NCBI GenBank assembly: GCA_020199835.1
Contig: JAIVJV010000009.1
Span: forward strand, 992,001 to 1,056,000
Direction: 5' to 3'
DNA from: Acidobacteriota bacterium
GTDB lineage: Bacteria; Acidobacteriota; Blastocatellia; Pyrinomonadales; Pyrinomonadaceae
Length of the DNA stretch: 64,000 bases
Position 1 is the stretch's first letter. Each line of letters opens with the position of its first letter. The translations under genes were made by a program, and so were the position numbers. Shown here piece by piece: positions 1 through 64,000 of the stretch. The notes below the pieces were generated by a model. That model saw nothing but the letters and a program-made list of their open reading frames with translations. It was not told the origin of the DNA and made no database searches.

Positions 1-530
1 GCTATCATTCCCGGTCCACTCAGCACGCGCATGTTCTTCGTGTAACGCACATCGGCAGTGCGGTCTTGTGCGAGTGACCAGCGATTGAGAAAGAATGCAA
101 GCGCGATCCAAACCGCGAAGTAGACCACCGCGCGCACGATGAAGAACGTAAGATTCAGATACGGCGTCTTGAAGGCCACGACCGGGTGCTGTTCCAGCAC
201 CTCCTGGTGCGTCCATTCGTAAATCGAGTGCGCGCCGAGAATGATCGGTATAAACAGCAGCGCCATGATCGGCAACGTGCGCGTCGAAGCTTCGAGCACG
301 CGACGGATCACAAAACCCCAGCCGCCGCCGGTCATGTGTTGCAACATCAGGAGCGCGAGCGAGCCCACAGCGATCCCGGTCCAGAACGTCCAACCGACGA
401 GATAAGCCTGGAAAAATTGGTGGCTATCGAGAAACGCGAGAGCGACCAACACCAGTAGCAGCACACCACCTGCGATGAACGCGCGGTTGCGAAACGTATT
501 TGCCGGCTGAGGATTGAATGAAGTGCTCAT
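1..530 (-). CDS. actF: Alternative complex III subunit ActF (partial, C-terminus beyond window)
   Basis: This is an integral membrane subunit of the quinol:cytochrome c oxidoreductase known as alternative complex III. The N-terminal ~176 residues read open from the ATG at 530-528 to the window edge. They show a hydrophobic segment around residues 17-35, a second around 42-65 followed by the ActF-like stretch LLMLQHMTGGGWGF, and further membrane segments around residues 90-105 and 135-150. The start overlaps the actE stop as ATGA, the usual sign of translational coupling. The rest of the gene lies to the left of the window. Identification is by operon position plus the partial sequence; what follows it cannot be seen. 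Confidence 0.85.
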   Translation of the reverse strand, partial: MSTSFNPQPANTFRNRAFIAGGVLLLVLVALAFLDSHQFFQAYLVGWTFWTGIAVGSLALLMLQHMTGGGWGFVIRRVLEASTRTLPIMALLFIPIILGAHSIYEWTHQEVLEQHPVVAFKTPYLNLTFFIVRAVVYFAVWIALAFFLNRWSLAQDRTADVRYTKNMRVLSGPGMI

Positions 531-1201
531 TCCTGATGTCCTCCGGCCGCGGGTGTTGGCTGTGACTGCGGTTGTGACGACCCTTGTGGCAGGGGCGTAC
601 CGCTTGGTCCGGGTTGCGTCTTGATATTTTGTTGACTTAGTTGCAGCGCGCGGACGTAGGCGATGATGGCCCAACGATCCTGCACGGGAACTTGCGCAGC
701 GTAAGGCGGCATCGCGCCCCAGCCGTTAGTGATAGCGTCGAAGAAGTGACCCACGGGCGCCTGGCGCAGACGATCGTCGTGGAACGAAGCGGCACGACGG
801 AAACCGCGACGCACGATCATGCCGTCGCCGTGACCGGTCATGCCGTGACAAACGCTACAGAAGATTTCGTAACGCTCGCGGCCGCGTACGACCGTTTCCT
901 GTGTAATCGGAAACGGGAACGTGTCGACGTCATCCGTGTAGGGATTCGTACTCGCAGGAGCAGGAGACGCGGATGACACCGGTTTTTTCCCCGTGTAGAA
1001 CTCTGTGTCGGAACGCAGGTGACCGCGCGCAATCGTTCCCTGGACCGGCGGCCTGCTCGCTAAACCGTCACCAAAGAACGACGAGCCGCGATACGGCTTG
1101 ATCTTCGGCTGGTCCTGCATGTCGTGGCGACACGCTGCGCCCGCGAAGCACACGACGGCTAGCAGAACTCCGATCCCAAAAGTGTTCCTAAACCTCGACA
1201 T
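527..1201 (-). CDS. actE: Alternative complex III monohaem cytochrome c subunit ActE
   Basis: This 224-residue c-type cytochrome is one of the electron-carrying subunits of alternative complex III on the periplasmic face. The N-terminus has a hydrophobic signal ending at a lipobox-like GAAC (about residues 20-23), so a lipid-anchored protein is likely. A single CSVCH haem motif lies near residues 115-119, and the MPPYAAQVP stretch further on probably holds the distal Met ligand. The C-terminus is a Pro/Gln/Ser-rich tail. The gene overlaps the actD end by 14 nt and the actF start by 4 nt, in the middle of the act operon. The single haem site agrees with ActE in described complexes. Confidence 0.9.
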   Translation of the reverse strand: MSRFRNTFGIGVLLAVVCFAGAACRHDMQDQPKIKPYRGSSFFGDGLASRPPVQGTIARGHLRSDTEFYTGKKPVSSASPAPASTNPYTDDVDTFPFPITQETVVRGRERYEIFCSVCHGMTGHGDGMIVRRGFRRAASFHDDRLRQAPVGHFFDAITNGWGAMPPYAAQVPVQDRWAIIAYVRALQLSQQNIKTQPGPSGTPLPQGSSQPQSQPTPAAGGHQE

Positions 1202-1760
1202 CGTTAACTTCTATCGCACCCAAACTCTTCAGCAACTCGACCACCCTGTCGTGTTCAAACTGCGGATCGTTCGCTTCCACCGCCAGGAAGAACCGATCGC
1301 GCGTGGCCATCGCGAAGTTCGGCGCGTTGAAAACGGGGTGGTACGGTTGCGGCAACTTGTTCAGCACGAGCATTCCCAAAACCGCGGAGAACGCCGCAAA
1401 CAGCACCGTCATTTCAAACGTGATCGGAATAAAAGCGGGCCAACTGTTGTACGGCTTGCCGCCGACGTTCAGCGGGTAATCGATCACTTCGATGTAGTAC
1501 TGCATGAAATATCCGGCAAGTGCGCCAACCACACCACCAATGAACACGATGAGCGGCAGACGCGTGTGCGTGAATCCGATGGCTTCCGAAAGTTCTTCGA
1601 TCGGATAAGGCGAGTAGCCGTTGATTCGTCGATATCCCGCTTCGTAAGTCTTGCGCGCCGCATGGACCAGGTCAGCCGGACCCTCAAACTCCGCGATCAC
1701 GCCGTACAGCGGCGTCGCGTGGCGTCGATGGTGCACGAGCGGCGGACGAGTAGTAGCCAT
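1188..1760 (-). CDS. actD: Alternative complex III membrane subunit ActD (DUF3341)
   Basis: This 190-residue subunit of the alternative complex III membrane arm has the DUF3341 pattern. A soluble N-terminal part (GVIAEFEGPADLVHAARKTY) resembles a regulatory fold. Two hydrophobic helices follow, around residues 70-93 (LPLIVFIGGVVGALAGYFMQ) and 105-130, then a short C-terminal region with the typical FFLAVEANDPQFE stretch. ActD carries no cofactor and is thought to help assemble or stabilise the complex. The start lies 3 nt from the actC stop and the end overlaps actE, so it is translated from the same operon mRNA. Confidence 0.9.
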   Translation of the reverse strand: MATTRPPLVHHRRHATPLYGVIAEFEGPADLVHAARKTYEAGYRRINGYSPYPIEELSEAIGFTHTRLPLIVFIGGVVGALAGYFMQYYIEVIDYPLNVGGKPYNSWPAFIPITFEMTVLFAAFSAVLGMLVLNKLPQPYHPVFNAPNFAMATRDRFFLAVEANDPQFEHDRVVELLKSLGAIEVNDVEV

Positions 1761-1763
1761 TGG

Positions 1764-3155
1764 CTATTCCTCCACCTCCGCTTCCGGCAGAATCGTGCGC
1801 ATCTCAAAAATCGAGATCATCGGCAGGAACCGGATGAACAGGAACAAGAGCGTAAAGAAGAAACCAATCGTTCCGATGAACATGCCCCAGTCCCACTGCG
1901 TCGGCTCATACATTCCCCAGGACGACGGCAGATAATCGCGGTGCAAGCTCGTCACCACGATGACAAAACGTTCGAGCCACATGCCGATGCTGACGATGAA
2001 CGAAATCACCCACAGCGCGAGCAGGTTCGAGCGCACCTTCTTGATCCACAAAAACTGCGGCGCGATGATGTTGCACAAGATCAACGCCCAGTAATAAAGA
2101 CTGTAGGGACCGTGCATGCGGTTCCAGATCATGAACCGTTCGTACTTGTTGCCGCTGTACCAGCCGAAGAACGCTTCCATGATGTAGCCGTAGCCGACGA
2201 TCAATCCCGTTGCGAGCATCACCTTCGCCATGTTGTGCATGTGCCGCATGGTGATGAAGCCTTCGAGACCGTAAAAACGGCGCAAAGGAATCGTCAGCAA
2301 CAGCACCATTGCAAAGCCTGCGTAGATCGCGCCGGCAACGAAATAAGGCGGAAAGATCGTGGCGTGCCAGCCCGGAATGATGCCGACCGCGAAGTCGAAA
2401 CTGACGATCGTGTGCACGGAAAGCACGAGCGGCGTGGCGAGACCGGCGAGCAGCAGGTACGCCATTTCGTAGCGATGCCAGTGACGCGCCGAACCGCGCC
2501 AGCCCATCGCGAGCATGCCGTAAAGAATCTGAAATGGCTTGCTGCGCGCGCGATCGCGAAGCGTGGCGAAGTCGGGTATCAGACCAACAAACCAGAACAT
2601 CGCCGAGACGGTGGCGTAAGTTGAAACCGCAAACACGTCCCACATTAGCGGGCTGCGAAACTGCGGCCAGATTCCCATCGTGTTTGGATACGGAAACAGC
2701 CAGTACATCAACCACGGACGTCCGAGGTGGAAGATCGGATACATGCCCGCTTGTGCGACGGCGAAGAGCGTCATCGCTTCGGCAAAGCGGTTGATCGACG
2801 TACGCCAGCGCTGTCGCAGCAACAGCAAAATCGCCGAGATCAGCGTGCCCGCGTGGCCGATCCCGATCCACCAGACGAAATTGAGAATGTCGACGCCCCA
2901 CGCGACCGGAACGTTCACGCCCCAGAGACCGATACCGACGAACACGAGGTTCGTGATCGTCAGCAGCATCAGTTGAAACAACGCGAACGAGATGGCGAAG
3001 CCGAAGAACCACGCCAGCGACGTCTTGCGCTTCAAGACGATCGAGCTGATCTTGTCCGTCACGGAAGCAAACGTCAGCCCGGGATCGATCACGGGCGCCG
3101 TCGAATGCATCGGACCTTCCGTGTATGCTCTGTGTGGTTCTTCTGCGTCGGCCAC
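1764..3155 (-). CDS. actC: Alternative complex III quinol-oxidising membrane subunit ActC (NrfD-like)
   Basis: This 463-residue polytopic protein of the NrfD/PsrC family is the membrane subunit that binds quinol in alternative complex III. About ten hydrophobic segments are visible, beginning with SLAWFFGFAISFALFQLML around residues 45-65. Conserved-looking features include WGVDILNFVWWIGIGHAGT and the HLGRPW turn, both typical of ActC. Quinol oxidised here passes electrons to the Fe-S clusters of ActB and the haems of ActA and ActE. The gene is separated from actB by a single nucleotide and from actD by three, so co-translation is expected. Confidence 0.92.
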   Translation of the reverse strand: MADAEEPHRAYTEGPMHSTAPVIDPGLTFASVTDKISSIVLKRKTSLAWFFGFAISFALFQLMLLTITNLVFVGIGLWGVNVPVAWGVDILNFVWWIGIGHAGTLISAILLLLRQRWRTSINRFAEAMTLFAVAQAGMYPIFHLGRPWLMYWLFPYPNTMGIWPQFRSPLMWDVFAVSTYATVSAMFWFVGLIPDFATLRDRARSKPFQILYGMLAMGWRGSARHWHRYEMAYLLLAGLATPLVLSVHTIVSFDFAVGIIPGWHATIFPPYFVAGAIYAGFAMVLLLTIPLRRFYGLEGFITMRHMHNMAKVMLATGLIVGYGYIMEAFFGWYSGNKYERFMIWNRMHGPYSLYYWALILCNIIAPQFLWIKKVRSNLLALWVISFIVSIGMWLERFVIVVTSLHRDYLPSSWGMYEPTQWDWGMFIGTIGFFFTLLFLFIRFLPMISIFEMRTILPEAEVEE

Positions 3156-3156
3156 G

Positions 3157-6100
3157 TTACTTAATTTCCGGATTCGGGTTCTTTAACTGCGTTAAGTAAG
3201 TCGTACGGGGCTTCGTGTTCAACTCACCGAGCAACGAGTAATTCCGCTCGCTTGCCTTCAATTTCGACACGCGGCTGTTCGGATCGTTGATGTCGCCGAA
3301 CACGATTGCCTCGGTCGGGCACACGGCCTGACATGCGGTCACGACTTCGCCATCGCGAAGTCTGCGGTCTTCGAGCTCTGCCTGAATCTTTCCGTTTTGA
3401 ATGCGCTGCACGCAGTAAGTGCACTTCTCCATCACGCCGCGGCTCCGTACTGTCACCTCGGGATTCCGCATCAACTGGTAAGTGGGCGTGTCCCAATCCT
3501 GATACAAAAAGAAGTTGAAGCGCCGCACTTTGTAGGGGCAATTGTTGGAGCAGTACTTCGTGCCGACACAACGGTTGTAGACCATGTCGTTCAGGCCTTC
3601 CGCGCTGTGCACGGTGGCGTGAACGGGACAAACGGGTTCGCACGGCGCGTTTTCGCAGTGCATGCACGGCACCGGCATAAAGTTGATGCCTTTAGGATTG
3701 TTCGGATCGAAACCGCTGAAGTAAGTATCGACGCGAATCCAGTGCATTTCGCGGCTCCGGATGACCTCCGTCTTGCCGACGACCGGGATATTGTTTTCGG
3801 CCTGGCAGGCGATCGTGCAGCCGTTGCAACCGATGCAGTTATTCAGGTCGATGGCCATGCCCCAGGCGTAATTGGGCGCGTTCTCCGCCTGGTTCTTGTA
3901 GTCATACTCGGGATAGATCGACGGATGCTCGTGTTTTTCGTCGTGATGTTTGTCTCCGTGGAGAAACTCTTCGAGCGTTTCGGAGCGCACGATGTCGCGC
4001 TGCTCGGTGCTGAAATTTGGATCTTCGAGATTGAAGTGGAGCTGCGTCGTCGCGATCACGTGCGATCCATTCGGCCCCTCGACGCGAACGCCGGTCGTGA
4101 ACCACGGTTCCCACGATGTGCGGAGATGGTAAACGTCGAAACCGACCTGCTCTTCTGTCGCGGCGCCACCGACGCGTCCGGCGAGACGGCGGCCATAACC
4201 GAGGTGAACAGTGATCACGCCGTCGGGCTGACCGGGCATTACCCATACCGGCACGCGCACACGCGCTCCCTGTTGCGTAACGAGATCGACGGTGGGAACA
4301 TAATTCTCCCGACCTTTTTTTGCGTTCTCCTGTTTCGGACCACCGGTGATCTGTTGCGCTGTGTTCGGACTGACAATCGCGACGTTGTCCCACGTGACTT
4401 TGGTTAACGGCTTGGGCAGTTCCTGAAGCCAGCCGTTATTTGCGAAGCGCCCGTCGTACACGGACGGGTCCGGTCGATAGACAAGTTCGAAACCCGAACC
4501 AGCCGTTCGCGAACTCTGTAGTGCCGATTGTAACGGGCTACCTAAATTTGCCTGGACGGAAACCGTCTTTGTCTGGAATGCGGTGTTCGGGATGAAGCCG
4601 TCGTGAATTGACTGGCGCCACCACGTTTCAAAATCCGTCGTCGATCCGGTTTTCGCTTGTTCCCCTTGCCAGAAAGTCCTGACGATGTCGTAAGGCCGGC
4701 GATCGTATTGGTCAGAAAAGACGGCGAGCAGTTCGTGCGGGGTCTTGCCGTCGTAAAGCGGCTGGATCAGCGGTTGAACGATCGTTACGGTACCGTCATA
4801 AGAACGCGCATCGCCCCACGATTCGAGATAGTGCGCGGCCGGAACGTGCCAGTGACAGAACTCGGAAGTCTCATCCCTGTATTCGCTCAGGTGAACGCGC
4901 AGTTTCGCTTTCTGCATGCGCTCGAAAGTGAACCTGAGATCGGCGGGCGCGTTGTAGACCGGGTTGCCGCCCATGATCACGAGCAGGTCAACAAGGCCGG
5001 CATCAAGATCGTTGACGAGTTCCTGAAGCGACTGGCGCTGGTCTACGGAATTAATTTCGAGTGGATCCGTGTAGAAGACGGTTTTGCCGACGTTTCCGAG
5101 CGCGTTGTTCATCGCATGCGCGAGCGCGTGAACGATCGGCGGTTGGCCGTCGCCCGCGATCACGATGCTCGCGCCTCTGTACTGCTGTAGATCGCGCGTG
5201 ATGACATCCAGCGGAATGCCTTCAGCGTTCAGCGCGTTTACGTCCAACTGTGTCTCGGCTCCCAACGTTTGACCGCTTCCGGCGGCAAGAAACGCTGCGA
5301 TGGCAACCATCAGGCTCGGCTTCACGGTCCAGGTGTGATCGGCCATCGCGCCGGTGTTCGACGGCGTTGTTTCGATCACGTAGAGCCGGTTCATTTCGCG
5401 AATGTTTTCGCTGACGCGCCGCCGCGCGATGAACTCACGCGAGTAGCGCACGTATCCCGGCATCACCGGCGACAGAAAATCGGCATCGAGCGAAAGAATG
5501 CGTTGCGCGAGATCGAACTTGTAGGTCGTGTTGACCGGCTGTCCAAACGCCATCACCGCTCCGGCGCGTGCGTTGTCGCGATTCGCGGGTTCGTACTGGT
5601 GCCACTTTGCCTGCGGAAACGTAGTTCGCAGTTCGTTCATCATCGCGCCGAGCGATGGTGACGTTATGGTTTCGGTAAAAAAACGAATGCCGCCGCCTTG
5701 TTTCGCTCTTTGCTCCTCGAGCGCGACGCGGATCTCGCCGACAAATGCCGTCCAGGTGCGAATGTCTTCGCGATAAGTCAGCGTTTGCGAGCGATCGGGA
5801 TCGTAGAGACTGAGAATTGAGGCTTGCGAAAAGATGTCCGTCGCGCTTGAGCCGCGTGGATCGCGATACGGATCTTCAGCCGGAAAATCAACCGGACGAT
5901 TGTTCGGATGATCGGGATTGCCCTCGATTTTCGTGGGCCGCCCTTCGTTGCTGCGGACGAGAACCGGAGTGGCAAGTCCCAGAAGCGGCGCGGCACTCGC
6001 GTAGAAAAGCGCCTTACCCGGAACCTGTTCCTCGGGTTGGTTTACGTAAGGAACAATTTTTTCGGGAGGTTGAAAAACGCAGCCGGTCAAACCGGCCAGC

Positions 6101-6333
6101 GCGAGGGAAGCGCCCATCAATTTCAAAAACGTGCGCCGCTCGACCGGATCATTCCAACCCTCAGCCTGTTGCGGAAACTCACGCGCGACAAACTCGCGAA
6201 ACTGCGGCGTGTCAGCTAATTCCTCTAGACTTCGCCAATACTTCTTACCACCGCGCGGTTGTTCAGCATCCTGTAAAGCAAGAATGTGATCGCGCATTAG
6301 CTTGAAGTTTATGTGACGATCGCTTTCACTCAT
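3157..6333 (-). CDS. actB: Alternative complex III iron-sulfur/molybdopterin-like subunit ActB
   Basis: This 1058-residue fused subunit has an N-terminal molybdopterin-oxidoreductase-like domain (no cofactor in characterised complexes) and a C-terminal four-cluster ferredoxin domain. A twin-arginine motif, ERRTFLKLMG, near residue 65 is followed by a hydrophobic stretch ending LTGC, which suggests Tat export with possible lipidation. The ferredoxin part starts near residue 830, with CIGCNGCTIAC, then CMHCENAPCEPVCP, then CVGTKYCSNNCP and CTYC...CQAVCP, enough cysteines for four clusters. The length matches ActB proteins. It lies between actA (13 nt gap) and actC. Confidence 0.95.
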   Translation of the reverse strand: MSESDRHINFKLMRDHILALQDAEQPRGGKKYWRSLEELADTPQFREFVAREFPQQAEGWNDPVERRTFLKLMGASLALAGLTGCVFQPPEKIVPYVNQPEEQVPGKALFYASAAPLLGLATPVLVRSNEGRPTKIEGNPDHPNNRPVDFPAEDPYRDPRGSSATDIFSQASILSLYDPDRSQTLTYREDIRTWTAFVGEIRVALEEQRAKQGGGIRFFTETITSPSLGAMMNELRTTFPQAKWHQYEPANRDNARAGAVMAFGQPVNTTYKFDLAQRILSLDADFLSPVMPGYVRYSREFIARRRVSENIREMNRLYVIETTPSNTGAMADHTWTVKPSLMVAIAAFLAAGSGQTLGAETQLDVNALNAEGIPLDVITRDLQQYRGASIVIAGDGQPPIVHALAHAMNNALGNVGKTVFYTDPLEINSVDQRQSLQELVNDLDAGLVDLLVIMGGNPVYNAPADLRFTFERMQKAKLRVHLSEYRDETSEFCHWHVPAAHYLESWGDARSYDGTVTIVQPLIQPLYDGKTPHELLAVFSDQYDRRPYDIVRTFWQGEQAKTGSTTDFETWWRQSIHDGFIPNTAFQTKTVSVQANLGSPLQSALQSSRTAGSGFELVYRPDPSVYDGRFANNGWLQELPKPLTKVTWDNVAIVSPNTAQQITGGPKQENAKKGRENYVPTVDLVTQQGARVRVPVWVMPGQPDGVITVHLGYGRRLAGRVGGAATEEQVGFDVYHLRTSWEPWFTTGVRVEGPNGSHVIATTQLHFNLEDPNFSTEQRDIVRSETLEEFLHGDKHHDEKHEHPSIYPEYDYKNQAENAPNYAWGMAIDLNNCIGCNGCTIACQAENNIPVVGKTEVIRSREMHWIRVDTYFSGFDPNNPKGINFMPVPCMHCENAPCEPVCPVHATVHSAEGLNDMVYNRCVGTKYCSNNCPYKVRRFNFFLYQDWDTPTYQLMRNPEVTVRSRGVMEKCTYCVQRIQNGKIQAELEDRRLRDGEVVTACQAVCPTEAIVFGDINDPNSRVSKLKASERNYSLLGELNTKPRTTYLTQLKNPNPEIK

Positions 6334-6346
6334 TTCAATCTTTTCA

Positions 6347-7015
6347 TTAACGATGGCAGGTGGAACAGCTCTCCAGCACTCGCCGTCCCTGAATTTTGTA
6401 CTCGGCTTTCAACCGAAAACCTTCGGCCAGTTGTTCGCTGTTGGTGTTCACCGGTCGCCACGCCATGTCGTAAATTCGATTCTTCGGCCGCACGAATTTT
6501 TCCGGCTCGCGGTGACACTCCAAACACCACTCCATCTGTAACGTCGCAGCCTGGTACATGATGGGTTGCTCATCGACGCGTCCATGACACGTCGAACAAC
6601 CGACGCCTTTCTGTACGTGAATGCTGTGATTGAAATAGGCGTAATCAGGAAGATCGTGGACGCGGATCCATTCGAGCGGCTTGCCGGTGCGAAAACTCGC
6701 GCGCACCGGCTCGAGATAAGGGCTGTCGGCCCAGATCTGCTTGTGACAGCTCATGCACACCGCGGTCGAAGGCATGCCGGCAGTCGCTGCCGTTTCCACT
6801 GAAGTGTGGCAGTAGCGACAATCGATGCCGTCGTCACCGACGTGATGTTTGTGGCTGAACTGGACTGGTTGCTGTCGCTCGACCCACTGCCCGGTATTCC
6901 ACGATGAGCGATTGAGTTCGACGGCGACCCACAGAGCCGCGACTATAATGAAGACCGCGCCATAGATAGTAATCTTCGCTAAAGCATTAGTGCTGTGGTG
7001 GAAGATCTGTGGCAT
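6347..7015 (-). CDS. actA: Alternative complex III pentahaem cytochrome c subunit ActA
   Basis: This is the first gene of the act operon. The 222-residue protein has an N-terminal membrane anchor (about residues 14-34) and five CxxCH motifs, beginning at residues 66, 87, 140, 164 and 217, the last almost at the C-terminus. Five haems are the hallmark of ActA, which passes electrons from quinol oxidation towards cytochrome c or the terminal oxidase. Several extra histidines (for example HKHH at 55-58) could be distal haem ligands. No clear ribosome site precedes the ATG, and the likely promoter lies only a few bases upstream. Confidence 0.93.
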   Translation of the reverse strand: MPQIFHHSTNALAKITIYGAVFIIVAALWVAVELNRSSWNTGQWVERQQPVQFSHKHHVGDDGIDCRYCHTSVETAATAGMPSTAVCMSCHKQIWADSPYLEPVRASFRTGKPLEWIRVHDLPDYAYFNHSIHVQKGVGCSTCHGRVDEQPIMYQAATLQMEWCLECHREPEKFVRPKNRIYDMAWRPVNTNSEQLAEGFRLKAEYKIQGRRVLESCSTCHR

Positions 7016-7027
7016 TGGAGAAGGGGA

Positions 7028-7055
7028 ACTTTATCAAATCGCTTGCGATTTTCAA
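7028..7055 (-). promoter_or_regulatory. Candidate promoter of the act operon
   Basis: On the minus strand TTGAAA (7055-7050) and TAAAGT (7033-7028) are separated by 16 nt. Transcription would start near 7021, only about six bases before the actA ATG at 7015, giving a very short leader. Both hexamers depart from consensus, so this is a reasonable but unproven sigma-70-type site. Confidence 0.4.
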
Positions 7056-7113
7056 ATTGGCCCACAGATCCGTGATGAAGTTGTTACTGAGCGATGAGAG
7101 TTAGCGGTGAGAG

Positions 7114-8061
7114 TTAGCTGACTTCAGCATCTCGCGCGAGAAGTGCGACGCCGACCGGCGCAGCGTCGAGACCGAGAGTGGCGATGACGATTTGAGTGGC
7201 TTCAAAACACGGTTGAAACGCGCGGCGTTTCACTTCCTGAATAATCGGGTTGAGAATCACTGGTCCGGCGTCCATAACACCGCCGCCGAGCACGATCCGC
7301 TCGATATTTAACAAGTTGATGACGCTGGCGACGCCGGTTCCGATGTATTTTCCGGTGCGTTCGATCATCATCGCCGCGAAATCGTCACCTTCGCGGGCTT
7401 CGTGCGCGACGTCTTCGGCAGTGAAGTTTTTGTTAAAGGAGAGGCGTGACAAAGACGACGTCGAATCACGATTCAGCCGCTCGCGAGCGCGGCGCACGAT
7501 GCTCGGCGCCGACGCGACCGTTTCCAAACATCCCGTGTTGCCGCAAACACACGGCAGTCCTTCGGTGTCGATCGTGATGTGTCCGACTTCACCGGCGAAT
7601 CCGGAAGCGCCGGTCCAGAGCCTGCCGTCGAGGATGATCGCGCCGCCGATTCCATTTCCGATCGTTATGTAGAACAGGTTGGTGCTGCCGCGACCCGCGC
7701 CGACCTGGAACTCGCCATACGCTGCCGCATTCGCGTCGTTTTCGAGTTCGACGCGCAGTCCGGTTGCTCGCGACAGTCCGCCGTGCAGGTCTTCAACCAT
7801 CTTCAAGGGCAGGTTGCGCGAATCAACAACGCGGTCGGTTTGACGGTTAACAAGACCGGGAATCGCGACTCCCAAGGCGACGACGGTTCCGAGCGCGGGC
7901 CGTAAATCGTCCACAATTGTGGCGAGCTGCGGCACGATGTTTTCGGACGAAACGTCGGCCGAACGCCGTTCGATAACGCGGCCATCTTCGGTAACCAGCG
8001 CAGCGCGTATGTACGAGCCGGAGAGATTAATTCCGATGAAGTTTTTTCTCGGAGTAGTCAT
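7114..8061 (-). CDS. ROK family sugar kinase (glucokinase-like)
   Basis: This 315-residue protein of the ROK family probably phosphorylates glucose or a related hexose with ATP in the cytoplasm. The N-terminus FIGINLSGSYIRAALV is the first ATP-binding loop. ENDANAAAYGE holds the catalytic Asp, and GHITID...CVCGNTGCLE (about residues 180-200) is the ROK zinc motif with its His and Cys ligands. I start it at the ATG at 8061. The frame stays open further upstream, but that extension would translate the inverted repeat at 8140-8238 and is not credible. No DNA-binding N-terminus is present, so it is a kinase rather than a ROK repressor. Sugar specificity cannot be read from the sequence. Confidence 0.85.
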   Translation of the reverse strand: MTTPRKNFIGINLSGSYIRAALVTEDGRVIERRSADVSSENIVPQLATIVDDLRPALGTVVALGVAIPGLVNRQTDRVVDSRNLPLKMVEDLHGGLSRATGLRVELENDANAAAYGEFQVGAGRGSTNLFYITIGNGIGGAIILDGRLWTGASGFAGEVGHITIDTEGLPCVCGNTGCLETVASAPSIVRRARERLNRDSTSSLSRLSFNKNFTAEDVAHEAREGDDFAAMMIERTGKYIGTGVASVINLLNIERIVLGGGVMDAGPVILNPIIQEVKRRAFQPCFEATQIVIATLGLDAAPVGVALLARDAEVS

Positions 8062-8139
8062 AGTCACAGGCCAAAGAGTAGAATTGTGCCACAAGACGGC
8101 ACAAAAGACACAAAGTGCCGTAGTGTCCTGATTCGGACG

Positions 8140-8238
8140 CGCTCTTTCCTGGGACCGCAGGCGTCTCGCCTGCAACTCACGGCAGCGCCCGATTTCGAAG
8201 CTTGGCAGGCAAGACGCCTGCGGTCCCAGGAAAGAGCG
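8140..8238. repeat. REP-like long inverted repeat
   Basis: Two 34-nt arms at 8140-8173 and 8205-8238 are reverse complements of each other with a single mismatch, around a 31-nt spacer. The core of the left arm is GGGACCGCAGGCGTCTCGCC. Each arm contains a smaller palindrome (GCAGGCG..CGCCTGC). It fills most of the space between the divergent ROK kinase and universal stress protein genes. The structure resembles REP/BIME-type dispersed elements. It could also act as a bidirectional hairpin, but no T-run follows either arm. Confidence 0.85.
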
Positions 8239-8283
8239 TTCGTAATTCGTAAGTTGGGACACGACCCAAACTGCCTGGTCCTT

Positions 8284-8751
8284 ATGGAGATTCGCACCAT
8301 TCTTCTGCCGACGGACTTCAGCGAGTGTGGTAATTATGCGCTCTCGTATGCGGCGTCGTTGGCGCGCAGGTTCAAAGCTTCGATCATTTGCGTGAACGTG
8401 ATCGAGCCGATTGTGCCCACCGTCGGTTACTCCGGCATGACCGAACCGTTACCCATCGCCGACATCACCGAACAACTCGAAGACTCAGCGGAACGCGAGT
8501 TGCCGAAACTCGCTGAATGTGACGACTGTGCTGGCCTCGACGTCGAGGAACTGGTCGTGCATGGCGAAGCTGCGTCGGAGATCGTGCGGGTGGCGGCCGA
8601 GCGAAACGTTGACTTGATCGTGATTTCGTCGCACGGGCGTACGGGACTCGGTCGCATTCTTTTCGGTTCGACTGCTGAGTCGGTGGTACGACATGCCCCT
8701 TGTCCCGTGTTGGTTGTTAAGCCCCCGCCGCAGGAAGGCGCGGAACGGTAG
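8284..8751 (+). CDS. Universal stress protein (UspA family, ATP-binding type)
   Basis: This 155-residue single-domain Usp protein opens with EIRTILLPTDFSECG, the typical first strand and Asp of the family. It ends with HGRTGLGRILFGSTAESVV, which carries the G-x2-G-x9-G-S ATP-binding pattern, so it belongs to the nucleotide-binding class. The ATG at 8284 gives the normal length. An upstream in-frame extension would run through the inverted repeat and is rejected. Such proteins bind ATP and are induced by starvation or redox stress; the exact trigger here is unknown. It is divergent from the ROK kinase. Confidence 0.9.
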   Translation: MEIRTILLPTDFSECGNYALSYAASLARRFKASIICVNVIEPIVPTVGYSGMTEPLPIADITEQLEDSAERELPKLAECDDCAGLDVEELVVHGEAASEIVRVAAERNVDLIVISSHGRTGLGRILFGSTAESVVRHAPCPVLVVKPPPQEGAER

Positions 8752-8869
8752 TAGTCAAAATCTCCCCTCCAGTTTATTCTTTGACCCGCCATTGACCGTC
8801 GTCGGCCGCCCATGATCGCGGTCAGTTCGCAAAGTTGACCGACTAGTTTTTTGCGCGCCTGGTTTCTTC

Positions 8870-9592
8870 ATGCACCTCGACTTTCTTTACGAATTCATCG
8901 GGCGGTACGGGCTATACGCGATTGTTGTTCTGGTCATGCTGGAGGGCGACATCACTCTCCTCATAGGGGGAGTGCTGGCTCACAGCGGGTTTTTTGGCGA
9001 ATACAGTTTTGCGCAGCTTTTGCTCTGGGCCACGCTGGGTGGTTGTTTGAGCGACAACATCGCTTACTTTGCGGGTCGTGCGTTTTCTCAAGGCGTCCGA
9101 GAGTTTCGCTTCTACCGCATGGCCAAGCCCAGACTCGAACGGTTGACGCAAAAGTTCGGCGTCCTCTCGATCTTCCTTTCGAAATACATCTACGGCTTGC
9201 GTTGGGCGGCGTGTGTTTTTTACGGCGTTGGGCACATGCCCTACCTGAGGTTTCTGATCGTTTCGTTTTTCAGTTGCTTTCTATGGGTTTTCATTCTGGC
9301 CGGCGCGGGCTATTTCTTCAGCGGCGCTGTGATGAATCTCATCGGCGATTTCGAACGACTCGGCAAAGTGTTGCTGGTGATCGTGGTGCTGGGAATCATC
9401 GGGTTCTATCTGATCGAACGATATTGGCTGTCGCCGAAAGTTGAAGAGGCTAATCCGGAGCGACTCCAGGAACTCGAACACGCCGCGGCGGAAAAACTTC
9501 ACGACCTGAAGGAAGAGATCCAGGAACACATCCCTTTTACGCACCGCGACGAAAAGAAACGAGTCGCAAAAAGAGAAGGGGATGGCGATTAA
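8870..9592 (+). CDS. DedA/VTT-domain membrane protein
   Basis: This 240-residue inner-membrane protein of the DedA (SNARE-associated, VTT) family. It has the usual arrangement of an N-terminal re-entrant region (YGLYAIVVLVMLEGDITLLIGG, residues ~14-35) and the G-[RK]-x-x-x-[RK] type stretch near KYIYGLRWAACVFYGVGH. Two C-terminal membrane helices follow. The C-terminal ~60 residues are charged and may form a helix (EERLQELEHAAAEKLHDLKEE). Family members take part in phospholipid and undecaprenyl-phosphate recycling across the membrane, so a role in envelope lipid transport is likely. No ribosome site is obvious before the ATG. Confidence 0.85.
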   Translation: MHLDFLYEFIGRYGLYAIVVLVMLEGDITLLIGGVLAHSGFFGEYSFAQLLLWATLGGCLSDNIAYFAGRAFSQGVREFRFYRMAKPRLERLTQKFGVLSIFLSKYIYGLRWAACVFYGVGHMPYLRFLIVSFFSCFLWVFILAGAGYFFSGAVMNLIGDFERLGKVLLVIVVLGIIGFYLIERYWLSPKVEEANPERLQELEHAAAEKLHDLKEEIQEHIPFTHRDEKKRVAKREGDGD

Positions 9593-9729
9593 GAGCATTC
9601 CCGATTTCCAATCGCCGAGTGCCGATTTGCAAGAGGGAATAGGACTTGTTAAGTTCGCGCGTTCTTTCACGGCCAGGCTGCTGAGTATCACGGCCAGCCA
9701 AATCGGCAATTGGCAATTGGAAATCGTCA

Positions 9730-10740
9730 ATGATTATTGAATCTTCAGCCCCTCCCAGAGTCGATTTGGAGGGGGGCACTATCGATATCTGGCCCCTCTA
9801 CCTGTTTCATCCCGGCGCCACCACAGTCAACTTTGCACTTTCACTTTACGCTCGTTGCCGCATCGAGACGCGAGACGACGGACGCATCGTCCTCGAGTCG
9901 CGCGATCGCAAGGTTTCGTTTGAAACGCAGCTTTCGGCGATTGAAGATCTGTTGCTCGAGGAACGGCTGGAACTGATTTCTAAACTCGTTCACTTCTTCA
10001 AACCCACCACAGGATTTCATCTCGTTGCCGAAAGCACCGTGCCGGCCGGTGCGGGCTTGGGTGGTTCGTCAGCGCTGGCGATCGCGTGTATTGGCGCGTT
10101 GAATCGTTTGGTTGGCAATCGTTATGACGAGCGAAAGTTTGTGACGATCGCGGCGAATGTCGAATCGACGGTGATTAGAGTGCCGGCAGGTTTTCAGGAT
10201 TATTATCCTCCGCTTTATGGATCGGTTTCGTGCGTGCACTTTCGGCCGGAGGGGATTGAACGCGAGGCGTTGGATGTGAACACGGAAGAACTCGAGCGAA
10301 GGATTGCGATCTGTTACACCGGCGAGCCGCGGCTTTCGGGGATTAATAACTGGGAAGTTTACAAACGTCACATTGATGGCGACACCGAGTTGTTTGAGCT
10401 GTTTGAGGGGATTCGCGATTCAGCGCGGAACATGCGTGAGGCGCTGCTGGCGGATGATTGGGATCGGGTGGCCTCGGTGATGAAGCAGGCTTATCCGAAT
10501 CGTAAACGGCTCGCGCCGACGATCACGACGCCGCAAATGGACATGTTGGTGGAGAAGGCTTTGGCGAATGGCGCGGAGGCGGCGAAAGTTTGCGGCGCAG
10601 GTGGTGGTGGATGTATTGCGTTCTTCTGTGCTGAAGGCCGGCGGCAGGATGTTGAAGCTGCGTTAGCAGTGGAACAAGGCGTGGAAGTGCTGGACTGGAA
10701 ACTCGCGCACGAGGGTCTTACGGTTACCGAGAAGTTCTAA
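9730..10740 (+). CDS. GHMP-family kinase (sugar or mevalonate-type)
   Basis: This 336-residue GHMP kinase phosphorylates a small-molecule hydroxyl with ATP. The N-terminal strand SAPPRVDLEGGTIDIWP is like that of heptose/fucose-type kinases. The diagnostic ATP loop PAGAGLGGSSALAIA lies near residues 100-115, and a third motif KVCGAGGGGCIAFF near the C-terminus (about 285-300) completes the family signature. The N-terminal DLEGGTIDI with the kinase motifs resembles HddA-type sugar kinases more than galactokinase or mevalonate kinase. The substrate remains open. It stands alone, with the neighbouring gene convergent on it. Confidence 0.8.
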   Translation: MIIESSAPPRVDLEGGTIDIWPLYLFHPGATTVNFALSLYARCRIETRDDGRIVLESRDRKVSFETQLSAIEDLLLEERLELISKLVHFFKPTTGFHLVAESTVPAGAGLGGSSALAIACIGALNRLVGNRYDERKFVTIAANVESTVIRVPAGFQDYYPPLYGSVSCVHFRPEGIEREALDVNTEELERRIAICYTGEPRLSGINNWEVYKRHIDGDTELFELFEGIRDSARNMREALLADDWDRVASVMKQAYPNRKRLAPTITTPQMDMLVEKALANGAEAAKVCGAGGGGCIAFFCAEGRRQDVEAALAVEQGVEVLDWKLAHEGLTVTEKF

Positions 10741-10768
10741 AAAAATTCGCTTTGTATTGGGTTTAATT

Positions 10769-11674
10769 TTACCCACCCTCAGCACGTTGCTTAGCGGCTG
10801 CTGCAACTTTAGCAAGCCTCGCAACCTTCTGCTCGAACGTCTCACCCGGGACCGGACCGGTATCTGTCACGCCGACGTACGTCGAGCGCTTCATTAATGT
10901 GCGATCCGCGTTACCTGTAGGTTTGTGTGGCGTTGACGAAGGAGGTGGGGAAATTGGTTCGCTCGCGGGAGGCGCGGTAATTTCAGCGGATTGAACGACC
11001 GGTTCACTTATGGTTTCAGTGGCGGTAGCGGCGGCGGAGGCGCCGTGAACCGGACCGGGGTCGCCGCCTTCGTCTGAACGTTGTTTAGCCGCGGCTGCAA
11101 CGGCTTTCAGTCGCGCAACCTTCTGTTCGAAAGTCTCGCCTGGCATAGGGCCGGTGTCGGCCACACCCACATAGGTAGATCGCTTGAACAACGCGCGGTT
11201 AGGATTAGCACCCGCGGTCTTGTGTTCTGTCGCTGCTGCTGGCGCGGCTGGTTTCGGTGTTGCGGGCGTCGCTGCTTTTGGCGCTGCGGCTGCCGCTGCA
11301 GGCGCCGGTTTTGCGGCGTGTCCGCCGTCGCCAACCTCCGTCTCCACCATCACAAACACGCCACGCTCATCCTTCTTGATCACCGGCAGCGTGCCACCCG
11401 CGGCTTGCAACAACGCCGTCAACTCCGCTTCGACAAACCGTACCTGCTTGTTCGGATCGCGTACGTGGCCCAACGGCGGCCCCATGTAAAGCGTGCCGCA
11501 CGTCTGACACTTGAACAGCACGTCGTCGCCGCGCAGATGCACCTGCGCCGGCTCACCTGCCGTGCGCAACTGCTTCAAGTGCCCGTTGCAGAGTTTTCCC
11601 TTCTCGTTTTTCTCGTTGCAAACGGTCTGCGCGTTAGTGATTCGTTTGGGGACGTTGATCGTCTCGATGGCCAT
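10769..11674 (-). CDS. Conserved hypothetical zinc-ribbon protein with a duplicated C-terminal motif
   Basis: I do not recognise a named family. Counting from the ATG at 11674 (301 residues), C19 and C29 plus C56 and C59 (CQTC) look like a zinc ribbon. A compact ~100-residue domain is followed by an Ala/Pro-rich linker. Then come two copies of a ~45-residue motif (residues ~159-203 and 256-301), each reading KRSTYVGV.DTGP.PGETFEQKVARL. The copies sit at 11066-11200 and 10772-10909 and are separated by another low-complexity linker. A GTG at 11698 is an alternative start. The layout suggests a soluble adaptor with flexible arms carrying repeated short binding motifs; this is inference only. 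Confidence 0.7.
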   Translation of the reverse strand: MAIETINVPKRITNAQTVCNEKNEKGKLCNGHLKQLRTAGEPAQVHLRGDDVLFKCQTCGTLYMGPPLGHVRDPNKQVRFVEAELTALLQAAGGTLPVIKKDERGVFVMVETEVGDGGHAAKPAPAAAAAAPKAATPATPKPAAPAAATEHKTAGANPNRALFKRSTYVGVADTGPMPGETFEQKVARLKAVAAAAKQRSDEGGDPGPVHGASAAATATETISEPVVQSAEITAPPASEPISPPPSSTPHKPTGNADRTLMKRSTYVGVTDTGPVPGETFEQKVARLAKVAAAAKQRAEGG

Positions 11675-11723
11675 GGCGTTTGGTAGCGCATTGTACACGA
11701 CTTGAGAATGTTATGCTCAACTC

Positions 11724-12197
11724 GTGTGGCAAAAGCTCATCGCCGGGGCGTGGCGCAAAATGCCTGCGCGCTTCCGCCGCTGGAGCATGCGACTGACGCA
11801 GACGCGGTTTACCGTCACTGCCGGTGCGCTGATCTTTAACAACGAAGGAAAAGTGTTATTGCTCAAACACCGCTTCCGCGCCGGCAGCGGTTGGGGCATT
11901 CCGGGTGGTTTTCTCGAAGTCGGCGAACAGCCCGAAGAAGCGATGAGACGAGAACTCCGCGAGGAAATCGGTCTCGAAGTCGAAGATGTTGAGATCTTCA
12001 CCTCGCGTGCGTTCAAGAAACCGCGTCAGGTCGAGATCCTGTTTCGTTGCCGCGCTGATGCTGACGTGAAACCGCGGACTATAGAAGTGGAACGCGCCGA
12101 ATGGTTTTCAGTGCACGCCTTGCCTGAAGGTTTGCCCAAAGATCAAAAACAACTCATCGAACTCGCGGCGACATATGGAGCTAAAGGGCGCGATTGA
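11724..12197 (+). CDS. Nudix hydrolase
   Basis: This 157-residue Nudix pyrophosphohydrolase has a complete Nudix box, GGFLEVGEQPEEAMRRELRE followed by EIGL (about residues 61-84), with the metal-binding Glu residues in place. The preceding strand GWGIPGG is typical of MutT/NUDT-like enzymes. The GTG at 11724 is the only good start near the domain. A TATGCT hexamer six bases upstream hints at a leaderless transcript. The gene overlaps the 5' side of the pyrE open frame slightly and probably precedes pyrE in one transcript. The substrate (oxidised nucleotide, ADP-ribose, NADH or similar) cannot be told. Confidence 0.85.
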   Translation: MWQKLIAGAWRKMPARFRRWSMRLTQTRFTVTAGALIFNNEGKVLLLKHRFRAGSGWGIPGGFLEVGEQPEEAMRRELREEIGLEVEDVEIFTSRAFKKPRQVEILFRCRADADVKPRTIEVERAEWFSVHALPEGLPKDQKQLIELAATYGAKGRD

Positions 12198-12240
12198 TGT
12201 ATGCTGGCGCGCGCATTCGAAACCCAGACTGGAGCACAAC

Positions 12241-12849
12241 ATGGTCGAGCTGATTCCATCACAAGAAGCTGTGATGCAGATTCTCACGCGCACCGGCGCG
12301 TTTCGCGAAGGTCACTTTGTTTATCCGAATGGCAAGCACTCGCCACATTACTTCCAAATGCCGCTCGCGTTTCGCTACTACGACACAGCGCGCGTACTGG
12401 CGGTGGCGCTGAGCCGCAAGTTTCGGCTCGAAAAAGATATCTCCAGCCAGTTGCCGAAAATTTCTGTGATCAGTCCCAGCTCCGGAGGCATTCCAGTCGC
12501 CTTTGGTGTGCGCGACGCGCTCAACGCAGAACAGATCTACTGGGCGGAACAGGAGAAGGGCGAGCGCATGTTTCGTCAGTACGTGAACCAGGGTGAAGTG
12601 AATCCCTGCATCATCGTTGACGACATCATTCGCAGCGGCAATGCAATCGAAGAAACGGTCGAGTTAGTGAAATCATTCGGCGCGCGAATCATCGGGTGCG
12701 GCAGTATCGTGCGTTTCAGTTCAGCGCCAAGCGAAATCGAAGGCGTTCCGATCAAGTCGCTCGTGGAATTTGATGTACGGCAGTACGAGAGTGGTCAGGA
12801 TTGTACCGAGTGTAAGGACGGAGCCTCACCCGAACAGGTTCGTTACTAG
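12241..12849 (+). CDS. pyrE: Orotate phosphoribosyltransferase
   Basis: This 202-residue enzyme transfers the phosphoribosyl group of PRPP to orotate, the fifth step of de novo UMP synthesis. The PRPP-binding motif CIIVDDIIRSGNAI is clear in the second half. The first half has the FREGHFVYPNGKHSPHYFQ region with the phosphate-binding lysine. The ATG at 12241 is preceded by GGAG at a good distance. An upstream in-frame ATG would overlap the Nudix gene and add residues unlike the family. It is convergent with recR, with a 43-nt gap that shows only a weak hairpin. Confidence 0.85.
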   Translation: MVELIPSQEAVMQILTRTGAFREGHFVYPNGKHSPHYFQMPLAFRYYDTARVLAVALSRKFRLEKDISSQLPKISVISPSSGGIPVAFGVRDALNAEQIYWAEQEKGERMFRQYVNQGEVNPCIIVDDIIRSGNAIEETVELVKSFGARIIGCGSIVRFSSAPSEIEGVPIKSLVEFDVRQYESGQDCTECKDGASPEQVRY

Positions 12850-12892
12850 TCGAACTTAGAGCTTAGAGCTTTGTTAGCTAAGTGAGAACAGC

Positions 12893-13507
12893 TTAAATCT
12901 CGTGCCGGTTGGCGAGCGCTTTATCCATTGTGACCTCATCGACGTATTCGAGGTCGCTGCCGACCGGCATTCCCATCGCTATTCGAGTTACTCGCAATCC
13001 CAAAGGCTTCAACAAACGGCTGATGTAATTGGCGGTCGCTTCGCCTTCGGTCGTTGGGTTGGTTGCCAGGATCACTTCCATCACTTTCACCCCGTCATTA
13101 TTTTCCGGCTTCAGTCGTGGCAGCAGGTTTGCCAGGTGTAACTCGCTTGGTCCAATGTGCCGGATCGGTGAGAGACTGCCGTGCAAAACGTGGTAGACAC
13201 CTTTGAAGCTGCGCGTCTTTTCCACCGCCACCAGACTGTGCGGCTCCTCGACGACGCAGATCACCGAATGATCCCGACTCGGCGACGCGCAAAAGCGGCA
13301 GGGATCGACTTCGGTGAGGTTGTTGCAGATCGAACAGAGAACAATCTTCTGTTTCACCTCACGGATCGCGCCAATTAGACGTTCCAAATCGGCATCGTGA
13401 ATGCGCATGATGTGAAACGCCAAACGCTGCGCCGACTTGTGCCCGATACTCGGCAGGCGCTTGAGTTCGTCAATGAGCTTGGTAACTGGTTCCGCGTACT
13501 CCAACAT
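12893..13507 (-). CDS. recR: Recombination mediator protein RecR
   Basis: This 204-residue RecR acts with RecF and RecO to load RecA on single-stranded gaps. It shows the N-terminal helix-hairpin-helix (ELKRLPSIGHKSAQRLAFHI), a Cys4 zinc finger (CSICNNLTEVDPCRFC, about residues 57-72) and the Toprim domain (VICVVEEPHSLVAVEKT onwards). It ends with the C-terminal Walker-B-like region. Length is standard. It lies 9 nt downstream of ybaB, the ybaB-recR pairing found in very many bacteria, so a shared transcript is expected. Confidence 0.96.
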   Translation of the reverse strand: MLEYAEPVTKLIDELKRLPSIGHKSAQRLAFHIMRIHDADLERLIGAIREVKQKIVLCSICNNLTEVDPCRFCASPSRDHSVICVVEEPHSLVAVEKTRSFKGVYHVLHGSLSPIRHIGPSELHLANLLPRLKPENNDGVKVMEVILATNPTTEGEATANYISRLLKPLGLRVTRIAMGMPVGSDLEYVDEVTMDKALANRHEI

Positions 13508-13516
13508 CGCTGGCTA

Positions 13517-13834
13517 TTAACCGAACAAACCTCCCATTCCAGGCGGTAGCATTCCGCCGATCTTTCCCTTGATCGCTTCGTCCACTTTTCGATTGGCTTC
13601 GTTTGCGGCCGCCATGATCATGTCCTGAAGCATCTCGACGTCACCGTCTTTCACCGCTTCGGGATCAATCTTGAGCGAGAGGATCTCGTGGTTACCTTTC
13701 ATCTGCACCGTCACAACACCGCCACCCGCTGAAGCATCGACGCGGAGTTCTTCCATCTCCTTCTGCATTTTTTCCTGCATCTGCTGCGCCTGCTTCATCA
13801 TCGCCTGCATGTTGAATCCGCCTGGGAATTTCAT
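13517..13834 (-). CDS. ybaB: YbaB/EbfC family nucleoid-associated protein
   Basis: This 105-residue small DNA-binding protein sits directly before recR, its classic position. The N-terminal coiled helix is Gln/Met/Lys-rich ([19 protein letters not shown]), followed by the beta strands [18 protein letters not shown] and a C-terminal helix, ending in a Gly/Met-rich tail. The ATG at 13834 has an AGGGG ribosome site; a much longer open frame upstream is not coding. The protein binds DNA as a dimer and is thought to help RecR-dependent repair and nucleoid structure. Confidence 0.92.
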
Positions 13835-13941
13835 TACGCCACCCCTTCGAAAAATTATCCAAACACACCTCTGACTTGAATCGTAACTGAAAACCATCCT
13901 AGCCGCCCCGTGCGGTCGAATGCAATCTACGCCCCCAGCTA

Positions 13942-13969
13942 TTGACACCTCGCACAGAATCCACAGAAT
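13942..13969 (+). promoter_or_regulatory. Candidate promoter of the esterase-hutI pair
   Basis: A perfect TTGACA (13942-13947) and CAGAAT (13964-13969) are spaced 16 nt apart. The ATG at 13979 comes nine bases after the -10 hexamer, so transcripts would start about three bases before the start codon and be essentially leaderless. No ribosome site is visible there, which agrees with that reading. Confidence 0.45.
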
Positions 13970-13978
13970 GAGAGCCCG

Positions 13979-14665
13979 ATGGACATCACCGATCCAAACA
14001 CCGACCGAGGGCTCCCGGCTCGGATAAATCTTTACTACGATCTGCACGTCGCCGCGGCTGGACCAGCGCCGCTGCTGATTGCGCTGCACGGTTACGGCGC
14101 GAACAAGCGACAGATGATGCGCGAGGCGCAACAGATGGCGCCCGCCGGGTTTGCAATCGCTTCGTTGCAGGGATTTCATCAACATATCAAGGAGCCGCGC
14201 GAGCCCGATGGGCCATTGCGGTTCGGGTTTGGGTGGCTGACGAACTTTCGCAGTGAAGAGTCCGTGGCGGTTCATCACCAGGCGTTACTCGATATGATCC
14301 GTGATCTAACCAACGGAGGAGTTGCTGATCCTTCCAGGATCTATCTTCTCGGCTTCTCGCAGGCGTGCTCTCTTAATTATCGATTTGCGTTTACGCACCC
14401 GGAAAAGTTGAAGGGGGTAATTGGGATTTGTGGTGGTATTCCGGGTGACTGGGATACAAACCACAATTATCACGGATCGGAGCTTGACGTCTTTCACCTC
14501 GCAGGAACGCGAGACGAGTTCTACACGCCGGAACGCGTTGGTGACTACGAAAAACAACTCGCCACCAGAGCGCGCAGCGTAACGTTCAAAAGCTATGACG
14601 CCGCGCACGAGATCGTTCCCCAAATGCGTTTGGACGTGAAGCAGTGGTTGGAACCGCGGCCGTGA
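13979..14665 (+). CDS. Alpha/beta-hydrolase, carboxylesterase/phospholipase-like
   Basis: This 228-residue serine hydrolase of the alpha/beta fold is similar to the small carboxylesterase/lysophospholipase group. [15 protein letters not shown] supplies the oxyanion-hole [12 protein letters not shown] is the nucleophile elbow (Ser within GFSQA), and YDAAHEI near the C-terminus carries the catalytic His. The Asp is probably in [10 protein letters not shown]. There is no signal peptide, so it is cytoplasmic. The stop overlaps the next start (GTGA), coupling it to hutI, which may mean its substrate arises in the same catabolic context. The substrate is unknown. Confidence 0.8.
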
Positions 14666-15915
14666 CACTCGCAGTTATTAATTGTTCGCAAGTGGTGACG
14701 CTGGCCGGGCCGGCGCGTCCGCGGGTCGGGGCGGAGATGGGCCAAGTGGGCGTTGTGGCGCCCGGTGCGTTGCTCATCCGTGCGCCGCGGATCGAACGGA
14801 TTGGAAGCACGGATGAGATCCTCGCGGCGGTAGATCCTGACTGTGAAGTTGTGGATGCGGGTGGCCGCGTCGTTCTCCCGGGGTTTGTAGACGCACACAC
14901 GCATCCAGTGTTTGCCGGCACGCGCGTCGACGAGTTTGAAGAACGGATTAAGGGCACGACTTATCAGGAGATCGCTGCGCGCGGTGGTGGGATTCAATCG
15001 ACCGTCACTAAAACACGCGCGGCGAGTCTTGATGAACTCGTGACGGCGGGCAAACGTTACGCGTCGTGGTTTTTGCGCGGTGGCACGACAACAGTCGAAG
15101 CGAAATCAGGCTACGGCCTGTCGTTGGAAGACGAAATCAAGATCCTGCGCGCTATCAAACGTTCGGACCAGGAGACTCCATTACGTTACGTCCCGACGTT
15201 TCTCGGCGCGCACACAGTTCCACCCGAATATCGCAACAGAAGAAGCGATTACGTTTCGTTATTAATCGACGAGATGTTGCCGCGTATCGCTGAGCAGAAA
15301 CTCGCGGAGTTCTGCGACGTGTTCTGCGAAGAAAACGTCTTCACCGCGGATGAATCGTGGCGAATACTCTCGGCTGCGCGCTGCCACGGCCTTGGGCTCA
15401 GGATTCACGCGGATCAACTTTCGCTCGGGGGCGGCGCGAAGCTCGCGGCGGAGTTAAATGCGATTACGGCGGATCATCTGGAGCATACAGACGCTGCCGG
15501 TATCGCGGCGTTGAAAGCTGCGGGCGTGCAGCCGGTGCTTTTGCCGGGTTCGGTTTACGCGCTCGGCTCGTCGCGTTATCCGGCCGCACGCGAGATGATC
15601 GACGCGGGACTCGCCGTCGTGCTCGCCACGGATTTCAATCCCGGTTCGTCACCCACGCCTTCAATGCTCACGATCCTTTCGCTTGCCGCGACGCACATGA
15701 AGTTGACACCGGCCGAAGCGATTACCGCCGCGACGATCAACGCTGCGTACAGTCTGAATCGCGGGGCTGAATTGGGTTCACTCGAACCGGGCAAGGTTGC
15801 TGACTTCGTCATTCACGACTGCGACGACTACCGTACGCTTGCGTACTTTTTCGGCGTCGAACACGCGTGGCAGGTTTACTGTGGCGGTGAATTACAAATT
15901 TCAAAAAGCGGTTGA
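14662..15915 (+). CDS. hutI: Imidazolonepropionase
   Basis: This 417-residue amidohydrolase opens imidazolone-5-propionate to N-formimino-glutamate, the third step of histidine breakdown. Metal-ligand motif [12 protein letters not shown] follows the first strand, and [12 protein letters not shown] is characteristic of HutI. The second metal region is [14 protein letters not shown], and the late [14 protein letters not shown] carries the catalytic Asp. The GTG at 14662 overlaps the TGA of the esterase and gives the standard length. The rest of the hut pathway (hutH, hutU, hutG) is not in this window. The stop is embedded in the -35 box of the RNA gene that follows. Confidence 0.92.
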
Positions 15916-15940
15916 CGCTCGCCCACTTGTACCTTATCAT
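15912..15940 (+). promoter_or_regulatory. Promoter of the structured RNA
   Basis: TTGACG (15912-15917) and TATCAT (15935-15940) are separated by exactly 17 nt, a strong sigma-70-type promoter. Transcription would begin near 15947-15948, just before the first paired bases of the RNA. The -35 box overlaps the hutI stop codon. Confidence 0.65.
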
Positions 15941-15977
15941 CGGCCTCAACACTGGAAAGGAGGTGATTCTAAAATTT

Positions 15978-16013
15978 ATGAGTTCTAATCACAGTGAGGT
16001 GGCTGCGGCCTGA
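15978..16013 (+). CDS. Possible 11-codon ORF inside the structured RNA
   Basis: An ATG at 15978 opens MSSNHSEVAAA and stops at TGA (16011-16013). Ahead of it, AAAGGAGGTGAT (15956-15967) is complementary over 12 nt to the usual 16S rRNA 3' end, the strongest ribosome site in the window. Its spacing to the ATG (10 nt from the end of the match, 14 from GGAGG) is long. In the predicted fold the site is fully paired and the ATG sits in a hairpin loop. It may be a regulated mini-ORF, or the match may serve to bind ribosomes rather than to start translation. Confidence 0.35.
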   Translation: MSSNHSEVAAA

Positions 16014-16126
16014 CCTCTGAACCAGCTAACTAGTTAGGATTCTGGTTCGGTAGTCTCACTGCACAGTGCTCCTCCTTTCTGGAAGCGGCACACAGTCAGC
16101 CTCAGGCCAATCCCAACAGTTCACCG

Positions 16127-16170
16127 GAGCCGTCCACGGTCACGATCGTGGACGGCTCTTTTATTTGTTT
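16127..16170 (+). terminator. Intrinsic terminator of the structured RNA
   Basis: A 12-bp perfect stem, GAGCCGTCCACG (16127-16138) with CGTGGACGGCTC (16147-16158), and an 8-nt loop are followed by TTTTATTTGTTT. It ends the RNA transcript on the plus strand and faces the minus-strand gene ending at 16214. Confidence 0.9.
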
Positions 16171-16213
16171 GCTCGGCTATCGGTTTTTTAAATTTTTTCT
16201 CCCCAACTGGCGT

Positions 16214-16783
16214 TCACGGTGTGGGCGTCGGAGAAGCCGTGGGCGTCGGAGACACTGCGGGCGACGGTGCGGCTGTTGGCGCCGGTGTCGCAGTTGGGCG
16301 TTCAGAAGGCGGTATAACAGCTGGATTGGGCTGATCCGGCGACGAGTGCAAGTGAATCGCCTTCCACGCCGCCCCGACACGTTTGAACACGACCGTCATA
16401 CGTCCTGAAGCCGTTTCCGGCGTGCCTTTGTAAATCTGTGACTGCGTCCAAAGGGCGGTGACCACTGCGCCATCTCGCCCGAGCATGGTAACGTTAACGT
16501 CGCGTAGTTTAAGGTCTACATTCTTGATCTCGGGATAAGAACTCTCGCGATTCAGACGCATCTGTTCCCAGCCCTTTGTGACACTGCCGTTGTAGTTGTA
16601 AAGGTTTAGACGCGGCGAGTTCTCGTAGACTGAGGTCACAGCCTTAACGTCCGCGTGCCTGACGCCGTCTATGAGTTTATTGAAAGCCGCGAGTACGGCC
16701 TCTGAATCCGTGGGAGTTGTTTTGGTTTGGCCATAAACACACACGGATAAAAACAGCAACAACAGAAGGATTTTAGCTTTCAT
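16214..16783 (-). CDS. Secreted SnoaL/NTF2-like domain protein
   Basis: This 189-residue protein has a clear Sec signal peptide (KAKILLLLLFLSVCVYGQ, residues 2-19). An NTF2-like cone domain follows (about residues 25-150: SEAVLAAFNKLIDGVRHADVK opening, ending VVFKRVGAAWKAIHLHSS). The tail is a low-complexity Pro/Thr/Ala-rich stretch of ~30 residues. This resembles the SnoaL_3/DUF4440 group, whose members bind small ligands or act as uncharacterised enzymes. It ends beside the RNA terminator and starts 10 nt after the gltX stop, so it is probably the last gene of a gltX transcript. The function is unknown. Confidence 0.75.
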   Translation of the reverse strand: MKAKILLLLLFLSVCVYGQTKTTPTDSEAVLAAFNKLIDGVRHADVKAVTSVYENSPRLNLYNYNGSVTKGWEQMRLNRESSYPEIKNVDLKLRDVNVTMLGRDGAVVTALWTQSQIYKGTPETASGRMTVVFKRVGAAWKAIHLHSSPDQPNPAVIPPSERPTATPAPTAAPSPAVSPTPTASPTPTP

Positions 16784-16793
16784 AACCGCCCTC

Positions 16794-18275
16794 TCATGAC
16801 CAGGGGACTCCGCTCCGAAGACGATTTACGGAGGCTTCTTTTCCGAGCACGTCGAAGATCTCAAACATGGATGGTCCAACTGCCTGGCCCGTCAACATCG
16901 TTCGCGAGCCGTTGATTAACAATCCGGCTTTTACACCAGCCTCATCGGCAAACGCGCGCAATGCCGCTTCCGACGTTTCAACGTTGAACGGCTCGACCGT
17001 CTCCAGTTTGTCTGCCAGCCCGCGCAACAGCTCGCGCAGACGCGGCTCCTTGCGCAGGTTCTTCGCCACCGCTGCTTCTTCAAAATCGAAATCATCCGAA
17101 AAATACGCGCGTCCCTGTTCCGAGAAATCCTTCAACGTAAAGTAGCGCTGGCGAATCAGGTCCACCGTCTTGCTAAACCACTCGCGATCTTCGTCGTCAT
17201 ACTCTTCGCGCCACAGCTTGTTCGCGCGCAACTCCGCCCTCACCATCGGCAGCAACTCGTCGAGCGGCATCGTACGAATGTACTCCGAGTTCACCCACAA
17301 CGCCTTGTCGTCGGTCCAGCGGCGTGGATCGTTTTCGTGGAAGTTGAAGATCGCATTCGCGCGGCCGATGCCTTCGAGCGAGAAGTACTGAACGAGCTCT
17401 TCCTTGCTCAACAGCTCTTTGCCCTCGGGCGGCGACCAGCCGAGCAGCGCGAGAAAGTTACGAAACGCCGCCGGCACGAAGCCGCGATCGCGGTACGTGG
17501 TCAACGAAACCACTTCGCCGTGTTTTCGCTTCGAGAGCTTGCCTTTGTTCGGCGCAAGGATCAGCGGCAGATGCGCGAACTGCGGCACCTCCGCCCCCAA
17601 CGCCTCGTAAAGCAGCACCTGCTTGTGCGTGTTCGTGAGATGGTCCTGGCCGCGAATCACGTGCGTGATGCCCATCTCGATGTCGTCGATCACGACCGAG
17701 AGGTTGTAAAGAGGATGGCTGTCGGAACGCAGCAACACGAGATCTTCGATTTCAGAATAGCCGCGCTCCTGTGGTCCATAAACGATGTCCGCGAAATGCG
17801 TCTGACCGCTCACGGCCACTTTCAAACGGATCGCAAACGGCTCACCCGCAGCAGCCCGGTCGTCTGATTCTTGTTTCGACAGATCGCGATAAGGGTTTCT
17901 GCGCTGGTCCGTTTGCGTGCGCGCGCGTTCGGCGATGTCTTCCTTTACATTGTTATCGTTGCGCTGTTCTTTCGGCGTGAAGTCTCGATACGCTTTGCCC
18001 TCTTCAAGAAGACTCAGAGCTGCCGCGCGATGTTTGGGTGCATTAGCCGACTGAAACACTAGATCTTCATCGTAGTCGAGGCCAAGCCACTCGAGTCCCT
18101 CGATGATGGACCGGGTTGATTCGTCAGTGGAGCGCTGGAGATCGGTGTCTTCGATACGCAGGAGAAACTGGCCGCCGGTTTTGCGTGCGTAGAGCCAATT
18201 GAAAAGCGCGGAACGAGCCGCGCCAATGTGCAGGTAACCGGTCGGAGATGGAGCGAAGCGGACGCGAACACTCAT
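16794..18275 (-). CDS. gltX: Glutamyl-tRNA synthetase
   Basis: This 493-residue class I synthetase charges tRNA-Glu (and possibly tRNA-Gln if the organism uses the amidotransferase route). It starts MSVRVRFAPSPTGYLHIGAA with the HIGH-type signature, and carries the KMSKS counterpart KLSKRKHG near residue 250. The C-terminal anticodon-binding helical domain is complete. The ATG at 18275 is preceded directly by the T-run of the tRNA-Ser terminator and has no ribosome site. gltX is therefore either expressed by read-through from the tRNA unit or from an unseen start. Confidence 0.95.
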   Translation of the reverse strand: MSVRVRFAPSPTGYLHIGAARSALFNWLYARKTGGQFLLRIEDTDLQRSTDESTRSIIEGLEWLGLDYDEDLVFQSANAPKHRAAALSLLEEGKAYRDFTPKEQRNDNNVKEDIAERARTQTDQRRNPYRDLSKQESDDRAAAGEPFAIRLKVAVSGQTHFADIVYGPQERGYSEIEDLVLLRSDSHPLYNLSVVIDDIEMGITHVIRGQDHLTNTHKQVLLYEALGAEVPQFAHLPLILAPNKGKLSKRKHGEVVSLTTYRDRGFVPAAFRNFLALLGWSPPEGKELLSKEELVQYFSLEGIGRANAIFNFHENDPRRWTDDKALWVNSEYIRTMPLDELLPMVRAELRANKLWREEYDDEDREWFSKTVDLIRQRYFTLKDFSEQGRAYFSDDFDFEEAAVAKNLRKEPRLRELLRGLADKLETVEPFNVETSEAALRAFADEAGVKAGLLINGSRTMLTGQAVGPSMFEIFDVLGKEASVNRLRSGVPWS

Positions 18276-18314
18276 AAGAAAAAGTAGTCAGTTGCCGATG
18301 GACAACTGACTACT
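18276..18314 (-). terminator. Intrinsic terminator of the tRNA-Ser gene
   Basis: Read on the minus strand, a 12-bp perfect stem (18314-18303 with 18294-18283; AGTAGTCAGTTG/CAACTGACTACT) and 8-nt loop run straight into TTTTTCTT. It lies 9 nt after the encoded CCA end of tRNA-Ser. The T-run abuts the gltX ATG, so any gltX message from this promoter depends on read-through. Confidence 0.85.
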
Positions 18315-18322
18315 GGAATGTC

Positions 18323-18413
18323 TGGCGGAGATGACAGGATTCGAACCTGTGAAGGGCTTTTGACCCTTAACGGTTTAGCAAACCGCCGCCTTCAGCCACT
18401 CGGCCACATCTCC
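18323..18413 (-). tRNA. tRNA-Ser (anticodon GCU), CCA encoded
   Basis: The minus strand gives a full class II tRNA. The acceptor stem is GGAGATG/CATCTCC with discriminator G and an encoded CCA (18325-18323). The D arm is GCCGAGTGGCTGAAGGC. The anticodon stem-loop CGGTTTGCTAAACCG has anticodon GCT, reading AGC and AGU serine codons. The long variable arm is AAGGGTCAAAAGCCCTT and the T arm contains GGTTCGAATCC. The long variable arm and anticodon settle the serine identity. Confidence 0.98.
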
Positions 18414-18435
18414 GTGCCAAATCAGGCGAATTGCC

Positions 18436-18463
18436 ATTCTAGTCGCGAGAGGCAGATTGTCAA
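18436..18463 (-). promoter_or_regulatory. Promoter of tRNA-Ser
   Basis: On the minus strand a perfect TTGACA (18463-18458) and TAGAAT (18441-18436) lie 16 nt apart. The start point would be near 18429, about 16 nt before the mature 5' end. With the terminator at 18276-18314 this makes a self-contained tRNA unit. Confidence 0.75.
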
Positions 18464-18549
18464 GGTTAGCGAAAAGCGTAAAATTCAGGTTGACTCCCGT
18501 ACTCCAGTAGAGTACTTTATGTCGCCAAGTCCACGAGGTTTTACAGACA

Positions 18550-18577
18550 GGGACAAAACAGATGATTGGGGTACAAT
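18550..18577 (+). promoter_or_regulatory. Candidate promoter of dxs, close to the start codon
   Basis: GGGACA (18550-18555) and TACAAT (18572-18577) are 16 nt apart. The dxs ATG at 18587 follows nine bases after the -10 box, so the message would be leaderless or nearly so. A second weak candidate, TTGACT (18490-18495) with TACTTT (18513-18518), would give a ~60-nt leader without a ribosome site near the ATG. Confidence 0.35.
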
Positions 18578-18586
18578 GCGGCCACG

Positions 18587-20518
18587 ATGAGCATTCTTGA
18601 GAGTATTAACTCGCCTGCCGACCTGCGTGCTTTAGCTCCGGATCAACTCCGAACCGTTTCCGACGAAATTCGCAACTACATCCTCGAGACGATGTCGCGC
18701 GTGGGCGGCCACACCGGCGCCTCGCTCGGCGCGGTCGAGCTTGCCGTTGCGCTGCACTACGCTTTCGACACGCCGAAGGATCGGCTCGTGTGGGACGTCG
18801 GCCACCAGGCATACGCGCACAAGATCCTGACCGGCCGGCGCGAGTTGTTGCCGACGATTAAATCTTACGGCGGCATCAGCGGCTTTTTGCGGCGGGACGA
18901 GTCGGAGTACGACACGTTCGGCGCCGGACACGCTTCCACGTCACTCTCAGCAGCGCTCGGGATGGCGATCGCGCGCGATCGAAAAGGCGAGGATTATCAC
19001 GTGGTCGCCTTGATCGGTGACGCGTCACTCGCCGGCGGCATGGCCATGGAAGCGATCAATCAGGCGGGGCATTTGAAGAGCCGTTTGATCGTCGTGCTCA
19101 ATGACAACGAGATGTCGATCGCGCCTGCGGTCGGCGCGTTGACCGGTTATCTCAACCGCATCCGCGGCGCGCATGGTTATCACCGGTTCAAAGACGAAGT
19201 TGAAGGAAAATTGCTGGCGATCCCGTCAGTCGGCGAGCGTCTGCATCACGCGGCCAAGACCATGAAAGACTTCGTAGCCGCGGCGGTGTTGCCGGGCGCG
19301 CTCGTAAGCGAGCTCGGGTTCAAATACATCGGTTACGTTGACGGACACAATCCGCGTGCGCTCGTCGCCGCATTGAACGAAGCCAAGCAGATCAAAGACG
19401 GTCCCGTGATCGTTCACGCCCTGACAACGAAGGGTAAAGGCTTTCCGCAAACCGAGCAGGAAACTGAACCGGATTACTATCGTTGGCACGCGACAGGGCC
19501 ATTCGATTTACAAACCGGCATAGCGATCAAAAGCTCGTCAAAAGCTCCGACCTACACTGCTGTTTTCGGCGACGTGCTTTGCGAACTGATGGAGAAGGAT
19601 CCCAAGGTTGTCGCGTTGACGGCCGCGATGCCGGACGGCACAGGCGTTTGCAAAGCACTTGAAAAGTTTCCCGATCGATCGTTCGACGTCGGTATCGCTG
19701 AGCAACACTGCGTGACGTTTGCGGCGGGCATGTCGTGCGAAGGACTTAAACCTGTCTGTGCGATCTATTCGACGTTTCTCCAACGTGGTTTCGATCAGGT
19801 GATCCACGACGTCTGCATTCAGGAACTGAATGTGAAATTCTGTCTCGATCGCGGCGGCGTGGCGGGCGGCGATGGACAAACGCATCACGGCCTGCTCGAC
19901 ATCGCTTATCTGCGCGCCGTGCCAAACATGATCGTGATGGCGCCGAAAGACGAAGGCGAAATGCGCGACATGCTCTACACGATGCTCGAACACGTTGGAC
20001 CAGCGGCGATGCGTTATCCGCGTGGAAATGGCATCGGTGCGGACATCACCCGCCAGCCGGAGTTACTCGAGATCGGCAAGGGCGAGATCCTGCGCGACGG
20101 CGGTGAGATCGCCATCGTCGCATACGGCGCGATGGTTCATCCGTCGCTCGAGGCAGCCGAACAGCTTGCGAAAGAACGTATCGAGACTACGGTTGTGAAC
20201 GCGCGTTTCGTCAAACCGCTCGACGCGCCGTTACTGCTCGCGCTCGCGCGCACGAAGCGTTTGATCGTGACCGTCGAGGAAGCTTACCTCGCGGGAGGCT
20301 TCGGCTCGGCGGTGCTCGAACTGCTCGAAGAGAACGGATTACAGGACAAGGTTCGCGTCGTGCGGATGGGTATTCCGGATCGACTCATCACGCACGGGGA
20401 TGCGAAGTTGTTGCTGGCGAAATACGGGCTCGATGCGGACGGAATTTACAATCGCGTGAAAGAGAGTATAGAAGTTCTTGACGAACGTCGCGCGAAGCCG
20501 AATCGAGTGATTTCGTAA
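18587..20518 (+). CDS. dxs: 1-deoxy-D-xylulose-5-phosphate synthase
   Basis: This 643-residue thiamine-diphosphate enzyme condenses pyruvate and glyceraldehyde-3-phosphate, the first committed step of the MEP isoprenoid pathway. Visible marks are the DVGHQAYAHKILTGR region, the ThDP-binding GDASLAGGMAMEA...NDNEMSI motif (about residues 145-180), the transketolase pyrimidine domain with DVGIAEQHCVTFAAG, and a normal C-terminal domain. I choose the ATG at 18587; the frame is open eight codons further but lacks a good start. No other MEP gene is adjacent. Confidence 0.95.
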   Translation: MSILESINSPADLRALAPDQLRTVSDEIRNYILETMSRVGGHTGASLGAVELAVALHYAFDTPKDRLVWDVGHQAYAHKILTGRRELLPTIKSYGGISGFLRRDESEYDTFGAGHASTSLSAALGMAIARDRKGEDYHVVALIGDASLAGGMAMEAINQAGHLKSRLIVVLNDNEMSIAPAVGALTGYLNRIRGAHGYHRFKDEVEGKLLAIPSVGERLHHAAKTMKDFVAAAVLPGALVSELGFKYIGYVDGHNPRALVAALNEAKQIKDGPVIVHALTTKGKGFPQTEQETEPDYYRWHATGPFDLQTGIAIKSSSKAPTYTAVFGDVLCELMEKDPKVVALTAAMPDGTGVCKALEKFPDRSFDVGIAEQHCVTFAAGMSCEGLKPVCAIYSTFLQRGFDQVIHDVCIQELNVKFCLDRGGVAGGDGQTHHGLLDIAYLRAVPNMIVMAPKDEGEMRDMLYTMLEHVGPAAMRYPRGNGIGADITRQPELLEIGKGEILRDGGEIAIVAYGAMVHPSLEAAEQLAKERIETTVVNARFVKPLDAPLLLALARTKRLIVTVEEAYLAGGFGSAVLELLEENGLQDKVRVVRMGIPDRLITHGDAKLLLAKYGLDADGIYNRVKESIEVLDERRAKPNRVIS

Positions 20519-20653
20519 CGCGAACAGACGTACGCGTTGTTTCCGTGCACCAAATCGGAAGGTTTCGTCCCGCTCATCGGTTAAATCCCCACAAAACCAC
20601 GTCTAAAACACCGCTTGACGCGTGGCCTCGTGATTGCAAAGTTCTTCGAGGTA

Positions 20654-21181
20654 ATGGTAGAGCGACCGTATTTTGATGACGAACGAACGGTGCTGACCGC
20701 CCGACCGGTTATTCCTCTTCAACGAATCGACACGAAGGTGAAGCATCGGCGGCGTTGGTTTATTGGTGGAGCGTTTGTGGCTGCGATGTTGTTGGGAGCG
20801 GCGTCGGCGTTGGTGTCGGCGTATCTCAAGATTCGCAGCACGCCCGACCCCGAGATCCAGACTCAATCCGTTTTACCAGTGCTTCCGGAAGCTCCTGAAC
20901 CTCCAGTTGTTGAGGTCGTTCCACCTCAGCGCCCTACACCGGAGCCCATTAGAAACACGGATAAAACAGATCGTGTAGTTATTAGTCCACGCCGGAGTGA
21001 AGACGAAGACGAAGATCTGCGCAGAATCAGAGATGCGGTGCTCGTCGACGAGTGGCAAGAGCGGCGGCAACGGCGAGTTGAACGACGCGAAGAACGGCGC
21101 GAACGCCGTCGCGCGGGGCGTTCGGGTCGCGACCTCTCTAATCTCGATGAAATTTTCGAAGGACGTCGCCGTCCGTATTAA
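20654..21181 (+). CDS. Hypothetical single-pass membrane protein with a highly charged tail
   Basis: I do not recognise a family. From the ATG at 20654 (GAGGT just upstream) it encodes 175 residues. There is a short acidic N-terminus, then the positively charged KHRRRW flanking one hydrophobic helix (FIGGAFVAAMLLGAASALVS, about residues 36-55), then a Pro-rich stretch. The C-terminus is very rich in Arg and Glu (REERRERRRAG region), probably a charged helix. Topology by the positive-inside rule puts the short N-terminus in the cytoplasm and the tail outside. It lies between dxs and a small CxxC protein. Confidence 0.6.
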   Translation: MVERPYFDDERTVLTARPVIPLQRIDTKVKHRRRWFIGGAFVAAMLLGAASALVSAYLKIRSTPDPEIQTQSVLPVLPEAPEPPVVEVVPPQRPTPEPIRNTDKTDRVVISPRRSEDEDEDLRRIRDAVLVDEWQERRQRRVERREERRERRRAGRSGRDLSNLDEIFEGRRRPY

Positions 21182-21297
21182 ATTCCGTGCTATATTAGCG
21201 CTGCCTCGGTTAAAGACTCACACTTTAATACAAACCCCGACGCTCTTATAAATGGTTCGTATTCCCGCGTGATGCGGAGGAGATGTGGTGATTCATC

Positions 21298-21561
21298 ATG
21301 CCTAGACAGATGTTTCGGGAGCGGGAGTGTATCCACCGCGACGAAGGAGCTGAAGGCGAGTTTTACAACGGCGCGTTTTACGTTCAGGCTTTGCAACGAC
21401 TCCGCGTGGACGACGCGGTGAAGATAGCCGGAAAGGTGGGTCCTTTCTTCTGGTCTGATGCGCCACACATTCTCGTCTGGCTTTGTCACAATTGCGCGGC
21501 CGAACTCCACTTGACTGATACGCCGCGCGCGGTGACGAGCGCCTCCCGCCGCCAGGCTTGA
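21298..21561 (+). CDS. Small CxxC protein of unknown function
   Basis: This 87-residue frame opens at the ATG at 21298; a TGA only nine bases upstream rules out a longer product. GGAGG lies rather far upstream (21276-21280). The protein shows an early Cys (RERECIH), an alternating charged middle part, and LCHNCAAELHL near residues 66-76, which may bind a metal with the first Cys. Third-position base use looks coding, and the reverse frame is only an open shadow of tlyA and this gene. No family is recognised. Confidence 0.5.
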   Translation: MPRQMFRERECIHRDEGAEGEFYNGAFYVQALQRLRVDDAVKIAGKVGPFFWSDAPHILVWLCHNCAAELHLTDTPRAVTSASRRQA

Positions 21562-21618
21562 TCCCAACGTGATAAAGGCCGGTGACAAGACATCGCACTC
21601 CAAAGTAATGTTTGCGAT

Positions 21619-22386
21619 GTGAAACGTGAGCGCATCGATAAACTTCTGGTCGAGCGGGGACTCGCCGAGTCGCGGACAAAGGCGCAGGCGATGGTTATGG
21701 CGGGTGTCGTGCTTGTCAACGAGCAGCGCGTTGAAAAATCTTCCGATCAATTTGACTCCGACTCACAGATTCGTATCAAGCACGCAGATGATCCGACGTC
21801 ACGTTACGTCGGTCGCGGTGGTCTGAAACTCGAAGCGGCGCTGAAGCAGTTTCAGATCGACGTTCGCGGGTTTGTGTGTCTCGACGTGGGCGCTTCGACT
21901 GGCGGGTTTACCGACTGCCTGTTGCAACACGGCGCACAGCGAGTTTTTGCGATCGACGTGGGCCACAATCAGATCGATTGGCGACTGCGCAACGATCCGC
22001 GGGTTGAGGTTCGGGAAGGCGTAAACGCTCGTTATTTACAGCCGCAAGATTTTCCCATCCAGTTTGATCTCGCAGTTGCTGACGTTTCCTTCATCTCACT
22101 AACTAAAGTCCTTCCCTCCGTCGTTCCGCTACTAAAACCGCACGCTTCGTTGGTCGCGTTGATAAAACCTCAGTTCGAAGTGGGCCGCGATGAAGTCGGC
22201 AGTGGCGGTATCGTGAGAGACGAGGGGAAAAGAATAAAAGCAGTAAATAACGTGAACGAGTCTGCATTGACGCTCGGATTAAAAATCGAAGGAACCATCG
22301 AATCTCCAATCGCGGGCGCCGAAGGAAACATTGAATACCTGGCGCATTATTCGTATCATCCGGCCTCAAATCATGTCGTCAATTAA
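21619..22386 (+). CDS. tlyA: TlyA family rRNA 2'-O-methyltransferase
   Basis: This 255-residue protein has an N-terminal S4 RNA-binding domain (KRERIDKLLVERGLAESR, residues 2-19) and an FtsJ/RrmJ-like SAM methyltransferase domain. LDVGASTGGFTDCLL is the SAM loop. The K-D-K-E catalytic set is suggested by RGGLKLE, DVSFIS, LIKPQFE and the following Glu. TlyA proteins 2'-O-methylate cytidines in 16S and 23S rRNA and are sometimes annotated as hemolysins. The GTG start at 21619 overlaps a small hairpin (CATCGCA at 21591-21597 with TGCGATG at 21613-21619). It overlaps nadK by 14 nt. Confidence 0.9.
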   Translation: MKRERIDKLLVERGLAESRTKAQAMVMAGVVLVNEQRVEKSSDQFDSDSQIRIKHADDPTSRYVGRGGLKLEAALKQFQIDVRGFVCLDVGASTGGFTDCLLQHGAQRVFAIDVGHNQIDWRLRNDPRVEVREGVNARYLQPQDFPIQFDLAVADVSFISLTKVLPSVVPLLKPHASLVALIKPQFEVGRDEVGSGGIVRDEGKRIKAVNNVNESALTLGLKIEGTIESPIAGAEGNIEYLAHYSYHPASNHVVN

Positions 22387-23251
22387 GCGGGTAGGAATCG
22401 TCCTAAAACCGCACCAACCTCAAGCACTGAAGACGATCTGCGAGTTGACCCTCTGGTTGGGCCAGCGAGGCATTGAACTCGCCGGCAGTCCGGAGATCGA
22501 ACGCGAACGCATCGAGCACGAAACTGGCTGTTCCGTCAGGCAAGTCGCGTCAGACGATCTCGCCGCGGCGGTCGATCTGGTGCTGGTCCTCGGCGGCGAC
22601 GGCACGATGATCGCCACCGCGCGTATGATCGGCGACGAAGAGGTGCCGGTTCTCGGCGTGAATTACGGCAGCCTGGGTTATCTCACCGAGTTTCGCATTG
22701 AAGAACTCTACGACGCGCTCGAGATGATCCTCGCCGACAATTATCGTCTCGATAAACGCGTGATGCTCGCCGTTGAGCTGTTCCGCGGTCCCGATTTGAT
22801 AACGCGCAACCGCGTGCTCAACGACGTGGTCATCAACAAGTCGGCGCTCGCGCGCATCATCGAGATCGAAGCTTATCTGAACAAGCAGTTTGTCACATCG
22901 TTTCGCGCCGACGGCCTGATCGTTTCCACGCCGACGGGTTCCACTGCTTACAATCTCTCCGCGGGTGGACCAATCATCTTTCCCTCGATGAACGCGATGG
23001 TGGTCACGCCGATTTGCCCGTTCACGCTTTCGAATCGACCGCTCGTGGTGCCTGACGATGCGATGATCGAGTTGCTGATGAAAACGGACCAGGAGGACGT
23101 TTCGCTAACGCTCGATGGGCAGGTTGGTTATTCACTGGAAGTTGACGACCGCGTCGTCATTCGCAAGAGCCGCACGACCTTCAACCTGATTCAGCCAAGC
23201 AACAGAAACTACTTTGACGTTCTGCGCGACAAGTTGCGCTGGGGCCGCTAA
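22373..23251 (+). CDS. nadK: NAD kinase
   Basis: This 292-residue kinase converts NAD to NADP using ATP or polyphosphate. The signature LVLGGDGTMIATAR lies near residue 75, followed by NYGSLGYLTEF, the NDVVINK strand and the conserved TPTGSTAYNLSAGGP (about residues 195-210). The ATG at 22373 lies inside the last codons of tlyA, an overlap that ties the two genes translationally. The tlyA-nadK(-recN) order is common in bacteria; here recN is absent and a symporter follows after 3 nt. Confidence 0.95.
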   Translation: MSSIKRVGIVLKPHQPQALKTICELTLWLGQRGIELAGSPEIERERIEHETGCSVRQVASDDLAAAVDLVLVLGGDGTMIATARMIGDEEVPVLGVNYGSLGYLTEFRIEELYDALEMILADNYRLDKRVMLAVELFRGPDLITRNRVLNDVVINKSALARIIEIEAYLNKQFVTSFRADGLIVSTPTGSTAYNLSAGGPIIFPSMNAMVVTPICPFTLSNRPLVVPDDAMIELLMKTDQEDVSLTLDGQVGYSLEVDDRVVIRKSRTTFNLIQPSNRNYFDVLRDKLRWGR

Positions 23252-23254
23252 CCG

Positions 23255-24712
23255 ATGCCTAAAAACAAAGACAATCAACGCCGCCCACCTGACCGAGTCG
23301 AGCGCGATGCCTTTGAACGCGAGATAGACACGGATCTCGACGAGGAGACTCCTGACAAGCCGAAGGGCATGGCGCTGCACACAAAGATTTTGATCGGGTT
23401 GGCAGTGGGCGTGGTGGCGGGTGTCGTCACCAATCGTTTGTGGGGCGGCGATCATCCGCGCGTGGTTTGGGTTGTTGACAACATCACGGCGCCGGTGGGC
23501 CAACTGTTCCTGCGGCTGCTGCTGATGATCGTCGTGCTGCTGGTGTTTTCTTCACTCGTCGTCGGCGTGGCCGGTATCGGCGACATTCGCAAGCTGGGTC
23601 GCGTGGGGCTCAAATCCTTTGTCTATTGCTTCGTGCTTTCCGCGATCTCGGTCTTGATCGGACTCACGCTGGCAAACACGATCCAGCCGGGCCGGCGCAT
23701 CGATCCAGCCACCTCAGCCGCACTACAGCAGCGCTACGCTACCGATGCTACGAAGAGAGTCAGTGAGGCCACGCAAGCCGGCGCCGCTACGAGTCCGCTG
23801 ATGTCGGTGGTCGAAACGATCGTTCCGAAGAACCCGTTCTACGCGATGGGCGGCAAAGAAGATCCGAGCATGCTGCACGTCATGTTTTTCGCGTTAATCC
23901 TCGGTATCGCGACCACGCTGTTGCCGGTGACTGTGACGGCGCCCGTCTTGAGCGTGCTTCAAGGTCTTTTCGAAATCACGGCCAAAGTCATCGAGATCAT
24001 CATGAAGTTTGCGCCGTATGCCGTGGCGTGTCTGCTTTTCAACAACACGGCCCGTTTCGGTCTCGATCTGCTCGGCGCACTCGGGTGGTTCGTGCTCACG
24101 GTGTTGCTCGGTCTGTCGCTGCACATGTTCGGCGTCTACTCGCTGTCAATCTATTTTCTTTCACGAATCTCGCCGATCGAGTTCTTCCGGCGCATCAAGA
24201 CGGTGATTTTGACGGCGTTCTCGACGTCTTCATCAAATGCGACGCTGCCGACCGCGCTGCGTGTTTCGGAACGCAACCTTGGCGTGCCGCAGGAGATCAA
24301 CAGTTTCGTGCTGACGGTCGGCGCGACGGCAAATCAGAACGGCACGGCGTTGTACGAAGGAGTGACGGTGCTGTTCCTGGCCCAACTCGCAGGCATAGAG
24401 CTGACGTTCGCCCAACAGTTGATGGTGGTCTACCTCGCGATCCTGGGCGGCATCGGAACCGCGGGCGTGCCGTCGGGGTCGATCCCGTTCATCATCGGCG
24501 TGCTCGTGACGATCGGCGTGAATCCGGCGCTGATCGCGATCATCCTGGGCGTCGATCGTATACTCGACATGTGCCGCACGACACTGAACGTCACCGGAGA
24601 TCTTACGGCGGCAACTTACGTTGCGCGTTCGGAAGGTTACGATTTATTACGACCACACGAACCCGCGATCGTTCACGCAGGCGTGCCCCTCGCTTCGCGT
24701 ACCTCGGACTAG
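23255..24712 (+). CDS. Dicarboxylate/amino acid:cation symporter (DAACS family)
   Basis: This 485-residue secondary transporter of the GltP/DctA family imports dicarboxylates or acidic amino acids with H+ or Na+. An unusually long charged cytoplasmic N-terminus of ~40 residues precedes the first helix. The transport core shows STSSSNATLP (re-entrant loop), GATANQNGTALYEG (the family's cation/substrate site), GVPSGS and DRILDMCRTTLNVTGD. Between helices 3 and 4 there is a ~60-residue hydrophilic insertion (RRIDPATSAALQQRYATD onwards). The substrate is not decidable by eye. Confidence 0.9.
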   Translation: MPKNKDNQRRPPDRVERDAFEREIDTDLDEETPDKPKGMALHTKILIGLAVGVVAGVVTNRLWGGDHPRVVWVVDNITAPVGQLFLRLLLMIVVLLVFSSLVVGVAGIGDIRKLGRVGLKSFVYCFVLSAISVLIGLTLANTIQPGRRIDPATSAALQQRYATDATKRVSEATQAGAATSPLMSVVETIVPKNPFYAMGGKEDPSMLHVMFFALILGIATTLLPVTVTAPVLSVLQGLFEITAKVIEIIMKFAPYAVACLLFNNTARFGLDLLGALGWFVLTVLLGLSLHMFGVYSLSIYFLSRISPIEFFRRIKTVILTAFSTSSSNATLPTALRVSERNLGVPQEINSFVLTVGATANQNGTALYEGVTVLFLAQLAGIELTFAQQLMVVYLAILGGIGTAGVPSGSIPFIIGVLVTIGVNPALIAIILGVDRILDMCRTTLNVTGDLTAATYVARSEGYDLLRPHEPAIVHAGVPLASRTSD

Positions 24713-24807
24713 CGGGGGGATTAAACGGTTTAGTAACAGCCGCGTCACAATCTGCACATACGCCGTGCGTAAAGTCCGCAGCATTCTCGTATTCGACAAA
24801 TAGGACC

Positions 24808-25575
24808 ATGGTATTTCCGCTCTACGACGACAACGCTGACCGGCAAACAACGCCGTTTGTTAACTATGCGCTGATTGCGCTCAACCTCTTCGTTTTCGTT
24901 GTACTGCAAGGGATCGGCTCGAACGAACAGTTCACTTACTCGTTTTCGACCGTACCGCTGGAGATCACTACCGGCGAAGACATCGTGACCCCGAATCGCG
25001 TGCTGGAGCATCCGGTTACGGGCCAGCAAATCTTGATTCCGGGTTTAGGTGAAACACCGCTTTCGGTTTATCTGACGCTGTTTACGTCGATGTTCATGCA
25101 CGGCGGCATCGCACACATCGGCGGCAACATGCTGTTCCTCTGGATCTTCGGCGACAACATCGAAGACCGTTTGGGCCATCTGCGCTACCTGCTTTTCTAT
25201 CTTGTGTGCGGACTGCTTGCTTCACTGGCCCACGTGTTTACCACCGCGCTCTTCGCCACTGACCGCGCTGAGATGCTGATACCGAGTCTCGGCGCCTCCG
25301 GCGCGATCTCGGGCGTTCTCGGCGCATACCTTTTGTTGCATCACTCACGTCGCGTCACGGTGATTCTCTTCCGCTTTCTGACTGACGTTCCGGCTTGGGT
25401 TGCGATCGGGATCTGGTTCGCTTTCCAATTGATCAGCGGACTCGGCCTGCTGGGCGGCGGCTCACAGCAGGGCGGCGTTGCCTACGCGGCGCACATCGGC
25501 GGCTTCATTGCGGGACTGGTACTGATCAAGTTTTTCGATATCGGGCGCGGTAGGGTAACATCTAACCCCTACTGA
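24808..25575 (+). CDS. Rhomboid family intramembrane serine protease
   Basis: This 255-residue polytopic protease cuts membrane proteins within or near their transmembrane segments. It shows [20 protein letters not shown] (the HxGxxHxxxN-type region), the catalytic Ser in LGASGAISG, and the catalytic His in AAHIGGF. A ~55-residue hydrophilic stretch after helix 1 is common in this subgroup. I start it at the ATG at 24808 with AGGA in front; the frame is open much further upstream but only as a shadow of the symporter gene. queF begins 1 nt after its stop. Confidence 0.9.
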
Positions 25576-25576
25576 G

Positions 25577-25969
25577 ATGAGTCAACAGTGCCTCGATATC
25601 CAATCAACGCCGCGCGCGGAAATGAAGCTGTTTCCGCTCGATACTTTCGCCTACGAGTTTCCCGGCAAGGAAATCAAGATCAACTTCGAGATCCCCGAGT
25701 TCACGGCGATCTGCCCGTTTTCCGACTTTCCTGACTTCGCTATCATTCGCCTCGAGTACGTTCCCAACGAGCGTTGCATCGAGCTGAAGAGTTTGAAGCT
25801 TTACATCAATTCTTTTCGCAACGTGAAGATCTTTCACGAGCACGTAATCAACGTCATTTTGGAAGACTTCGTGGCCGCTTGTGACCCGTTGAGTGTCGAG
25901 ATCGATGGCGACTTCCACGTGCGCGGCAACATCAAGACTGTCGTGCGCGCGTCCTACAAGAAGCCTTGA
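25577..25969 (+). CDS. queF: NADPH-dependent preQ0 reductase
   Basis: This 130-residue enzyme of the T-fold superfamily reduces 7-cyano-7-deazaguanine (preQ0) to preQ1 in queuosine synthesis. The QueF signature [14 protein letters not shown] is at residues ~68-81. The nucleophilic Cys is in [13 protein letters not shown], with the catalytic Asp just after. The protein is the short single-domain type. It abuts the rhomboid gene, but no other queuosine gene is nearby. Confidence 0.93.
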
Positions 25970-26064
25970 ACTTTGTACTTTGAGCTTTGTACTTTGAAAA
26001 GTGACTTCCCCGGACGCTGAAACGACCAGGCACCAGGAACAAAGCACAAAGAACAAAGTTCCAA
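25968..26064. repeat. A/T-rich direct and inverted repeat between queF and the MFS gene
   Basis: Around 25968-25996 CTTTGTACTTTGA is repeated with small changes. About 35 bases later (26035-26064) the complementary GAACAAAGCACAAAGAACAA-type units appear, so the block can form a long imperfect hairpin. The right half codes for part of the N-terminus of the next protein. It may be a degenerate dispersed repeat. Confidence 0.6.
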
Positions 26065-27278
26065 GTCTGTGGAGCCGTTATCAACGACTGCCGCGCAACG
26101 TCGTAGCAATCGGTCTCGTCAGTCTGCTCAACGACGCTTCAAGTGAAATCATCTATCCTTTGCTGCCGGTTTTTCTCACCATCGGTCTCGGGGCCTCTGC
26201 GACAGCGCTCGGGCTGATTGAGGGACTCGCGGAAACAATGTCCAGCTTGCTGAAGCTCTTCGCGGGTTATCTCAGTGATCGATTCGGAAAACGAAAGTGG
26301 CTTGTGGTTGGTGGTTACGCGCTGGCGTCCGTTGTCCGACCGTTTTTGGGTTTTGCCGGCAACTGGCAACAGGTGCTGGCGATCAGGCTGGCGGATCGCG
26401 TCGGCAAAGGCATTCGCACGGCGCCGCGCGATGCGATGATTGCCGACACTGTTGCGATTGAACAGCGCGGCATTGCGTTTGGTTTTCACCGCGCGATGGA
26501 CCACGCGGGCGCGGTAGTTGGTCCGTTGATCGGTTTCTCCCTCGTGGCGCTGCTGGCCGCGAACTCCAGCGCGCCCACGGCCGGCGAGTTCACGAGGATC
26601 TTTCTACTCGCTTCGATTCCGGCGATGCTCGCGGTCTTCGTGGCGATTTTCTTCATGCGCGAAACGACGGTGCACGTCGCTAGCAGCGTGAAGATCCCGA
26701 AACTCTCGTTACGCGGTTTTGATGGCAACTTCAAACGGTTTCTCGTAATCGTCGCTCTGTTCACGCTATCCAGCTCGTCCGACAGTTTTTTGATCCTGCG
26801 CGCGCTTGATAGCGGAGTTTCGATAGCGCTCATCCCGCTGCTGTGGGCGGCGCATCACGGCACGAAAGTTTTGAGTTCGCTTTACGGCGGCGATCTTTCG
26901 GATCGCCTCGGGCGCAAGCGGCTGATCGTGTCGGGTTGGATCTTGTATGCGGTGGTGTATGCGGGGTTTGCGTTCGTTGGGTCGGAAGCGGGAGTGTGGG
27001 CGTTGTTTTTGGTGTATGGAGTTTACTTTGGACTGGTTGAAGGCGTGGAGAAGGCGCTGGTTGCCGATCTCGTGAGGCCTGAACAACGCGGAACCGCATA
27101 CGGGCTATATAATCTCGCGTTCGGCATCACGGTGTTTCCCGCGTCGCTGTTGATGGGTATGATTTGGGACTGGAAAGGCCCGGCCACTGCATTCCTGATC
27201 AGTGCGGTGATGGGCGTAACAGCCGCGGCGCTGTTGCTGTTGTTTGTCCGGCCATATCCGGAAAGGATCACGACATGA
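26001..27278 (+). CDS. MFS transporter
   Basis: This 425-residue major facilitator carrier has about twelve hydrophobic segments, beginning at residue ~35 (VVAIGLVSLLNDASSEIIYP). The MFS loop motif is present as GYLSDRFGKRKW and again after the sixth helix as GDLSDRLGRKRL. DRVGKGIRTAPRDAMIAD resembles carriers of the small-molecule/drug group. The N-terminal ~30 residues are hydrophilic and partly encoded by the preceding repeat; the GTG at 26001 is the only standard start there. Its end overlaps the DinB start (ATGA). The substrate is unknown. Confidence 0.8.
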   Translation: MTSPDAETTRHQEQSTKNKVPSLWSRYQRLPRNVVAIGLVSLLNDASSEIIYPLLPVFLTIGLGASATALGLIEGLAETMSSLLKLFAGYLSDRFGKRKWLVVGGYALASVVRPFLGFAGNWQQVLAIRLADRVGKGIRTAPRDAMIADTVAIEQRGIAFGFHRAMDHAGAVVGPLIGFSLVALLAANSSAPTAGEFTRIFLLASIPAMLAVFVAIFFMRETTVHVASSVKIPKLSLRGFDGNFKRFLVIVALFTLSSSSDSFLILRALDSGVSIALIPLLWAAHHGTKVLSSLYGGDLSDRLGRKRLIVSGWILYAVVYAGFAFVGSEAGVWALFLVYGVYFGLVEGVEKALVADLVRPEQRGTAYGLYNLAFGITVFPASLLMGMIWDWKGPATAFLISAVMGVTAAALLLLFVRPYPERITT

Positions 27279-27799
27279 GACCCAGAGTGTTAAGACCTCA
27301 TCCCGGCCTGGCCCCGGGCATCGGTTATTACCTCAGCGGCATGGAAGAAGTGCGCAATCAGTTAGTGGACGCGGTCAAAGACATTCCTGACGGCGCGATT
27401 GGTAAGCCGGCTTTTCTCGGTGCGCATTCGATTGGCGCGCTTGTGCTGCACATTGGCGAAGCCGAGTGGTTCTGGATGCAGATGGTTGTTTCCGGTCATC
27501 AACTCACCGATGAAATCAAGAAAGCGCCTTACTGGGACATTCTCGATGACGTCGAGGCCGTCGCGCGCAGTCGCTACTCGGCGGCGTTTTGTCTTGAGGA
27601 AATCGAGAAGATTCGCAACCAAACGCGCGACGTGCTCTTCGGATACAGCGACAAAGATCTCGAACGCATAATCATCTTCGAACGACCGGACAAGCCGAGC
27701 GAGCATAATTTACGCTGGATTCTGCATCACTTGATCGATCACGAAGCGCAGCACAAAGGACAAATTCTGATGCTGAAGCGCTTGATGGCTTTGAGTTAA
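27275..27799 (+). CDS. DinB-superfamily protein
   Basis: This 174-residue four-helix-bundle protein of the DinB/YfiT-like group usually binds a metal through three His residues. Candidates are the His of SIGALVLHIGEAEWFW (about residue 57) and two in HHLIDHEAQHKGQ near the C-terminus. Members include metal-dependent thiol-S-transferases and proteins of unknown role, so no reaction is assigned. It overlaps the MFS gene by 4 nt and is followed directly by the polymerase ATG, so all three are probably co-transcribed. Confidence 0.8.
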   Translation: MRPRVLRPHPGLAPGIGYYLSGMEEVRNQLVDAVKDIPDGAIGKPAFLGAHSIGALVLHIGEAEWFWMQMVVSGHQLTDEIKKAPYWDILDDVEAVARSRYSAAFCLEEIEKIRNQTRDVLFGYSDKDLERIIIFERPDKPSEHNLRWILHHLIDHEAQHKGQILMLKRLMALS

Positions 27800-29578
27800 A
27801 TGACGAATTACGAACTGATAAGGACGGCCGATGAGCTCCGCAAAGCAATCGAAACAATCGAAAAACAACCCGTTGTCGGGTTGGACACGGAGACCACCGA
27901 GCTCGATCCGTATACCTCACGCCTGCGTCTGATCCAGTTAGCTACTCCGGATCGCGTTTACATCGTCGACTTCGATCGATTCAGCTACGGCGACGCACGC
28001 CGGAGCGACGCACTCGCGCCGTTGCGCCGTCTGCTCGCGGCGCCACGGCCGATCAAAATCGCGCACAATGCGAAGTTTGACGCGAAGTTCATCAAGCACA
28101 ATCTGGGTGTCGATCTCGGTGGCTTGTTTGACACGCTGCTCGCGAGCCAGCTCGTCGGCGCGGGCGACATCGAAGAGCGGCACGGTTTGGAAACTGTTGC
28201 CGGACGTTATCTGAACGAGCTTGTTGATAAGACTGAGCGGCTGAGCAACTGGGATCTCGAACTCACCACGGCGCAGTTGGAATACGCTGCGCGCGATGCC
28301 GCGGTCCTGTTACCGTTGCGTGAAAAGCTGATTGAGAGGTTGAAAAGCGAGTCGCTGGTGAGGTGCGCGCAACTCGAGTTTGAGTGCGTGATGCCGGTGG
28401 TTGATATCGAGCTGGCCGGGTTTTTCATGCACAAGGATCGCTGGCTGGAGCAGCTCGGAATCGTCGAGAAGCGACGTACGGAGCTTGCCGAGCAGTTGCA
28501 GGAAGTGCTCGCTGAAGAGTCGTCGCAGGGATCGTTGTTTGGTGGTCCACAACGCGACGACATCAATCTCGATTCGCAGCAACAACTGACGAAAGCGCTG
28601 AATCGTCTCGGCATTCCGGTGCCTGAGTCGACGCGCAACTGGAAACTGCAGCCGCTTGCAGCGCAGTATCCGGTGATTGCGACGCTCCTGGAATATCGCA
28701 CCGTGCAGAAAGCGCTGACGAGTTATGGCACAAACATGATCGATATGATCAATCCCGTAACGAAACGTCTACACGCGGACTTCCGCCAGATCGGCGCGCC
28801 CACCGGGCGCTTTGCGTGTACGAATCCGAACATTCAGCAGGTGCCGCACGCGGTTGAGTATCGCCGGTGTTTTAGTGGTTATCCGGACGGACGGAAATTG
28901 ATCATCGCTGACTATTCGCAGATCGAGTTGCGCATTCTCGCGGAGTTTTCAGGCGACCGTGGTTTCATTAACGCTTTCAACAGCGGCGCGGATCTGCATC
29001 GCGTAACCGCGTCGCAGGTCTTCAATGCGTCGCTGGACCAGGTCACGAAAGAGCAGCGCGATTTTGCGAAGCGATTGAACTTCGGCGTCGTTTACGGCAT
29101 TGGCGCGCAGCGGTTTGCATTGATGACCGGACTATCGGTGAGCGAAGCGGAGAACGTTTTGCGACGCTATTTCAGCACGTATCGTGAACTCGACACGTAT
29201 CTGCGCGAGGCGGCAAATCGGGCGGTGGCTGAGCGCCAGGCGCGCACTGGTTCAGGCCGTTTGGTGCGTTTTCGTTACGACGAGAACGACCGGCAACAGA
29301 TCTCGATGACGCAGCGCAACGGCAAGAACACGCCGATCCAGGGGACGAGCGCCGACATTCTGAAACGCGCGTTGCGTCTGCTGAAAGACGAGCTCGCGGA
29401 GACGAACGCGCGGATCGTAAACATCATTCATGATGAGATCGTCGTGGAAGCGGATACGGACGAGGCGCACGACGTGGCGGCGAAAGTTGAGCGGATCATG
29501 TGCGCCGCAGGGGAGGAGTATTTGAAAACGGTGCCGGTGAAGGTTGAGACTGAGATTGCTGACGAGTGGGTTAAGTGA
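27800..29578 (+). CDS. Short family-A DNA polymerase with 3'-5' exonuclease, no 5' nuclease domain
   Basis: This 592-residue protein has an N-terminal DEDD exonuclease domain (VVGLDTETTELDP near residue 30, AHNAKFDAKF, YAARDAAVL) joined to a complete polymerase domain. Motif A DYSQIELRI is near residue 371. The O-helix DFAKRLNFGVVYGIG is near 420, with Phe at the sugar-discriminating position, and motif C IIHDEIVVEA near 541. The FEN-like 5' nuclease domain of standard Pol I is absent, and the start directly follows the DinB stop. It could be the cell's only Pol I or an auxiliary repair enzyme. Bifunctional polymerases of this shape are known, but their role is poorly defined. Confidence 0.9.
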   Translation: MTNYELIRTADELRKAIETIEKQPVVGLDTETTELDPYTSRLRLIQLATPDRVYIVDFDRFSYGDARRSDALAPLRRLLAAPRPIKIAHNAKFDAKFIKHNLGVDLGGLFDTLLASQLVGAGDIEERHGLETVAGRYLNELVDKTERLSNWDLELTTAQLEYAARDAAVLLPLREKLIERLKSESLVRCAQLEFECVMPVVDIELAGFFMHKDRWLEQLGIVEKRRTELAEQLQEVLAEESSQGSLFGGPQRDDINLDSQQQLTKALNRLGIPVPESTRNWKLQPLAAQYPVIATLLEYRTVQKALTSYGTNMIDMINPVTKRLHADFRQIGAPTGRFACTNPNIQQVPHAVEYRRCFSGYPDGRKLIIADYSQIELRILAEFSGDRGFINAFNSGADLHRVTASQVFNASLDQVTKEQRDFAKRLNFGVVYGIGAQRFALMTGLSVSEAENVLRRYFSTYRELDTYLREAANRAVAERQARTGSGRLVRFRYDENDRQQISMTQRNGKNTPIQGTSADILKRALRLLKDELAETNARIVNIIHDEIVVEADTDEAHDVAAKVERIMCAAGEEYLKTVPVKVETEIADEWVK

Positions 29579-31148
29579 TCTGATCCGTTCTAATCGGTTT
29601 TTCTTTATCGGTTTTAATTTTTCTCCTCCAGACGTAGTAAATAGGCACTCCCGAAAGGACAAGAAGGTACCCAATTCCAGAAGTCGACGGCGCCAGGATA
29701 GCTAAGTCAACAACAAACAAGCCCGCTATAACCAAATAAATCCACGGCACCACGGGATACCCAAACGTCCGATAAGGCCGCTCGATGTCCGGCGCTTTGC
29801 GCCGCATCACGATCACCGCACCAACCATCAGCATGTAAAGCACCAGGTCCGCTGAAACGATGTATTCGAGTAGCTGCGTGTAAACGTTACCGTAAAGCAG
29901 CTTTTCGTTGTTATTGGGATCGATACGCACGGTTCGCGGCAGCACCAGCAGCGACGCCCACACGCCCTGCGCCAGCAATGCAACCGCCGGCACGTGACGC
30001 GCGTTCAGGCTATCGACCTTCTTAAAAAACAGCCCATCGCGCGCCATCGCGTAGTAAACGCGCGCGCCCGCCAATATCAGCCCGTTGTTACAACCAAACG
30101 TCGAGATCATGATCGCGAGCGCCATCACGATCGTTCCGCTTGGTCCAAGCACCGCTTCCATCACAGCCGTGGCCACGCGATTCTGCGCCGCGCCTTGAAT
30201 ACTACCGAGTGGCAACGTCACCACGTAGGCGAGATTCGCAAGCAGGTAAAGCGTGACGACGATGCCGCAACCGAGCAGCAACGCGCGCGGCAGGTTCTTT
30301 CCGGGATCGCGCACCTCTCCCGCTGTGAACGTCACGTTGTTCCACGCTGACTGCGCGAACAGCGGTCCAACCATCGCGCGCCCCAGCAGCATCACGAGCG
30401 CCAGCAAAAGCAGGCCATCTGTCGTCGGGTTAAACCAAACCTGTTCGGCAGTCGGTCGCCAGCCGTTTTCCCACGATTGCCACCATGACGAAGTGAAAGC
30501 GGCGCTGCCGTAGTTCCAGCCGACGAGCAGTCCGACCAGCACCAATCCAAGCAACGCGCCGGTTTTCGTGACCGTGAAGATGTTTTGGATGATCTTGCCG
30601 GTTTGCAGCCCCAGCATGTTTATGAACGTGAGGAAGAGAATCATGATCATGGCCAGCAGTTGCTGGCTCGTCAGAGTCAACGCGTAGCCGTTGAAATTCA
30701 GTCCGCGAACCGTAAAGGGTCTTACGAGCACGTACTCCTCGACGAGGTCCCAGTCTGCCGAAACCCAATCGGTGAGCACACCCGTGAAGTTTGCAAACGC
30801 GACCGCGACCGCCGCGATCGTTCCCGTTTGAATAATCAAAAACAGTCCCCAGCCGAAGAGAAAACCGGTTGCTGGTCCATACGCTTCGCGCAGAAACACA
30901 TACTGGCCGCCGGCGCGCGGCCACATGGCGGCGAGTTCGGCGCAACAGAGCGCGCCGGTGATCGTGAGCACGCCTGCAAGTGCCCACGCCATGAGCAGCC
31001 AGCCGGGCGAGCCGACCAGTCGCGACGATTCCGCCGATACGATGAAAATACCCGAGCCGATCATCGAGCCGACGACGATCATCGTGGCGTCGAGCAGACT
31101 CAGGCCGCGGACGAGCTTCGCGGTGGACTGGCGTGGTTCTTTTGGCAT
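29571..31148 (-). CDS. APC family amino acid permease
   Basis: This 525-residue carrier has about twelve membrane helices. The APC signature GSMIGSGIFIV follows the first helix start, and CCAELAAMWPRAGGQYVFL is the conserved helix 2-3 region. The pattern is that of LAT-like exchangers and amino acid permeases. An unusual ~70-residue hydrophilic loop lies between helices 4 and 5 (DWVSADWDLVEEYVL...). The C-terminus is Lys-rich. Its end overlaps the polymerase gene tail-to-tail by 8 nt. The start lies only about ten bases after a strong promoter-like element. Confidence 0.85.
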   Translation of the reverse strand: MPKEPRQSTAKLVRGLSLLDATMIVVGSMIGSGIFIVSAESSRLVGSPGWLLMAWALAGVLTITGALCCAELAAMWPRAGGQYVFLREAYGPATGFLFGWGLFLIIQTGTIAAVAVAFANFTGVLTDWVSADWDLVEEYVLVRPFTVRGLNFNGYALTLTSQQLLAMIMILFLTFINMLGLQTGKIIQNIFTVTKTGALLGLVLVGLLVGWNYGSAAFTSSWWQSWENGWRPTAEQVWFNPTTDGLLLLALVMLLGRAMVGPLFAQSAWNNVTFTAGEVRDPGKNLPRALLLGCGIVVTLYLLANLAYVVTLPLGSIQGAAQNRVATAVMEAVLGPSGTIVMALAIMISTFGCNNGLILAGARVYYAMARDGLFFKKVDSLNARHVPAVALLAQGVWASLLVLPRTVRIDPNNNEKLLYGNVYTQLLEYIVSADLVLYMLMVGAVIVMRRKAPDIERPYRTFGYPVVPWIYLVIAGLFVVDLAILAPSTSGIGYLLVLSGVPIYYVWRRKIKTDKEKPIRTDQIT

Positions 31149-31158
31149 GGACCGTGTC

Positions 31159-31188
31159 GATATAGTGGTCGCGGTCGCGGCGTGTCAA
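31159..31188 (-). promoter_or_regulatory. Promoter of the APC permease gene
   Basis: On the minus strand a perfect TTGACA (31188-31183) and TATATC (31164-31159) lie 18 nt apart. The ATG at 31148-31146 follows ten bases after the -10 box, giving a leader of only a few bases. Confidence 0.55.
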
Positions 31189-31227
31189 GGAAATTCCGCT
31201 GGAAAAACGCCTTCTGTGTACTATCTG

Positions 31228-31256
31228 TTGACACACTGCGGGCCGCTCAATAGTCT
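31228..31256 (+). promoter_or_regulatory. Promoter of the polysaccharide operon
   Basis: A perfect TTGACA (31228-31233) with TAGTCT (31251-31256) 17 nt away points at the ATG at 31266, nine bases past the -10 box. No ribosome site lies in between. It is the only promoter-like element I see ahead of a ~13-kb run of same-strand, closely packed genes. Confidence 0.5.
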
Positions 31257-31265
31257 TTCGACACA

Positions 31266-32600
31266 ATGAAGAACGAGTTGATCAGTCGAATCACAAACAA
31301 ACAGGTGCAGGTTGGGGTTATCGGCCTGGGCTACGTGGGCTTGCCCCTGCTCGTCGAGTTTGCGAGCAAAGGATTTGCAGCGACAGGCTTCGAAGTCGAT
31401 GAAACGAAGGCCGGCACCATCAACCGCGGTGAATCGTATATCGGCGATGTGCCGTCCGCGCGAGTGCAGGAACTGGTTTCGGCGGAGCGATTGCGCGCGA
31501 CCACGGATTTCGAGCACCTCGCCGAGTGTGACGCGATCATCATCTGCGTTCCGACGCCTTTGCGAAAGACCAAAGAGCCGGACGTTTCTTACATCCTGGC
31601 GGCTGCCGAAGAGATTAAGAAACGGCTGCGCCACGGGCAGTTGGTGATTCTGGAATCTACGACGTATCCGGGTACGACGGACGAAGTGTTGTTGCCGATG
31701 TTTGAAGAAACGGGTTTGCAGTTGGACGGGGATTTTCTGTTGGCGTTCTCACCCGAGCGCGTCGATCCGGGCAATCCGCAGTTTTTGACGCACAACATTC
31801 CGAAGGTTGTAGGTGGGGTGACGGATGATTCGACCGAGGTCGCGGCGCACTTGTATTCGCAAATTGTGAAAGACGTTCACGCCGTGAGCTCGGCGCGCGT
31901 GGCCGAGGCAGCGAAGCTTTTGGAAAACACGTTTCGCGCGGTGAACATCGGCATGGCGAACGAGATGGCGCGCCTTTGTTACGCGCTCAACATCGACACT
32001 TGGGAAGTGATTCGCGCGGCGGCGACGAAGCCGTTTGGGTTTATGCCGTTTTATCCGGGGCCGGGAATCGGTGGCCACTGCATTCCGCTCGACCCGCATT
32101 ATCTTTCGTGGAAGGCGCGTCAACACGGTTTTGATTCGCGCTTCATCAGTCTTGCGGAGGAAGTCAATTCGCGCATGCCGGAGCACGTCGTGCAGTTAGT
32201 GGCGGATGGCTTGAACGATGAGCGCAAGCCGATGAACGGGTCGAGTGTTTTGTTGCTGGGCGTGGCGTATAAAAAGGACGTCAACGACGTGCGCGAGAGT
32301 CCGGCGTTGTCGATCATCGATCGGTTGCGGGCGAAAGGCGCGAACGTGAGTTATCACGATCCGTTTGTGGCCGAGATGCGTTTCGGCGATGCGCACACAG
32401 AGGCGAGTGGCGAGCCGTTGTCGTCGGTAGCGTTGACGGATGAGGAGTTGGGCGCGGCGGATTGCGTGATCATCGTGACGGACCACAGCGGCATTGATTA
32501 CAAGCGCGTGTGCCGGCTCGCGCCGCTGATCGTCGATACGCGCAACGCGTTGAACGGTGATGTGCGCCGTGACAGCAAGGCGCGGATTATCAGGCTTTGA
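31266..32600 (+). CDS. UDP-N-acetyl-D-mannosamine/glucosamine-type 6-dehydrogenase (WecC/WbpA-like)
   Basis: This 444-residue NAD-dependent nucleotide-sugar dehydrogenase oxidises C6 of UDP-HexNAc to the uronic acid. It shows the Rossmann start VGVIGLGYVGLPLL, CVPTPL, the catalytic Cys in GPGIGGHCIPLDP, and the C-terminal UDP-binding domain VLLLGVAYKKDVNDVRESP. The downstream gene is a UDP-GlcNAc 2-epimerase, so UDP-ManNAc to UDP-ManNAcA (WecC role) is the most economical reading; direct UDP-GlcNAc oxidation (WbpA role) is the alternative. It is the first gene of the operon. Confidence 0.88.
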   Translation: MKNELISRITNKQVQVGVIGLGYVGLPLLVEFASKGFAATGFEVDETKAGTINRGESYIGDVPSARVQELVSAERLRATTDFEHLAECDAIIICVPTPLRKTKEPDVSYILAAAEEIKKRLRHGQLVILESTTYPGTTDEVLLPMFEETGLQLDGDFLLAFSPERVDPGNPQFLTHNIPKVVGGVTDDSTEVAAHLYSQIVKDVHAVSSARVAEAAKLLENTFRAVNIGMANEMARLCYALNIDTWEVIRAAATKPFGFMPFYPGPGIGGHCIPLDPHYLSWKARQHGFDSRFISLAEEVNSRMPEHVVQLVADGLNDERKPMNGSSVLLLGVAYKKDVNDVRESPALSIIDRLRAKGANVSYHDPFVAEMRFGDAHTEASGEPLSSVALTDEELGAADCVIIVTDHSGIDYKRVCRLAPLIVDTRNALNGDVRRDSKARIIRL

Positions 32601-32653
32601 TCCGTGTCCCTGGTTCGCACACGTACGGCGCTCCCGGCAAAAGAACCAACTGA

Positions 32654-33745
32654 ATGCTCAAGGTCATCAACGTCGTCGGCGCGCGGCCGAATTTTATGAA
32701 GGTGGCGCCGATTGTCGCCGCGATGAAGCGTCGCGCGGCGAAGTTTCAACCGCTCGTGGTCCACACCGGCCAGCACTACGACGCGGCGATGTCTGATTCC
32801 TTCTTCCGCGATCTCGAACTGCCGCAACCCGACACTCACCTCGGCGTTGGTTCCGCATCGCACGCCGCACAAACCGCCGCCGTGATGGAACGTTTCGAAC
32901 CCGTTGTCATCAGCGAAAAACCGGACTGGGTGCTGGTCGTCGGTGATGTAAACTCGACGCTTGCGTGTGCGCTGGTGTGCGTGAAACTGGGCGTGAAAGT
33001 GGCGCACGTTGAGGCAGGTTTGCGCAGCCGCGATCGCACGATGCCCGAAGAGATCAACCGTCTGCTCACTGACCAAATCGCAGATCTCCTGTTAACACCT
33101 TCGTCCGATGCAGATGCAAACCTGCGCGCCGAAGGAATACCAGCGGAACGAATCCGCCTTGTCGGCAACGTCATGATCGATTCGTTGCTACAGAACGTCG
33201 AACGCGCCCGCGGTTCGCGCATCAAGCACGACCTCGGTGTGGTAGAAAAAGATTACGGCGTTCTGACTCTGCATCGCCCATCGAACGTCGATTCCCCTGA
33301 AACGTTCGCGCGCATACTCGCGGCGCTCGAAACGATCACCGAAACTCTGCCGGTGATCTTTCCGGTACATCCCCGCACACGAAAAACGATCGCCGAACTC
33401 GGTCTGAGCAATCGGGTAGCGTCCATGAAAAATCTTCGTTTGATCGACCCACTGGGTTATCTCGATTTTCTGAGTCTCTACAGCGCGGCGCGTTTAGTTC
33501 TCACAGACTCGGGCGGAATCCAGGAAGAGACGTCGGCGCTTGGCATTCCGTGTTTGACGCTGCGCGAAAACACCGAGCGGCCGATCACGGTCGAGCTGGG
33601 AACAAACGTCGTGGTCGGTACTGACACGTCGCGCATTGTCGCGGCTGCGAGCGCGGCGTTGAACGGCTCAGCAAAACGAACCACTCACCAGCCGCCATTT
33701 TGGGACGGTCACGCTTCGGAGCGTATTCTCGATGCGCTTGAATAA
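32654..33745 (+). CDS. wecB: UDP-N-acetylglucosamine 2-epimerase (non-hydrolysing)
   Basis: This 363-residue enzyme interconverts UDP-GlcNAc and UDP-ManNAc. Characteristic stretches are VVGARPNFMKVAPIV at the start, VHTGQHYD, VVGDVNSTLACAL, VAHVEAGLRS with PEEINR, HPRTRKTI and LTDSGGIQEETSALGIPCL near residues 275-295. It overlaps the heparinase-like gene by 14 nt. Together with the preceding dehydrogenase it would supply UDP-ManNAcA for the polymer. Confidence 0.93.
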   Translation: MLKVINVVGARPNFMKVAPIVAAMKRRAAKFQPLVVHTGQHYDAAMSDSFFRDLELPQPDTHLGVGSASHAAQTAAVMERFEPVVISEKPDWVLVVGDVNSTLACALVCVKLGVKVAHVEAGLRSRDRTMPEEINRLLTDQIADLLLTPSSDADANLRAEGIPAERIRLVGNVMIDSLLQNVERARGSRIKHDLGVVEKDYGVLTLHRPSNVDSPETFARILAALETITETLPVIFPVHPRTRKTIAELGLSNRVASMKNLRLIDPLGYLDFLSLYSAARLVLTDSGGIQEETSALGIPCLTLRENTERPITVELGTNVVVGTDTSRIVAAASAALNGSAKRTTHQPPFWDGHASERILDALE

Positions 33746-35534
33746 GCTCAAGCGCGCGCTTCGCGGAGAAGTAAAGCTGACGACTGCCGCGCGCGAAGTA
33801 ATTCGGCGGAGCCGCGTCGCTGCGCAAGCCCGCCGCGAACGCGCAACACTCGATCACCAACCGCCGCTCTCACTCACGTCTCCGTTCTCGCAACTAAATC
33901 CCTCGGAACTACTCTCTCATTTCCAAAAGAAGAGAAAGATCGGTTTTTTCCCTGGTTTAAATTGGTGTCCTCCTGGCGTTACTGCAAGCGAACTCGAGTG
34001 GAGAAAGGATCCACGTTCTAATTATGTTTGGCCCCTCGATTACCACCGCGATCTAAAACTCCAACGCACCGACGGCTCCGACATTCGCATCGTCTGGGAA
34101 CTAAACCGCCTGGGCCACCTGCTACAACTAACTGACGCGAATCAATTCCTGCACCAGCTACAAACCTGGCAGGATCAAAACCCTTACGGCCGCGGCCCAA
34201 ACTGGTCCTGCGCGATGGAAGTCGCCCTCCGCGCGATCAACATCCTCGCCGCCTTCGAAAACATTCGCCAGTCACCCGCGCTAGATCCAGACGCGTTATA
34301 TTTCATCCTCCGACTACTCCAGCAACACGGCACTTACATCGAAAACAACCTCGAGTTTTCCCACATCTCCACCAGCAACCACTACCTTTCCGACGTCGCC
34401 GGTTTGCTGTGGCTCGGCGTGATGCTGCCCGAACTGCGCGACGCCCGGCAGTGGGGCGAGCTTGGTCTAACCGAACTGCTGCATGAAATGGACAAGCAGA
34501 TTCAAGCGGACGGATCCGATTACGAAGCATCAACCGGCTACCATCGGTTTGTAACCGAGCTGTTTCTCTACGCGTTCATGCTTTGCCGTGAGCACAAAGT
34601 CGAGATCGAACAAAAATACTGGCGCAAGCTTCACCAGATGCTCGTCTACATCAAAGCCTATGTGCGTCCCGACGGCTTCGCACCGCTCATCGGCGACACT
34701 GACGGCGGCCAGGTGCTGCCGTTTCAGCAACACCGCGCCGACGATCACGCGTACGTACTGGACGTCGGCGCCGAACTCTTCAACGATCCGTCGCTGAAGT
34801 TTCCCGAGCAGTCGTCCAAAGCGTTTCCCGACGCCGGCAGTTACATCATGCGGAGCGACGATTGTTACCTCTGCTTCAACGCGAGCGGCGCGGGTATCAA
34901 CGGCCGCGGCTCGCATGGACACAACGACGCGTTGAGCATCGAACTCTCGGCGCGCGGCCGCGCGTTCATCGTCGATCCGGGCACCTACGTTTATACCGGC
35001 GATCTGAAAATGCGTCATGCGTTTCGCTCGACTGCGTATCACTCGACGGTGAAGATCGACGGACAGGAGCAAAACACGACTGACCTGAACACGCCTTTCG
35101 TCATCGGCAACGAGGCGCAACCGCGCGTTCTCGAATGGCAGTCAAACGCGGAATATGACAAGGTTGTGGCGGAGCATTATGGCTACCGGCGACTCCCCGT
35201 TTCGGTTGCGCACCGCCGCACCGTTACATTTAACAAGAAGGAGTGCTGGTGGTTGATTGAGGACGAGTTCTTTGGTGAAGGCGAGCACGAGTTTGAAACG
35301 TGGTTCCATTTCAACGACGGTTTGCAGTTGGAACTCAGAGGGGGAGAGATCGAAGCCACGGATAAAAAGCACCATCATGGACTGATCGTGCGTTCGTTGA
35401 CTCTCAGTGAACCACCAGAGTTGGTGCAACAGCACTGCTCGCGCGACTACGGCGAACTAATCGACTCTGTCTCCGCGTGCTGGCGAGTGTCGGGTCGCGT
35501 GAGCAAACTTAGCTGGAAACTTTTTCTAACGTAA
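33732..35534 (+). CDS. Heparinase II/III family protein (polysaccharide lyase-like)
   Basis: This 600-residue protein has an N-terminal alpha/alpha toroid (NHYLSDVAGLLWLGVML with the catalytic-type Asn-His) and a C-terminal beta domain of the heparinase II/III type (RGSHGHNDALSIELSARG with conserved His). Such proteins cleave uronic-acid-containing polysaccharides by beta-elimination. A Lys/Arg-rich N-terminus without a signal peptide suggests a cytoplasmic or membrane-associated location, so a role in trimming the polymer or its lipid-linked units is possible. It sits between wecB and asnB. Confidence 0.85.
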   Translation: MRLNKLKRALRGEVKLTTAAREVIRRSRVAAQARRERATLDHQPPLSLTSPFSQLNPSELLSHFQKKRKIGFFPGLNWCPPGVTASELEWRKDPRSNYVWPLDYHRDLKLQRTDGSDIRIVWELNRLGHLLQLTDANQFLHQLQTWQDQNPYGRGPNWSCAMEVALRAINILAAFENIRQSPALDPDALYFILRLLQQHGTYIENNLEFSHISTSNHYLSDVAGLLWLGVMLPELRDARQWGELGLTELLHEMDKQIQADGSDYEASTGYHRFVTELFLYAFMLCREHKVEIEQKYWRKLHQMLVYIKAYVRPDGFAPLIGDTDGGQVLPFQQHRADDHAYVLDVGAELFNDPSLKFPEQSSKAFPDAGSYIMRSDDCYLCFNASGAGINGRGSHGHNDALSIELSARGRAFIVDPGTYVYTGDLKMRHAFRSTAYHSTVKIDGQEQNTTDLNTPFVIGNEAQPRVLEWQSNAEYDKVVAEHYGYRRLPVSVAHRRTVTFNKKECWWLIEDEFFGEGEHEFETWFHFNDGLQLELRGGEIEATDKKHHHGLIVRSLTLSEPPELVQQHCSRDYGELIDSVSACWRVSGRVSKLSWKLFLT

Positions 35535-35537
35535 GCG

Positions 35538-37463
35538 ATGTGTGGCATCTGCGGAGTTTGGGAATACGGCGCGAACGAAGGCTCAATCGAGCGCGCGCTG
35601 ATTGCGCGCATGCGCGATCAGATGTCGCACCGCGGCCCGGACGACTCCGGGGATCTGCTTTTCGACGAACGCCGGGGCGGGTTCGGTTTTCGCCGGCTAT
35701 CAATCATCGATCTTTCCGCCGCCGGGCATCAACCAATGCACGGCTGCGACGAGCGCACGTGGCTCGTCTTCAACGGCGAGATCTACAACCACGCGACGTT
35801 GCGCGCCGAGCTCGAAGCACGCGGTCATAAATACGCCTCACGCACCGACTCCGAAACGATCCTGCACGCTTACGAAGAGCGCGGCCTCGACTTCATTCAC
35901 GACATCGAAGGCGATTACGCGATCGCGATTTGGGACGCAGCGCGCGAACAGCTCGTGCTCGTTCGCGATCGCATCGGCGTCAAACCGCTCTACTACTATC
36001 ACAAAGACGGGCGCTTCATTTTCGCGTCGGAGATCAAAGCGATACTGCAACACCCTGCCGTAACGCCGGACATCGACGAGCAGTCGCTCTATCACTATTT
36101 AACTTTCCTGACGACGCCCGCGCCAACGACACTCTTTCGCGACATTCAAAAGCTTCCCGCGGGCCACGTTCTGACACTCAAACGCGACGGCGCGCTGAAA
36201 ATTCAGCAGTACTGGGACGCTCTGCCGCCGCCAAAACCAGGGCTTCGCGATGAAAGCGAACATCGAACTGAAATTCTGCGTCTCCTGCGCGATTCAATTC
36301 GAAAGCGCATGATGTCTGACGTGCCGTTCGGTGTGTTTCTGTCCGGTGGCGTCGACTCGTCAGCGAACGTGGCGTTGATGTCGGAACTGATGTCGCGTCC
36401 GGTGGAGACGTTCACTGTCGGTTTCAGCGATGCGGAGTATCTCAACGAGCTTGAATCGGCTCGGCGCATCGCGAAGCAGTTCGGCACAAACCATCACGAA
36501 GTGATCATCTCGGAGAACGAGATGCAGGAGTTTCTGCCGCGGCTCGTGTTTCACCAGGACGAACCAATCGCCGATCCGGTTTGCGTGCCGCTGTTTTACG
36601 TTTCGCAGTTGGCGCGTGATTCGGGAACGATCGTGGTCCAGGTCGGCGAAGGTTCTGACGAGATCTTCAGCGGTTACGACAACTACGTGCGCCACTTGCG
36701 AATCTACGAGAATTTTTGGCGTCACGCCGAAGGGCTGCCGCGTGTGTTTCGCCGCGCGTTGTCGAGTTTGTCGCGACCGGCTTTGGAGGCGACGGGAAGA
36801 AAGCGCGCGGCCATCGAACTGATCAGGCGCCTCGGCGCGGATGAGCCGCTGTTCTGGGGCGGCGCCGTGGTTTACGACGAGACTTTCAAGCCGCGTGTTT
36901 TGTCGGAGTCGCTGCGCAAGCGGATGAATGGTTTGTCGTCGCTGCGAGTCGTCGAGCCGTATTTGCAGCGCATCGAGCAGGAGCGGCCGGATTCAGACTT
37001 TCTCGCGCGCATGACGTATCTTGAGTTGAAGCTGCGTTTGCCGGAACTGCTGCTCATGCGCGTGGACAAGATCACGATGGCGACGAGCGTGGAAGCGCGA
37101 GTGCCGTTTCTGGATCATCATCTTGTTGAGTATGCGCTCGGGCTACCGCGTTCGTTAAAAGTCGAAGGCACGACGGGCAAGCACATACTGAAGCGCGCTC
37201 TGGAAGACATTCTGCCGCACGATCTGCTTTATGAGCCGAAGCGTGGATTTGGCGCGCCCGTGCGCGAATGGTTTCGGGGGAAGAATTTACGCGGCTTGTT
37301 TGACGCGCGCCTCATGAACTCGAGCATGCGAAAACGAGACTTGTTGGATTACGCGTTCGTGGCCAAGATGCTCGACGAACATCGACAACATAAAAACGAC
37401 TGGGGTTTTCATCTTTGGGCCTTGCTGAACCTGAGCCTGTGGTATGAGCAGTGGATTGACTAA
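35538..37463 (+). CDS. asnB: Glutamine-dependent asparagine synthase-like amidotransferase (first copy)
   Basis: This 641-residue class II glutamine amidotransferase begins MCGICGVWEYG, with the nucleophilic Cys at position 2. Its N-terminal Ntn domain (SHRGPDDSG, NGEIYN) is followed by an ATP-pyrophosphatase domain with VFLSGGVDSSANVA. In polysaccharide loci such proteins often amidate uronic acids rather than make free asparagine. With UDP-ManNAcA-forming enzymes upstream, amidation of the uronic acid is a sensible guess but not shown. It starts 3 nt after the lyase gene stop and overlaps the flippase by 20 nt. Confidence 0.9.
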   Translation: MCGICGVWEYGANEGSIERALIARMRDQMSHRGPDDSGDLLFDERRGGFGFRRLSIIDLSAAGHQPMHGCDERTWLVFNGEIYNHATLRAELEARGHKYASRTDSETILHAYEERGLDFIHDIEGDYAIAIWDAAREQLVLVRDRIGVKPLYYYHKDGRFIFASEIKAILQHPAVTPDIDEQSLYHYLTFLTTPAPTTLFRDIQKLPAGHVLTLKRDGALKIQQYWDALPPPKPGLRDESEHRTEILRLLRDSIRKRMMSDVPFGVFLSGGVDSSANVALMSELMSRPVETFTVGFSDAEYLNELESARRIAKQFGTNHHEVIISENEMQEFLPRLVFHQDEPIADPVCVPLFYVSQLARDSGTIVVQVGEGSDEIFSGYDNYVRHLRIYENFWRHAEGLPRVFRRALSSLSRPALEATGRKRAAIELIRRLGADEPLFWGGAVVYDETFKPRVLSESLRKRMNGLSSLRVVEPYLQRIEQERPDSDFLARMTYLELKLRLPELLLMRVDKITMATSVEARVPFLDHHLVEYALGLPRSLKVEGTTGKHILKRALEDILPHDLLYEPKRGFGAPVREWFRGKNLRGLFDARLMNSSMRKRDLLDYAFVAKMLDEHRQHKNDWGFHLWALLNLSLWYEQWID

Positions 37464-38730
37464 TTCACGCCGCTTTTCAAAGGATGTGGTGTGGACGCTG
37501 GCGACGCGCGTGCTGATGATCGTCAACAGCGTCGCGGCGGGAATCATCGTCGCGCGATGGCTGGGAGCGCAAGGTGTCGGTGAGCTTGCAGTCATCAACG
37601 TCGCGGTCACGACAATCGTGCAACTCGGAAGCTTCGGTCTGCCTTCCTCAAACACTTATTTCATCGCGCAAGACCGCGCTCATTTTCGCGCCGCGACGAT
37701 CAACTCGCTACTCTTTGCGACCGCGATCGGTTCGGTGCTCGCGTTTGCGCTCAGCATTCTTGCGTCGTTTCGTCCGGATTGGTTCGGGTTCGTTCCACCG
37801 GACCTGATCCGCATCGCATCGGTGCAAATCCCTTTCCTGTTGCTCACGCTGATCGGGCTCAACATTCTGCTCGCGTTGGGAAGGATTCGAGAGTTTAACC
37901 TGCTGGATCTCGCTGGACAGTCGTTTGTTTTGGTCAACGCACTTGTAATTCTGATCTTTTTGGGGCTTGGTCTGGACGCGCTCGTGAAGTTGAACACGAT
38001 CACGAGCATTCTGGTCAGCCTGGTGGTTGTTGTGTTGCTCGTCGCTGGCGGAAAGAAGCTCGTGGATTCCAGATGGCGAGCCGATGCGGCGTTGTTGCGG
38101 CGCATGATCAGTTACGGTTTGAAGTTTCATATCTCGGTACTAGCGGGAGCCATCATCTTTCGCGCCGATCTGCTGGTCGTGAATCACTTCCGCGGCCCGG
38201 CAGAAGCCGGCGTTTACAGCGTAGCGACGCAATTCGGTCTGTTGCTGATGTTGCTCCCGAGTGTGATCGCAACGTTGCTGTTTCCGCGCGTCACTGCCGA
38301 GCAGGATCCACGTGGCGAGACGACGTGGTTCGTGACCCGGCAGACTGCGTGGATCATGCTCGTGTGTTGTGTTGTCGCAATCCCGGGAAGTTTTCTGTTG
38401 CCGTTTTTATATGGTTCGGCATTCGCGGACGCGACGTTTCTGCTGTTGATCTTGTTGCCGGGCGTGTATCTCGTCGGCCTTGAGTCGGTGCTGGTCCAAC
38501 ATTTCAACGCGCTGGGTTTGCCGCGGGCCATTCCGCTCTTCTGGGTCATCACGCTCGTCGTTAACCTCGTACTCGTGTTTGCGCTCGTGCCGCGCTTCGG
38601 TGCTCGCGGCGCCGCAATCGCATCGACGCTTAGTTATGCACTCATCTTCTGCCTGGTCGCGCTCCAATTTCGTGCGAGCACCGCAGCGTCGTTCGCCGAA
38701 GGATTTGCGCGCGGGAGCTTGCGTGGATGA
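37444..38730 (+). CDS. Polysaccharide flippase (Wzx/MATE-like)
   Basis: This 428-residue protein has about twelve hydrophobic helices and the N-terminal RRFSKDVVWTLATRVL typical of the polysaccharide-export (PST/Wzx) family. It probably flips an undecaprenyl-linked repeat unit to the periplasm. The region AGVYSVATQFGLLLMLLPSV is conserved-looking in flippases. It overlaps asnB by 20 nt and the next glycosyltransferase by ATGA. Confidence 0.85.
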   Translation: MSSGLTNSRRFSKDVVWTLATRVLMIVNSVAAGIIVARWLGAQGVGELAVINVAVTTIVQLGSFGLPSSNTYFIAQDRAHFRAATINSLLFATAIGSVLAFALSILASFRPDWFGFVPPDLIRIASVQIPFLLLTLIGLNILLALGRIREFNLLDLAGQSFVLVNALVILIFLGLGLDALVKLNTITSILVSLVVVVLLVAGGKKLVDSRWRADAALLRRMISYGLKFHISVLAGAIIFRADLLVVNHFRGPAEAGVYSVATQFGLLLMLLPSVIATLLFPRVTAEQDPRGETTWFVTRQTAWIMLVCCVVAIPGSFLLPFLYGSAFADATFLLLILLPGVYLVGLESVLVQHFNALGLPRAIPLFWVITLVVNLVLVFALVPRFGARGAAIASTLSYALIFCLVALQFRASTAASFAEGFARGSLRG

Positions 38731-40358
38731 AAGTCGTGCTGCTCGCGCTCAGCGGCGACTCCGCTCGTTGTCACGCAAAACTGGTCCAACTCTATCCGCA
38801 AGCCACTGTGGAGACGATTTCGCGCGCGCAGTTCGAAACCGGAAGTTTGACCAATCGACTCGCAGCTTTGCGTGCGCGACAAGCGGATGTGTTCGCGATC
38901 GCGACTGAACGTTTGGCATGGCAACGTGGGCAGAATTTGTTCATGTTGTTTGGGGCGTTGGCGGGCGCGCGCGAGGTCGTCGTGCTTGATAGTCACGATG
39001 GCTGGATAAAGAGAACGCGCGGCGATCTGCTGGCGCGTGCGCCGTTGAGCGTTGGCGCCGAGGCGTTGAATGGCGTAGTTGATTTTGCGCAATCGCGGAT
39101 TGAGTTACGGCGGCTTGAACAGGCAGTTGGCACGCTGCACACACGCGCTCGCGAACGTGCTACTCATTCGGGTCGGCCAGGCGTTGTTTACCTGCGCGCC
39201 ACGCCTGGTCCGGGAACGCAGGCCGGTGGCGCGGCGAGTCACATGAAAGGCGTCATCGAAGCGGTGCGCGTGCTCGGGGTCGAGCTTGAGATCATCAGTA
39301 ACGACGCGATCGCGGGTTTCGACGTTGCCGACCCGCGCTTCACGATCATTCCACCGGAAACCGTTGGGGGCACGCGCGCGCTATTTGAAATTCATAACAA
39401 TCTCGTTTTCACGCGCGCGGCGGTGCCGTTGATCGAGCGTGCGCGGCCGGATTTTATTTACCAACGTTATGCGCGGTTTAGTTGGGCTGGGGTTGCGGCG
39501 GCGGTGCGCACGGGCCGGCCGTTGTTTCTTGAATACAACGGCTCGGAGGTGTGGGTCGGACGGCATTGGGACCGCGTCGGCAGTCTGGGCCTGCTGGAGC
39601 GATACGAGCGATTGAACCTTCTCGCGGCGGCGCGTATTTTTGTCGTGTCTGAGGTTGAGCGACGGAATCTTGAGGCGCGTGGTGTGGCGGCCGAGAAGAT
39701 CGTGCTCAATCCGAATGCAGTGGATGTGGAGCTGTTTCAGCCGGGGATTAACGGCAAGCAGGTGCGCGATGACCTGGGGATCAATTCGGCGGATTTGGTG
39801 GCCGGGTTTGTGGGTACGTTTGGGCCGTGGCACGGTGTCGTTGAACTGGCACAAGCCATCAAGCTGTTGCCTCGCGAGTTGCCGGTGCGGTTTTTGATCG
39901 TTGGCAGTGGCAGCTTGCATGGCGAAGTCGAACGTCTTTTGCACGCTGAACGAGAGAGCGGGAAAGTGATCTTCACGGGGGCGGTCGCGCACGATCGGGT
40001 GCCGGCGCTGTTGGATGCGTGCGACATTCTCATCGCGCCGCACGTGCCGCTCGCTGATGGGACCGATTTCTTTGGTTCGCCGACGAAAATTTTCGAGTAC
40101 ATGGCGATGGGCAAAGCGATCGTCGCCAGCCGTCTCGGGCAAATCGGCGAAGTGTTGAGTCATGAAGAGACGGCGTTGCTGGTTGAGCCGGGAAACGGGA
40201 ACGAACTGGCCAACGCGATCGTGCGGCTCGTAGAATCAGAGGCCCTGCGTGAGCGTCTCGGCCCAGCCGCGCGCGAGGTTGCGGTAAAGAACCATACCTG
40301 GGGTCACAATGCCCGTAGAGTGCTCGAAGCGTACGAGTCATGGGCCGCGGGAAAGTAA
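38727..40358 (+). CDS. GT4-type glycosyltransferase with an extra N-terminal region
   Basis: This 543-residue protein has a C-terminal ~390 residues of clear GT4 (GT-B fold) shape. LATPGPGTQAGG-type opening (RATPGPGTQAGGAASH near 155) is followed by NPNAVDVELFQP and FVGTFGPWHGVVELAQAI. The donor-site motif is FFGSPTKIFEYMAMGKAIVAS. The first ~145 residues do not look like the usual GT4 N-terminal half; they include a Rossmann-like start (KVVLLALSGDSARC) and VLDSHDGW. This may be an added domain. It probably adds a sugar to the lipid-linked unit on the cytoplasmic side. A GT2 gene follows after 16 nt. Confidence 0.85.
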   Translation: MKVVLLALSGDSARCHAKLVQLYPQATVETISRAQFETGSLTNRLAALRARQADVFAIATERLAWQRGQNLFMLFGALAGAREVVVLDSHDGWIKRTRGDLLARAPLSVGAEALNGVVDFAQSRIELRRLEQAVGTLHTRARERATHSGRPGVVYLRATPGPGTQAGGAASHMKGVIEAVRVLGVELEIISNDAIAGFDVADPRFTIIPPETVGGTRALFEIHNNLVFTRAAVPLIERARPDFIYQRYARFSWAGVAAAVRTGRPLFLEYNGSEVWVGRHWDRVGSLGLLERYERLNLLAAARIFVVSEVERRNLEARGVAAEKIVLNPNAVDVELFQPGINGKQVRDDLGINSADLVAGFVGTFGPWHGVVELAQAIKLLPRELPVRFLIVGSGSLHGEVERLLHAERESGKVIFTGAVAHDRVPALLDACDILIAPHVPLADGTDFFGSPTKIFEYMAMGKAIVASRLGQIGEVLSHEETALLVEPGNGNELANAIVRLVESEALRERLGPAAREVAVKNHTWGHNARRVLEAYESWAAGK

Positions 40359-40374
40359 GCCACAAATAACACAG

Positions 40375-41352
40375 ATGTTGTTATCAGTAATCATCCCCTG
40401 TTACAACGAAGAGCCCGTGCTGCGCGCAACGCACGAGCGGCTCACGAGCGTACTGAGAGGAATGACTGGCGTCGACTACGAACTGATCTTCGTCAACGAC
40501 GGCAGCCGCGACCGCACGCAGGAAATTCTGGCCGAACTGCAACTCTTCGATCCGCGCGCACGCGTCCTGCTTCTCTCGCGCAACTTTGGCCACCAGATCG
40601 CCGTCACCGCCGGACTCGCCGAAGCGGCCGGTGACGCCGTCGTGATCATCGACGCCGACCTGCAAGATCCACCCGAAGTCATCCCGCAGATGGTCCAACT
40701 CTGGCGCGACGGCAACGAAGTCGTCTACGGCATTCGCATCGAGCGCGACGGCGAAAGCCGGTTCAAGCTCTGGACCGCCAAACTTTTCTACCGTCTCATC
40801 AATCGACTCTCCGAAACGAAGATGCCGCTCGACGCCGGCGACTTTCGTCTGCTAGATCGCAAAGTGGTCGAAGTGATCAAAGCGATGCCTGAGCGCGCAC
40901 GTTTTCTGCGCGGCATGGTGAGCTGGGCGGGGTTTCGCCAGGTGGCGGTTCCGTACGATCGCGCCGCGCGTCACGCGGGCGACAGCAAGTATCCGCTCAT
41001 GAAGATGATTCACTTCGCGATGGACGGCATCATCTCGTTTTCACTCGTGCCGCTGAAGCTCGCGATCTGGACCGGTTTTCTCGCGATCTGGATCGCAGTT
41101 GCGGGAATCATCGTCGCGATTGCGGATCGCCTCCTCGACAAGAATCTCGCGCGCGGGTGGGCCTCGCTGTTTGTGGCCGTGCTGTTCATGGGCGGCGTGC
41201 AACTCGTGTCACTCGGCATTCTCGGCGAATACCTCGGCCGGATTTACACGGAAGTGAAGCGGCGGCCGCTGTACGTGGTCCAGGAACGACTCGGCTTTCC
41301 CGCCGATACCACGACGGAGATGGCCCGAGCGTACGAGGTAAATGCGAGGTAA
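40375..41352 (+). CDS. DPM1/GtrB-type family 2 glycosyltransferase
   Basis: This 325-residue protein makes an undecaprenyl-phosphate sugar from a nucleotide sugar. Its GT-A catalytic domain starts SVIIPCYNEEPVL and contains the metal site IIDADLQDP and later the GDFRLLDRKV and RFLRGMVSW motifs. Two C-terminal hydrophobic helices (about residues 235-255 and 270-290) and the end signature LGEYLGRIYTEVKRRPLYVV are those of ArnC/GtrB enzymes. The ATG at 40375 is the natural start. It supplies lipid-linked donors to the GT39-like gene that follows with no gap. Confidence 0.92.
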   Translation: MLLSVIIPCYNEEPVLRATHERLTSVLRGMTGVDYELIFVNDGSRDRTQEILAELQLFDPRARVLLLSRNFGHQIAVTAGLAEAAGDAVVIIDADLQDPPEVIPQMVQLWRDGNEVVYGIRIERDGESRFKLWTAKLFYRLINRLSETKMPLDAGDFRLLDRKVVEVIKAMPERARFLRGMVSWAGFRQVAVPYDRAARHAGDSKYPLMKMIHFAMDGIISFSLVPLKLAIWTGFLAIWIAVAGIIVAIADRLLDKNLARGWASLFVAVLFMGGVQLVSLGILGEYLGRIYTEVKRRPLYVVQERLGFPADTTTEMARAYEVNAR

Positions 41353-41356
41353 ATGC
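41335..41356 (+). repeat. Exact 11-bp tandem duplication at a gene junction
   Basis: GAGGTAAATGC occurs twice in a row (41335-41345 and 41346-41356). The second copy contains the stop codon of the GT2 gene (TAA), the GAGG ribosome-like site and the ATG of the next gene. In the first copy the same letters are read as codons for Glu-Val-Asn. Confidence 0.9.
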
Positions 41357-42684
41357 TTAACCGCAACCGATTGCTCCTGCTGCTCGGCGCGCTGCTCCTC
41401 ACATTTTGCATACGCGGCCTCACGCTTCAGTTCATGCGCGCGCACCTGAATGATCCCGGCTGGTTTCAAGTCGGTTCCTACGCCAAATTCGATCGCCAGG
41501 CTCGCGACATTCTCGACGGCAGGCAGCGACTTTTTTGGATCGACGATCCGGCGCGAACCGATCTGGCCCAATACCCACCTGCGTTTCCTGCGGCTGTTGC
41601 GTTGATTTACAAACTCGGCGGCGACCGATCCGCGTATGCAGTGCAGAGTGTGCAGTGGATCGCGGATCTGTGCGTCTTGTTCGTTTTGGTTACTGGCATT
41701 GCAGCGACGGCGTTTGGCCCGCGCGCCGGCATTGCGGCGAGTTATCTGTTTGCGTTCTCCGCGCTGTTTGCGATGTACGGCGCGTATCCATCGGCTGACG
41801 CGCCCGCGACGTGGTTCGTGCTCGGCGGCGCGTGGGTGTTGCTGTTGGCTGCGAAACGTAACAGCGTGTGGCTCGCGCTCGCCGCAGGCGTTTTGCTGGG
41901 TATCGCCTGCTGGTTTCGCGTGAACCCGTTGTACTTGTGCGTGGGTTGGGCCATCGCGTTGTTGTTGTTCACACGCGGGGCGTGGCGGCGCAGGTTACAG
42001 ATGTCCGCGGCGGCGTTGCTGGGAACGGTTGTCGTCATCGCGCCGATCGTCGTGCGCAACTATCTCGTATTTCCGGATTTCACGCCGACTGGCGGAACGA
42101 TCGGCGCGAACCTTTGGGAAGGTTTGGGCGAGACTGAACTTGGCCGGCAACATGGGTTTCTTTACGGAGACGACAAACTGATCGAGCATGAGCGCGTGAA
42201 GATGGGTTTGCCGCCGGGCGCGCAGATCGATGCGCAGTGGCCTGACGGTATTCGCCGCGATCGCGAGCGCACGCGCGAAGCACTCGCCTTCATCAAGCAA
42301 CATCCGATCTGGTACGCGGGCGTGATGCTCGGGCGCATGTGGGGCATGTTGAAAGTCGCGGGCGATCCGGTGCCCTACACGGGTATAAGCGGAATCAACG
42401 TGACGAGCCAGAAGTGTTTGCCGCCGGAACGGCAAGGTGGTGTGCTCGCGTTTGCGGTGAACGCGTTCGGTTCGATTCAGAGCGTGGTACGTTACCTGTT
42501 TCTGCCGCTGGCGGCGGTCGGAATGTTGCTGGCGTTGCGGCGAGACTGGCGGATCAGTTGCATCCTGCTGGTGACGATTCTGTACTATCTCATTCCAGGC
42601 ACGGCGGCACACACGGAGATTCGTTACGTGCTGCCGATGCACGGGTTGTTGACGGTCTTCGGGGGTTGCGTCGTTAAGAGATGA
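41353..42684 (+). CDS. Membrane glycosyltransferase, GT39/ArnT-like
   Basis: This 443-residue protein has about ten membrane helices in the GT-C pattern. A large first periplasmic loop contains YPPAFPAAVALIYKLGGDRS, and an acidic FDRQARDILDGR segment is near residue 50. Such enzymes transfer a sugar from undecaprenyl phosphate to an acceptor outside the membrane, matching the lipid-linked donor made by the preceding GT2. The start immediately follows the GT2 stop, within an 11-bp tandem duplication that carries GAGG and the ATG. Confidence 0.8.
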   Translation: MLNRNRLLLLLGALLLTFCIRGLTLQFMRAHLNDPGWFQVGSYAKFDRQARDILDGRQRLFWIDDPARTDLAQYPPAFPAAVALIYKLGGDRSAYAVQSVQWIADLCVLFVLVTGIAATAFGPRAGIAASYLFAFSALFAMYGAYPSADAPATWFVLGGAWVLLLAAKRNSVWLALAAGVLLGIACWFRVNPLYLCVGWAIALLLFTRGAWRRRLQMSAAALLGTVVVIAPIVVRNYLVFPDFTPTGGTIGANLWEGLGETELGRQHGFLYGDDKLIEHERVKMGLPPGAQIDAQWPDGIRRDRERTREALAFIKQHPIWYAGVMLGRMWGMLKVAGDPVPYTGISGINVTSQKCLPPERQGGVLAFAVNAFGSIQSVVRYLFLPLAAVGMLLALRRDWRISCILLVTILYYLIPGTAAHTEIRYVLPMHGLLTVFGGCVVKR

Positions 42685-43706
42685 AACTCAGATTGATCCA
42701 GTATTTGGCGTGTCCGAATTGCGGCGGTGAGATCCGTGTTTCGCAAACGGTTTCCGAAGATGGCCCCGAGATTCTTGAAGGCACGCTCGAATGCAGTGCG
42801 TGCGCGAAACAGTTTCCGATCATCGGCGGCGTGCCGCGTTTCGCGGACTTGGAGAGTGTCGAACCTGAGAAAGCTGCGACCGCTTCGAGTTTTGGTTTTG
42901 AGTGGAAACATTTCACGCAGGAAGACGAACGTTACGGCGATCAATTTCTCGGCTGGATCACGCCGGTAACACCGGAGTTTTTCAAAGACAAAGTCGTGCT
43001 CGACGGTGGTTGCGGCAAGGGCCGTCACATGTTGCTCGCCGCGAGTTGGGGCGCGCGCGACGTCGTCGGCGTTGATCTCAGTGACGCGGTTGAATCGGCT
43101 TTCGCCACCACGCGCGAGTCGCACAACATGCACGTGGTCCAGGCGGACATTTACCGGCTGCCGTTGAAGCAGGCTTTTGACTACGCCTACAGCATCGGTG
43201 TGCTCGATCACATTCCTGATCCGTTTGTCGGTTTCAAATCGTTGGCGTTGAAAGTCAAACCGGGCGGGCACGTGTCGGTCTGGGTCTACGGCGCGGAAAA
43301 CAACGGCTGGATTATTAACCTCGTGAACCCGGTGCGCGAGCGATTCACGTCACGCATTCACCCACGCGCGTTGCTGCACTTGTCCAAACTGCCAACCGCC
43401 GCGGTTTATGCTGTCAGCAAGTTACTACTGCGGCCGCTGAGCAAGTTGCCGCTGGGAAGTAGCCTCGTTGACCGGTTGTTTTACGGTCAGTATCTCACGT
43501 ACATTTCTCGTTTTGGCTGGCGCGAACAGCATACGATAGTGTTTGATCATCTGGTTGCGCCGACCGCGCACTACATTCGCCGCGACGACTTTGAGCAGTG
43601 GTGGCGAGAGATTGGCGCCGAAGAGACCGTCATCGGTTGGCACAACAAGAACAGTTGGCGGGGCTTCGGGAAAATGAACGGTAACGGATCAGAACGTGTC
43701 ATCTAA
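42681..43706 (+). CDS. SAM-dependent methyltransferase with N-terminal zinc-ribbon-like segment
   Basis: This 341-residue protein begins with LACPNCGGEIRV...CSACAKQFPIIGGVPRF, a Trm112-like zinc ribbon (four Cys). A class I methyltransferase domain follows, with the SAM loop VLDGGCGKGRHMLLAA near residue 110 and YSIGVLDHIPDP further on. In polysaccharide loci such enzymes methylate sugars or lipid-linked intermediates. The start overlaps the GT39-like stop (ATGA) and the end overlaps the next methyltransferase by 11 nt. Confidence 0.85.
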   Translation: MKLRLIQYLACPNCGGEIRVSQTVSEDGPEILEGTLECSACAKQFPIIGGVPRFADLESVEPEKAATASSFGFEWKHFTQEDERYGDQFLGWITPVTPEFFKDKVVLDGGCGKGRHMLLAASWGARDVVGVDLSDAVESAFATTRESHNMHVVQADIYRLPLKQAFDYAYSIGVLDHIPDPFVGFKSLALKVKPGGHVSVWVYGAENNGWIINLVNPVRERFTSRIHPRALLHLSKLPTAAVYAVSKLLLRPLSKLPLGSSLVDRLFYGQYLTYISRFGWREQHTIVFDHLVAPTAHYIRRDDFEQWWREIGAEETVIGWHNKNSWRGFGKMNGNGSERVI

Positions 43707-44493
43707 CTCAGAAGCAAACAGGATCCCCGGCGCGCTGCCGCGCGAGATGATGGAGCACACCTACCCGATTCTTTTCGAGGTAGAGCAGTCGCATTGGTGG
43801 TACATCGGGCGTCGCCGGATCCTCGCCGATTTTGTCGCACAAATTTGCAGCCGGGTGACGGATCTACGTCCGCGCATTCTCGACGTTGGCTGCGGCACGG
43901 GCGCAAACCTGCTCATGCTCAAGCAGTATGGTGACGCTGAGGGTGTTGACGTTTCGACGGACGCGCTCGCGTTTTGCCGCGAGCGTGGGTTGGACGGGGT
44001 GAGACAGGGCGCGGGTGAAGAGTTGCCGTACGAAGACGGCGCGTTTGATCTCGTGACGGCGTTCGACGTGGTCGAACACATGGACGACGATCTTGCCGGG
44101 CTGCGCGAGATGTATCGCGTGCTACGTCCCGGTGGGCACGTGCTGCTGTTTGTGCCGACGTTCATGTTTCTCTGGGGCTTGCAGGATGAGGTAAGCAATC
44201 ACCGGCGCCGTTATCGTTTACCGGAGTTGCGGCGCGTGCTCGAACAGGCGGGTTTCAAGATCGAGCGTTCGACGTACGCGAACATCACGTTCTTTGCGCC
44301 GATTTTGCTGGTCAGAAAACTGATGCGCCTGACGGGTATCAAGACTGCGACCGAAAACAGCATCAACGTGTCCGCGCTGAACGGACTTCTCGGCGCATTG
44401 TTTGGGGCTGAGAGCACGATCCTGCGTTATACAAACCTGCCGTTTGGCGTTTCCGGTCTCTGCGTAGCGAAGAAACCCGCCGCGAAGCCGTAA
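43696..44493 (+). CDS. Class I SAM-dependent methyltransferase
   Basis: This 265-residue protein has the methyltransf_11 pattern: ILDVGCGTGANLLML (SAM loop), VDVSTDALAFCRERGL, and VTAFDVVEHMDDD, the catalytic core. The GTG at 43696 is inside the previous gene's end; an ATG 50 bases on (43747) is a possible shorter start that leaves the domain intact. The C-terminal ~70 residues are hydrophobic and may contact the membrane. It is the last gene of the packed operon; 17 nt on, a minus-strand gene ends. Confidence 0.8.
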   Translation: MSSNSEANRIPGALPREMMEHTYPILFEVEQSHWWYIGRRRILADFVAQICSRVTDLRPRILDVGCGTGANLLMLKQYGDAEGVDVSTDALAFCRERGLDGVRQGAGEELPYEDGAFDLVTAFDVVEHMDDDLAGLREMYRVLRPGGHVLLFVPTFMFLWGLQDEVSNHRRRYRLPELRRVLEQAGFKIERSTYANITFFAPILLVRKLMRLTGIKTATENSINVSALNGLLGALFGAESTILRYTNLPFGVSGLCVAKKPAAKP

Positions 44494-44510
44494 GCGCAAA
44501 CCTTCAATTT

Positions 44511-46007
44511 TCACGGTCCAACTTGAACGAAGCGAATCCGGTGCGCGCCCGTGTTGAGTTCGCGCGACCTCTCGGGTCGCGTGTGTTCACGCAGCCACTG
44601 CGCGTCTTGCGGCGTGGCTGAGAGACGATCGATCGCGGTTGTTTCTAGCCACGAGCCGGCCGCCGGTTGCTCTGGTAACAGTTGCCATTCAGTTTGCGGG
44701 TTGAAGTAGCGCACGAGCTGCGCGTCTGAATTAGTCGCCGCGTAGTAAACGACCGTACCGGCCGGCCACTCGCGACTCATCTCGACGGCAAACGCGAGCG
44801 GCGGAAACTTCTCCACGTGCGAAAACGGATAGATAAGGAACAGGAAATTCGCGAGACTTACAGCGGCCACGAAAAGTGCGACGACATAAGTGCGGCGCGA
44901 ACCAGGAGGTGGCAACGCTGCGAGCGCGAGCCCGAGCAGCAACACGAGCGCAGGCAGGTAGAACACCCGGTAAAACGTATTCTGCGGCAGCCAGAAAAAC
45001 AGAAACACGAGATAACTGAACGCCCATACGAGCGCCAGCAACAGCACCGTTTTATGCGGCGGCAAGAGACGCGTGCCACGCGATCGGCGTTTGAGGGACG
45101 CCACATTCCACAACACTGCCGCGATCAACGAAACGACCGCGACCCCGAACACGACCAGCAGCAAGACGACGCCCGGATTCATCAGTCCCCGCAGCAAGTT
45201 AAACCGCCCGCCAAAGAACAGCCGCACCTGCCCCCGTAACGAATATCCAAGGTTGGACCAGAAGTGAAAAGCCGTGTCAGCGTCAGGCGAAAAGGACGTG
45301 GTCCAACGCCAGAATCTCGCGAGTTCAAACGTGCCTGTCGCAAAGTAAAACGCCACCACGTACACGGCCACGATCAGCACAAACGCCGTCGCCGAAAACG
45401 TAATCGCATTCACCGCTCGACGTCTGATGGTGAGCGATCCGTCCTGCAAATAAACGCCAAGCGCAAACACCGGATACGCCACAACCGCGAGTTGGTGAAA
45501 ACACATCGCGACAAAGAAAACGAACCCGAGCAACAGCGGCGCCGGTTTACGATCCGGCAGCACGAGATAGAAACACACCAACACAAAGAGCACGCTCGGG
45601 ATGTACGCATTCGCGTCCGTGGAAAACTTCCACCACGTCGCGGAAAAAGCAAACAGCAGCGTCATGCAGACTGCTATATAGACCGACCGCGACGCGTCTC
45701 TCAAGATCGTGAACAACACCGCTGCCGACGCCGCGCTCAATACGCTGTTCAAAATTTGCAGCGCCGTGATTGCGCGCAGTTCCGTGCCTAGCGTTCGCAA
45801 GAGTCGATAAAAGAAGTAGCCAACGTAGCTATAAATGAGGTGGTTGGGATGTGTCAGCGAAGCGTTTGGGCCGGACGCGTCTTCGATGGCCTGGGCAAAG
45901 GTGATCCCGTCCCAGTAATAACTCTTCGTTGGAAAGAGGAGGTAGATGGCGGCTATGGCCAAACAGAGAACCCACGGATTAGAGTAAACTACTCGTCGCG
46001 TCCGCAT
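44511..46007 (-). CDS. Polytopic membrane protein, GT-C glycosyltransferase-like
   Basis: This 498-residue protein (from the ATG at 46007) has about ten membrane helices and a C-terminal soluble part of ~90 residues. The DGITFAQAIEDA stretch after the first helix resembles the acidic loop of GT-C enzymes, and HPNHLIYSYVGYFFYRLL follows. I cannot assign it to a defined family. A sugar transferase acting on a lipid-linked donor is likely given the position. It is the only minus-strand gene in the polysaccharide region. Its start codon shares the tetramer CATG with the start of the next gene. Confidence 0.65.
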   Translation of the reverse strand: MRTRRVVYSNPWVLCLAIAAIYLLFPTKSYYWDGITFAQAIEDASGPNASLTHPNHLIYSYVGYFFYRLLRTLGTELRAITALQILNSVLSAASAAVLFTILRDASRSVYIAVCMTLLFAFSATWWKFSTDANAYIPSVLFVLVCFYLVLPDRKPAPLLLGFVFFVAMCFHQLAVVAYPVFALGVYLQDGSLTIRRRAVNAITFSATAFVLIVAVYVVAFYFATGTFELARFWRWTTSFSPDADTAFHFWSNLGYSLRGQVRLFFGGRFNLLRGLMNPGVVLLLVVFGVAVVSLIAAVLWNVASLKRRSRGTRLLPPHKTVLLLALVWAFSYLVFLFFWLPQNTFYRVFYLPALVLLLGLALAALPPPGSRRTYVVALFVAAVSLANFLFLIYPFSHVEKFPPLAFAVEMSREWPAGTVVYYAATNSDAQLVRYFNPQTEWQLLPEQPAAGSWLETTAIDRLSATPQDAQWLREHTRPERSRELNTGAHRIRFVQVGP

Positions 46008-47199
46008 GCTGCTCAATCGATCGATAATCTGCTTTGGTGGTGAAGACTGGTGGTATCACCACCCGCACTCAAAAGCCCATCTGATGCGCAAGTTCGCGCG
46101 CGCCGGCAACAAGGTGATCTTCGTGAACTCGATCTCCATGGGCCTGCCGAGCCTGGGCCACAAAGATCTGCTGCCGCGAATCAAACGCAAGCTGGGCAGT
46201 TACTCCAAACTCGCTCGCGAAACTGAGGAAGGTATCACAGTTGTCTCGCCTGCGAGTCTTCCGTTCTTCGGCACCGCCGCGGCGCGCACGGTAAACCGTC
46301 GCGCAATCAGCGCGCAGATTAACAGACTTGCACGCCGCCGTGGACTGTCGCGGCCGATTTTGTGGATCGCGATTCCCACTGCGGCTGAGATGATTGGTGC
46401 GTTTGACGAGTCGGCGGTGGTTTACCAGGTTTCCGACAAGTATGACGCGAACACGATGGACCATGCGACGGATCCGGCGTTGATACGGCGGTTGCACGAA
46501 CATGCCATCGACGCCGCGGATCTCATCTTCTACTCCGGTCGAAAACTCTTTAACGAAGCGACGCGTGGTTGTGATCGGTCGTATCTTTTGGAACAAGGTG
46601 TCGATTACGATCACTGGCAGCGCGTTGGCGATGTAACCATGGCGGTTGCACCGGAGGTTGCCAACATTCCGAGGCCGCGGATTGGGTATTTCGGCGCGAT
46701 CGAGCCGTGGCTCGTGGACCAGGAGCTGATCAAGCGCGCGGCGCGCGACCGGCCGGAGTGGCACTGGATTTTTATCGGTAACAAGTCGCGCGGCTTGGAG
46801 ATCGAAGATTTGCCGACCACGCATTTTCTGCCGCCGGTGGCGTATGCGGATTTGCCCCGCTTTGCGGCTGGATTCGACGTTTGCGTGCTGCCGTGGGAAA
46901 CTGAGCAGTCTTTTACGAGCTATGGGTCGGCGATTAAGGTGAGGGAGTATTTGGCGACGGGAAAGCCGGTCGTGATCGCGCCGCTGGCGGAGTATGAGCC
47001 GATGGGTGATGTGCTGCGAATCGCGCGCAGTCGCGAGGAGTTTTTGCGGCTCGTAGATGAGGCGCTGGCCGAAGATGATCCGCAGGCGCGAGCCAGACGG
47101 CAGGCCGCTGTTGCTCGCGGGACATGGGACGCGCGCGCTGAGTACGTGAGTGACCTTCTTGAGAAGGTTTTAGGCAACACGAATCAAACGGATCAATGA
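46006..47199 (+). CDS. Glycosyltransferase (GT4/GT-B-like)
   Basis: This 397-residue protein has a two-domain GT-B shape. The N-terminal CFGGEDWWYHHPHSKAHLMR is typical of TuaH-like teichuronic acid glycosyltransferases. The C-terminal half contains IGYFGAIEPWLVDQELI and the donor-site pattern KVREYLATGKPVVIAP. Its ATG at 46006 is shared with the divergent gene's CATG and lacks a ribosome site. The end overlaps the bi-domain oxidoreductase by 4 nt, so it opens a second transcription unit that runs to the second asnB. Confidence 0.85.
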   Translation: MLLNRSIICFGGEDWWYHHPHSKAHLMRKFARAGNKVIFVNSISMGLPSLGHKDLLPRIKRKLGSYSKLARETEEGITVVSPASLPFFGTAAARTVNRRAISAQINRLARRRGLSRPILWIAIPTAAEMIGAFDESAVVYQVSDKYDANTMDHATDPALIRRLHEHAIDAADLIFYSGRKLFNEATRGCDRSYLLEQGVDYDHWQRVGDVTMAVAPEVANIPRPRIGYFGAIEPWLVDQELIKRAARDRPEWHWIFIGNKSRGLEIEDLPTTHFLPPVAYADLPRFAAGFDVCVLPWETEQSFTSYGSAIKVREYLATGKPVVIAPLAEYEPMGDVLRIARSREEFLRLVDEALAEDDPQARARRQAAVARGTWDARAEYVSDLLEKVLGNTNQTDQ

Positions 47200-49316
47200 A
47201 GCAGGTTCTCCAAAACAGAAAAACCGGTCGCCCGTTTGTTGGCGAATTGCCTGTGCCTGCGTTGCAACGTGGACGTGTGCTGGTGCGCACGGTCGCGTCA
47301 TTGATCAGCGCAGGAACCGAACGCGCAGCGGTTGAGTTGGTCAGCAAGGGACTAGTTCAGGAGGCACGGCAAAGACCCGATCTTGTGAAGGCTGTTGTAG
47401 CGAAAGTTAAGAACGAAGGTCTGCTCAACACGTTCGCCGCCGTGCGCGACAAGATGGTTGCATCCCAGGCACTGGGTTACAGCGCGGCCGGCATCGTCAC
47501 AGATGTCGCCGAAGACGTAACCGAGTTTCAGATCGGTGATCGAGTCGCGTGCGCAGGCGTCGGCTACGCGTCGCATGCCGAAGTTTTGTCGGTGCCGAAG
47601 AATCTTTGCGTGCAGCTGCCGGAGACGGTGAGTTTTCAGGCGGGCGCGTACGGCACGCTCGGCGCCATTGCATTGCAGGGCGTGCGACTGGCGGAACCGA
47701 CGCTCGGCGAATCCGTTGTGGTGATCGGATTGGGCCTGGTGGGCCAACTCACTGTACAGTTGTTGAAAGCGAACGGTTGCCGGGTGTTTGGTTTAGACCT
47801 TGATCCGAGTCGAGTCTCACTTGCGATGGAGCTTGGAGCCGATCGAGCTGTTGTTTCAGGAGAAGCGACTGAGAAAGAAATCGCCGCGTTCACGCGTGGT
47901 CGCGGCGCGGACGCGGTGCTGATCACTGCCGCTACCGATTCTAATCAACCAGTCGAGCTTGCGGCGAAGATCTCGCGTTTGAAAGGCCGAGTGATCGTCG
48001 TCGGCATGACGGGTCTCGACATTCCGCGCGCGCCGTTTTTCAGTCGCGAACTGAAACTCGTCATTTCGATGTCGTATGGCCCGGGACGGTATGATCCAGA
48101 TTACGAAGAGAAAGGCCACGACTACCCGATCGGTTACGTGCGTTGGACCGAGAAACGCAATATCGAAAGCTTTCTCGACCTCGTCGCCGAAAAGCGCGTC
48201 AACGTTGATAAGTTGACGACGCACCAGTTTCCGATCGAAGAAGCAGAGCGCGCTTACCAGTTGATCTCCGGTTCATCAACCGAACCATATCTCGGCGTCG
48301 TGCTGAACTACGATCCGGAAGCGGATCTGACACGCCGCGTAGCCCTCGGCGGTGCGCCTGCGCCGCGACAGGCGGCGCGCGGGATCGTGTTAGGCGTGAT
48401 CGGCGCGGGCGGGTACGTCCCGGCGATGTTGCTGCCACACTTCAAAACCGAAGGCGTCGAGTTTCGCTCGATCGCGACGGCTTCAGGGATCTCGGCGCAC
48501 GACGTCGGCAAGCGCTTCGGGTTTGTGGAAGCGGTTTCGTCGGCGGACGAAGTACTTGACGACAACGACGTCAACCTGGTGGTGGTTGGAACCAGACACG
48601 ACCTGCACGCCGAGCTCGCACGCAAAGCCCTCGAACGAAACAAAAACGTCTTCGTCGAGAAACCGCTGGCTCTGAATGACGAGCAACTCGATGCGGTGTT
48701 GGAAGCGGCCGAAAGATCCAGTGGACTGCTGATGGTTGGTTTCAACCGCCGGTTCTCCCCCTCGGCCCGGCAGGCAAATGAAGTCTTTGCAAAGCGCGAC
48801 ACGCCGTTGTCGATCCTTTATCGCGTGAACGCGGGTCACATTCCGAAAGAGCACTGGACGCAGGATCCGCTCGAAGGCGGTGGACGCATCATCGGCGAAG
48901 TTTGTCACTTCGTCGATCTCATGCAGTTTTTCACGGGCGCTCCGCCCGTTTCTGTCTATGCTGAATCCGTGAGTGCGAGATCGCCCAAGATTGTTGACGC
49001 GGATTCGGTGTTCATCACGCTGCGGTTTGCGGACGGCTCAAATGGCGTCATTGCTTACCTGAGCGAAGGCGACAAATCGCTGCCGAAAGAACGCATCGAA
49101 ATCTTCGGCGCCGGCACGAGTTTTGTCATTGACGACTTCCGCAGCGGAAAAGGCCAGGACAAAGGCCAGCAACATCAGGTGCAACGGATTTGCGCGATCT
49201 TGCGCGAGGGGGGCCCAGCGCCGATTTCTCTCGACGAATTAGCCGCAACTACCCGAGCCACTTTTCGCGTGCTCGACTCTCTTCGATCTAAATGTGTGGT
49301 ATCGCTGGAATCGTAA
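47196..49316 (+). CDS. Bi-domain oxidoreductase (zinc-less ADH fused to Gfo/Idh/MocA)
   Basis: This 706-residue fusion has an N-terminal medium-chain dehydrogenase-like part (residues ~1-370: GQVL/ISAGTE opening, VVVIGLGLVGQLTVQLL nucleotide loop near 170) and a C-terminal Gfo/Idh/MocA oxidoreductase (residues ~390-706). The second part shows GVIGAGGYVPAMLLP and FVEKPLALNDEQLDAV. The pair occurs as a single protein in many surface polysaccharide loci. A redox or epimerase-like change of a nucleotide sugar is the usual guess. It overlaps the second asnB by 25 nt. The zinc-ligand cysteines of true ADHs are not evident. Confidence 0.9.
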   Translation: MKQVLQNRKTGRPFVGELPVPALQRGRVLVRTVASLISAGTERAAVELVSKGLVQEARQRPDLVKAVVAKVKNEGLLNTFAAVRDKMVASQALGYSAAGIVTDVAEDVTEFQIGDRVACAGVGYASHAEVLSVPKNLCVQLPETVSFQAGAYGTLGAIALQGVRLAEPTLGESVVVIGLGLVGQLTVQLLKANGCRVFGLDLDPSRVSLAMELGADRAVVSGEATEKEIAAFTRGRGADAVLITAATDSNQPVELAAKISRLKGRVIVVGMTGLDIPRAPFFSRELKLVISMSYGPGRYDPDYEEKGHDYPIGYVRWTEKRNIESFLDLVAEKRVNVDKLTTHQFPIEEAERAYQLISGSSTEPYLGVVLNYDPEADLTRRVALGGAPAPRQAARGIVLGVIGAGGYVPAMLLPHFKTEGVEFRSIATASGISAHDVGKRFGFVEAVSSADEVLDDNDVNLVVVGTRHDLHAELARKALERNKNVFVEKPLALNDEQLDAVLEAAERSSGLLMVGFNRRFSPSARQANEVFAKRDTPLSILYRVNAGHIPKEHWTQDPLEGGGRIIGEVCHFVDLMQFFTGAPPVSVYAESVSARSPKIVDADSVFITLRFADGSNGVIAYLSEGDKSLPKERIEIFGAGTSFVIDDFRSGKGQDKGQQHQVQRICAILREGGPAPISLDELAATTRATFRVLDSLRSKCVVSLES

Positions 49317-51220
49317 GTCTCGAGCCGCAGACACTGATTGGCCCAATGCTCGAAAGCGTCGAGCATCGCGGCCGTGACGATCAGGGCGTTTGGGTCTCCG
49401 ACCCGATCGACGAGTCAGGCAGACGCGCGGCGTTCGGCCATCGCCGTCTCGCAATCATCGATCCGACACCTGCCGGCCACGAGCCGATGTTCACACCCGA
49501 CGGCCGCTTCGTTCTCACCTTCAACGGCGAAATCTACAACTACCGCGAGCTGCGCGACCAACTCCGTCCACTCGGCCACGAGTTCAAAACGGATTGCGAC
49601 GCTGAAGTGCTCCTCGCCGTGATCGCCGAGTGGGGCTGCGAAGGACTCAGCCGTCTCAACGGCATGTTTGCTTTTGCCGTTTGGGACAACCGGAAACGAA
49701 CGTTGACCCTGGTGCGCGATCATGTCGGTATCAAACCGCTTTATTACGCCGTTGCCGGCGATGCGTTCATCTTCGGCTCGGAGATCAAAGCGATTCTCGC
49801 TTCGAAACTGATCAAGCCGCGTCTTAATCCCGAAGCGCTGCACCAGTTTCTCACTTTTCTCTGGGCGCCCGATCCGAACACGTTGTTTGACGGCGTGAAG
49901 ACAGTTCCGCCCGGTCACTACCTGCAATTCAAAGATGGCGAAGTCAAACTCACCGAGTGGTGGGACGCTGCATTCGAACAGATTGACGATCATAGAAGTG
50001 ATGATTGGTGGCAAGAGCGCGTCCTGGAGACGCTCGATCGGGTCGTGAAGATGGAAATGGTCGCTGACGTCCCGCTCGGCGCGTTTCTCTCGGGCGGTAT
50101 CGATTCATCCGGCATCGTCGCGATGATGGATCGTCACAGCGACGACCGCCGCATCAGCACCTACACTGCCGGAATAAAAAGCGAAGACCTGCGTTACGAC
50201 ATCATTCCTGATGACGTTCGTTGGGCGCGCCGCGTCAACGAAACGTTGCAGACCGACTATCATGAGTTATTGTTGCAGCCGTCGATCGCCGAGCTGTTGC
50301 CGAAGCTGGTCCATCACATGGAGGAGCCGCCGATCGACATGGCGATTCCGAGTTACCTCATCTCGAAAGCCGCGCGTGAAACGTTGACGGTGATGTTGTC
50401 GGGCATGGGCGGCGATGAAGTGTTCGCGGGTTATCCGCGTCAGATGGCGATGAAAATCGCGGCCGCGTTTGATCCGGTGCCGGGTTTACTGCGGCGGCCA
50501 CTGATGAAAACCGTCGCCAGCGTATTACCCGGCGGACTGCCGGGAAGATTCACGGCGCCGCTTCGCAACGCCAAGAAGTTTGCCCGCAGCGCGGCGGCGG
50601 ATTTTGAAGATCGATATCTCGGCTACGGCACTTACTTCACTGACGAGATGAAGCAACGCCTTTACACCGACCAGTGGCGAGAACGCACTAGGGAGTACGA
50701 CGCCTACTCGGCCCACCGGCGTTACTTCGCACGCGCCGCCGATGCCGCGCCTTTGAACCGTTTGCTCTACGTCGATTTGAAGACGTTTCTGCCGTGTCTC
50801 AACCTCATCACAACCGACAAAACGTCGATGGCAGCAAATCTCGAAGTGCGCGTGCCGTTCCTCAATCGCGAGATGATCGAGATGGCCGCGCGCATGCCGC
50901 CGCGGCTGAAACTGCGTGGTCTGACCCGGAAGTACGTGCTCAAGCGAGCACTCGAAAAAGTCCTGCCGCGAGACGTCGTTTGGCGAAAGAAAGCGGGGTT
51001 CGGCGCGCCGATCCGTTCATGGCTACGCGGACCTTTGCGCCCGCTCGTCAACGACCTGCTGAGTGAAGAAATCGTCAAAAAAAGAGGGCTTTTTCGACCG
51101 GCCGAGGTTAAAAGGGTCATTGACGCCAACTTTTCCGGCCGTGAGGATTACAACCTTCAGGTCTTCCAGTTACTCGGCCTGGAACTCTGGCTCCAGCAGT
51201 TCGCGATCAACGTGGAATAA
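49292..51220 (+). CDS. asnB: Glutamine-dependent asparagine synthase-like amidotransferase (second copy)
   Basis: This 642-residue class II amidotransferase starts MCGIAGIVSLE with Cys2 as nucleophile. It has EHRGRDDQGV, NGEIYNYREL, and the ATP-PPase loop FLSGGIDSSGIVAMM near residue 265. It differs markedly from the copy at 35538, so it is not a recent duplication. The 25-nt overlap with the bi-domain oxidoreductase fits a shared task in modifying a sugar acid. No promoter is seen before it. The gene ends 2 nt before a promoter for the next gene. Confidence 0.9.
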   Translation: MCGIAGIVSLEPQTLIGPMLESVEHRGRDDQGVWVSDPIDESGRRAAFGHRRLAIIDPTPAGHEPMFTPDGRFVLTFNGEIYNYRELRDQLRPLGHEFKTDCDAEVLLAVIAEWGCEGLSRLNGMFAFAVWDNRKRTLTLVRDHVGIKPLYYAVAGDAFIFGSEIKAILASKLIKPRLNPEALHQFLTFLWAPDPNTLFDGVKTVPPGHYLQFKDGEVKLTEWWDAAFEQIDDHRSDDWWQERVLETLDRVVKMEMVADVPLGAFLSGGIDSSGIVAMMDRHSDDRRISTYTAGIKSEDLRYDIIPDDVRWARRVNETLQTDYHELLLQPSIAELLPKLVHHMEEPPIDMAIPSYLISKAARETLTVMLSGMGGDEVFAGYPRQMAMKIAAAFDPVPGLLRRPLMKTVASVLPGGLPGRFTAPLRNAKKFARSAAADFEDRYLGYGTYFTDEMKQRLYTDQWRERTREYDAYSAHRRYFARAADAAPLNRLLYVDLKTFLPCLNLITTDKTSMAANLEVRVPFLNREMIEMAARMPPRLKLRGLTRKYVLKRALEKVLPRDVVWRKKAGFGAPIRSWLRGPLRPLVNDLLSEEIVKKRGLFRPAEVKRVIDANFSGREDYNLQVFQLLGLELWLQQFAINVE

Positions 51221-51222
51221 CG

Positions 51223-51252
51223 TTGACAAGCATCTTGCGAGCGTTCTACTCT
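51223..51252 (+). promoter_or_regulatory. Promoter of the receiver-domain gene
   Basis: A perfect TTGACA (51223-51228) and TACTCT (51247-51252) lie 18 nt apart, just after the second asnB stop. The start would be near 51259, giving a leader of about 75 nt before the ATG at 51335. Confidence 0.5.
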
Positions 51253-51334
51253 GCTTAGCACGAGCCACCCCGGCTCGGCGACCTTTCCGGCCTCACACGG
51301 TCTCGAAAGTCTCAGCTCACGACACACGACGGCG

Positions 51335-51763
51335 ATGATCACACCCGAAGAACTGGAGGCCACAAGAGGCGAGCTTTTGCACCCTGCGAGTGCGGCGGAG
51401 AACGGTCATTGTGTGTTGCTGGCCGAAGATGATCCGGCGCTGCGGCGGTACCTCGAAGTCGTGCTTCAACGCGCGGGCTACCGCGTGGTTTCAGCGGCGG
51501 ATGGCCTGGAAGCAATGAAGTTTCTGCTGAGTGCGACTGTTGACGTGGTCGTGACTGACGCGGTGATGCCGAATCTGGATGGTTACCAGTTATGCCGGTT
51601 CGTGAGAAACAGCAAGCACTTGTCGCACTTGCCCGTCATTCTGTTGAGCGCGCTCGATCCGCGCAACGCGGTCCACGAGAGCGAACAGGTTGACGTGTTT
51701 TTAGCGAAGCCGGTCTCGCCTGAAGATTTGTTGAATCGGATTGTTGAGCTCAGCCACAGGTGA
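51335..51763 (+). CDS. Stand-alone response regulator receiver protein
   Basis: This 142-residue protein is a single CheY-type receiver with a 20-residue N-terminal tail. The acidic pocket is E31-D32-D33 (LLAEDDP), the phospho-acceptor is D75 in VVVTDAVMPN, and the conserved Lys is in VFLAKPVSPEDLL near the C-terminus. There is no output domain, so it must act through partner proteins. No histidine kinase is nearby. Its position after the polysaccharide genes might mean control of that locus, but it has its own promoter. Confidence 0.88.
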   Translation: MITPEELEATRGELLHPASAAENGHCVLLAEDDPALRRYLEVVLQRAGYRVVSAADGLEAMKFLLSATVDVVVTDAVMPNLDGYQLCRFVRNSKHLSHLPVILLSALDPRNAVHESEQVDVFLAKPVSPEDLLNRIVELSHR

Positions 51764-51766
51764 GTT

Positions 51767-53344
51767 TCAAGCGCTGTGGCTGCTCTCGACGTTGTCGATC
51801 TGCGCGCGTTGCAGCTTCCCACTAAAATCGACGTAAATCGATTTCCATTCTGAGAAGATGTCGAGCACCTGTGTGCCCGCTTCGCGATGGCCGTTGCCGG
51901 TGGCTTTTGTGCCGCCGAACGGCAGGTGCACTTCCGCGCCGATGGTTGAGGCATTGACGTAGAAGATGCCGGTGTACATCTCGTTCATCGCTCTGAACGC
52001 GCGATTAACGTCTCTCGTGTAGATCGCGGCGGAGAGTCCGTAACGAACACCGTTAGCGATCTCGACCGCTTCTTCGAGTGAGTTCGCCGGAATCACGGTA
52101 GTGACTGGTCCAAAGATCTCTTCCTGCGCGATGCGCATATCGGGCGCGGCGTCGGTGAACACGGTCGGCTCGATGAAATAACCGTTGGCATAATCGCCAC
52201 GCGTCAGACGTTTGCCGCCGCACGCGAGCTTCGCGCCGTCGTCGTTACGTCCGATGCGAATGTACCCCATGATCTTCTCGACGGCGTCGTTGTTGATCAC
52301 TGGTCCAACGTCCGTTTTTGGATCCGCGCCGTTGCCGACGCGCAGAGACTTCGTGTTCTCGACCAGCTTCGTGACGAACTGTTTGTAAACTTTCTTGTGA
52401 ACGATCAGGCGCGACGAAGCGGTGCAGCGTTGGCCCGAAGTGCCAAACGCGCCCCACACCGCGCCTTCGACGGCGAGATCAACGTCGGCATCGTCCATCA
52501 CGATGATCGCGTTCTTGCCGCCCATCTCGAGCGAGCAGATCGCGTTGCGCTCGGCGCACGCGGAAGCGACGACGCGTCCGGTTGCCGTAGAACCGGTAAA
52601 CGAGATCAAACGCAGCGCGTTGTGATTGGTCATCGCGGCGCCGACGCTTTCGCCGTAGCCGGTGACGAGATTCACGACGCCCGGTGGAATGCCGGCTTCC
52701 TCGCACGCTTTCACGAGGTTGTACGTCGAGAGCGGCGTGTCTTCCGCGGGCTTGATGACGACGGTGTTGCCGCAAATCAAAGCGGGAATGAGTTTCCACG
52801 ACGGAATCGCCATCGGAAAATTCCATGGCGTGATAAGGCCGCAAAGCCCAACGGGTTGGCGCACGCACATCGCAAACTTGTCGCGCATCTCGGCGGGCGT
52901 GGTGAAACCGTGGAGTCGTCGTCCTTCGCCGGCGGTGTAATAAGTGCAGTCGATGGCTTCCTGAATGTCGCCGCCTGCTTCTTTCAACACCTTGCCCATC
53001 TCGCGGGTCATGTCGGCGGTGTAACGCTCTTTGTCGCGAATCAGGATCTCACCGAGATGAAACAGGATCTCAGCGCGTTTTGGAGCGGGCGTGTTGCGCC
53101 AGCGATCGAAGGCGCCTTGCGCGGCGTTCACCGCGGCGTTGACGTCGTCGCTGGTTGAGAGTGGAAAACGGCCGACGATGTCGCGCGTGTCAGCGGGGTT
53201 GATGTTTTCAAACATCTCGCCCGACTGGCTCGCGACCCATTCGCCGTTGATGTAGTTCTGGTAAGTTTTAACCGCGGCCCGGCTTGCGGGCCGCGAGTTG
53301 TTTTTGCCGCTCGTTTTGGAAAGAGCTTTCTTTGCCTGGGCCAT
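51767..53344 (-). CDS. Aldehyde dehydrogenase family protein
   Basis: This 525-residue NAD(P)-dependent aldehyde dehydrogenase shows [29 protein letters not shown], the general base in [12 protein letters not shown] and the catalytic Cys in [14 protein letters not shown] (about residues 315-330). A 30-residue Lys/Ser-rich N-terminal extension precedes the usual YQNYINGEW start. Similar enzymes oxidise ketoglutarate semialdehyde, succinic semialdehyde or 2-aminoadipate semialdehyde. The actual substrate is not readable. It ends only 4 nt from the receiver gene (convergent) and starts 3 nt from the htrA stop. Confidence 0.9.
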
Positions 53345-53347
53345 AAA

Positions 53348-54940
53348 TTACTGGTAAGTGAACTGCACGATCAACGGCAGCAGACGGCCGCCTCTCGTGT
53401 CTGGTCTCGTCACGTTCATAACGATCGGATCACCGGCTTTCAACGTGCTCAGCACGCGTTGGAAATCGGCAAGTGTGTTTACCGGCACGCGATTGATGCG
53501 ATTGATGACATCGCCGACCACCAGCGCCGGTGCGCCGGTCGGTTGAAGGCGAATCTCGGCGACGAGTCCGTTCGGATCGATGTCTTTCACGTAGAGACCC
53601 TGGACGCCGGTCAAGCGACTATCCGCGATTAGTTGCGGCGTTAGTTCGGCGAGCGTGACGCCGAGGCGTAACGTGTTGCCCTTCGGGTCTGTAGTTTTCG
53701 GAGTCGTCTTGGTTGGTTCAACCAACTCGCGGAGCGTTGACGGCGGACGTTCGCCTAACGCGACAGATGCCGTGCGGCGTTCGAGTTTGCCGTTCGTATC
53801 TCGCAACAAGACGAGCGTGACTTGCTGGCCCACTGCCGTGCTCGCGACGCGCTGAATCAAGTCCTGCGCGTTGAGTACCGGCGCGCCCTCGAACTCGACG
53901 ATGATGTCGCTCGGTTGCATTCCGATCTTGGCGGCGGGTGTTGGTTGACCACCTTCAAGCGGCGTGACGGACATCACGATCGCGCCCTTGGCTTCGGGGA
54001 GTCCATAGACTTTGGCAAATTCGTCGTGGACGGATTCAAGCGTGATTCCCAGGTAACCGCGTTTGACCTTGCCGTGGGCGATCAGTTGCTTGTAGACGAA
54101 ACTGGTTTCGTTTGACGGCAGTGCGAAGCCGATGCCGTTGTAGTCGCCGGTGGAGGTAGCGATCTGGGAGTTCATCCCGATCACTTCGCCACGCATATTG
54201 ACCAGTGGTCCACCGCTGTTGCCGCGGTTGATGGCGGCGTCAGTTTGCAGAAAGCGTTGGAACACGTTGAAGTAGGGACTCTCGCGTTCCTTCTTGGAGA
54301 TGATTCCGGCGGTGACGGTTTGATCCAGGCCGAAAGGCGAGCCCATCGCGAGCACCCAATCACCGACCTGCGCGGCGTTGGAGTCACCGAGCGTCACGGT
54401 CGGCAAATCTTTTTGCACTGCGATCTTGATCACCGCGACGTCTGTTTCCGGATCGAAACCGACTACTTCGCCGCGATACTTCTCGCCTGATTGCATTTTG
54501 ACGGTGATTCGCGCTGCGTCTTCAATGACGTGATAGTTGGTGAGAATGTAACCCTGCGGACCGATGATGAAACCGCTACCGACGCCGCGCGTTGGTCTAC
54601 GTGGCTGGCGACGAAACATGTCGAGCAGCGGATTTTTGTCCGACTGGTCCTCTTTGTCTTCGTCTTTCTCGCTGACTTCGATTTGGGGCTGCGTGGTTTC
54701 GATGTTCACCACTGCGGGCTCGACGCGCCGGGCGATTTCAGCAAACGAAGCGGACAACGCTTCGGGCGCGCGTGCGACCTGGAGATCACTCTGCGCTACG
54801 ATTGTGCGGCCGGAGAGCATCGCGCCGATGCCGATGCCGGCAACCACACACGCCACGGCGAGCGCCGCGATCCAGACACGCAGTTTACGGAGAATAGCTC
54901 GTTCCTGATCAGTCGCGCGGTTGTTCGAAACGTCAAACAT
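53348..54940 (-). CDS. HtrA/DegP-type periplasmic serine protease
   Basis: This 530-residue protease-chaperone is anchored by an N-terminal hydrophobic segment (about residues 25-45). The trypsin-like domain has the triad His137 (TNYHV), Asp167 (ETDVAV) and Ser242 (RGNSGGPL). Two PDZ domains follow, at about residues 315-400 and 430-525. A charged low-complexity stretch lies before the protease domain. It degrades or refolds misfolded envelope proteins. The ATG is preceded by AAGGTGG, a good ribosome site, and a promoter-like element lies upstream. Confidence 0.95.
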   Translation of the reverse strand: MFDVSNNRATDQERAILRKLRVWIAALAVACVVAGIGIGAMLSGRTIVAQSDLQVARAPEALSASFAEIARRVEPAVVNIETTQPQIEVSEKDEDKEDQSDKNPLLDMFRRQPRRPTRGVGSGFIIGPQGYILTNYHVIEDAARITVKMQSGEKYRGEVVGFDPETDVAVIKIAVQKDLPTVTLGDSNAAQVGDWVLAMGSPFGLDQTVTAGIISKKERESPYFNVFQRFLQTDAAINRGNSGGPLVNMRGEVIGMNSQIATSTGDYNGIGFALPSNETSFVYKQLIAHGKVKRGYLGITLESVHDEFAKVYGLPEAKGAIVMSVTPLEGGQPTPAAKIGMQPSDIIVEFEGAPVLNAQDLIQRVASTAVGQQVTLVLLRDTNGKLERRTASVALGERPPSTLRELVEPTKTTPKTTDPKGNTLRLGVTLAELTPQLIADSRLTGVQGLYVKDIDPNGLVAEIRLQPTGAPALVVGDVINRINRVPVNTLADFQRVLSTLKAGDPIVMNVTRPDTRGGRLLPLIVQFTYQ

Positions 54941-54986
54941 GATTCACCACCTTCTTTGCCGATCCGTCGGCTGGGGAAAGGAATAG

Positions 54987-55015
54987 AGTATAGCTAAAGG
55001 CCTGTCCGGGAGCAA
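54987..55015 (-). promoter_or_regulatory. Candidate promoter of htrA
   Basis: On the minus strand TTGCTC (55015-55010) and TATACT (54992-54987) lie 17 nt apart. The -10 box matches consensus in five of six positions. A leader of about 40 nt with AAGGTGG would follow. Confidence 0.45.
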
Positions 55016-55031
55016 AAATCCAGGTTCGGCG

Positions 55032-55976
55032 TTAGGGACGAAGTAAAACCTTGAGGATTCCGCTGGCGCCCGCGCGGGACATTGCTTGGACGCCGCTTGA
55101 AAGTGGGTGTTCTTCGCTGATGAGATTCTCGACGTCGATGGCTTGCCGATTGAGGAGATCAAGTGCGGGTTCGAAACGTCCACAACGCGATCCGACGATC
55201 GAGATCTCGTCAACCACGATGCGGGCGGCGTCGATTTCTGTTGAACCGTGAAAGGTCGACTTCAAAACCAGTTTGCCTCTGGGACGAAGCAGATCGAGCG
55301 CGAGTTTGAAACCCGCGGCCCCGCCTGACGCTTCGACTACAACATCAAACTGCCGTTGACGTTTTACAGCTTCTTCGGGATTGGCGGTTTCGATACCACG
55401 TCGCGCGGCGATTTGCAGCTTTTCGGGATGCTTGCCCACGAGCAACACCGTCGCTCCGGTGAGTGCTACAACCTGCGCACAAAGCAAACCGAGTTTTCCA
55501 TCGCCGATCACTGCAACGCGATCGCCGGCCGTAATCGCCGCCCGTTCGAGAATGCCACACGCCGCAGCGAGCGGTTCGGTGAAAACTGCATGTCGGTCAG
55601 CGATGTTTTCCGGCACTGGAATTAAATTGACTGCGGGCAGTTGCAGAAACTCGGCGTGTGCACCATCGCGTCCGACGATTCCCAAAACCGTGCGCGTCGG
55701 ACAATGCCGCGGATCACCCGCGCGACAGAGTTCGCACTTCCCACAACCCGCATTGATCTCACCGACAACGCGACGTCCCGCGAGCTCGCCGTCTTCAACT
55801 ACGCCGACAAACTCGTGTCCGATTGTTCCATTGAACCCCGCATACCCGCGCGCGATCTCCAGATCGGTATTACAAATTCCCGACAACAACACGCGCACGA
55901 GCACCTCGTCCGGGTTATCAGGTTTTGCAGTCTCTTCAACTGTTAATTGTTGATTGTTGACTCGGACAGCAAGCAC
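55032..55976 (-). CDS. Zinc-dependent alcohol dehydrogenase, MDR type
   Basis: This 314-residue dehydrogenase has catalytic zinc ligands in LSGICNTDLE (Cys) and GTIGHEFVG (His, Glu), and the structural zinc set CGKCELCRAGDPRHC at residues ~78-92. The nucleotide loop is VAVIGDGKLGLLCAQV. It is shorter than most MDR enzymes (usual ~340), with the C-terminal part compact. The GTG start overlaps the stop of the upstream membrane gene by one base, so translation is coupled. The substrate is unknown; it may be a sugar alcohol or small secondary alcohol. Confidence 0.85.
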   Translation of the reverse strand: MLAVRVNNQQLTVEETAKPDNPDEVLVRVLLSGICNTDLEIARGYAGFNGTIGHEFVGVVEDGELAGRRVVGEINAGCGKCELCRAGDPRHCPTRTVLGIVGRDGAHAEFLQLPAVNLIPVPENIADRHAVFTEPLAAACGILERAAITAGDRVAVIGDGKLGLLCAQVVALTGATVLLVGKHPEKLQIAARRGIETANPEEAVKRQRQFDVVVEASGGAAGFKLALDLLRPRGKLVLKSTFHGSTEIDAARIVVDEISIVGSRCGRFEPALDLLNRQAIDVENLISEEHPLSSGVQAMSRAGASGILKVLLRP

Positions 55977-56506
55977 TAAAACGACTTACTCCTTGTGTAA
56001 GCGTTCTGCGGGGTCAATTCGACGATCTGTTTCGCCCCGATGACCGTCACCGGCAAGCGCCACTCGAGCTGTTCGTCACCGCCAATCGTTGTATGCAGCC
56101 ACCACGTTCCCGGTGGCAGCGCGACCGATCCGTGTCCGTCCTTGTCGAGGCGAGTGCTAACCGGCGTTCGGCCTTTCATGCGTTCCTTCAAAAAATCTTC
56201 AAAACGCTTGCCCGCACGTGGCTCGGTAAAAAACTCGTGACGCACGGCAATAACATCGACCGGATAAAGACTCACCGGCACGTCCAAAGTCGGACCACCA
56301 TTGTCTGGTTGGCGCAGAACGATCTGCACACTGGTGCTGGGCATGTTGTTCTGAGGAGACGCGCTGATGGGAAGTTGGCGATAGATGAGCCATCCAGCGC
56401 CCGCGAGCACAAGGATCAAAGCCACGCGCAGGACGAGAATAAGCGCTTTGCTAAACGTAACTAAAAACCTGCTCTGCCCGGCAACTTTGGCGCTTTCTTG
56501 AAACAT
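55976..56506 (-). CDS. Hypothetical membrane-anchored protein
   Basis: This 176-residue protein from the ATG at 56506, preceded by GAGGAAG, has a cytoplasmic N-terminus and one hydrophobic helix (ALILVLRVALILVLAGAGWL, about residues 22-41). A ~130-residue outer part looks beta-rich, with conserved-looking PGTWWLHTTIGGDEQLEWRL. No known motif is found. It stands between a small cytochrome c and the alcohol dehydrogenase. The three are probably one operon, with 28 nt to the cytochrome gene. Confidence 0.6.
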   Translation of the reverse strand: MFQESAKVAGQSRFLVTFSKALILVLRVALILVLAGAGWLIYRQLPISASPQNNMPSTSVQIVLRQPDNGGPTLDVPVSLYPVDVIAVRHEFFTEPRAGKRFEDFLKERMKGRTPVSTRLDKDGHGSVALPPGTWWLHTTIGGDEQLEWRLPVTVIGAKQIVELTPQNAYTRSKSF

Positions 56507-56534
56507 AAAACTTCCTCGGCTCTTATCTCCCGTT

Positions 56535-56864
56535 TCATCCTCTGAGTCGGCGCACAAAGTTTATCAGCGATTCCGCTTCTTTCTGATTGATCTTGTCGCT
56601 GAAGCCAGGCATGTTGCCGCGCACGTTGCGCCCGTTCATTATCGAGTTGAAGATACGTTCGTCAGTGACTTCGTCCTGCCACTGCGCTTCTGTCAGGTCG
56701 CGCGCGTGGCTAAACTTACCCTTGGAGGTCTTCGCGCGCCCGTCGCTGCCGTGACACGAGACGCAATACTTGCGATACAACTGCGGCGCGGTGCGGTTGT
56801 TGTTATTTCTGCCCGCCGCAAAGGTGCTGAGACAAATCACGAACGCTAAGAAACAAAATCGCAT
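56535..56864 (-). CDS. Small periplasmic cytochrome c
   Basis: This 109-residue class I cytochrome c has a Sec signal peptide (RFCFLAFVICLSTFAAG, residues 2-18), one haem site in KYCVSCHGSDGR (about residues 33-44), and MPGFSDKINQKEAESLINFV with the distal Met near the end. It is likely an electron acceptor or carrier in the periplasm. It precedes the membrane-anchored protein and ADH genes on the same strand and is divergent from purF. Confidence 0.85.
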   Translation of the reverse strand: MRFCFLAFVICLSTFAAGRNNNNRTAPQLYRKYCVSCHGSDGRAKTSKGKFSHARDLTEAQWQDEVTDERIFNSIMNGRNVRGNMPGFSDKINQKEAESLINFVRRLRG

Positions 56865-56946
56865 CTTAATCCGTCCACTCCGTGGTTAGTTTTGTGTATA
56901 GTGCAAAAAATTTCAACCGCAGATAGAATCACAAGGACAAACTGCC

Positions 56947-58371
56947 TTGACTGAAATCGAAATCACAAAGCTGCGTGAAGAGTGTGGTGTCTTCGGCATC
57001 TACGGCCATCCCGAGGCTTCAAAACTGACCTATCTCGGTCTTTACGCGCTGCAACACCGCGGTCAGGAATCCTGCGGCATCGTGGCTTCCGACGGCGTCG
57101 AACTGCGGCTCGAACGAAAGATGGGACACGTTTCGGAAGCGTTTGATCAGCCGGCACTCGATCGCCTGCGGGGCGCGAGCTCGATCGGCCACGTGCGCTA
57201 TTCAACCGCGGGCGAAGTTTCGATTAACGAAGCGCAACCATTTCTCGTGACGTGTCAGCACGGGCAGATCGCAGTTTGTCACAACGGAAACCTGCCGTTC
57301 GCGCGTGAAGAACGTTTGCGACTCGAACGCGAGGGCGCGATCTTTTCATCGACTTCAGACACGGAAGTGGTGCTGCATGGCGTAGCGCGCTCGCGAGCTT
57401 CCGTGCGTGAAGCGATTCCGGAAGTGCTGCGCGAGACAGAAGGTGCGTTTTCGATGCTGTTTCTCACGCCGAACGAGTTGATCGCGATACGCGACAGCCG
57501 CGGCTTTCGCCCGCTCGCGTTGGGCCGGCTCGGCGACGCGTGGGTTGTGGCTTCAGAAACGTGTGCCTTTGATCTAATCGATGCGCAATACGTGCGCGAC
57601 GTCGAGCCTGGCGAAATGATCGTGATCGATCGCGATGGTTTGCGTTCGTCGCATCCGTTGCCGTCACAGCCGCACTCGATGTGTTTGTTTGAGCACGTCT
57701 ACTTCGCGCGGCCTGATTCGCTCGTCTATGGACGATCGATCAACGAGTCGCGCCACAAGATGGGCCGGCGACTGGCGGTCGAACAACCCGCTGACGCGGA
57801 CATCGTGGTGCCGGTGCCGGATTCCGGCGTGGCCGCGTCCATCGGTTACGCAGCGGAAAGTGGTTTGAGTTTTCGTTTTGGACTGGTGCGCAATCATTAC
57901 GTCGGGCGCACGTTTATCGAGCCGCGGCAGTCGATCCGTTCTTTTGGCGTGCGCATCAAGTTGAATCCGGTGCGGGATCTGATCAACGGCAAACGAATCG
58001 TTTTGATTGACGACTCGATCGTACGCGGCACGACGTCGAAAAAGATCGTGCAGATGGTGCGCGAAGCGGGGGCGAAAGAGATTCACGTGCGGATCAGTTG
58101 TCCGCCGACGATCAGTCCCTGTTACTACGGCGTTGATACACCGAACAAGTCGGATTTGATCGCGGCGAACAAGTCGGTGGAAGAAATTCGCAAGTTCATC
58201 GAGGCGGATTCGCTTGGTTATCTTTCGCTCGAAGGAATGATCGCGGCGAGCGGCGTGAGTCCTGATGCTTCGTGCGTCGCGTGTTGGAATGGCCGCTATC
58301 CGACGCGCATCACACGCGAGGCTGAAACCTATTGGGAACGCGAGCACGAGTCAGTGACCGCGGAAAGCTAA
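56947..58371 (+). CDS. purF: Amidophosphoribosyltransferase
   Basis: This 474-residue enzyme makes 5-phosphoribosylamine, the first step of purine synthesis. The N-terminal nucleophile is Cys13 (EECGVFGIYG), implying a 12-residue propeptide removed in maturation. The glutaminase part has LQHRGQESCGI. The PRPP-binding loop is VLIDDSIVRGTTSKK, and the Cys residues in CLFEHVYFARPDS, CPPTISPCYYG and ASCVACWNG match a [4Fe-4S]-type enzyme. A TTG start is used. It is followed by an MBL-fold gene, then purM and purN. Confidence 0.95.
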   Translation: MTEIEITKLREECGVFGIYGHPEASKLTYLGLYALQHRGQESCGIVASDGVELRLERKMGHVSEAFDQPALDRLRGASSIGHVRYSTAGEVSINEAQPFLVTCQHGQIAVCHNGNLPFAREERLRLEREGAIFSSTSDTEVVLHGVARSRASVREAIPEVLRETEGAFSMLFLTPNELIAIRDSRGFRPLALGRLGDAWVVASETCAFDLIDAQYVRDVEPGEMIVIDRDGLRSSHPLPSQPHSMCLFEHVYFARPDSLVYGRSINESRHKMGRRLAVEQPADADIVVPVPDSGVAASIGYAAESGLSFRFGLVRNHYVGRTFIEPRQSIRSFGVRIKLNPVRDLINGKRIVLIDDSIVRGTTSKKIVQMVREAGAKEIHVRISCPPTISPCYYGVDTPNKSDLIAANKSVEEIRKFIEADSLGYLSLEGMIAASGVSPDASCVACWNGRYPTRITREAETYWEREHESVTAES

Positions 58372-58400
58372 GGCCACAGATTAAACGGACGAGGTTTTGA

Positions 58401-59558
58401 TTGGGACGAGCTACCCGAGGTTGTGGTTGTGCGGTCGCCGTGCTGGTTGTCGTGGTTGCCGCCGCCGGGTTCGCAACCTGGAAGTTTGTACTTCCATGGT
58501 GGCGAACGCAGCCCCCGCCGGCCTCCGGTGGTGACCTCACGGTTCGCGTTCTCGATGTTGGACCAGTAAACGGCGATGCAATCCTGATCACCTCTCCGTC
58601 AGGAAAAACAGTACTGATTGACGCGGGCGATACGACCAGAGGCAAAACGGTCGTTGACGTGTTGAAGCGCAACAACATTCAGCAACTCGACTATTTCATC
58701 GCCACGCATCCGCATCCGGACCATATCGGCGGCAGCGCCGAGGTTTTCAAAGTGGTAAAAGTTCTGAACGTGATCGACAACGGACAAACACCGAGTTTTC
58801 CACCCGGTGTGGCGCCATCGCCGTCGCCCGCGGCCGGCAAGAAGAAACCGGCGCCGACTCCAACACCGAGACGCGGTGGACCACCGCCGGTAACAAAGTT
58901 CTACGACGATTACAAAGCAGCTTTAACGGCGAGCGGCGCTCATTACGAAACCGCACGCCCCGGCACGAAATACGATCTCGGCGGCGGCGCATTGCTGACA
59001 GTTCTCGCGCCGTCCGAACCGTTCTTCACCAGAGAACACATGCGCACCGGCGGCAACGAACCCAACGCAAATTCGGTCGTCATGCGTTTGGACTACGGTT
59101 CGTTCTCGATGTTGTTGACCGGCGACGCGGAAGAGCAGACCGAACATCGTCTGTTAACCAAGGAGTTGAACCTCGAAGCGCGCGTATTGAAAGTCGGACA
59201 TCACGGATCGAAATACGCTTCAGCCGGCGATTTTCTCCAGCGTGTGAAACCGGAGTTTGCGATTGTTTCCTGTGGCGCGTGGAATCGTTATGGACATCCG
59301 TCGCAGGCAGTGCTCGATCGTCTGCGCGCGGCGAACGCGAACGTGAAGTTGTATCGCACGGATCTGCACGGCGAGATCACGATCACTACTCGCGGCGCTA
59401 ACGACATCAACGTAAAAAGCGCGAAAGAACCTAGCGAGGACGCGTGGGCGGGCCGCACCGCGCAGAAAGACGATTCCACGCGATCAGGTTTCATTTCTTA
59501 CGGCGACTTTGGACCACCGCCGCGGCCGCCGCGACCTCGAGAACAGAAGAGCAAGTAG
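58401..59558 (+). CDS. Membrane-anchored ComEC-like metallo-beta-lactamase-fold protein
   Basis: This 385-residue protein has an N-terminal hydrophobic anchor (CAVAVLVVVVAAAGFATWKF, about residues 10-29) and a metallo-beta-lactamase domain like the C-terminal part of ComEC/Rec2. It carries the metal motif THPHPDHIGG near residue 98, then LTGDAEEQTE and VGHHGSKYASA. A Pro/Lys/Ser-rich insertion of about 30 residues lies inside the domain (about residues 140-165). The start is TTG at 58401. There are no DNA channel helices, so it is not a full ComEC. It sits inside the purine cluster, between purF and purM. Confidence 0.8.
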   Translation: MGRATRGCGCAVAVLVVVVAAAGFATWKFVLPWWRTQPPPASGGDLTVRVLDVGPVNGDAILITSPSGKTVLIDAGDTTRGKTVVDVLKRNNIQQLDYFIATHPHPDHIGGSAEVFKVVKVLNVIDNGQTPSFPPGVAPSPSPAAGKKKPAPTPTPRRGGPPPVTKFYDDYKAALTASGAHYETARPGTKYDLGGGALLTVLAPSEPFFTREHMRTGGNEPNANSVVMRLDYGSFSMLLTGDAEEQTEHRLLTKELNLEARVLKVGHHGSKYASAGDFLQRVKPEFAIVSCGAWNRYGHPSQAVLDRLRAANANVKLYRTDLHGEITITTRGANDINVKSAKEPSEDAWAGRTAQKDDSTRSGFISYGDFGPPPRPPRPREQKSK

Positions 59559-59561
59559 AAC

Positions 59562-60590
59562 ATGAAATCAGTCTCCTACAGCGACGCCGGCGTTGATATC
59601 GACGCCGCAACACGTGCGACCGACCGGATTAAAGATCTCGCGCGTGCGACGTTCAATCAGCGCACGCTTTCCGAGATCGGCAGTTTCGGCGGGATGTTTG
59701 ACGGCGCGTTTCCGAACCTCACGCAGCCCGTGTTGGTTGCGTCGGCCGATGGCGTCGGAACGAAACTCAAGATCGCGTTTGCGGCAGGCGTGCACAACAC
59801 GGTCGGACGCGACCTCGTCAATCATTGCGTGAACGACATTCTGGTCCAGGGCGCGCGGCCGTTGTTTTTTCTCGATTACGTTGCGACGGGCAAGTTGTCG
59901 CCGGAAGTGGTGGCAAGTGTGGTCGAAGGCGTGGCGAACGGTTGCCGCGAGAACGGTTGCGTGTTGTTAGGTGGCGAGACCGCGGAAATGCCGGGTTTTT
60001 ACGGTGAAGGTGAATACGACATCGCGGGTTTCATAGTCGGGGTCGTAGACCGGCCCAGGGTGATTGACGGAAAACGGATCGAGCCCGGCGACGTTTTGCT
60101 CGCGTTGCCTTCCGCCGGTTTGCACACGAATGGTTATTCACTTGCGCGCAAACTGTTCTTCGAGATCGCGGGCTATGAAGTGAACACGCATGTGCCGGAA
60201 CTCGGAATGACTGCGGGTGAGGCGTTGTTGCAGCCGCACGTCAGTTATCTCCGGCCCCTGGAAGGCTTGCTCGATCGCGGCGTGATCAAAGGCTTGGCCC
60301 ACATCACCGGTGGCGGACTCACGGACAACATCCCGCGCATCCTTCCTGAAGGTACGGCAGTCAGGATTGAAAAAGGTTCGTGGCCCGTGTTGCCGATCTT
60401 CGAACTGTTTCGCCGGCTCGGTAATGTTTCAGACAGCGAGATGTATCGCACGTTCAACATGGGCGTGGGCATGGTGATCGTTTGCTCACCGAACGACGTT
60501 GAGAGCATCAAGACGCACTTTCGTGAACGCGGCGACGACTGCTTCCAGATAGGCGAGGTCATCGCCGGCCAGCGTGAGGTGTCGTTCTGA
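59562..60590 (+). CDS. purM: Phosphoribosylformylglycinamidine cyclo-ligase (AIR synthetase)
   Basis: This 342-residue enzyme closes the imidazole ring of AIR in purine synthesis. It shows SYSDAGVDIDAATRA at the start, GVGTKLKIAF, ETAEMPGFY and LALPSAGLHTNGYSLARKL, all PurM marks. It starts 3 nt after the MBL gene stop. Its last bases hold the GAGGTG ribosome site of purN, and its TGA overlaps the purN CTG. Confidence 0.95.
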   Translation: MKSVSYSDAGVDIDAATRATDRIKDLARATFNQRTLSEIGSFGGMFDGAFPNLTQPVLVASADGVGTKLKIAFAAGVHNTVGRDLVNHCVNDILVQGARPLFFLDYVATGKLSPEVVASVVEGVANGCRENGCVLLGGETAEMPGFYGEGEYDIAGFIVGVVDRPRVIDGKRIEPGDVLLALPSAGLHTNGYSLARKLFFEIAGYEVNTHVPELGMTAGEALLQPHVSYLRPLEGLLDRGVIKGLAHITGGGLTDNIPRILPEGTAVRIEKGSWPVLPIFELFRRLGNVSDSEMYRTFNMGVGMVIVCSPNDVESIKTHFRERGDDCFQIGEVIAGQREVSF

Positions 60591-61165
60591 CAGCGTCGAA
60601 CAAGAGACTCGCAGTTTTGATATCAGGCCGCGGCTCAAACATGCTCGCGCTGCACGACGCGATTCGCACGGGAAAGATTCCAAACGCCGAGATCGCCGTG
60701 GTAATTAGCGATAAGGCCGACGCTGCTGGTCTCGCGGCCGCGCGAGAACGTGGAATTGAGACGATCGCGATCGAACGTAAAGGGCGCAAGCGCGAGGAAC
60801 ACGAGGGAGAGATAATCGAGGCCCTTCGCGAACGGCGCGTTGATCTAATTTGTCTTGGGGGGTACATGCGTCTGCTGTCGCCCTGCTTCATCAACGCTTT
60901 CCCGCGGCGCATACTCAACATCCATCCAAGCCTGTTGCCTTCGTTTCCCGGGCTGGACGCGCAGCGGCAGGCACTCGAACACGGCGTGAGGTTCAGCGGT
61001 TGCACGGTTCACTTTGTGGACGAAACGCTCGATGGTGGACCAATCATCGCGCAGCGAGTCGTTCCCGTCCTAGACGGCGATACTGTCGAGACACTTTCAA
61101 CGCGGATTTTAGAACAAGAACACGAGTTGTACGCTGAAGCCGTACGATCCGTCCTGTCCGTTTAA
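60587..61165 (+). CDS. purN: Phosphoribosylglycinamide formyltransferase, probable CTG start
   Basis: This enzyme formylates GAR with 10-formyl-THF. The first strand reads NKRLAVLISGRGSNMLALHD, then HPSLLPSFPGLDAQRQAL with the folate-site His and FSGCTVHFVDETLDGGPI with the catalytic Asp. No ATG or GTG precedes that strand. The only in-frame TTG (60617) falls inside it and would delete the first beta strand. The CTG at 60587 overlaps the purM stop as CTGA and has GAGGTG six bases before it. A CTG start giving 192 residues is therefore preferred. The end overlaps convergent proC by 4 nt. Confidence 0.88.
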   Translation: MTASNKRLAVLISGRGSNMLALHDAIRTGKIPNAEIAVVISDKADAAGLAAARERGIETIAIERKGRKREEHEGEIIEALRERRVDLICLGGYMRLLSPCFINAFPRRILNIHPSLLPSFPGLDAQRQALEHGVRFSGCTVHFVDETLDGGPIIAQRVVPVLDGDTVETLSTRILEQEHELYAEAVRSVLSV

Positions 61166-62058
61166 TCTGTGGTCTTTTTAGCGCCCAACGACTCAGCCTT
61201 CTGAAACGCAGCCCACACCGCCTTCGACAACACAGTTCGCAAACTACCTTTCTCCATCTGGTAGATCGCCTCCGCTGATGTTCCGCCAGGCGACGTAACC
61301 ATGTTGCGCAACTCCGCCGGATGCTTGTGCGACTCTCTCGCAAACAGCACGGCACCGAGCATTGTCTGGTGGACCAGTTCCTCGGCTACGTGGCGTGAGA
61401 AACCCATGTGCACGCCCGCGTCGATCAGGGCCTCCATCACCAGAAAGATGTAAGTTGGACCAGTCGCACTCAGCGCGGTCGCCATATCGATCTGCCGTTC
61501 GTTCTCGACCCGCACGGACTTTCCCAACGCCTCGAACAAAGCGCGGACCTGCGTCTCCTGGGTTTCGCTCACGGCCGGGCTCGTGGTCCAGGCGGTCACG
61601 CCTTCGCCGATCTGCGCGGGCGTGTTGGGCATCGATCGCACCACCGCCGCGTGCAACAGTTCGTCGGTGATCGTGTGCATCTTTGCGCCGGCGACGATTG
61701 AAACAACAAGTTGGTCCGGGTGAATCGAACCTTTCAGGTCTCCCAGCACTTTCAACAAACGCTGCGGCTTGACCGCGAGGATCACCATCGATCCGGTGTG
61801 CGACTCGCCCGGAGCAGCCGCGAGCACTGCTTCGCGATTGTGCTCAAACATTTCGATGCCGTACTTGAGGTGCAACTCCTCGCGCCGCGCCGCGCGTGGA
61901 TGACTCCCGACCACGTTATCGGCGCTAATCAGCTTCTTTCTGAGCAACCCGGCGATCATCGCTTCGGCCATCGCGCCACAACCGACGAACGCGAGGCGGC
62001 AGTCTTCGAGCGCGCTGCCAGGTGTGCGGATCGGCTCCGTTGACGTGTCAATAACCAT
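61162..62058 (-). CDS. proC: Pyrroline-5-carboxylate reductase
   Basis: This 298-residue NAD(P)H-dependent enzyme makes proline from pyrroline-5-carboxylate. It has the Rossmann loop FVGCGAMAEAMIAGLL after an N-terminal ~20-residue lead, ILAVKPQ, VRSMPNTPAQIGEG, and the C-terminal signature SATGPTYIFLVMEALIDAG with VTSPGGTSAEAI. The order tail-to-tail with purN is coincidental. It is divergent from tyrS with ~50 nt between. Confidence 0.95.
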   Translation of the reverse strand: MVIDTSTEPIRTPGSALEDCRLAFVGCGAMAEAMIAGLLRKKLISADNVVGSHPRAARREELHLKYGIEMFEHNREAVLAAAPGESHTGSMVILAVKPQRLLKVLGDLKGSIHPDQLVVSIVAGAKMHTITDELLHAAVVRSMPNTPAQIGEGVTAWTTSPAVSETQETQVRALFEALGKSVRVENERQIDMATALSATGPTYIFLVMEALIDAGVHMGFSRHVAEELVHQTMLGAVLFARESHKHPAELRNMVTSPGGTSAEAIYQMEKGSLRTVLSKAVWAAFQKAESLGAKKTTD

Positions 62059-62111
62059 GTTTCTGAGGATAGCGCACCGCCGAACAAATCAGCTACTATC
62101 GCGTCCCAGCT

Positions 62112-63326
62112 ATGACCATCCCGGAAATGCCGATGACGATAGAGGAACAACTCACTTACCTCGCCAAAGGAACCGTCGAGATCATTCGCGACACGGAGTT
62201 GCGCGCGAAGCTCGAAAAGTCCGCGAAGACCCGCAAGCCTTTGCGTGTGAAACTCGGCGCTGATCCAACCGCGCCCGACATTCATCTCGGGCACACGGTC
62301 GTGATTCGCAAACTGCGCGCGTTTCAGGAGTTGGGCCACACCGCGATCTTTCTCGTCGGCGACTTTACCGGCATGATCGGCGACCCTTCAGGCAAGAGCG
62401 CGACGCGCCCGCAGCTCACGCGCGATGAGATCAACGCGAACGCCGAAACCTACAAGCAACAGATCTTCAAACTGCTCGACCCCGAGAAGACGGTTATCGA
62501 GTTTAACTCGCACTGGATGGACACGCTGGGCTCGGCAGGTTTTCTGCGGCTCTCATCGCACGTCACCGTCAGGCAGATTCTTGAGCGCGATGATTTTCAA
62601 CAGCGGCTGGAAGCAAATCGTCCGCTCGCATTGCACGAAGTGATGTACCCACTCGTGATGGCCTACGACTCTGTCGCGTTGGAGGCAGACGTCGAACTCG
62701 GCGGCACGGACCAGAAGTTCAATTTGCTGATGGGCCGCAACCTGCAACGCGAGTACGGACAGGAATCGCAGATCGCGATGATCACGCCGTTGCTGGAAGG
62801 CACGGACGGCGTGCAGAAGATGTCGAAGAGTTTGGGAAACTACATCGGCATCAACGAGCCGCCGCAGGAGATCTTCGGCAAGGTGATGTCGATCAGCGAT
62901 GAGTTGATGTGGCGCTACTACGAACTGTGCACGGATCTTTCGCTGCCGGAGATCGAGCGGTTGAAAACGAGTGAGCGTAACCCACGCGACACGAAGGTCG
63001 AGTTGGCAAAGAAGATCGTGGCGGATTTTTACTCGGAAGCTGCGGGACGGCAAGCTGAGGAGCAGTTCAATTTGATGTTTCGGAGCAAGCAGGCGCCGGA
63101 TGATGTTGAAGAACGCTCGGTCGCTGCTGGTCCATGGAAGCTGCCGCGGTTGTTGGTTGAGCTTCAGCTCGCGCCGTCAATGGCTGAAGCGCGGCGATTG
63201 ATTGAGCAGGGTGGCGTTTACGTCGATGGTGAACGAGCGCCGCAAGCTGATCTTGAGGTGAGCGCCGAGCGGAGTTTTCTGCTTCAAGTCGGGAAGCGCC
63301 GGTTTGTTCGAGTAAGAGGGAGTTGA
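62112..63326 (+). CDS. tyrS: Tyrosyl-tRNA synthetase
   Basis: This 404-residue class I synthetase has ADPTAPDIHLGHTVVI (HIGH region), VGDFTGMIGDPSGKS, the KMSKS loop KMSKSLGNYIG near residue 235, and a C-terminal S4 domain (AEARRLIEQGGVYVDGERA). The arrangement is like the TyrZ/TyrRS subgroup that starts with TIEEQLTYLAKGT. Start ATG at 62112; an ATG at 62133 is a possible shorter start. There is no T-box-like leader in the short upstream space. Confidence 0.95.
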   Translation: MTIPEMPMTIEEQLTYLAKGTVEIIRDTELRAKLEKSAKTRKPLRVKLGADPTAPDIHLGHTVVIRKLRAFQELGHTAIFLVGDFTGMIGDPSGKSATRPQLTRDEINANAETYKQQIFKLLDPEKTVIEFNSHWMDTLGSAGFLRLSSHVTVRQILERDDFQQRLEANRPLALHEVMYPLVMAYDSVALEADVELGGTDQKFNLLMGRNLQREYGQESQIAMITPLLEGTDGVQKMSKSLGNYIGINEPPQEIFGKVMSISDELMWRYYELCTDLSLPEIERLKTSERNPRDTKVELAKKIVADFYSEAAGRQAEEQFNLMFRSKQAPDDVEERSVAAGPWKLPRLLVELQLAPSMAEARRLIEQGGVYVDGERAPQADLEVSAERSFLLQVGKRRFVRVRGS

Positions 63327-63343
63327 ATTAAAACCAAAAAAGA

Positions 63344-64000
63344 GTGTCCGCAAGCGTAGCCACCGAAGAAATCTTAATAATTGAGACGCCGGAACGTGTG
63401 CCGTTGCACTTCGCGCTCGCGTCGATCGGCAACCGCTTTCTCGCGTGCGCGCTCGATCACACGATTCAAGGCCTCGTTCTGGTGCTCATTTTCGTCACCG
63501 GCCTAATTATCGCGAACGCTTCCAGTGCCACTCTCGAAACCGCGGTCTTCAGCGCACCGAAGTGGGTCTACGCCGTAATGATCATCCTCATCTTTCTCAC
63601 GTTCTCCGGTTACTTCGCGTTCTTCGAATGGCTCTGGAGCGGGCAAACACCCGGCAAGCGCTGGATGAAGCTGCGCGTGATCCGCGAGGACGGCCGGCCC
63701 ATAACTTTTTGGGAAGCCGCGGTGCGCAATTTGATTCGCACGCTCGACATGATGCCCGCGCCGTTTTATTCAATCGGCCTGATCAGCGTCTTCGTGACCG
63801 GCCGCGATCAGCGCGTGGGAGACATGGTTGCCGGAACCGTCGTTGTGCGCGAACGCGAGGCGGAAGCGCCCGCGTTTACCGCAGTGTTTGCGAGCCCGGT
63901 GAGCGATCCCGCGCTGCGCCGCTCGTTCAAACCGGTCGACTTCACCGCGAACCTGAACAGCTTGACTGAAGCCGAGATCCAGGTGGTGGAAACGTTCCTG
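63344..64000 (+). CDS. RDD family membrane protein (partial, continues beyond window)
   Basis: An open frame of 219 codons runs off the right edge. From a GTG at 63344 it reads a ~20-residue hydrophilic lead, then FALASIGNRFLACALDHTI with the first Arg-Asp pair, three hydrophobic helices and the closing GRDQRVGDMVAGTVVVRERE typical of RDD proteins. RDD proteins are small membrane proteins of mostly unknown role. The ~70 residues after the RDD domain (EAPAFTAVFASPVSDPA...) look soluble. The start is uncertain. Confidence 0.75.
   Translation, partial: MSASVATEEILIIETPERVPLHFALASIGNRFLACALDHTIQGLVLVLIFVTGLIIANASSATLETAVFSAPKWVYAVMIILIFLTFSGYFAFFEWLWSGQTPGKRWMKLRVIREDGRPITFWEAAVRNLIRTLDMMPAPFYSIGLISVFVTGRDQRVGDMVAGTVVVREREAEAPAFTAVFASPVSDPALRRSFKPVDFTANLNSLTEAEIQVVETFL

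Follow-up and report, generated by a model that had tools for sequence, protein, structure and literature searches.

A free-standing RNA related to Ms_IGR-5 carries a conserved mini-ORF and may be a switch worked by translation

We found that an RNA of about 215 nt, encoded in the window (the whole analysed stretch of 64,000 nucleotides from an Acidobacteriota genome), combines a strong ribosome-binding site with a short open reading frame (ORF) whose coding strand also builds conserved helices of the RNA. Start, frame and stop of this ORF appear to be under selection across the RNA family, and the encoded peptide does not. A frame that stays open up to a fixed stop, while its product shows no sign of selection, suggests that what counts is the passage of the ribosome, and the RNA may then be a switch that the ribosome throws as it moves through. 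We assign a probability of about 50% to this free-standing RNA being a translation-operated switch that acts in trans.

The promoter, the RNA and an intrinsic terminator occupy positions 15912–16166 of the window, and no gene follows downstream. The elements of the locus are:

15912–15940, + strand: sigma-70-type promoter TTGACG-17-TATCAT, scoring 10/12; TTGAC and TAT elements also occur in relatives
15948–16166, + strand: whole RNA, with the 5′ end placed by the promoter and by Ms_IGR-5 model position 1 at 15949
15950–15953, + strand: 5′ strand of helix P1, CACT, pairing with AGTG 15993–15996 (pair probability 0.98)
15956–15969, + strand: extended Shine-Dalgarno (SD) sequence AAAGGAGGTGATTC; a stretch of about 15 nt starting at G15955 is able to pair with the 16S rRNA tail GGATCACCTCCTTTC, with one G-U
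15963–15967, + strand: upper strand of P1, GTGAT, pairing with ATCAC 15988–15992; confined to the window's bacterial family and nearly invariant
15978–16013, + strand: ORF of 11 codons plus TGA stop (MSSNHSEVAAA), recognised by conservation of frame and stop
15993–15996, + strand: 3′ strand of P1, AGTG, within the ORF; covarying
15998–16012, + strand: 5′ strand of helix P2, GGTG-g-CTG-c-GGCCTG, in the ORF and reaching into the stop codon
16054–16060, + strand: CTCACTG, alternative partner of CAGTGAG 15992–15998; 5′ side of the pairing invariant
16071–16082, + strand: internal anti-SD strand CCTCCTTTCTGG, able to pair with the SD (15952–15963) over 12 bp; confined to the window's bacterial family
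16103–16125, + strand: 3′ strand of P2, CAGGCC-AATCCCAA-CAG-tt-CACC, with a conserved internal-loop strand AATCCCAA (16109–16116)
16126–16166, + strand: intrinsic terminator with a 15-pair stem, a 4-nt loop (hairpin 16126–16159) and a T-rich tail
18323–18413, − strand: tRNA-Ser (GCT), between gltX and dxs

The nearest gene on the same strand, dxs, starts at 18566, 2.4 kb from the RNA, and a SnoaL-like ORF, gltX and the tRNA-Ser gene lie between them on the opposite strand. In the window's bacterial family, the RNA comes after an imidazolonepropionase-like gene (hutI, a label derived from an amidohydrolase match and the sequence) and often faces gltX, and in one Mycobacterium and one Actinoallomurus it faces a gene for a THAP4-type heme-binding (nitrobindin-like) protein. 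Since the neighbours vary from phylum to phylum, a role in cis is unlikely from the genomic context. The original prediction of a free-standing RNA that is neither riboswitch nor leader agrees with this arrangement, and the promoter that it named is present; its terminator is real but longer than the 12 bp proposed.

At gathering thresholds, the sole Rfam match in the window is a tRNA. In a sensitive scan, the whole Ms_IGR-5 model (RF02471, positions 1–184) aligned to 15949–16165; its score of 37.3 bits (E 4.2e-7) falls short of the 45-bit cut-off. The same model gave 55.9 and 47.0 bits, above the cut-off, in Zixibacteria and 67–173 bits in Actinomycetota. The window RNA is linked to Ms_IGR-5 through these intermediates, and a covariance model built from 32 diverse members (model R2) connects all of them. 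Judged by these model scores, the window RNA is a homologue of Ms_IGR-5 and part of a wider family; because it stays below the cut-off, we call it a homologue within that family and not a member as defined by Rfam. The RNA had initially been assigned to no known class, but its homology to Ms_IGR-5, bridged by Zixibacteria, allows it to be placed. Rfam lists Ms_IGR-5 as an actinobacterial sRNA, yet two Zixibacteria loci (L066 and L113) pass the RF02471 cut-off, so the RNA family is not confined to Actinobacteria. The RF02471 structure line does not contain the helices P1 and P2 described here.

Homologues were present in 20 of 39 genomes comprising the window's own genome and relatives, and a covariance model of 13 Acidobacteriota sequences also matched other classes. 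What the most distant homologues retain is limited to AATCCCAACAGTTCACC and, upstream of it, the part that runs from AACACTG up to the stop codon. Scanning named genomes for a sequence pattern yielded at least 120 stretches, mostly from Actinomycetota, together with Acidobacteriota, Zixibacteria and one Spirochaetia; the pattern matches L049 and L073 were discarded as chance, the former lying inside an apparently ordinary protein gene of a metagenome-assembled genome (MAG) labelled Thaumarchaeota. At E ≤ 0.01, model R2 matched 61 of 297 Acidobacteriota genomes, 35 of 99 in the Zixibacteria phylum, 79 of 199 Actinomycetota and 7 of 120 Spirochaetota, with a single match per genome in all but one; the second-best match in the window's own genome reached only E 1.07. 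The RNA family occurs in Mycobacterium and Streptomyces, genera that are easily handled in the laboratory. Within the window's own bacterial family, one large genus (g9 in f1) had no match at E ≤ 0.01, and the RNA may have been lost or have diverged there. A phage or plasmid origin was rejected, as viral contigs and phages gave no match to the RNA and the sole match in the plasmid collection lies on a 2.66-Mb Nocardia replicon, which is unannotated at that spot. Also rejected were CC2171 (RF01867; 15.4 bits and E 0.4 against a cut-off of 75) and tmRNA, ARAGORN finding no tRNA-like domain and the tRNA-Ser alone in the window; other weak Rfam matches were at chance level. Expression of the Ms_IGR-5 homologue has been reported for S. 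lividans (PMC8079986), and an sRNA transcription unit for that of S. avermitilis (PMC8780764). Our literature search found no paper that deals with the ORF, nor any on what Ms_IGR-5 does.

The 16S rRNA tail GGATCACCTCCTTTCT, read in another genome of the window's bacterial family (a search of the window's own MAG for it gave no match), is complementary to GAAAGGAGGTGATTC of the window across 15 nt with one G-U. Throughout the RNA family, GGAGG is followed 7–15 nt on by the start codon of an ORF of 11–20 codons, which stops exactly three codons past GAG GTG; in one Acidobacteriota family (f24; L034, L167–L169, L176 and L178) an extra, earlier copy of the GAGGTG motif lies inside the ORF. Among 179 distinct members, the start codon is ATG in 96, TTG in 53 and GTG in 24, and several of the six with none of these show CTG, ATT or ACG at the start site. 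All 179 carry a stop triplet (TAG 140, TGA 22, TAA 17), and TGG never occurs there. The prevalence of TAG at this site (16011–16013 in the window) extends outside Actinomycetota and may reflect P2 pairing or release-factor preference. Between the position 11 nt after GGAGG and the conserved GTGAGGTG, none of the 179 members has an in-frame stop, against 118 with a stop in frame +1 and 99 in frame +2; when the bases of this loop were shuffled without regard to kinship, an in-frame stop arose in 54 members on average and in 39 at the minimum. Pooled nearest pairs differ in the variable codons, which are short stretches, by 29 synonymous and 117 non-synonymous changes, a synonymous fraction of 0.20 compared with 0.22 expected without amino-acid selection. 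It is this combination of an open frame, a fixed stop and no synonymous excess that points to selection on start, frame and stop and not on the peptide.

On these patterns the ORF is very probably translated. In M. abscessus and M. smegmatis, the Ms_IGR-5 homologues carried footprints in published ribosome profiling, although the same paper cautions that non-coding RNAs can be protected too (PMC4974804). With a conserved and very probably translated ORF inside it, the RNA is not plainly non-coding. The original view of a regulatory RNA that touches translation thus holds as far as a structured, translation-linked RNA is concerned, but it had overlooked the ORF.

The predicted fold is stable with the terminator (z = −4.4) and far less so without it (z = −1.3, 22 of 200 shuffles being equally stable), so that stability alone is no proof of a structured body. 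The body of the RNA is structured, on the grounds of conservation and covariation rather than fold energy; most of the pairings first listed differ from the conserved ones. P1 joins ACACN to N′GTG, and its fourth pair is GC in 102 members, AT in 17, TA in 13 and CG in 10, which makes it Watson-Crick, with all four types seen, in 142 of 170 compared with a maximum of 98 in shuffles that ignore kinship. P2 consists of GGTG/CACC, CTG/CAG and an inner helix that includes bases of the stop codon. Compensatory changes are present, and the average length of P2 is greater with each member's own partner strand than in all 200 shuffles, which again ignore kinship. Pair probabilities computed for the window sequence are 0.95–0.98 in P1 and P2, so that thermodynamics lends both helices independent support. 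Homologues with covarying stems do exist, and the original prediction thus withstood the refutation by their absence that had been set for it.

In Actinomycetota, a 5-bp pseudoknot joins GGAYN in the ORF to N′RTCC in the loop of the 3′ (terminator) hairpin. Among 85 distinct members, most of them actinobacterial, and with kinship ignored, 83 have a Watson-Crick pair at Y:R, where shuffling gave 75 at most, and 58 have one at N:N′, against no more than 43 in shuffles. Versions with GACC/GGTC and GACT/AGTC can be recognised by eye in Spirochaetota and in some Acidobacteriota families; the window's bacterial family has a plain terminator loop without the pseudoknot strand. The RTCC on the SD side of the P1 upper stem was rejected as a general partner of GGAY, as this 5′ side does not vary with GGAY in the 85 members (opposite GGAC stand GTTC 11, ATCC 8 and GTCT 5), whereas the terminator-loop side does track it. 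In L197–L211 from the Zixibacteria phylum, AAATCCCAACAG can pair with an upstream TGTTGGG, forming a local hairpin absent from the window's bacterial family. Taking the comparative evidence together, the second half of the ORF coding strand and its stop codon are one strand of P1 and P2; the pseudoknot with the terminator-hairpin loop, present in many other lineages, draws on the ORF strand too.

A further layer is found close to the window. A group of genera of its bacterial family keeps a strand complementary to the SD over 12–14 bp, with the SD side invariant, and no member tested outside that group reaches this complementarity. The fold that unites this SD:anti-SD helix with CAGTGAG/CTCACTG lies 5.4 kcal/mol above the best fold. 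Thus, two competing folds probably exist in the window's bacterial family, with CAGTGAG/CTCACTG as a plausible part of the alternative one. Two mutually exclusive shapes had been proposed before, from GAGGT/ACCTC against CAGTGAG/CTCACTG, and this proposal is partly borne out; the former helix is rejected because it is lost outside the genus, and the 12-bp SD:anti-SD helix had gone unmentioned.

Translation would have to melt P1, P2 and the pseudoknot, since the ORF strand takes part in all three. In the absence of a ribosome, the RNA would fold into P1 and P2 (and the pseudoknot) and show its SD and start codon in a loop, and a ribosome that initiates and reaches the stop codon would melt the helices and release the 3′ strand AATCCCAACAG. 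The RNA would then report ribosome availability or translation activity, and it may act in trans, either by holding ribosomes or through the strand set free. For the window's bacterial family, the second fold would hide the SD against the internal anti-SD strand as an off state. The fuller proposal is of a deeply conserved RNA, shared by at least four phyla, that serves as a trans-acting sensor of translation capacity: translation of a mini-ORF with an irrelevant product would operate it, the switch being made as the ribosome moves on to the stop codon fixed within P2. In our estimate this stands slightly short of an even chance.

The chief rival explanation is that the RNA captures ribosomes: the SD of about 15 nt would bind 30S subunits and keep them, as a store or a brake, in the loop that P1 and P2 close, with the mRNA entry facing structure, and translation of the ORF would be the route of release. 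The very long SD complementarity, the often weak start codons (TTG 53, GTG 24) and, in 12-codon members, a pseudoknot strand starting roughly 13–16 nt past the start codon all suit such a trap, but it would not require a frame open to a fixed stop, it demands a high copy number, and the structure sits further downstream in members with longer ORFs, so that we consider it unlikely. A dual-function or messenger RNA with the short peptide as its active product is more doubtful still. The ORF is conserved and its products share a C-terminal pattern, [R/S/G/C]-E-V-x-x-x-stop, yet the first base of the R/S/G/C codon changes in step with its P1 partner and GCT becomes ACT, CCT or TCT, again by a first-base change, which indicates that nucleotides are kept and not residues. 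With residue changes driven by pairing and no synonymous excess in the variable codons (29 vs. 117), a functional peptide was rejected.

That Rfam files Ms_IGR-5 as an sRNA, and that a C-rich anti-SD strand is found in the window's genus, would fit an ordinary non-coding antisense-type sRNA with an incidental SD-like stretch. A stop codon in 179 of 179 members and no in-frame stop before it are unexpected for a non-coding RNA, however, and the anti-SD strand is limited to the window's bacterial family, which leaves this explanation improbable. The least credible alternative is a cis leader or attenuator of an adjoining gene: an attenuator would indeed combine a short ORF with competing helices and an intrinsic terminator, and in one Zixibacteria locus a same-strand gene follows the RNA, but the distance to dxs in the window, the often convergent downstream genes and the neighbours that differ between phyla make it highly improbable.

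What was an obscure actinobacterial Rfam entry thereby widens into an RNA family that spans at least four phyla, and a start codon in nearly all members, with an open frame and a stop codon in all, provides a testable handle. If the translation-operated reading is true, the ribosome itself would be operating a free-standing RNA switch, something of which we know no clear example. Dual-function sRNAs with a short ORF, such as SgrS/SgrT and RNAIII, are free-standing regulatory RNAs that carry an ORF, as the window RNA does; unlike in these, we found no selection on the peptide here, and the ORF strand itself forms conserved helices. In leader-peptide attenuators, translation of a short ORF decides between competing helices and the act outweighs the product. 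Translation of the window RNA's ORF would likewise choose between helices, but no gene lies past its terminator and its neighbours are not conserved. Ms1, which is reported to bind the RNA polymerase core (PMC4191392), and 6C RNA are also free-standing and conserved, in Actinobacteria, but neither has an Rfam match in the window. With Ms_IGR-5, finally, the window RNA shares ACAC, the extended SD, the ORF running to a fixed stop, GTGAGGTGGCTG, the AAT-CC-CAG-CACC strand and the terminator; it differs in scoring 37.3 bits against the cut-off of 45, in lacking the pseudoknot strand of the terminator loop and in having an internal anti-SD strand of its own.
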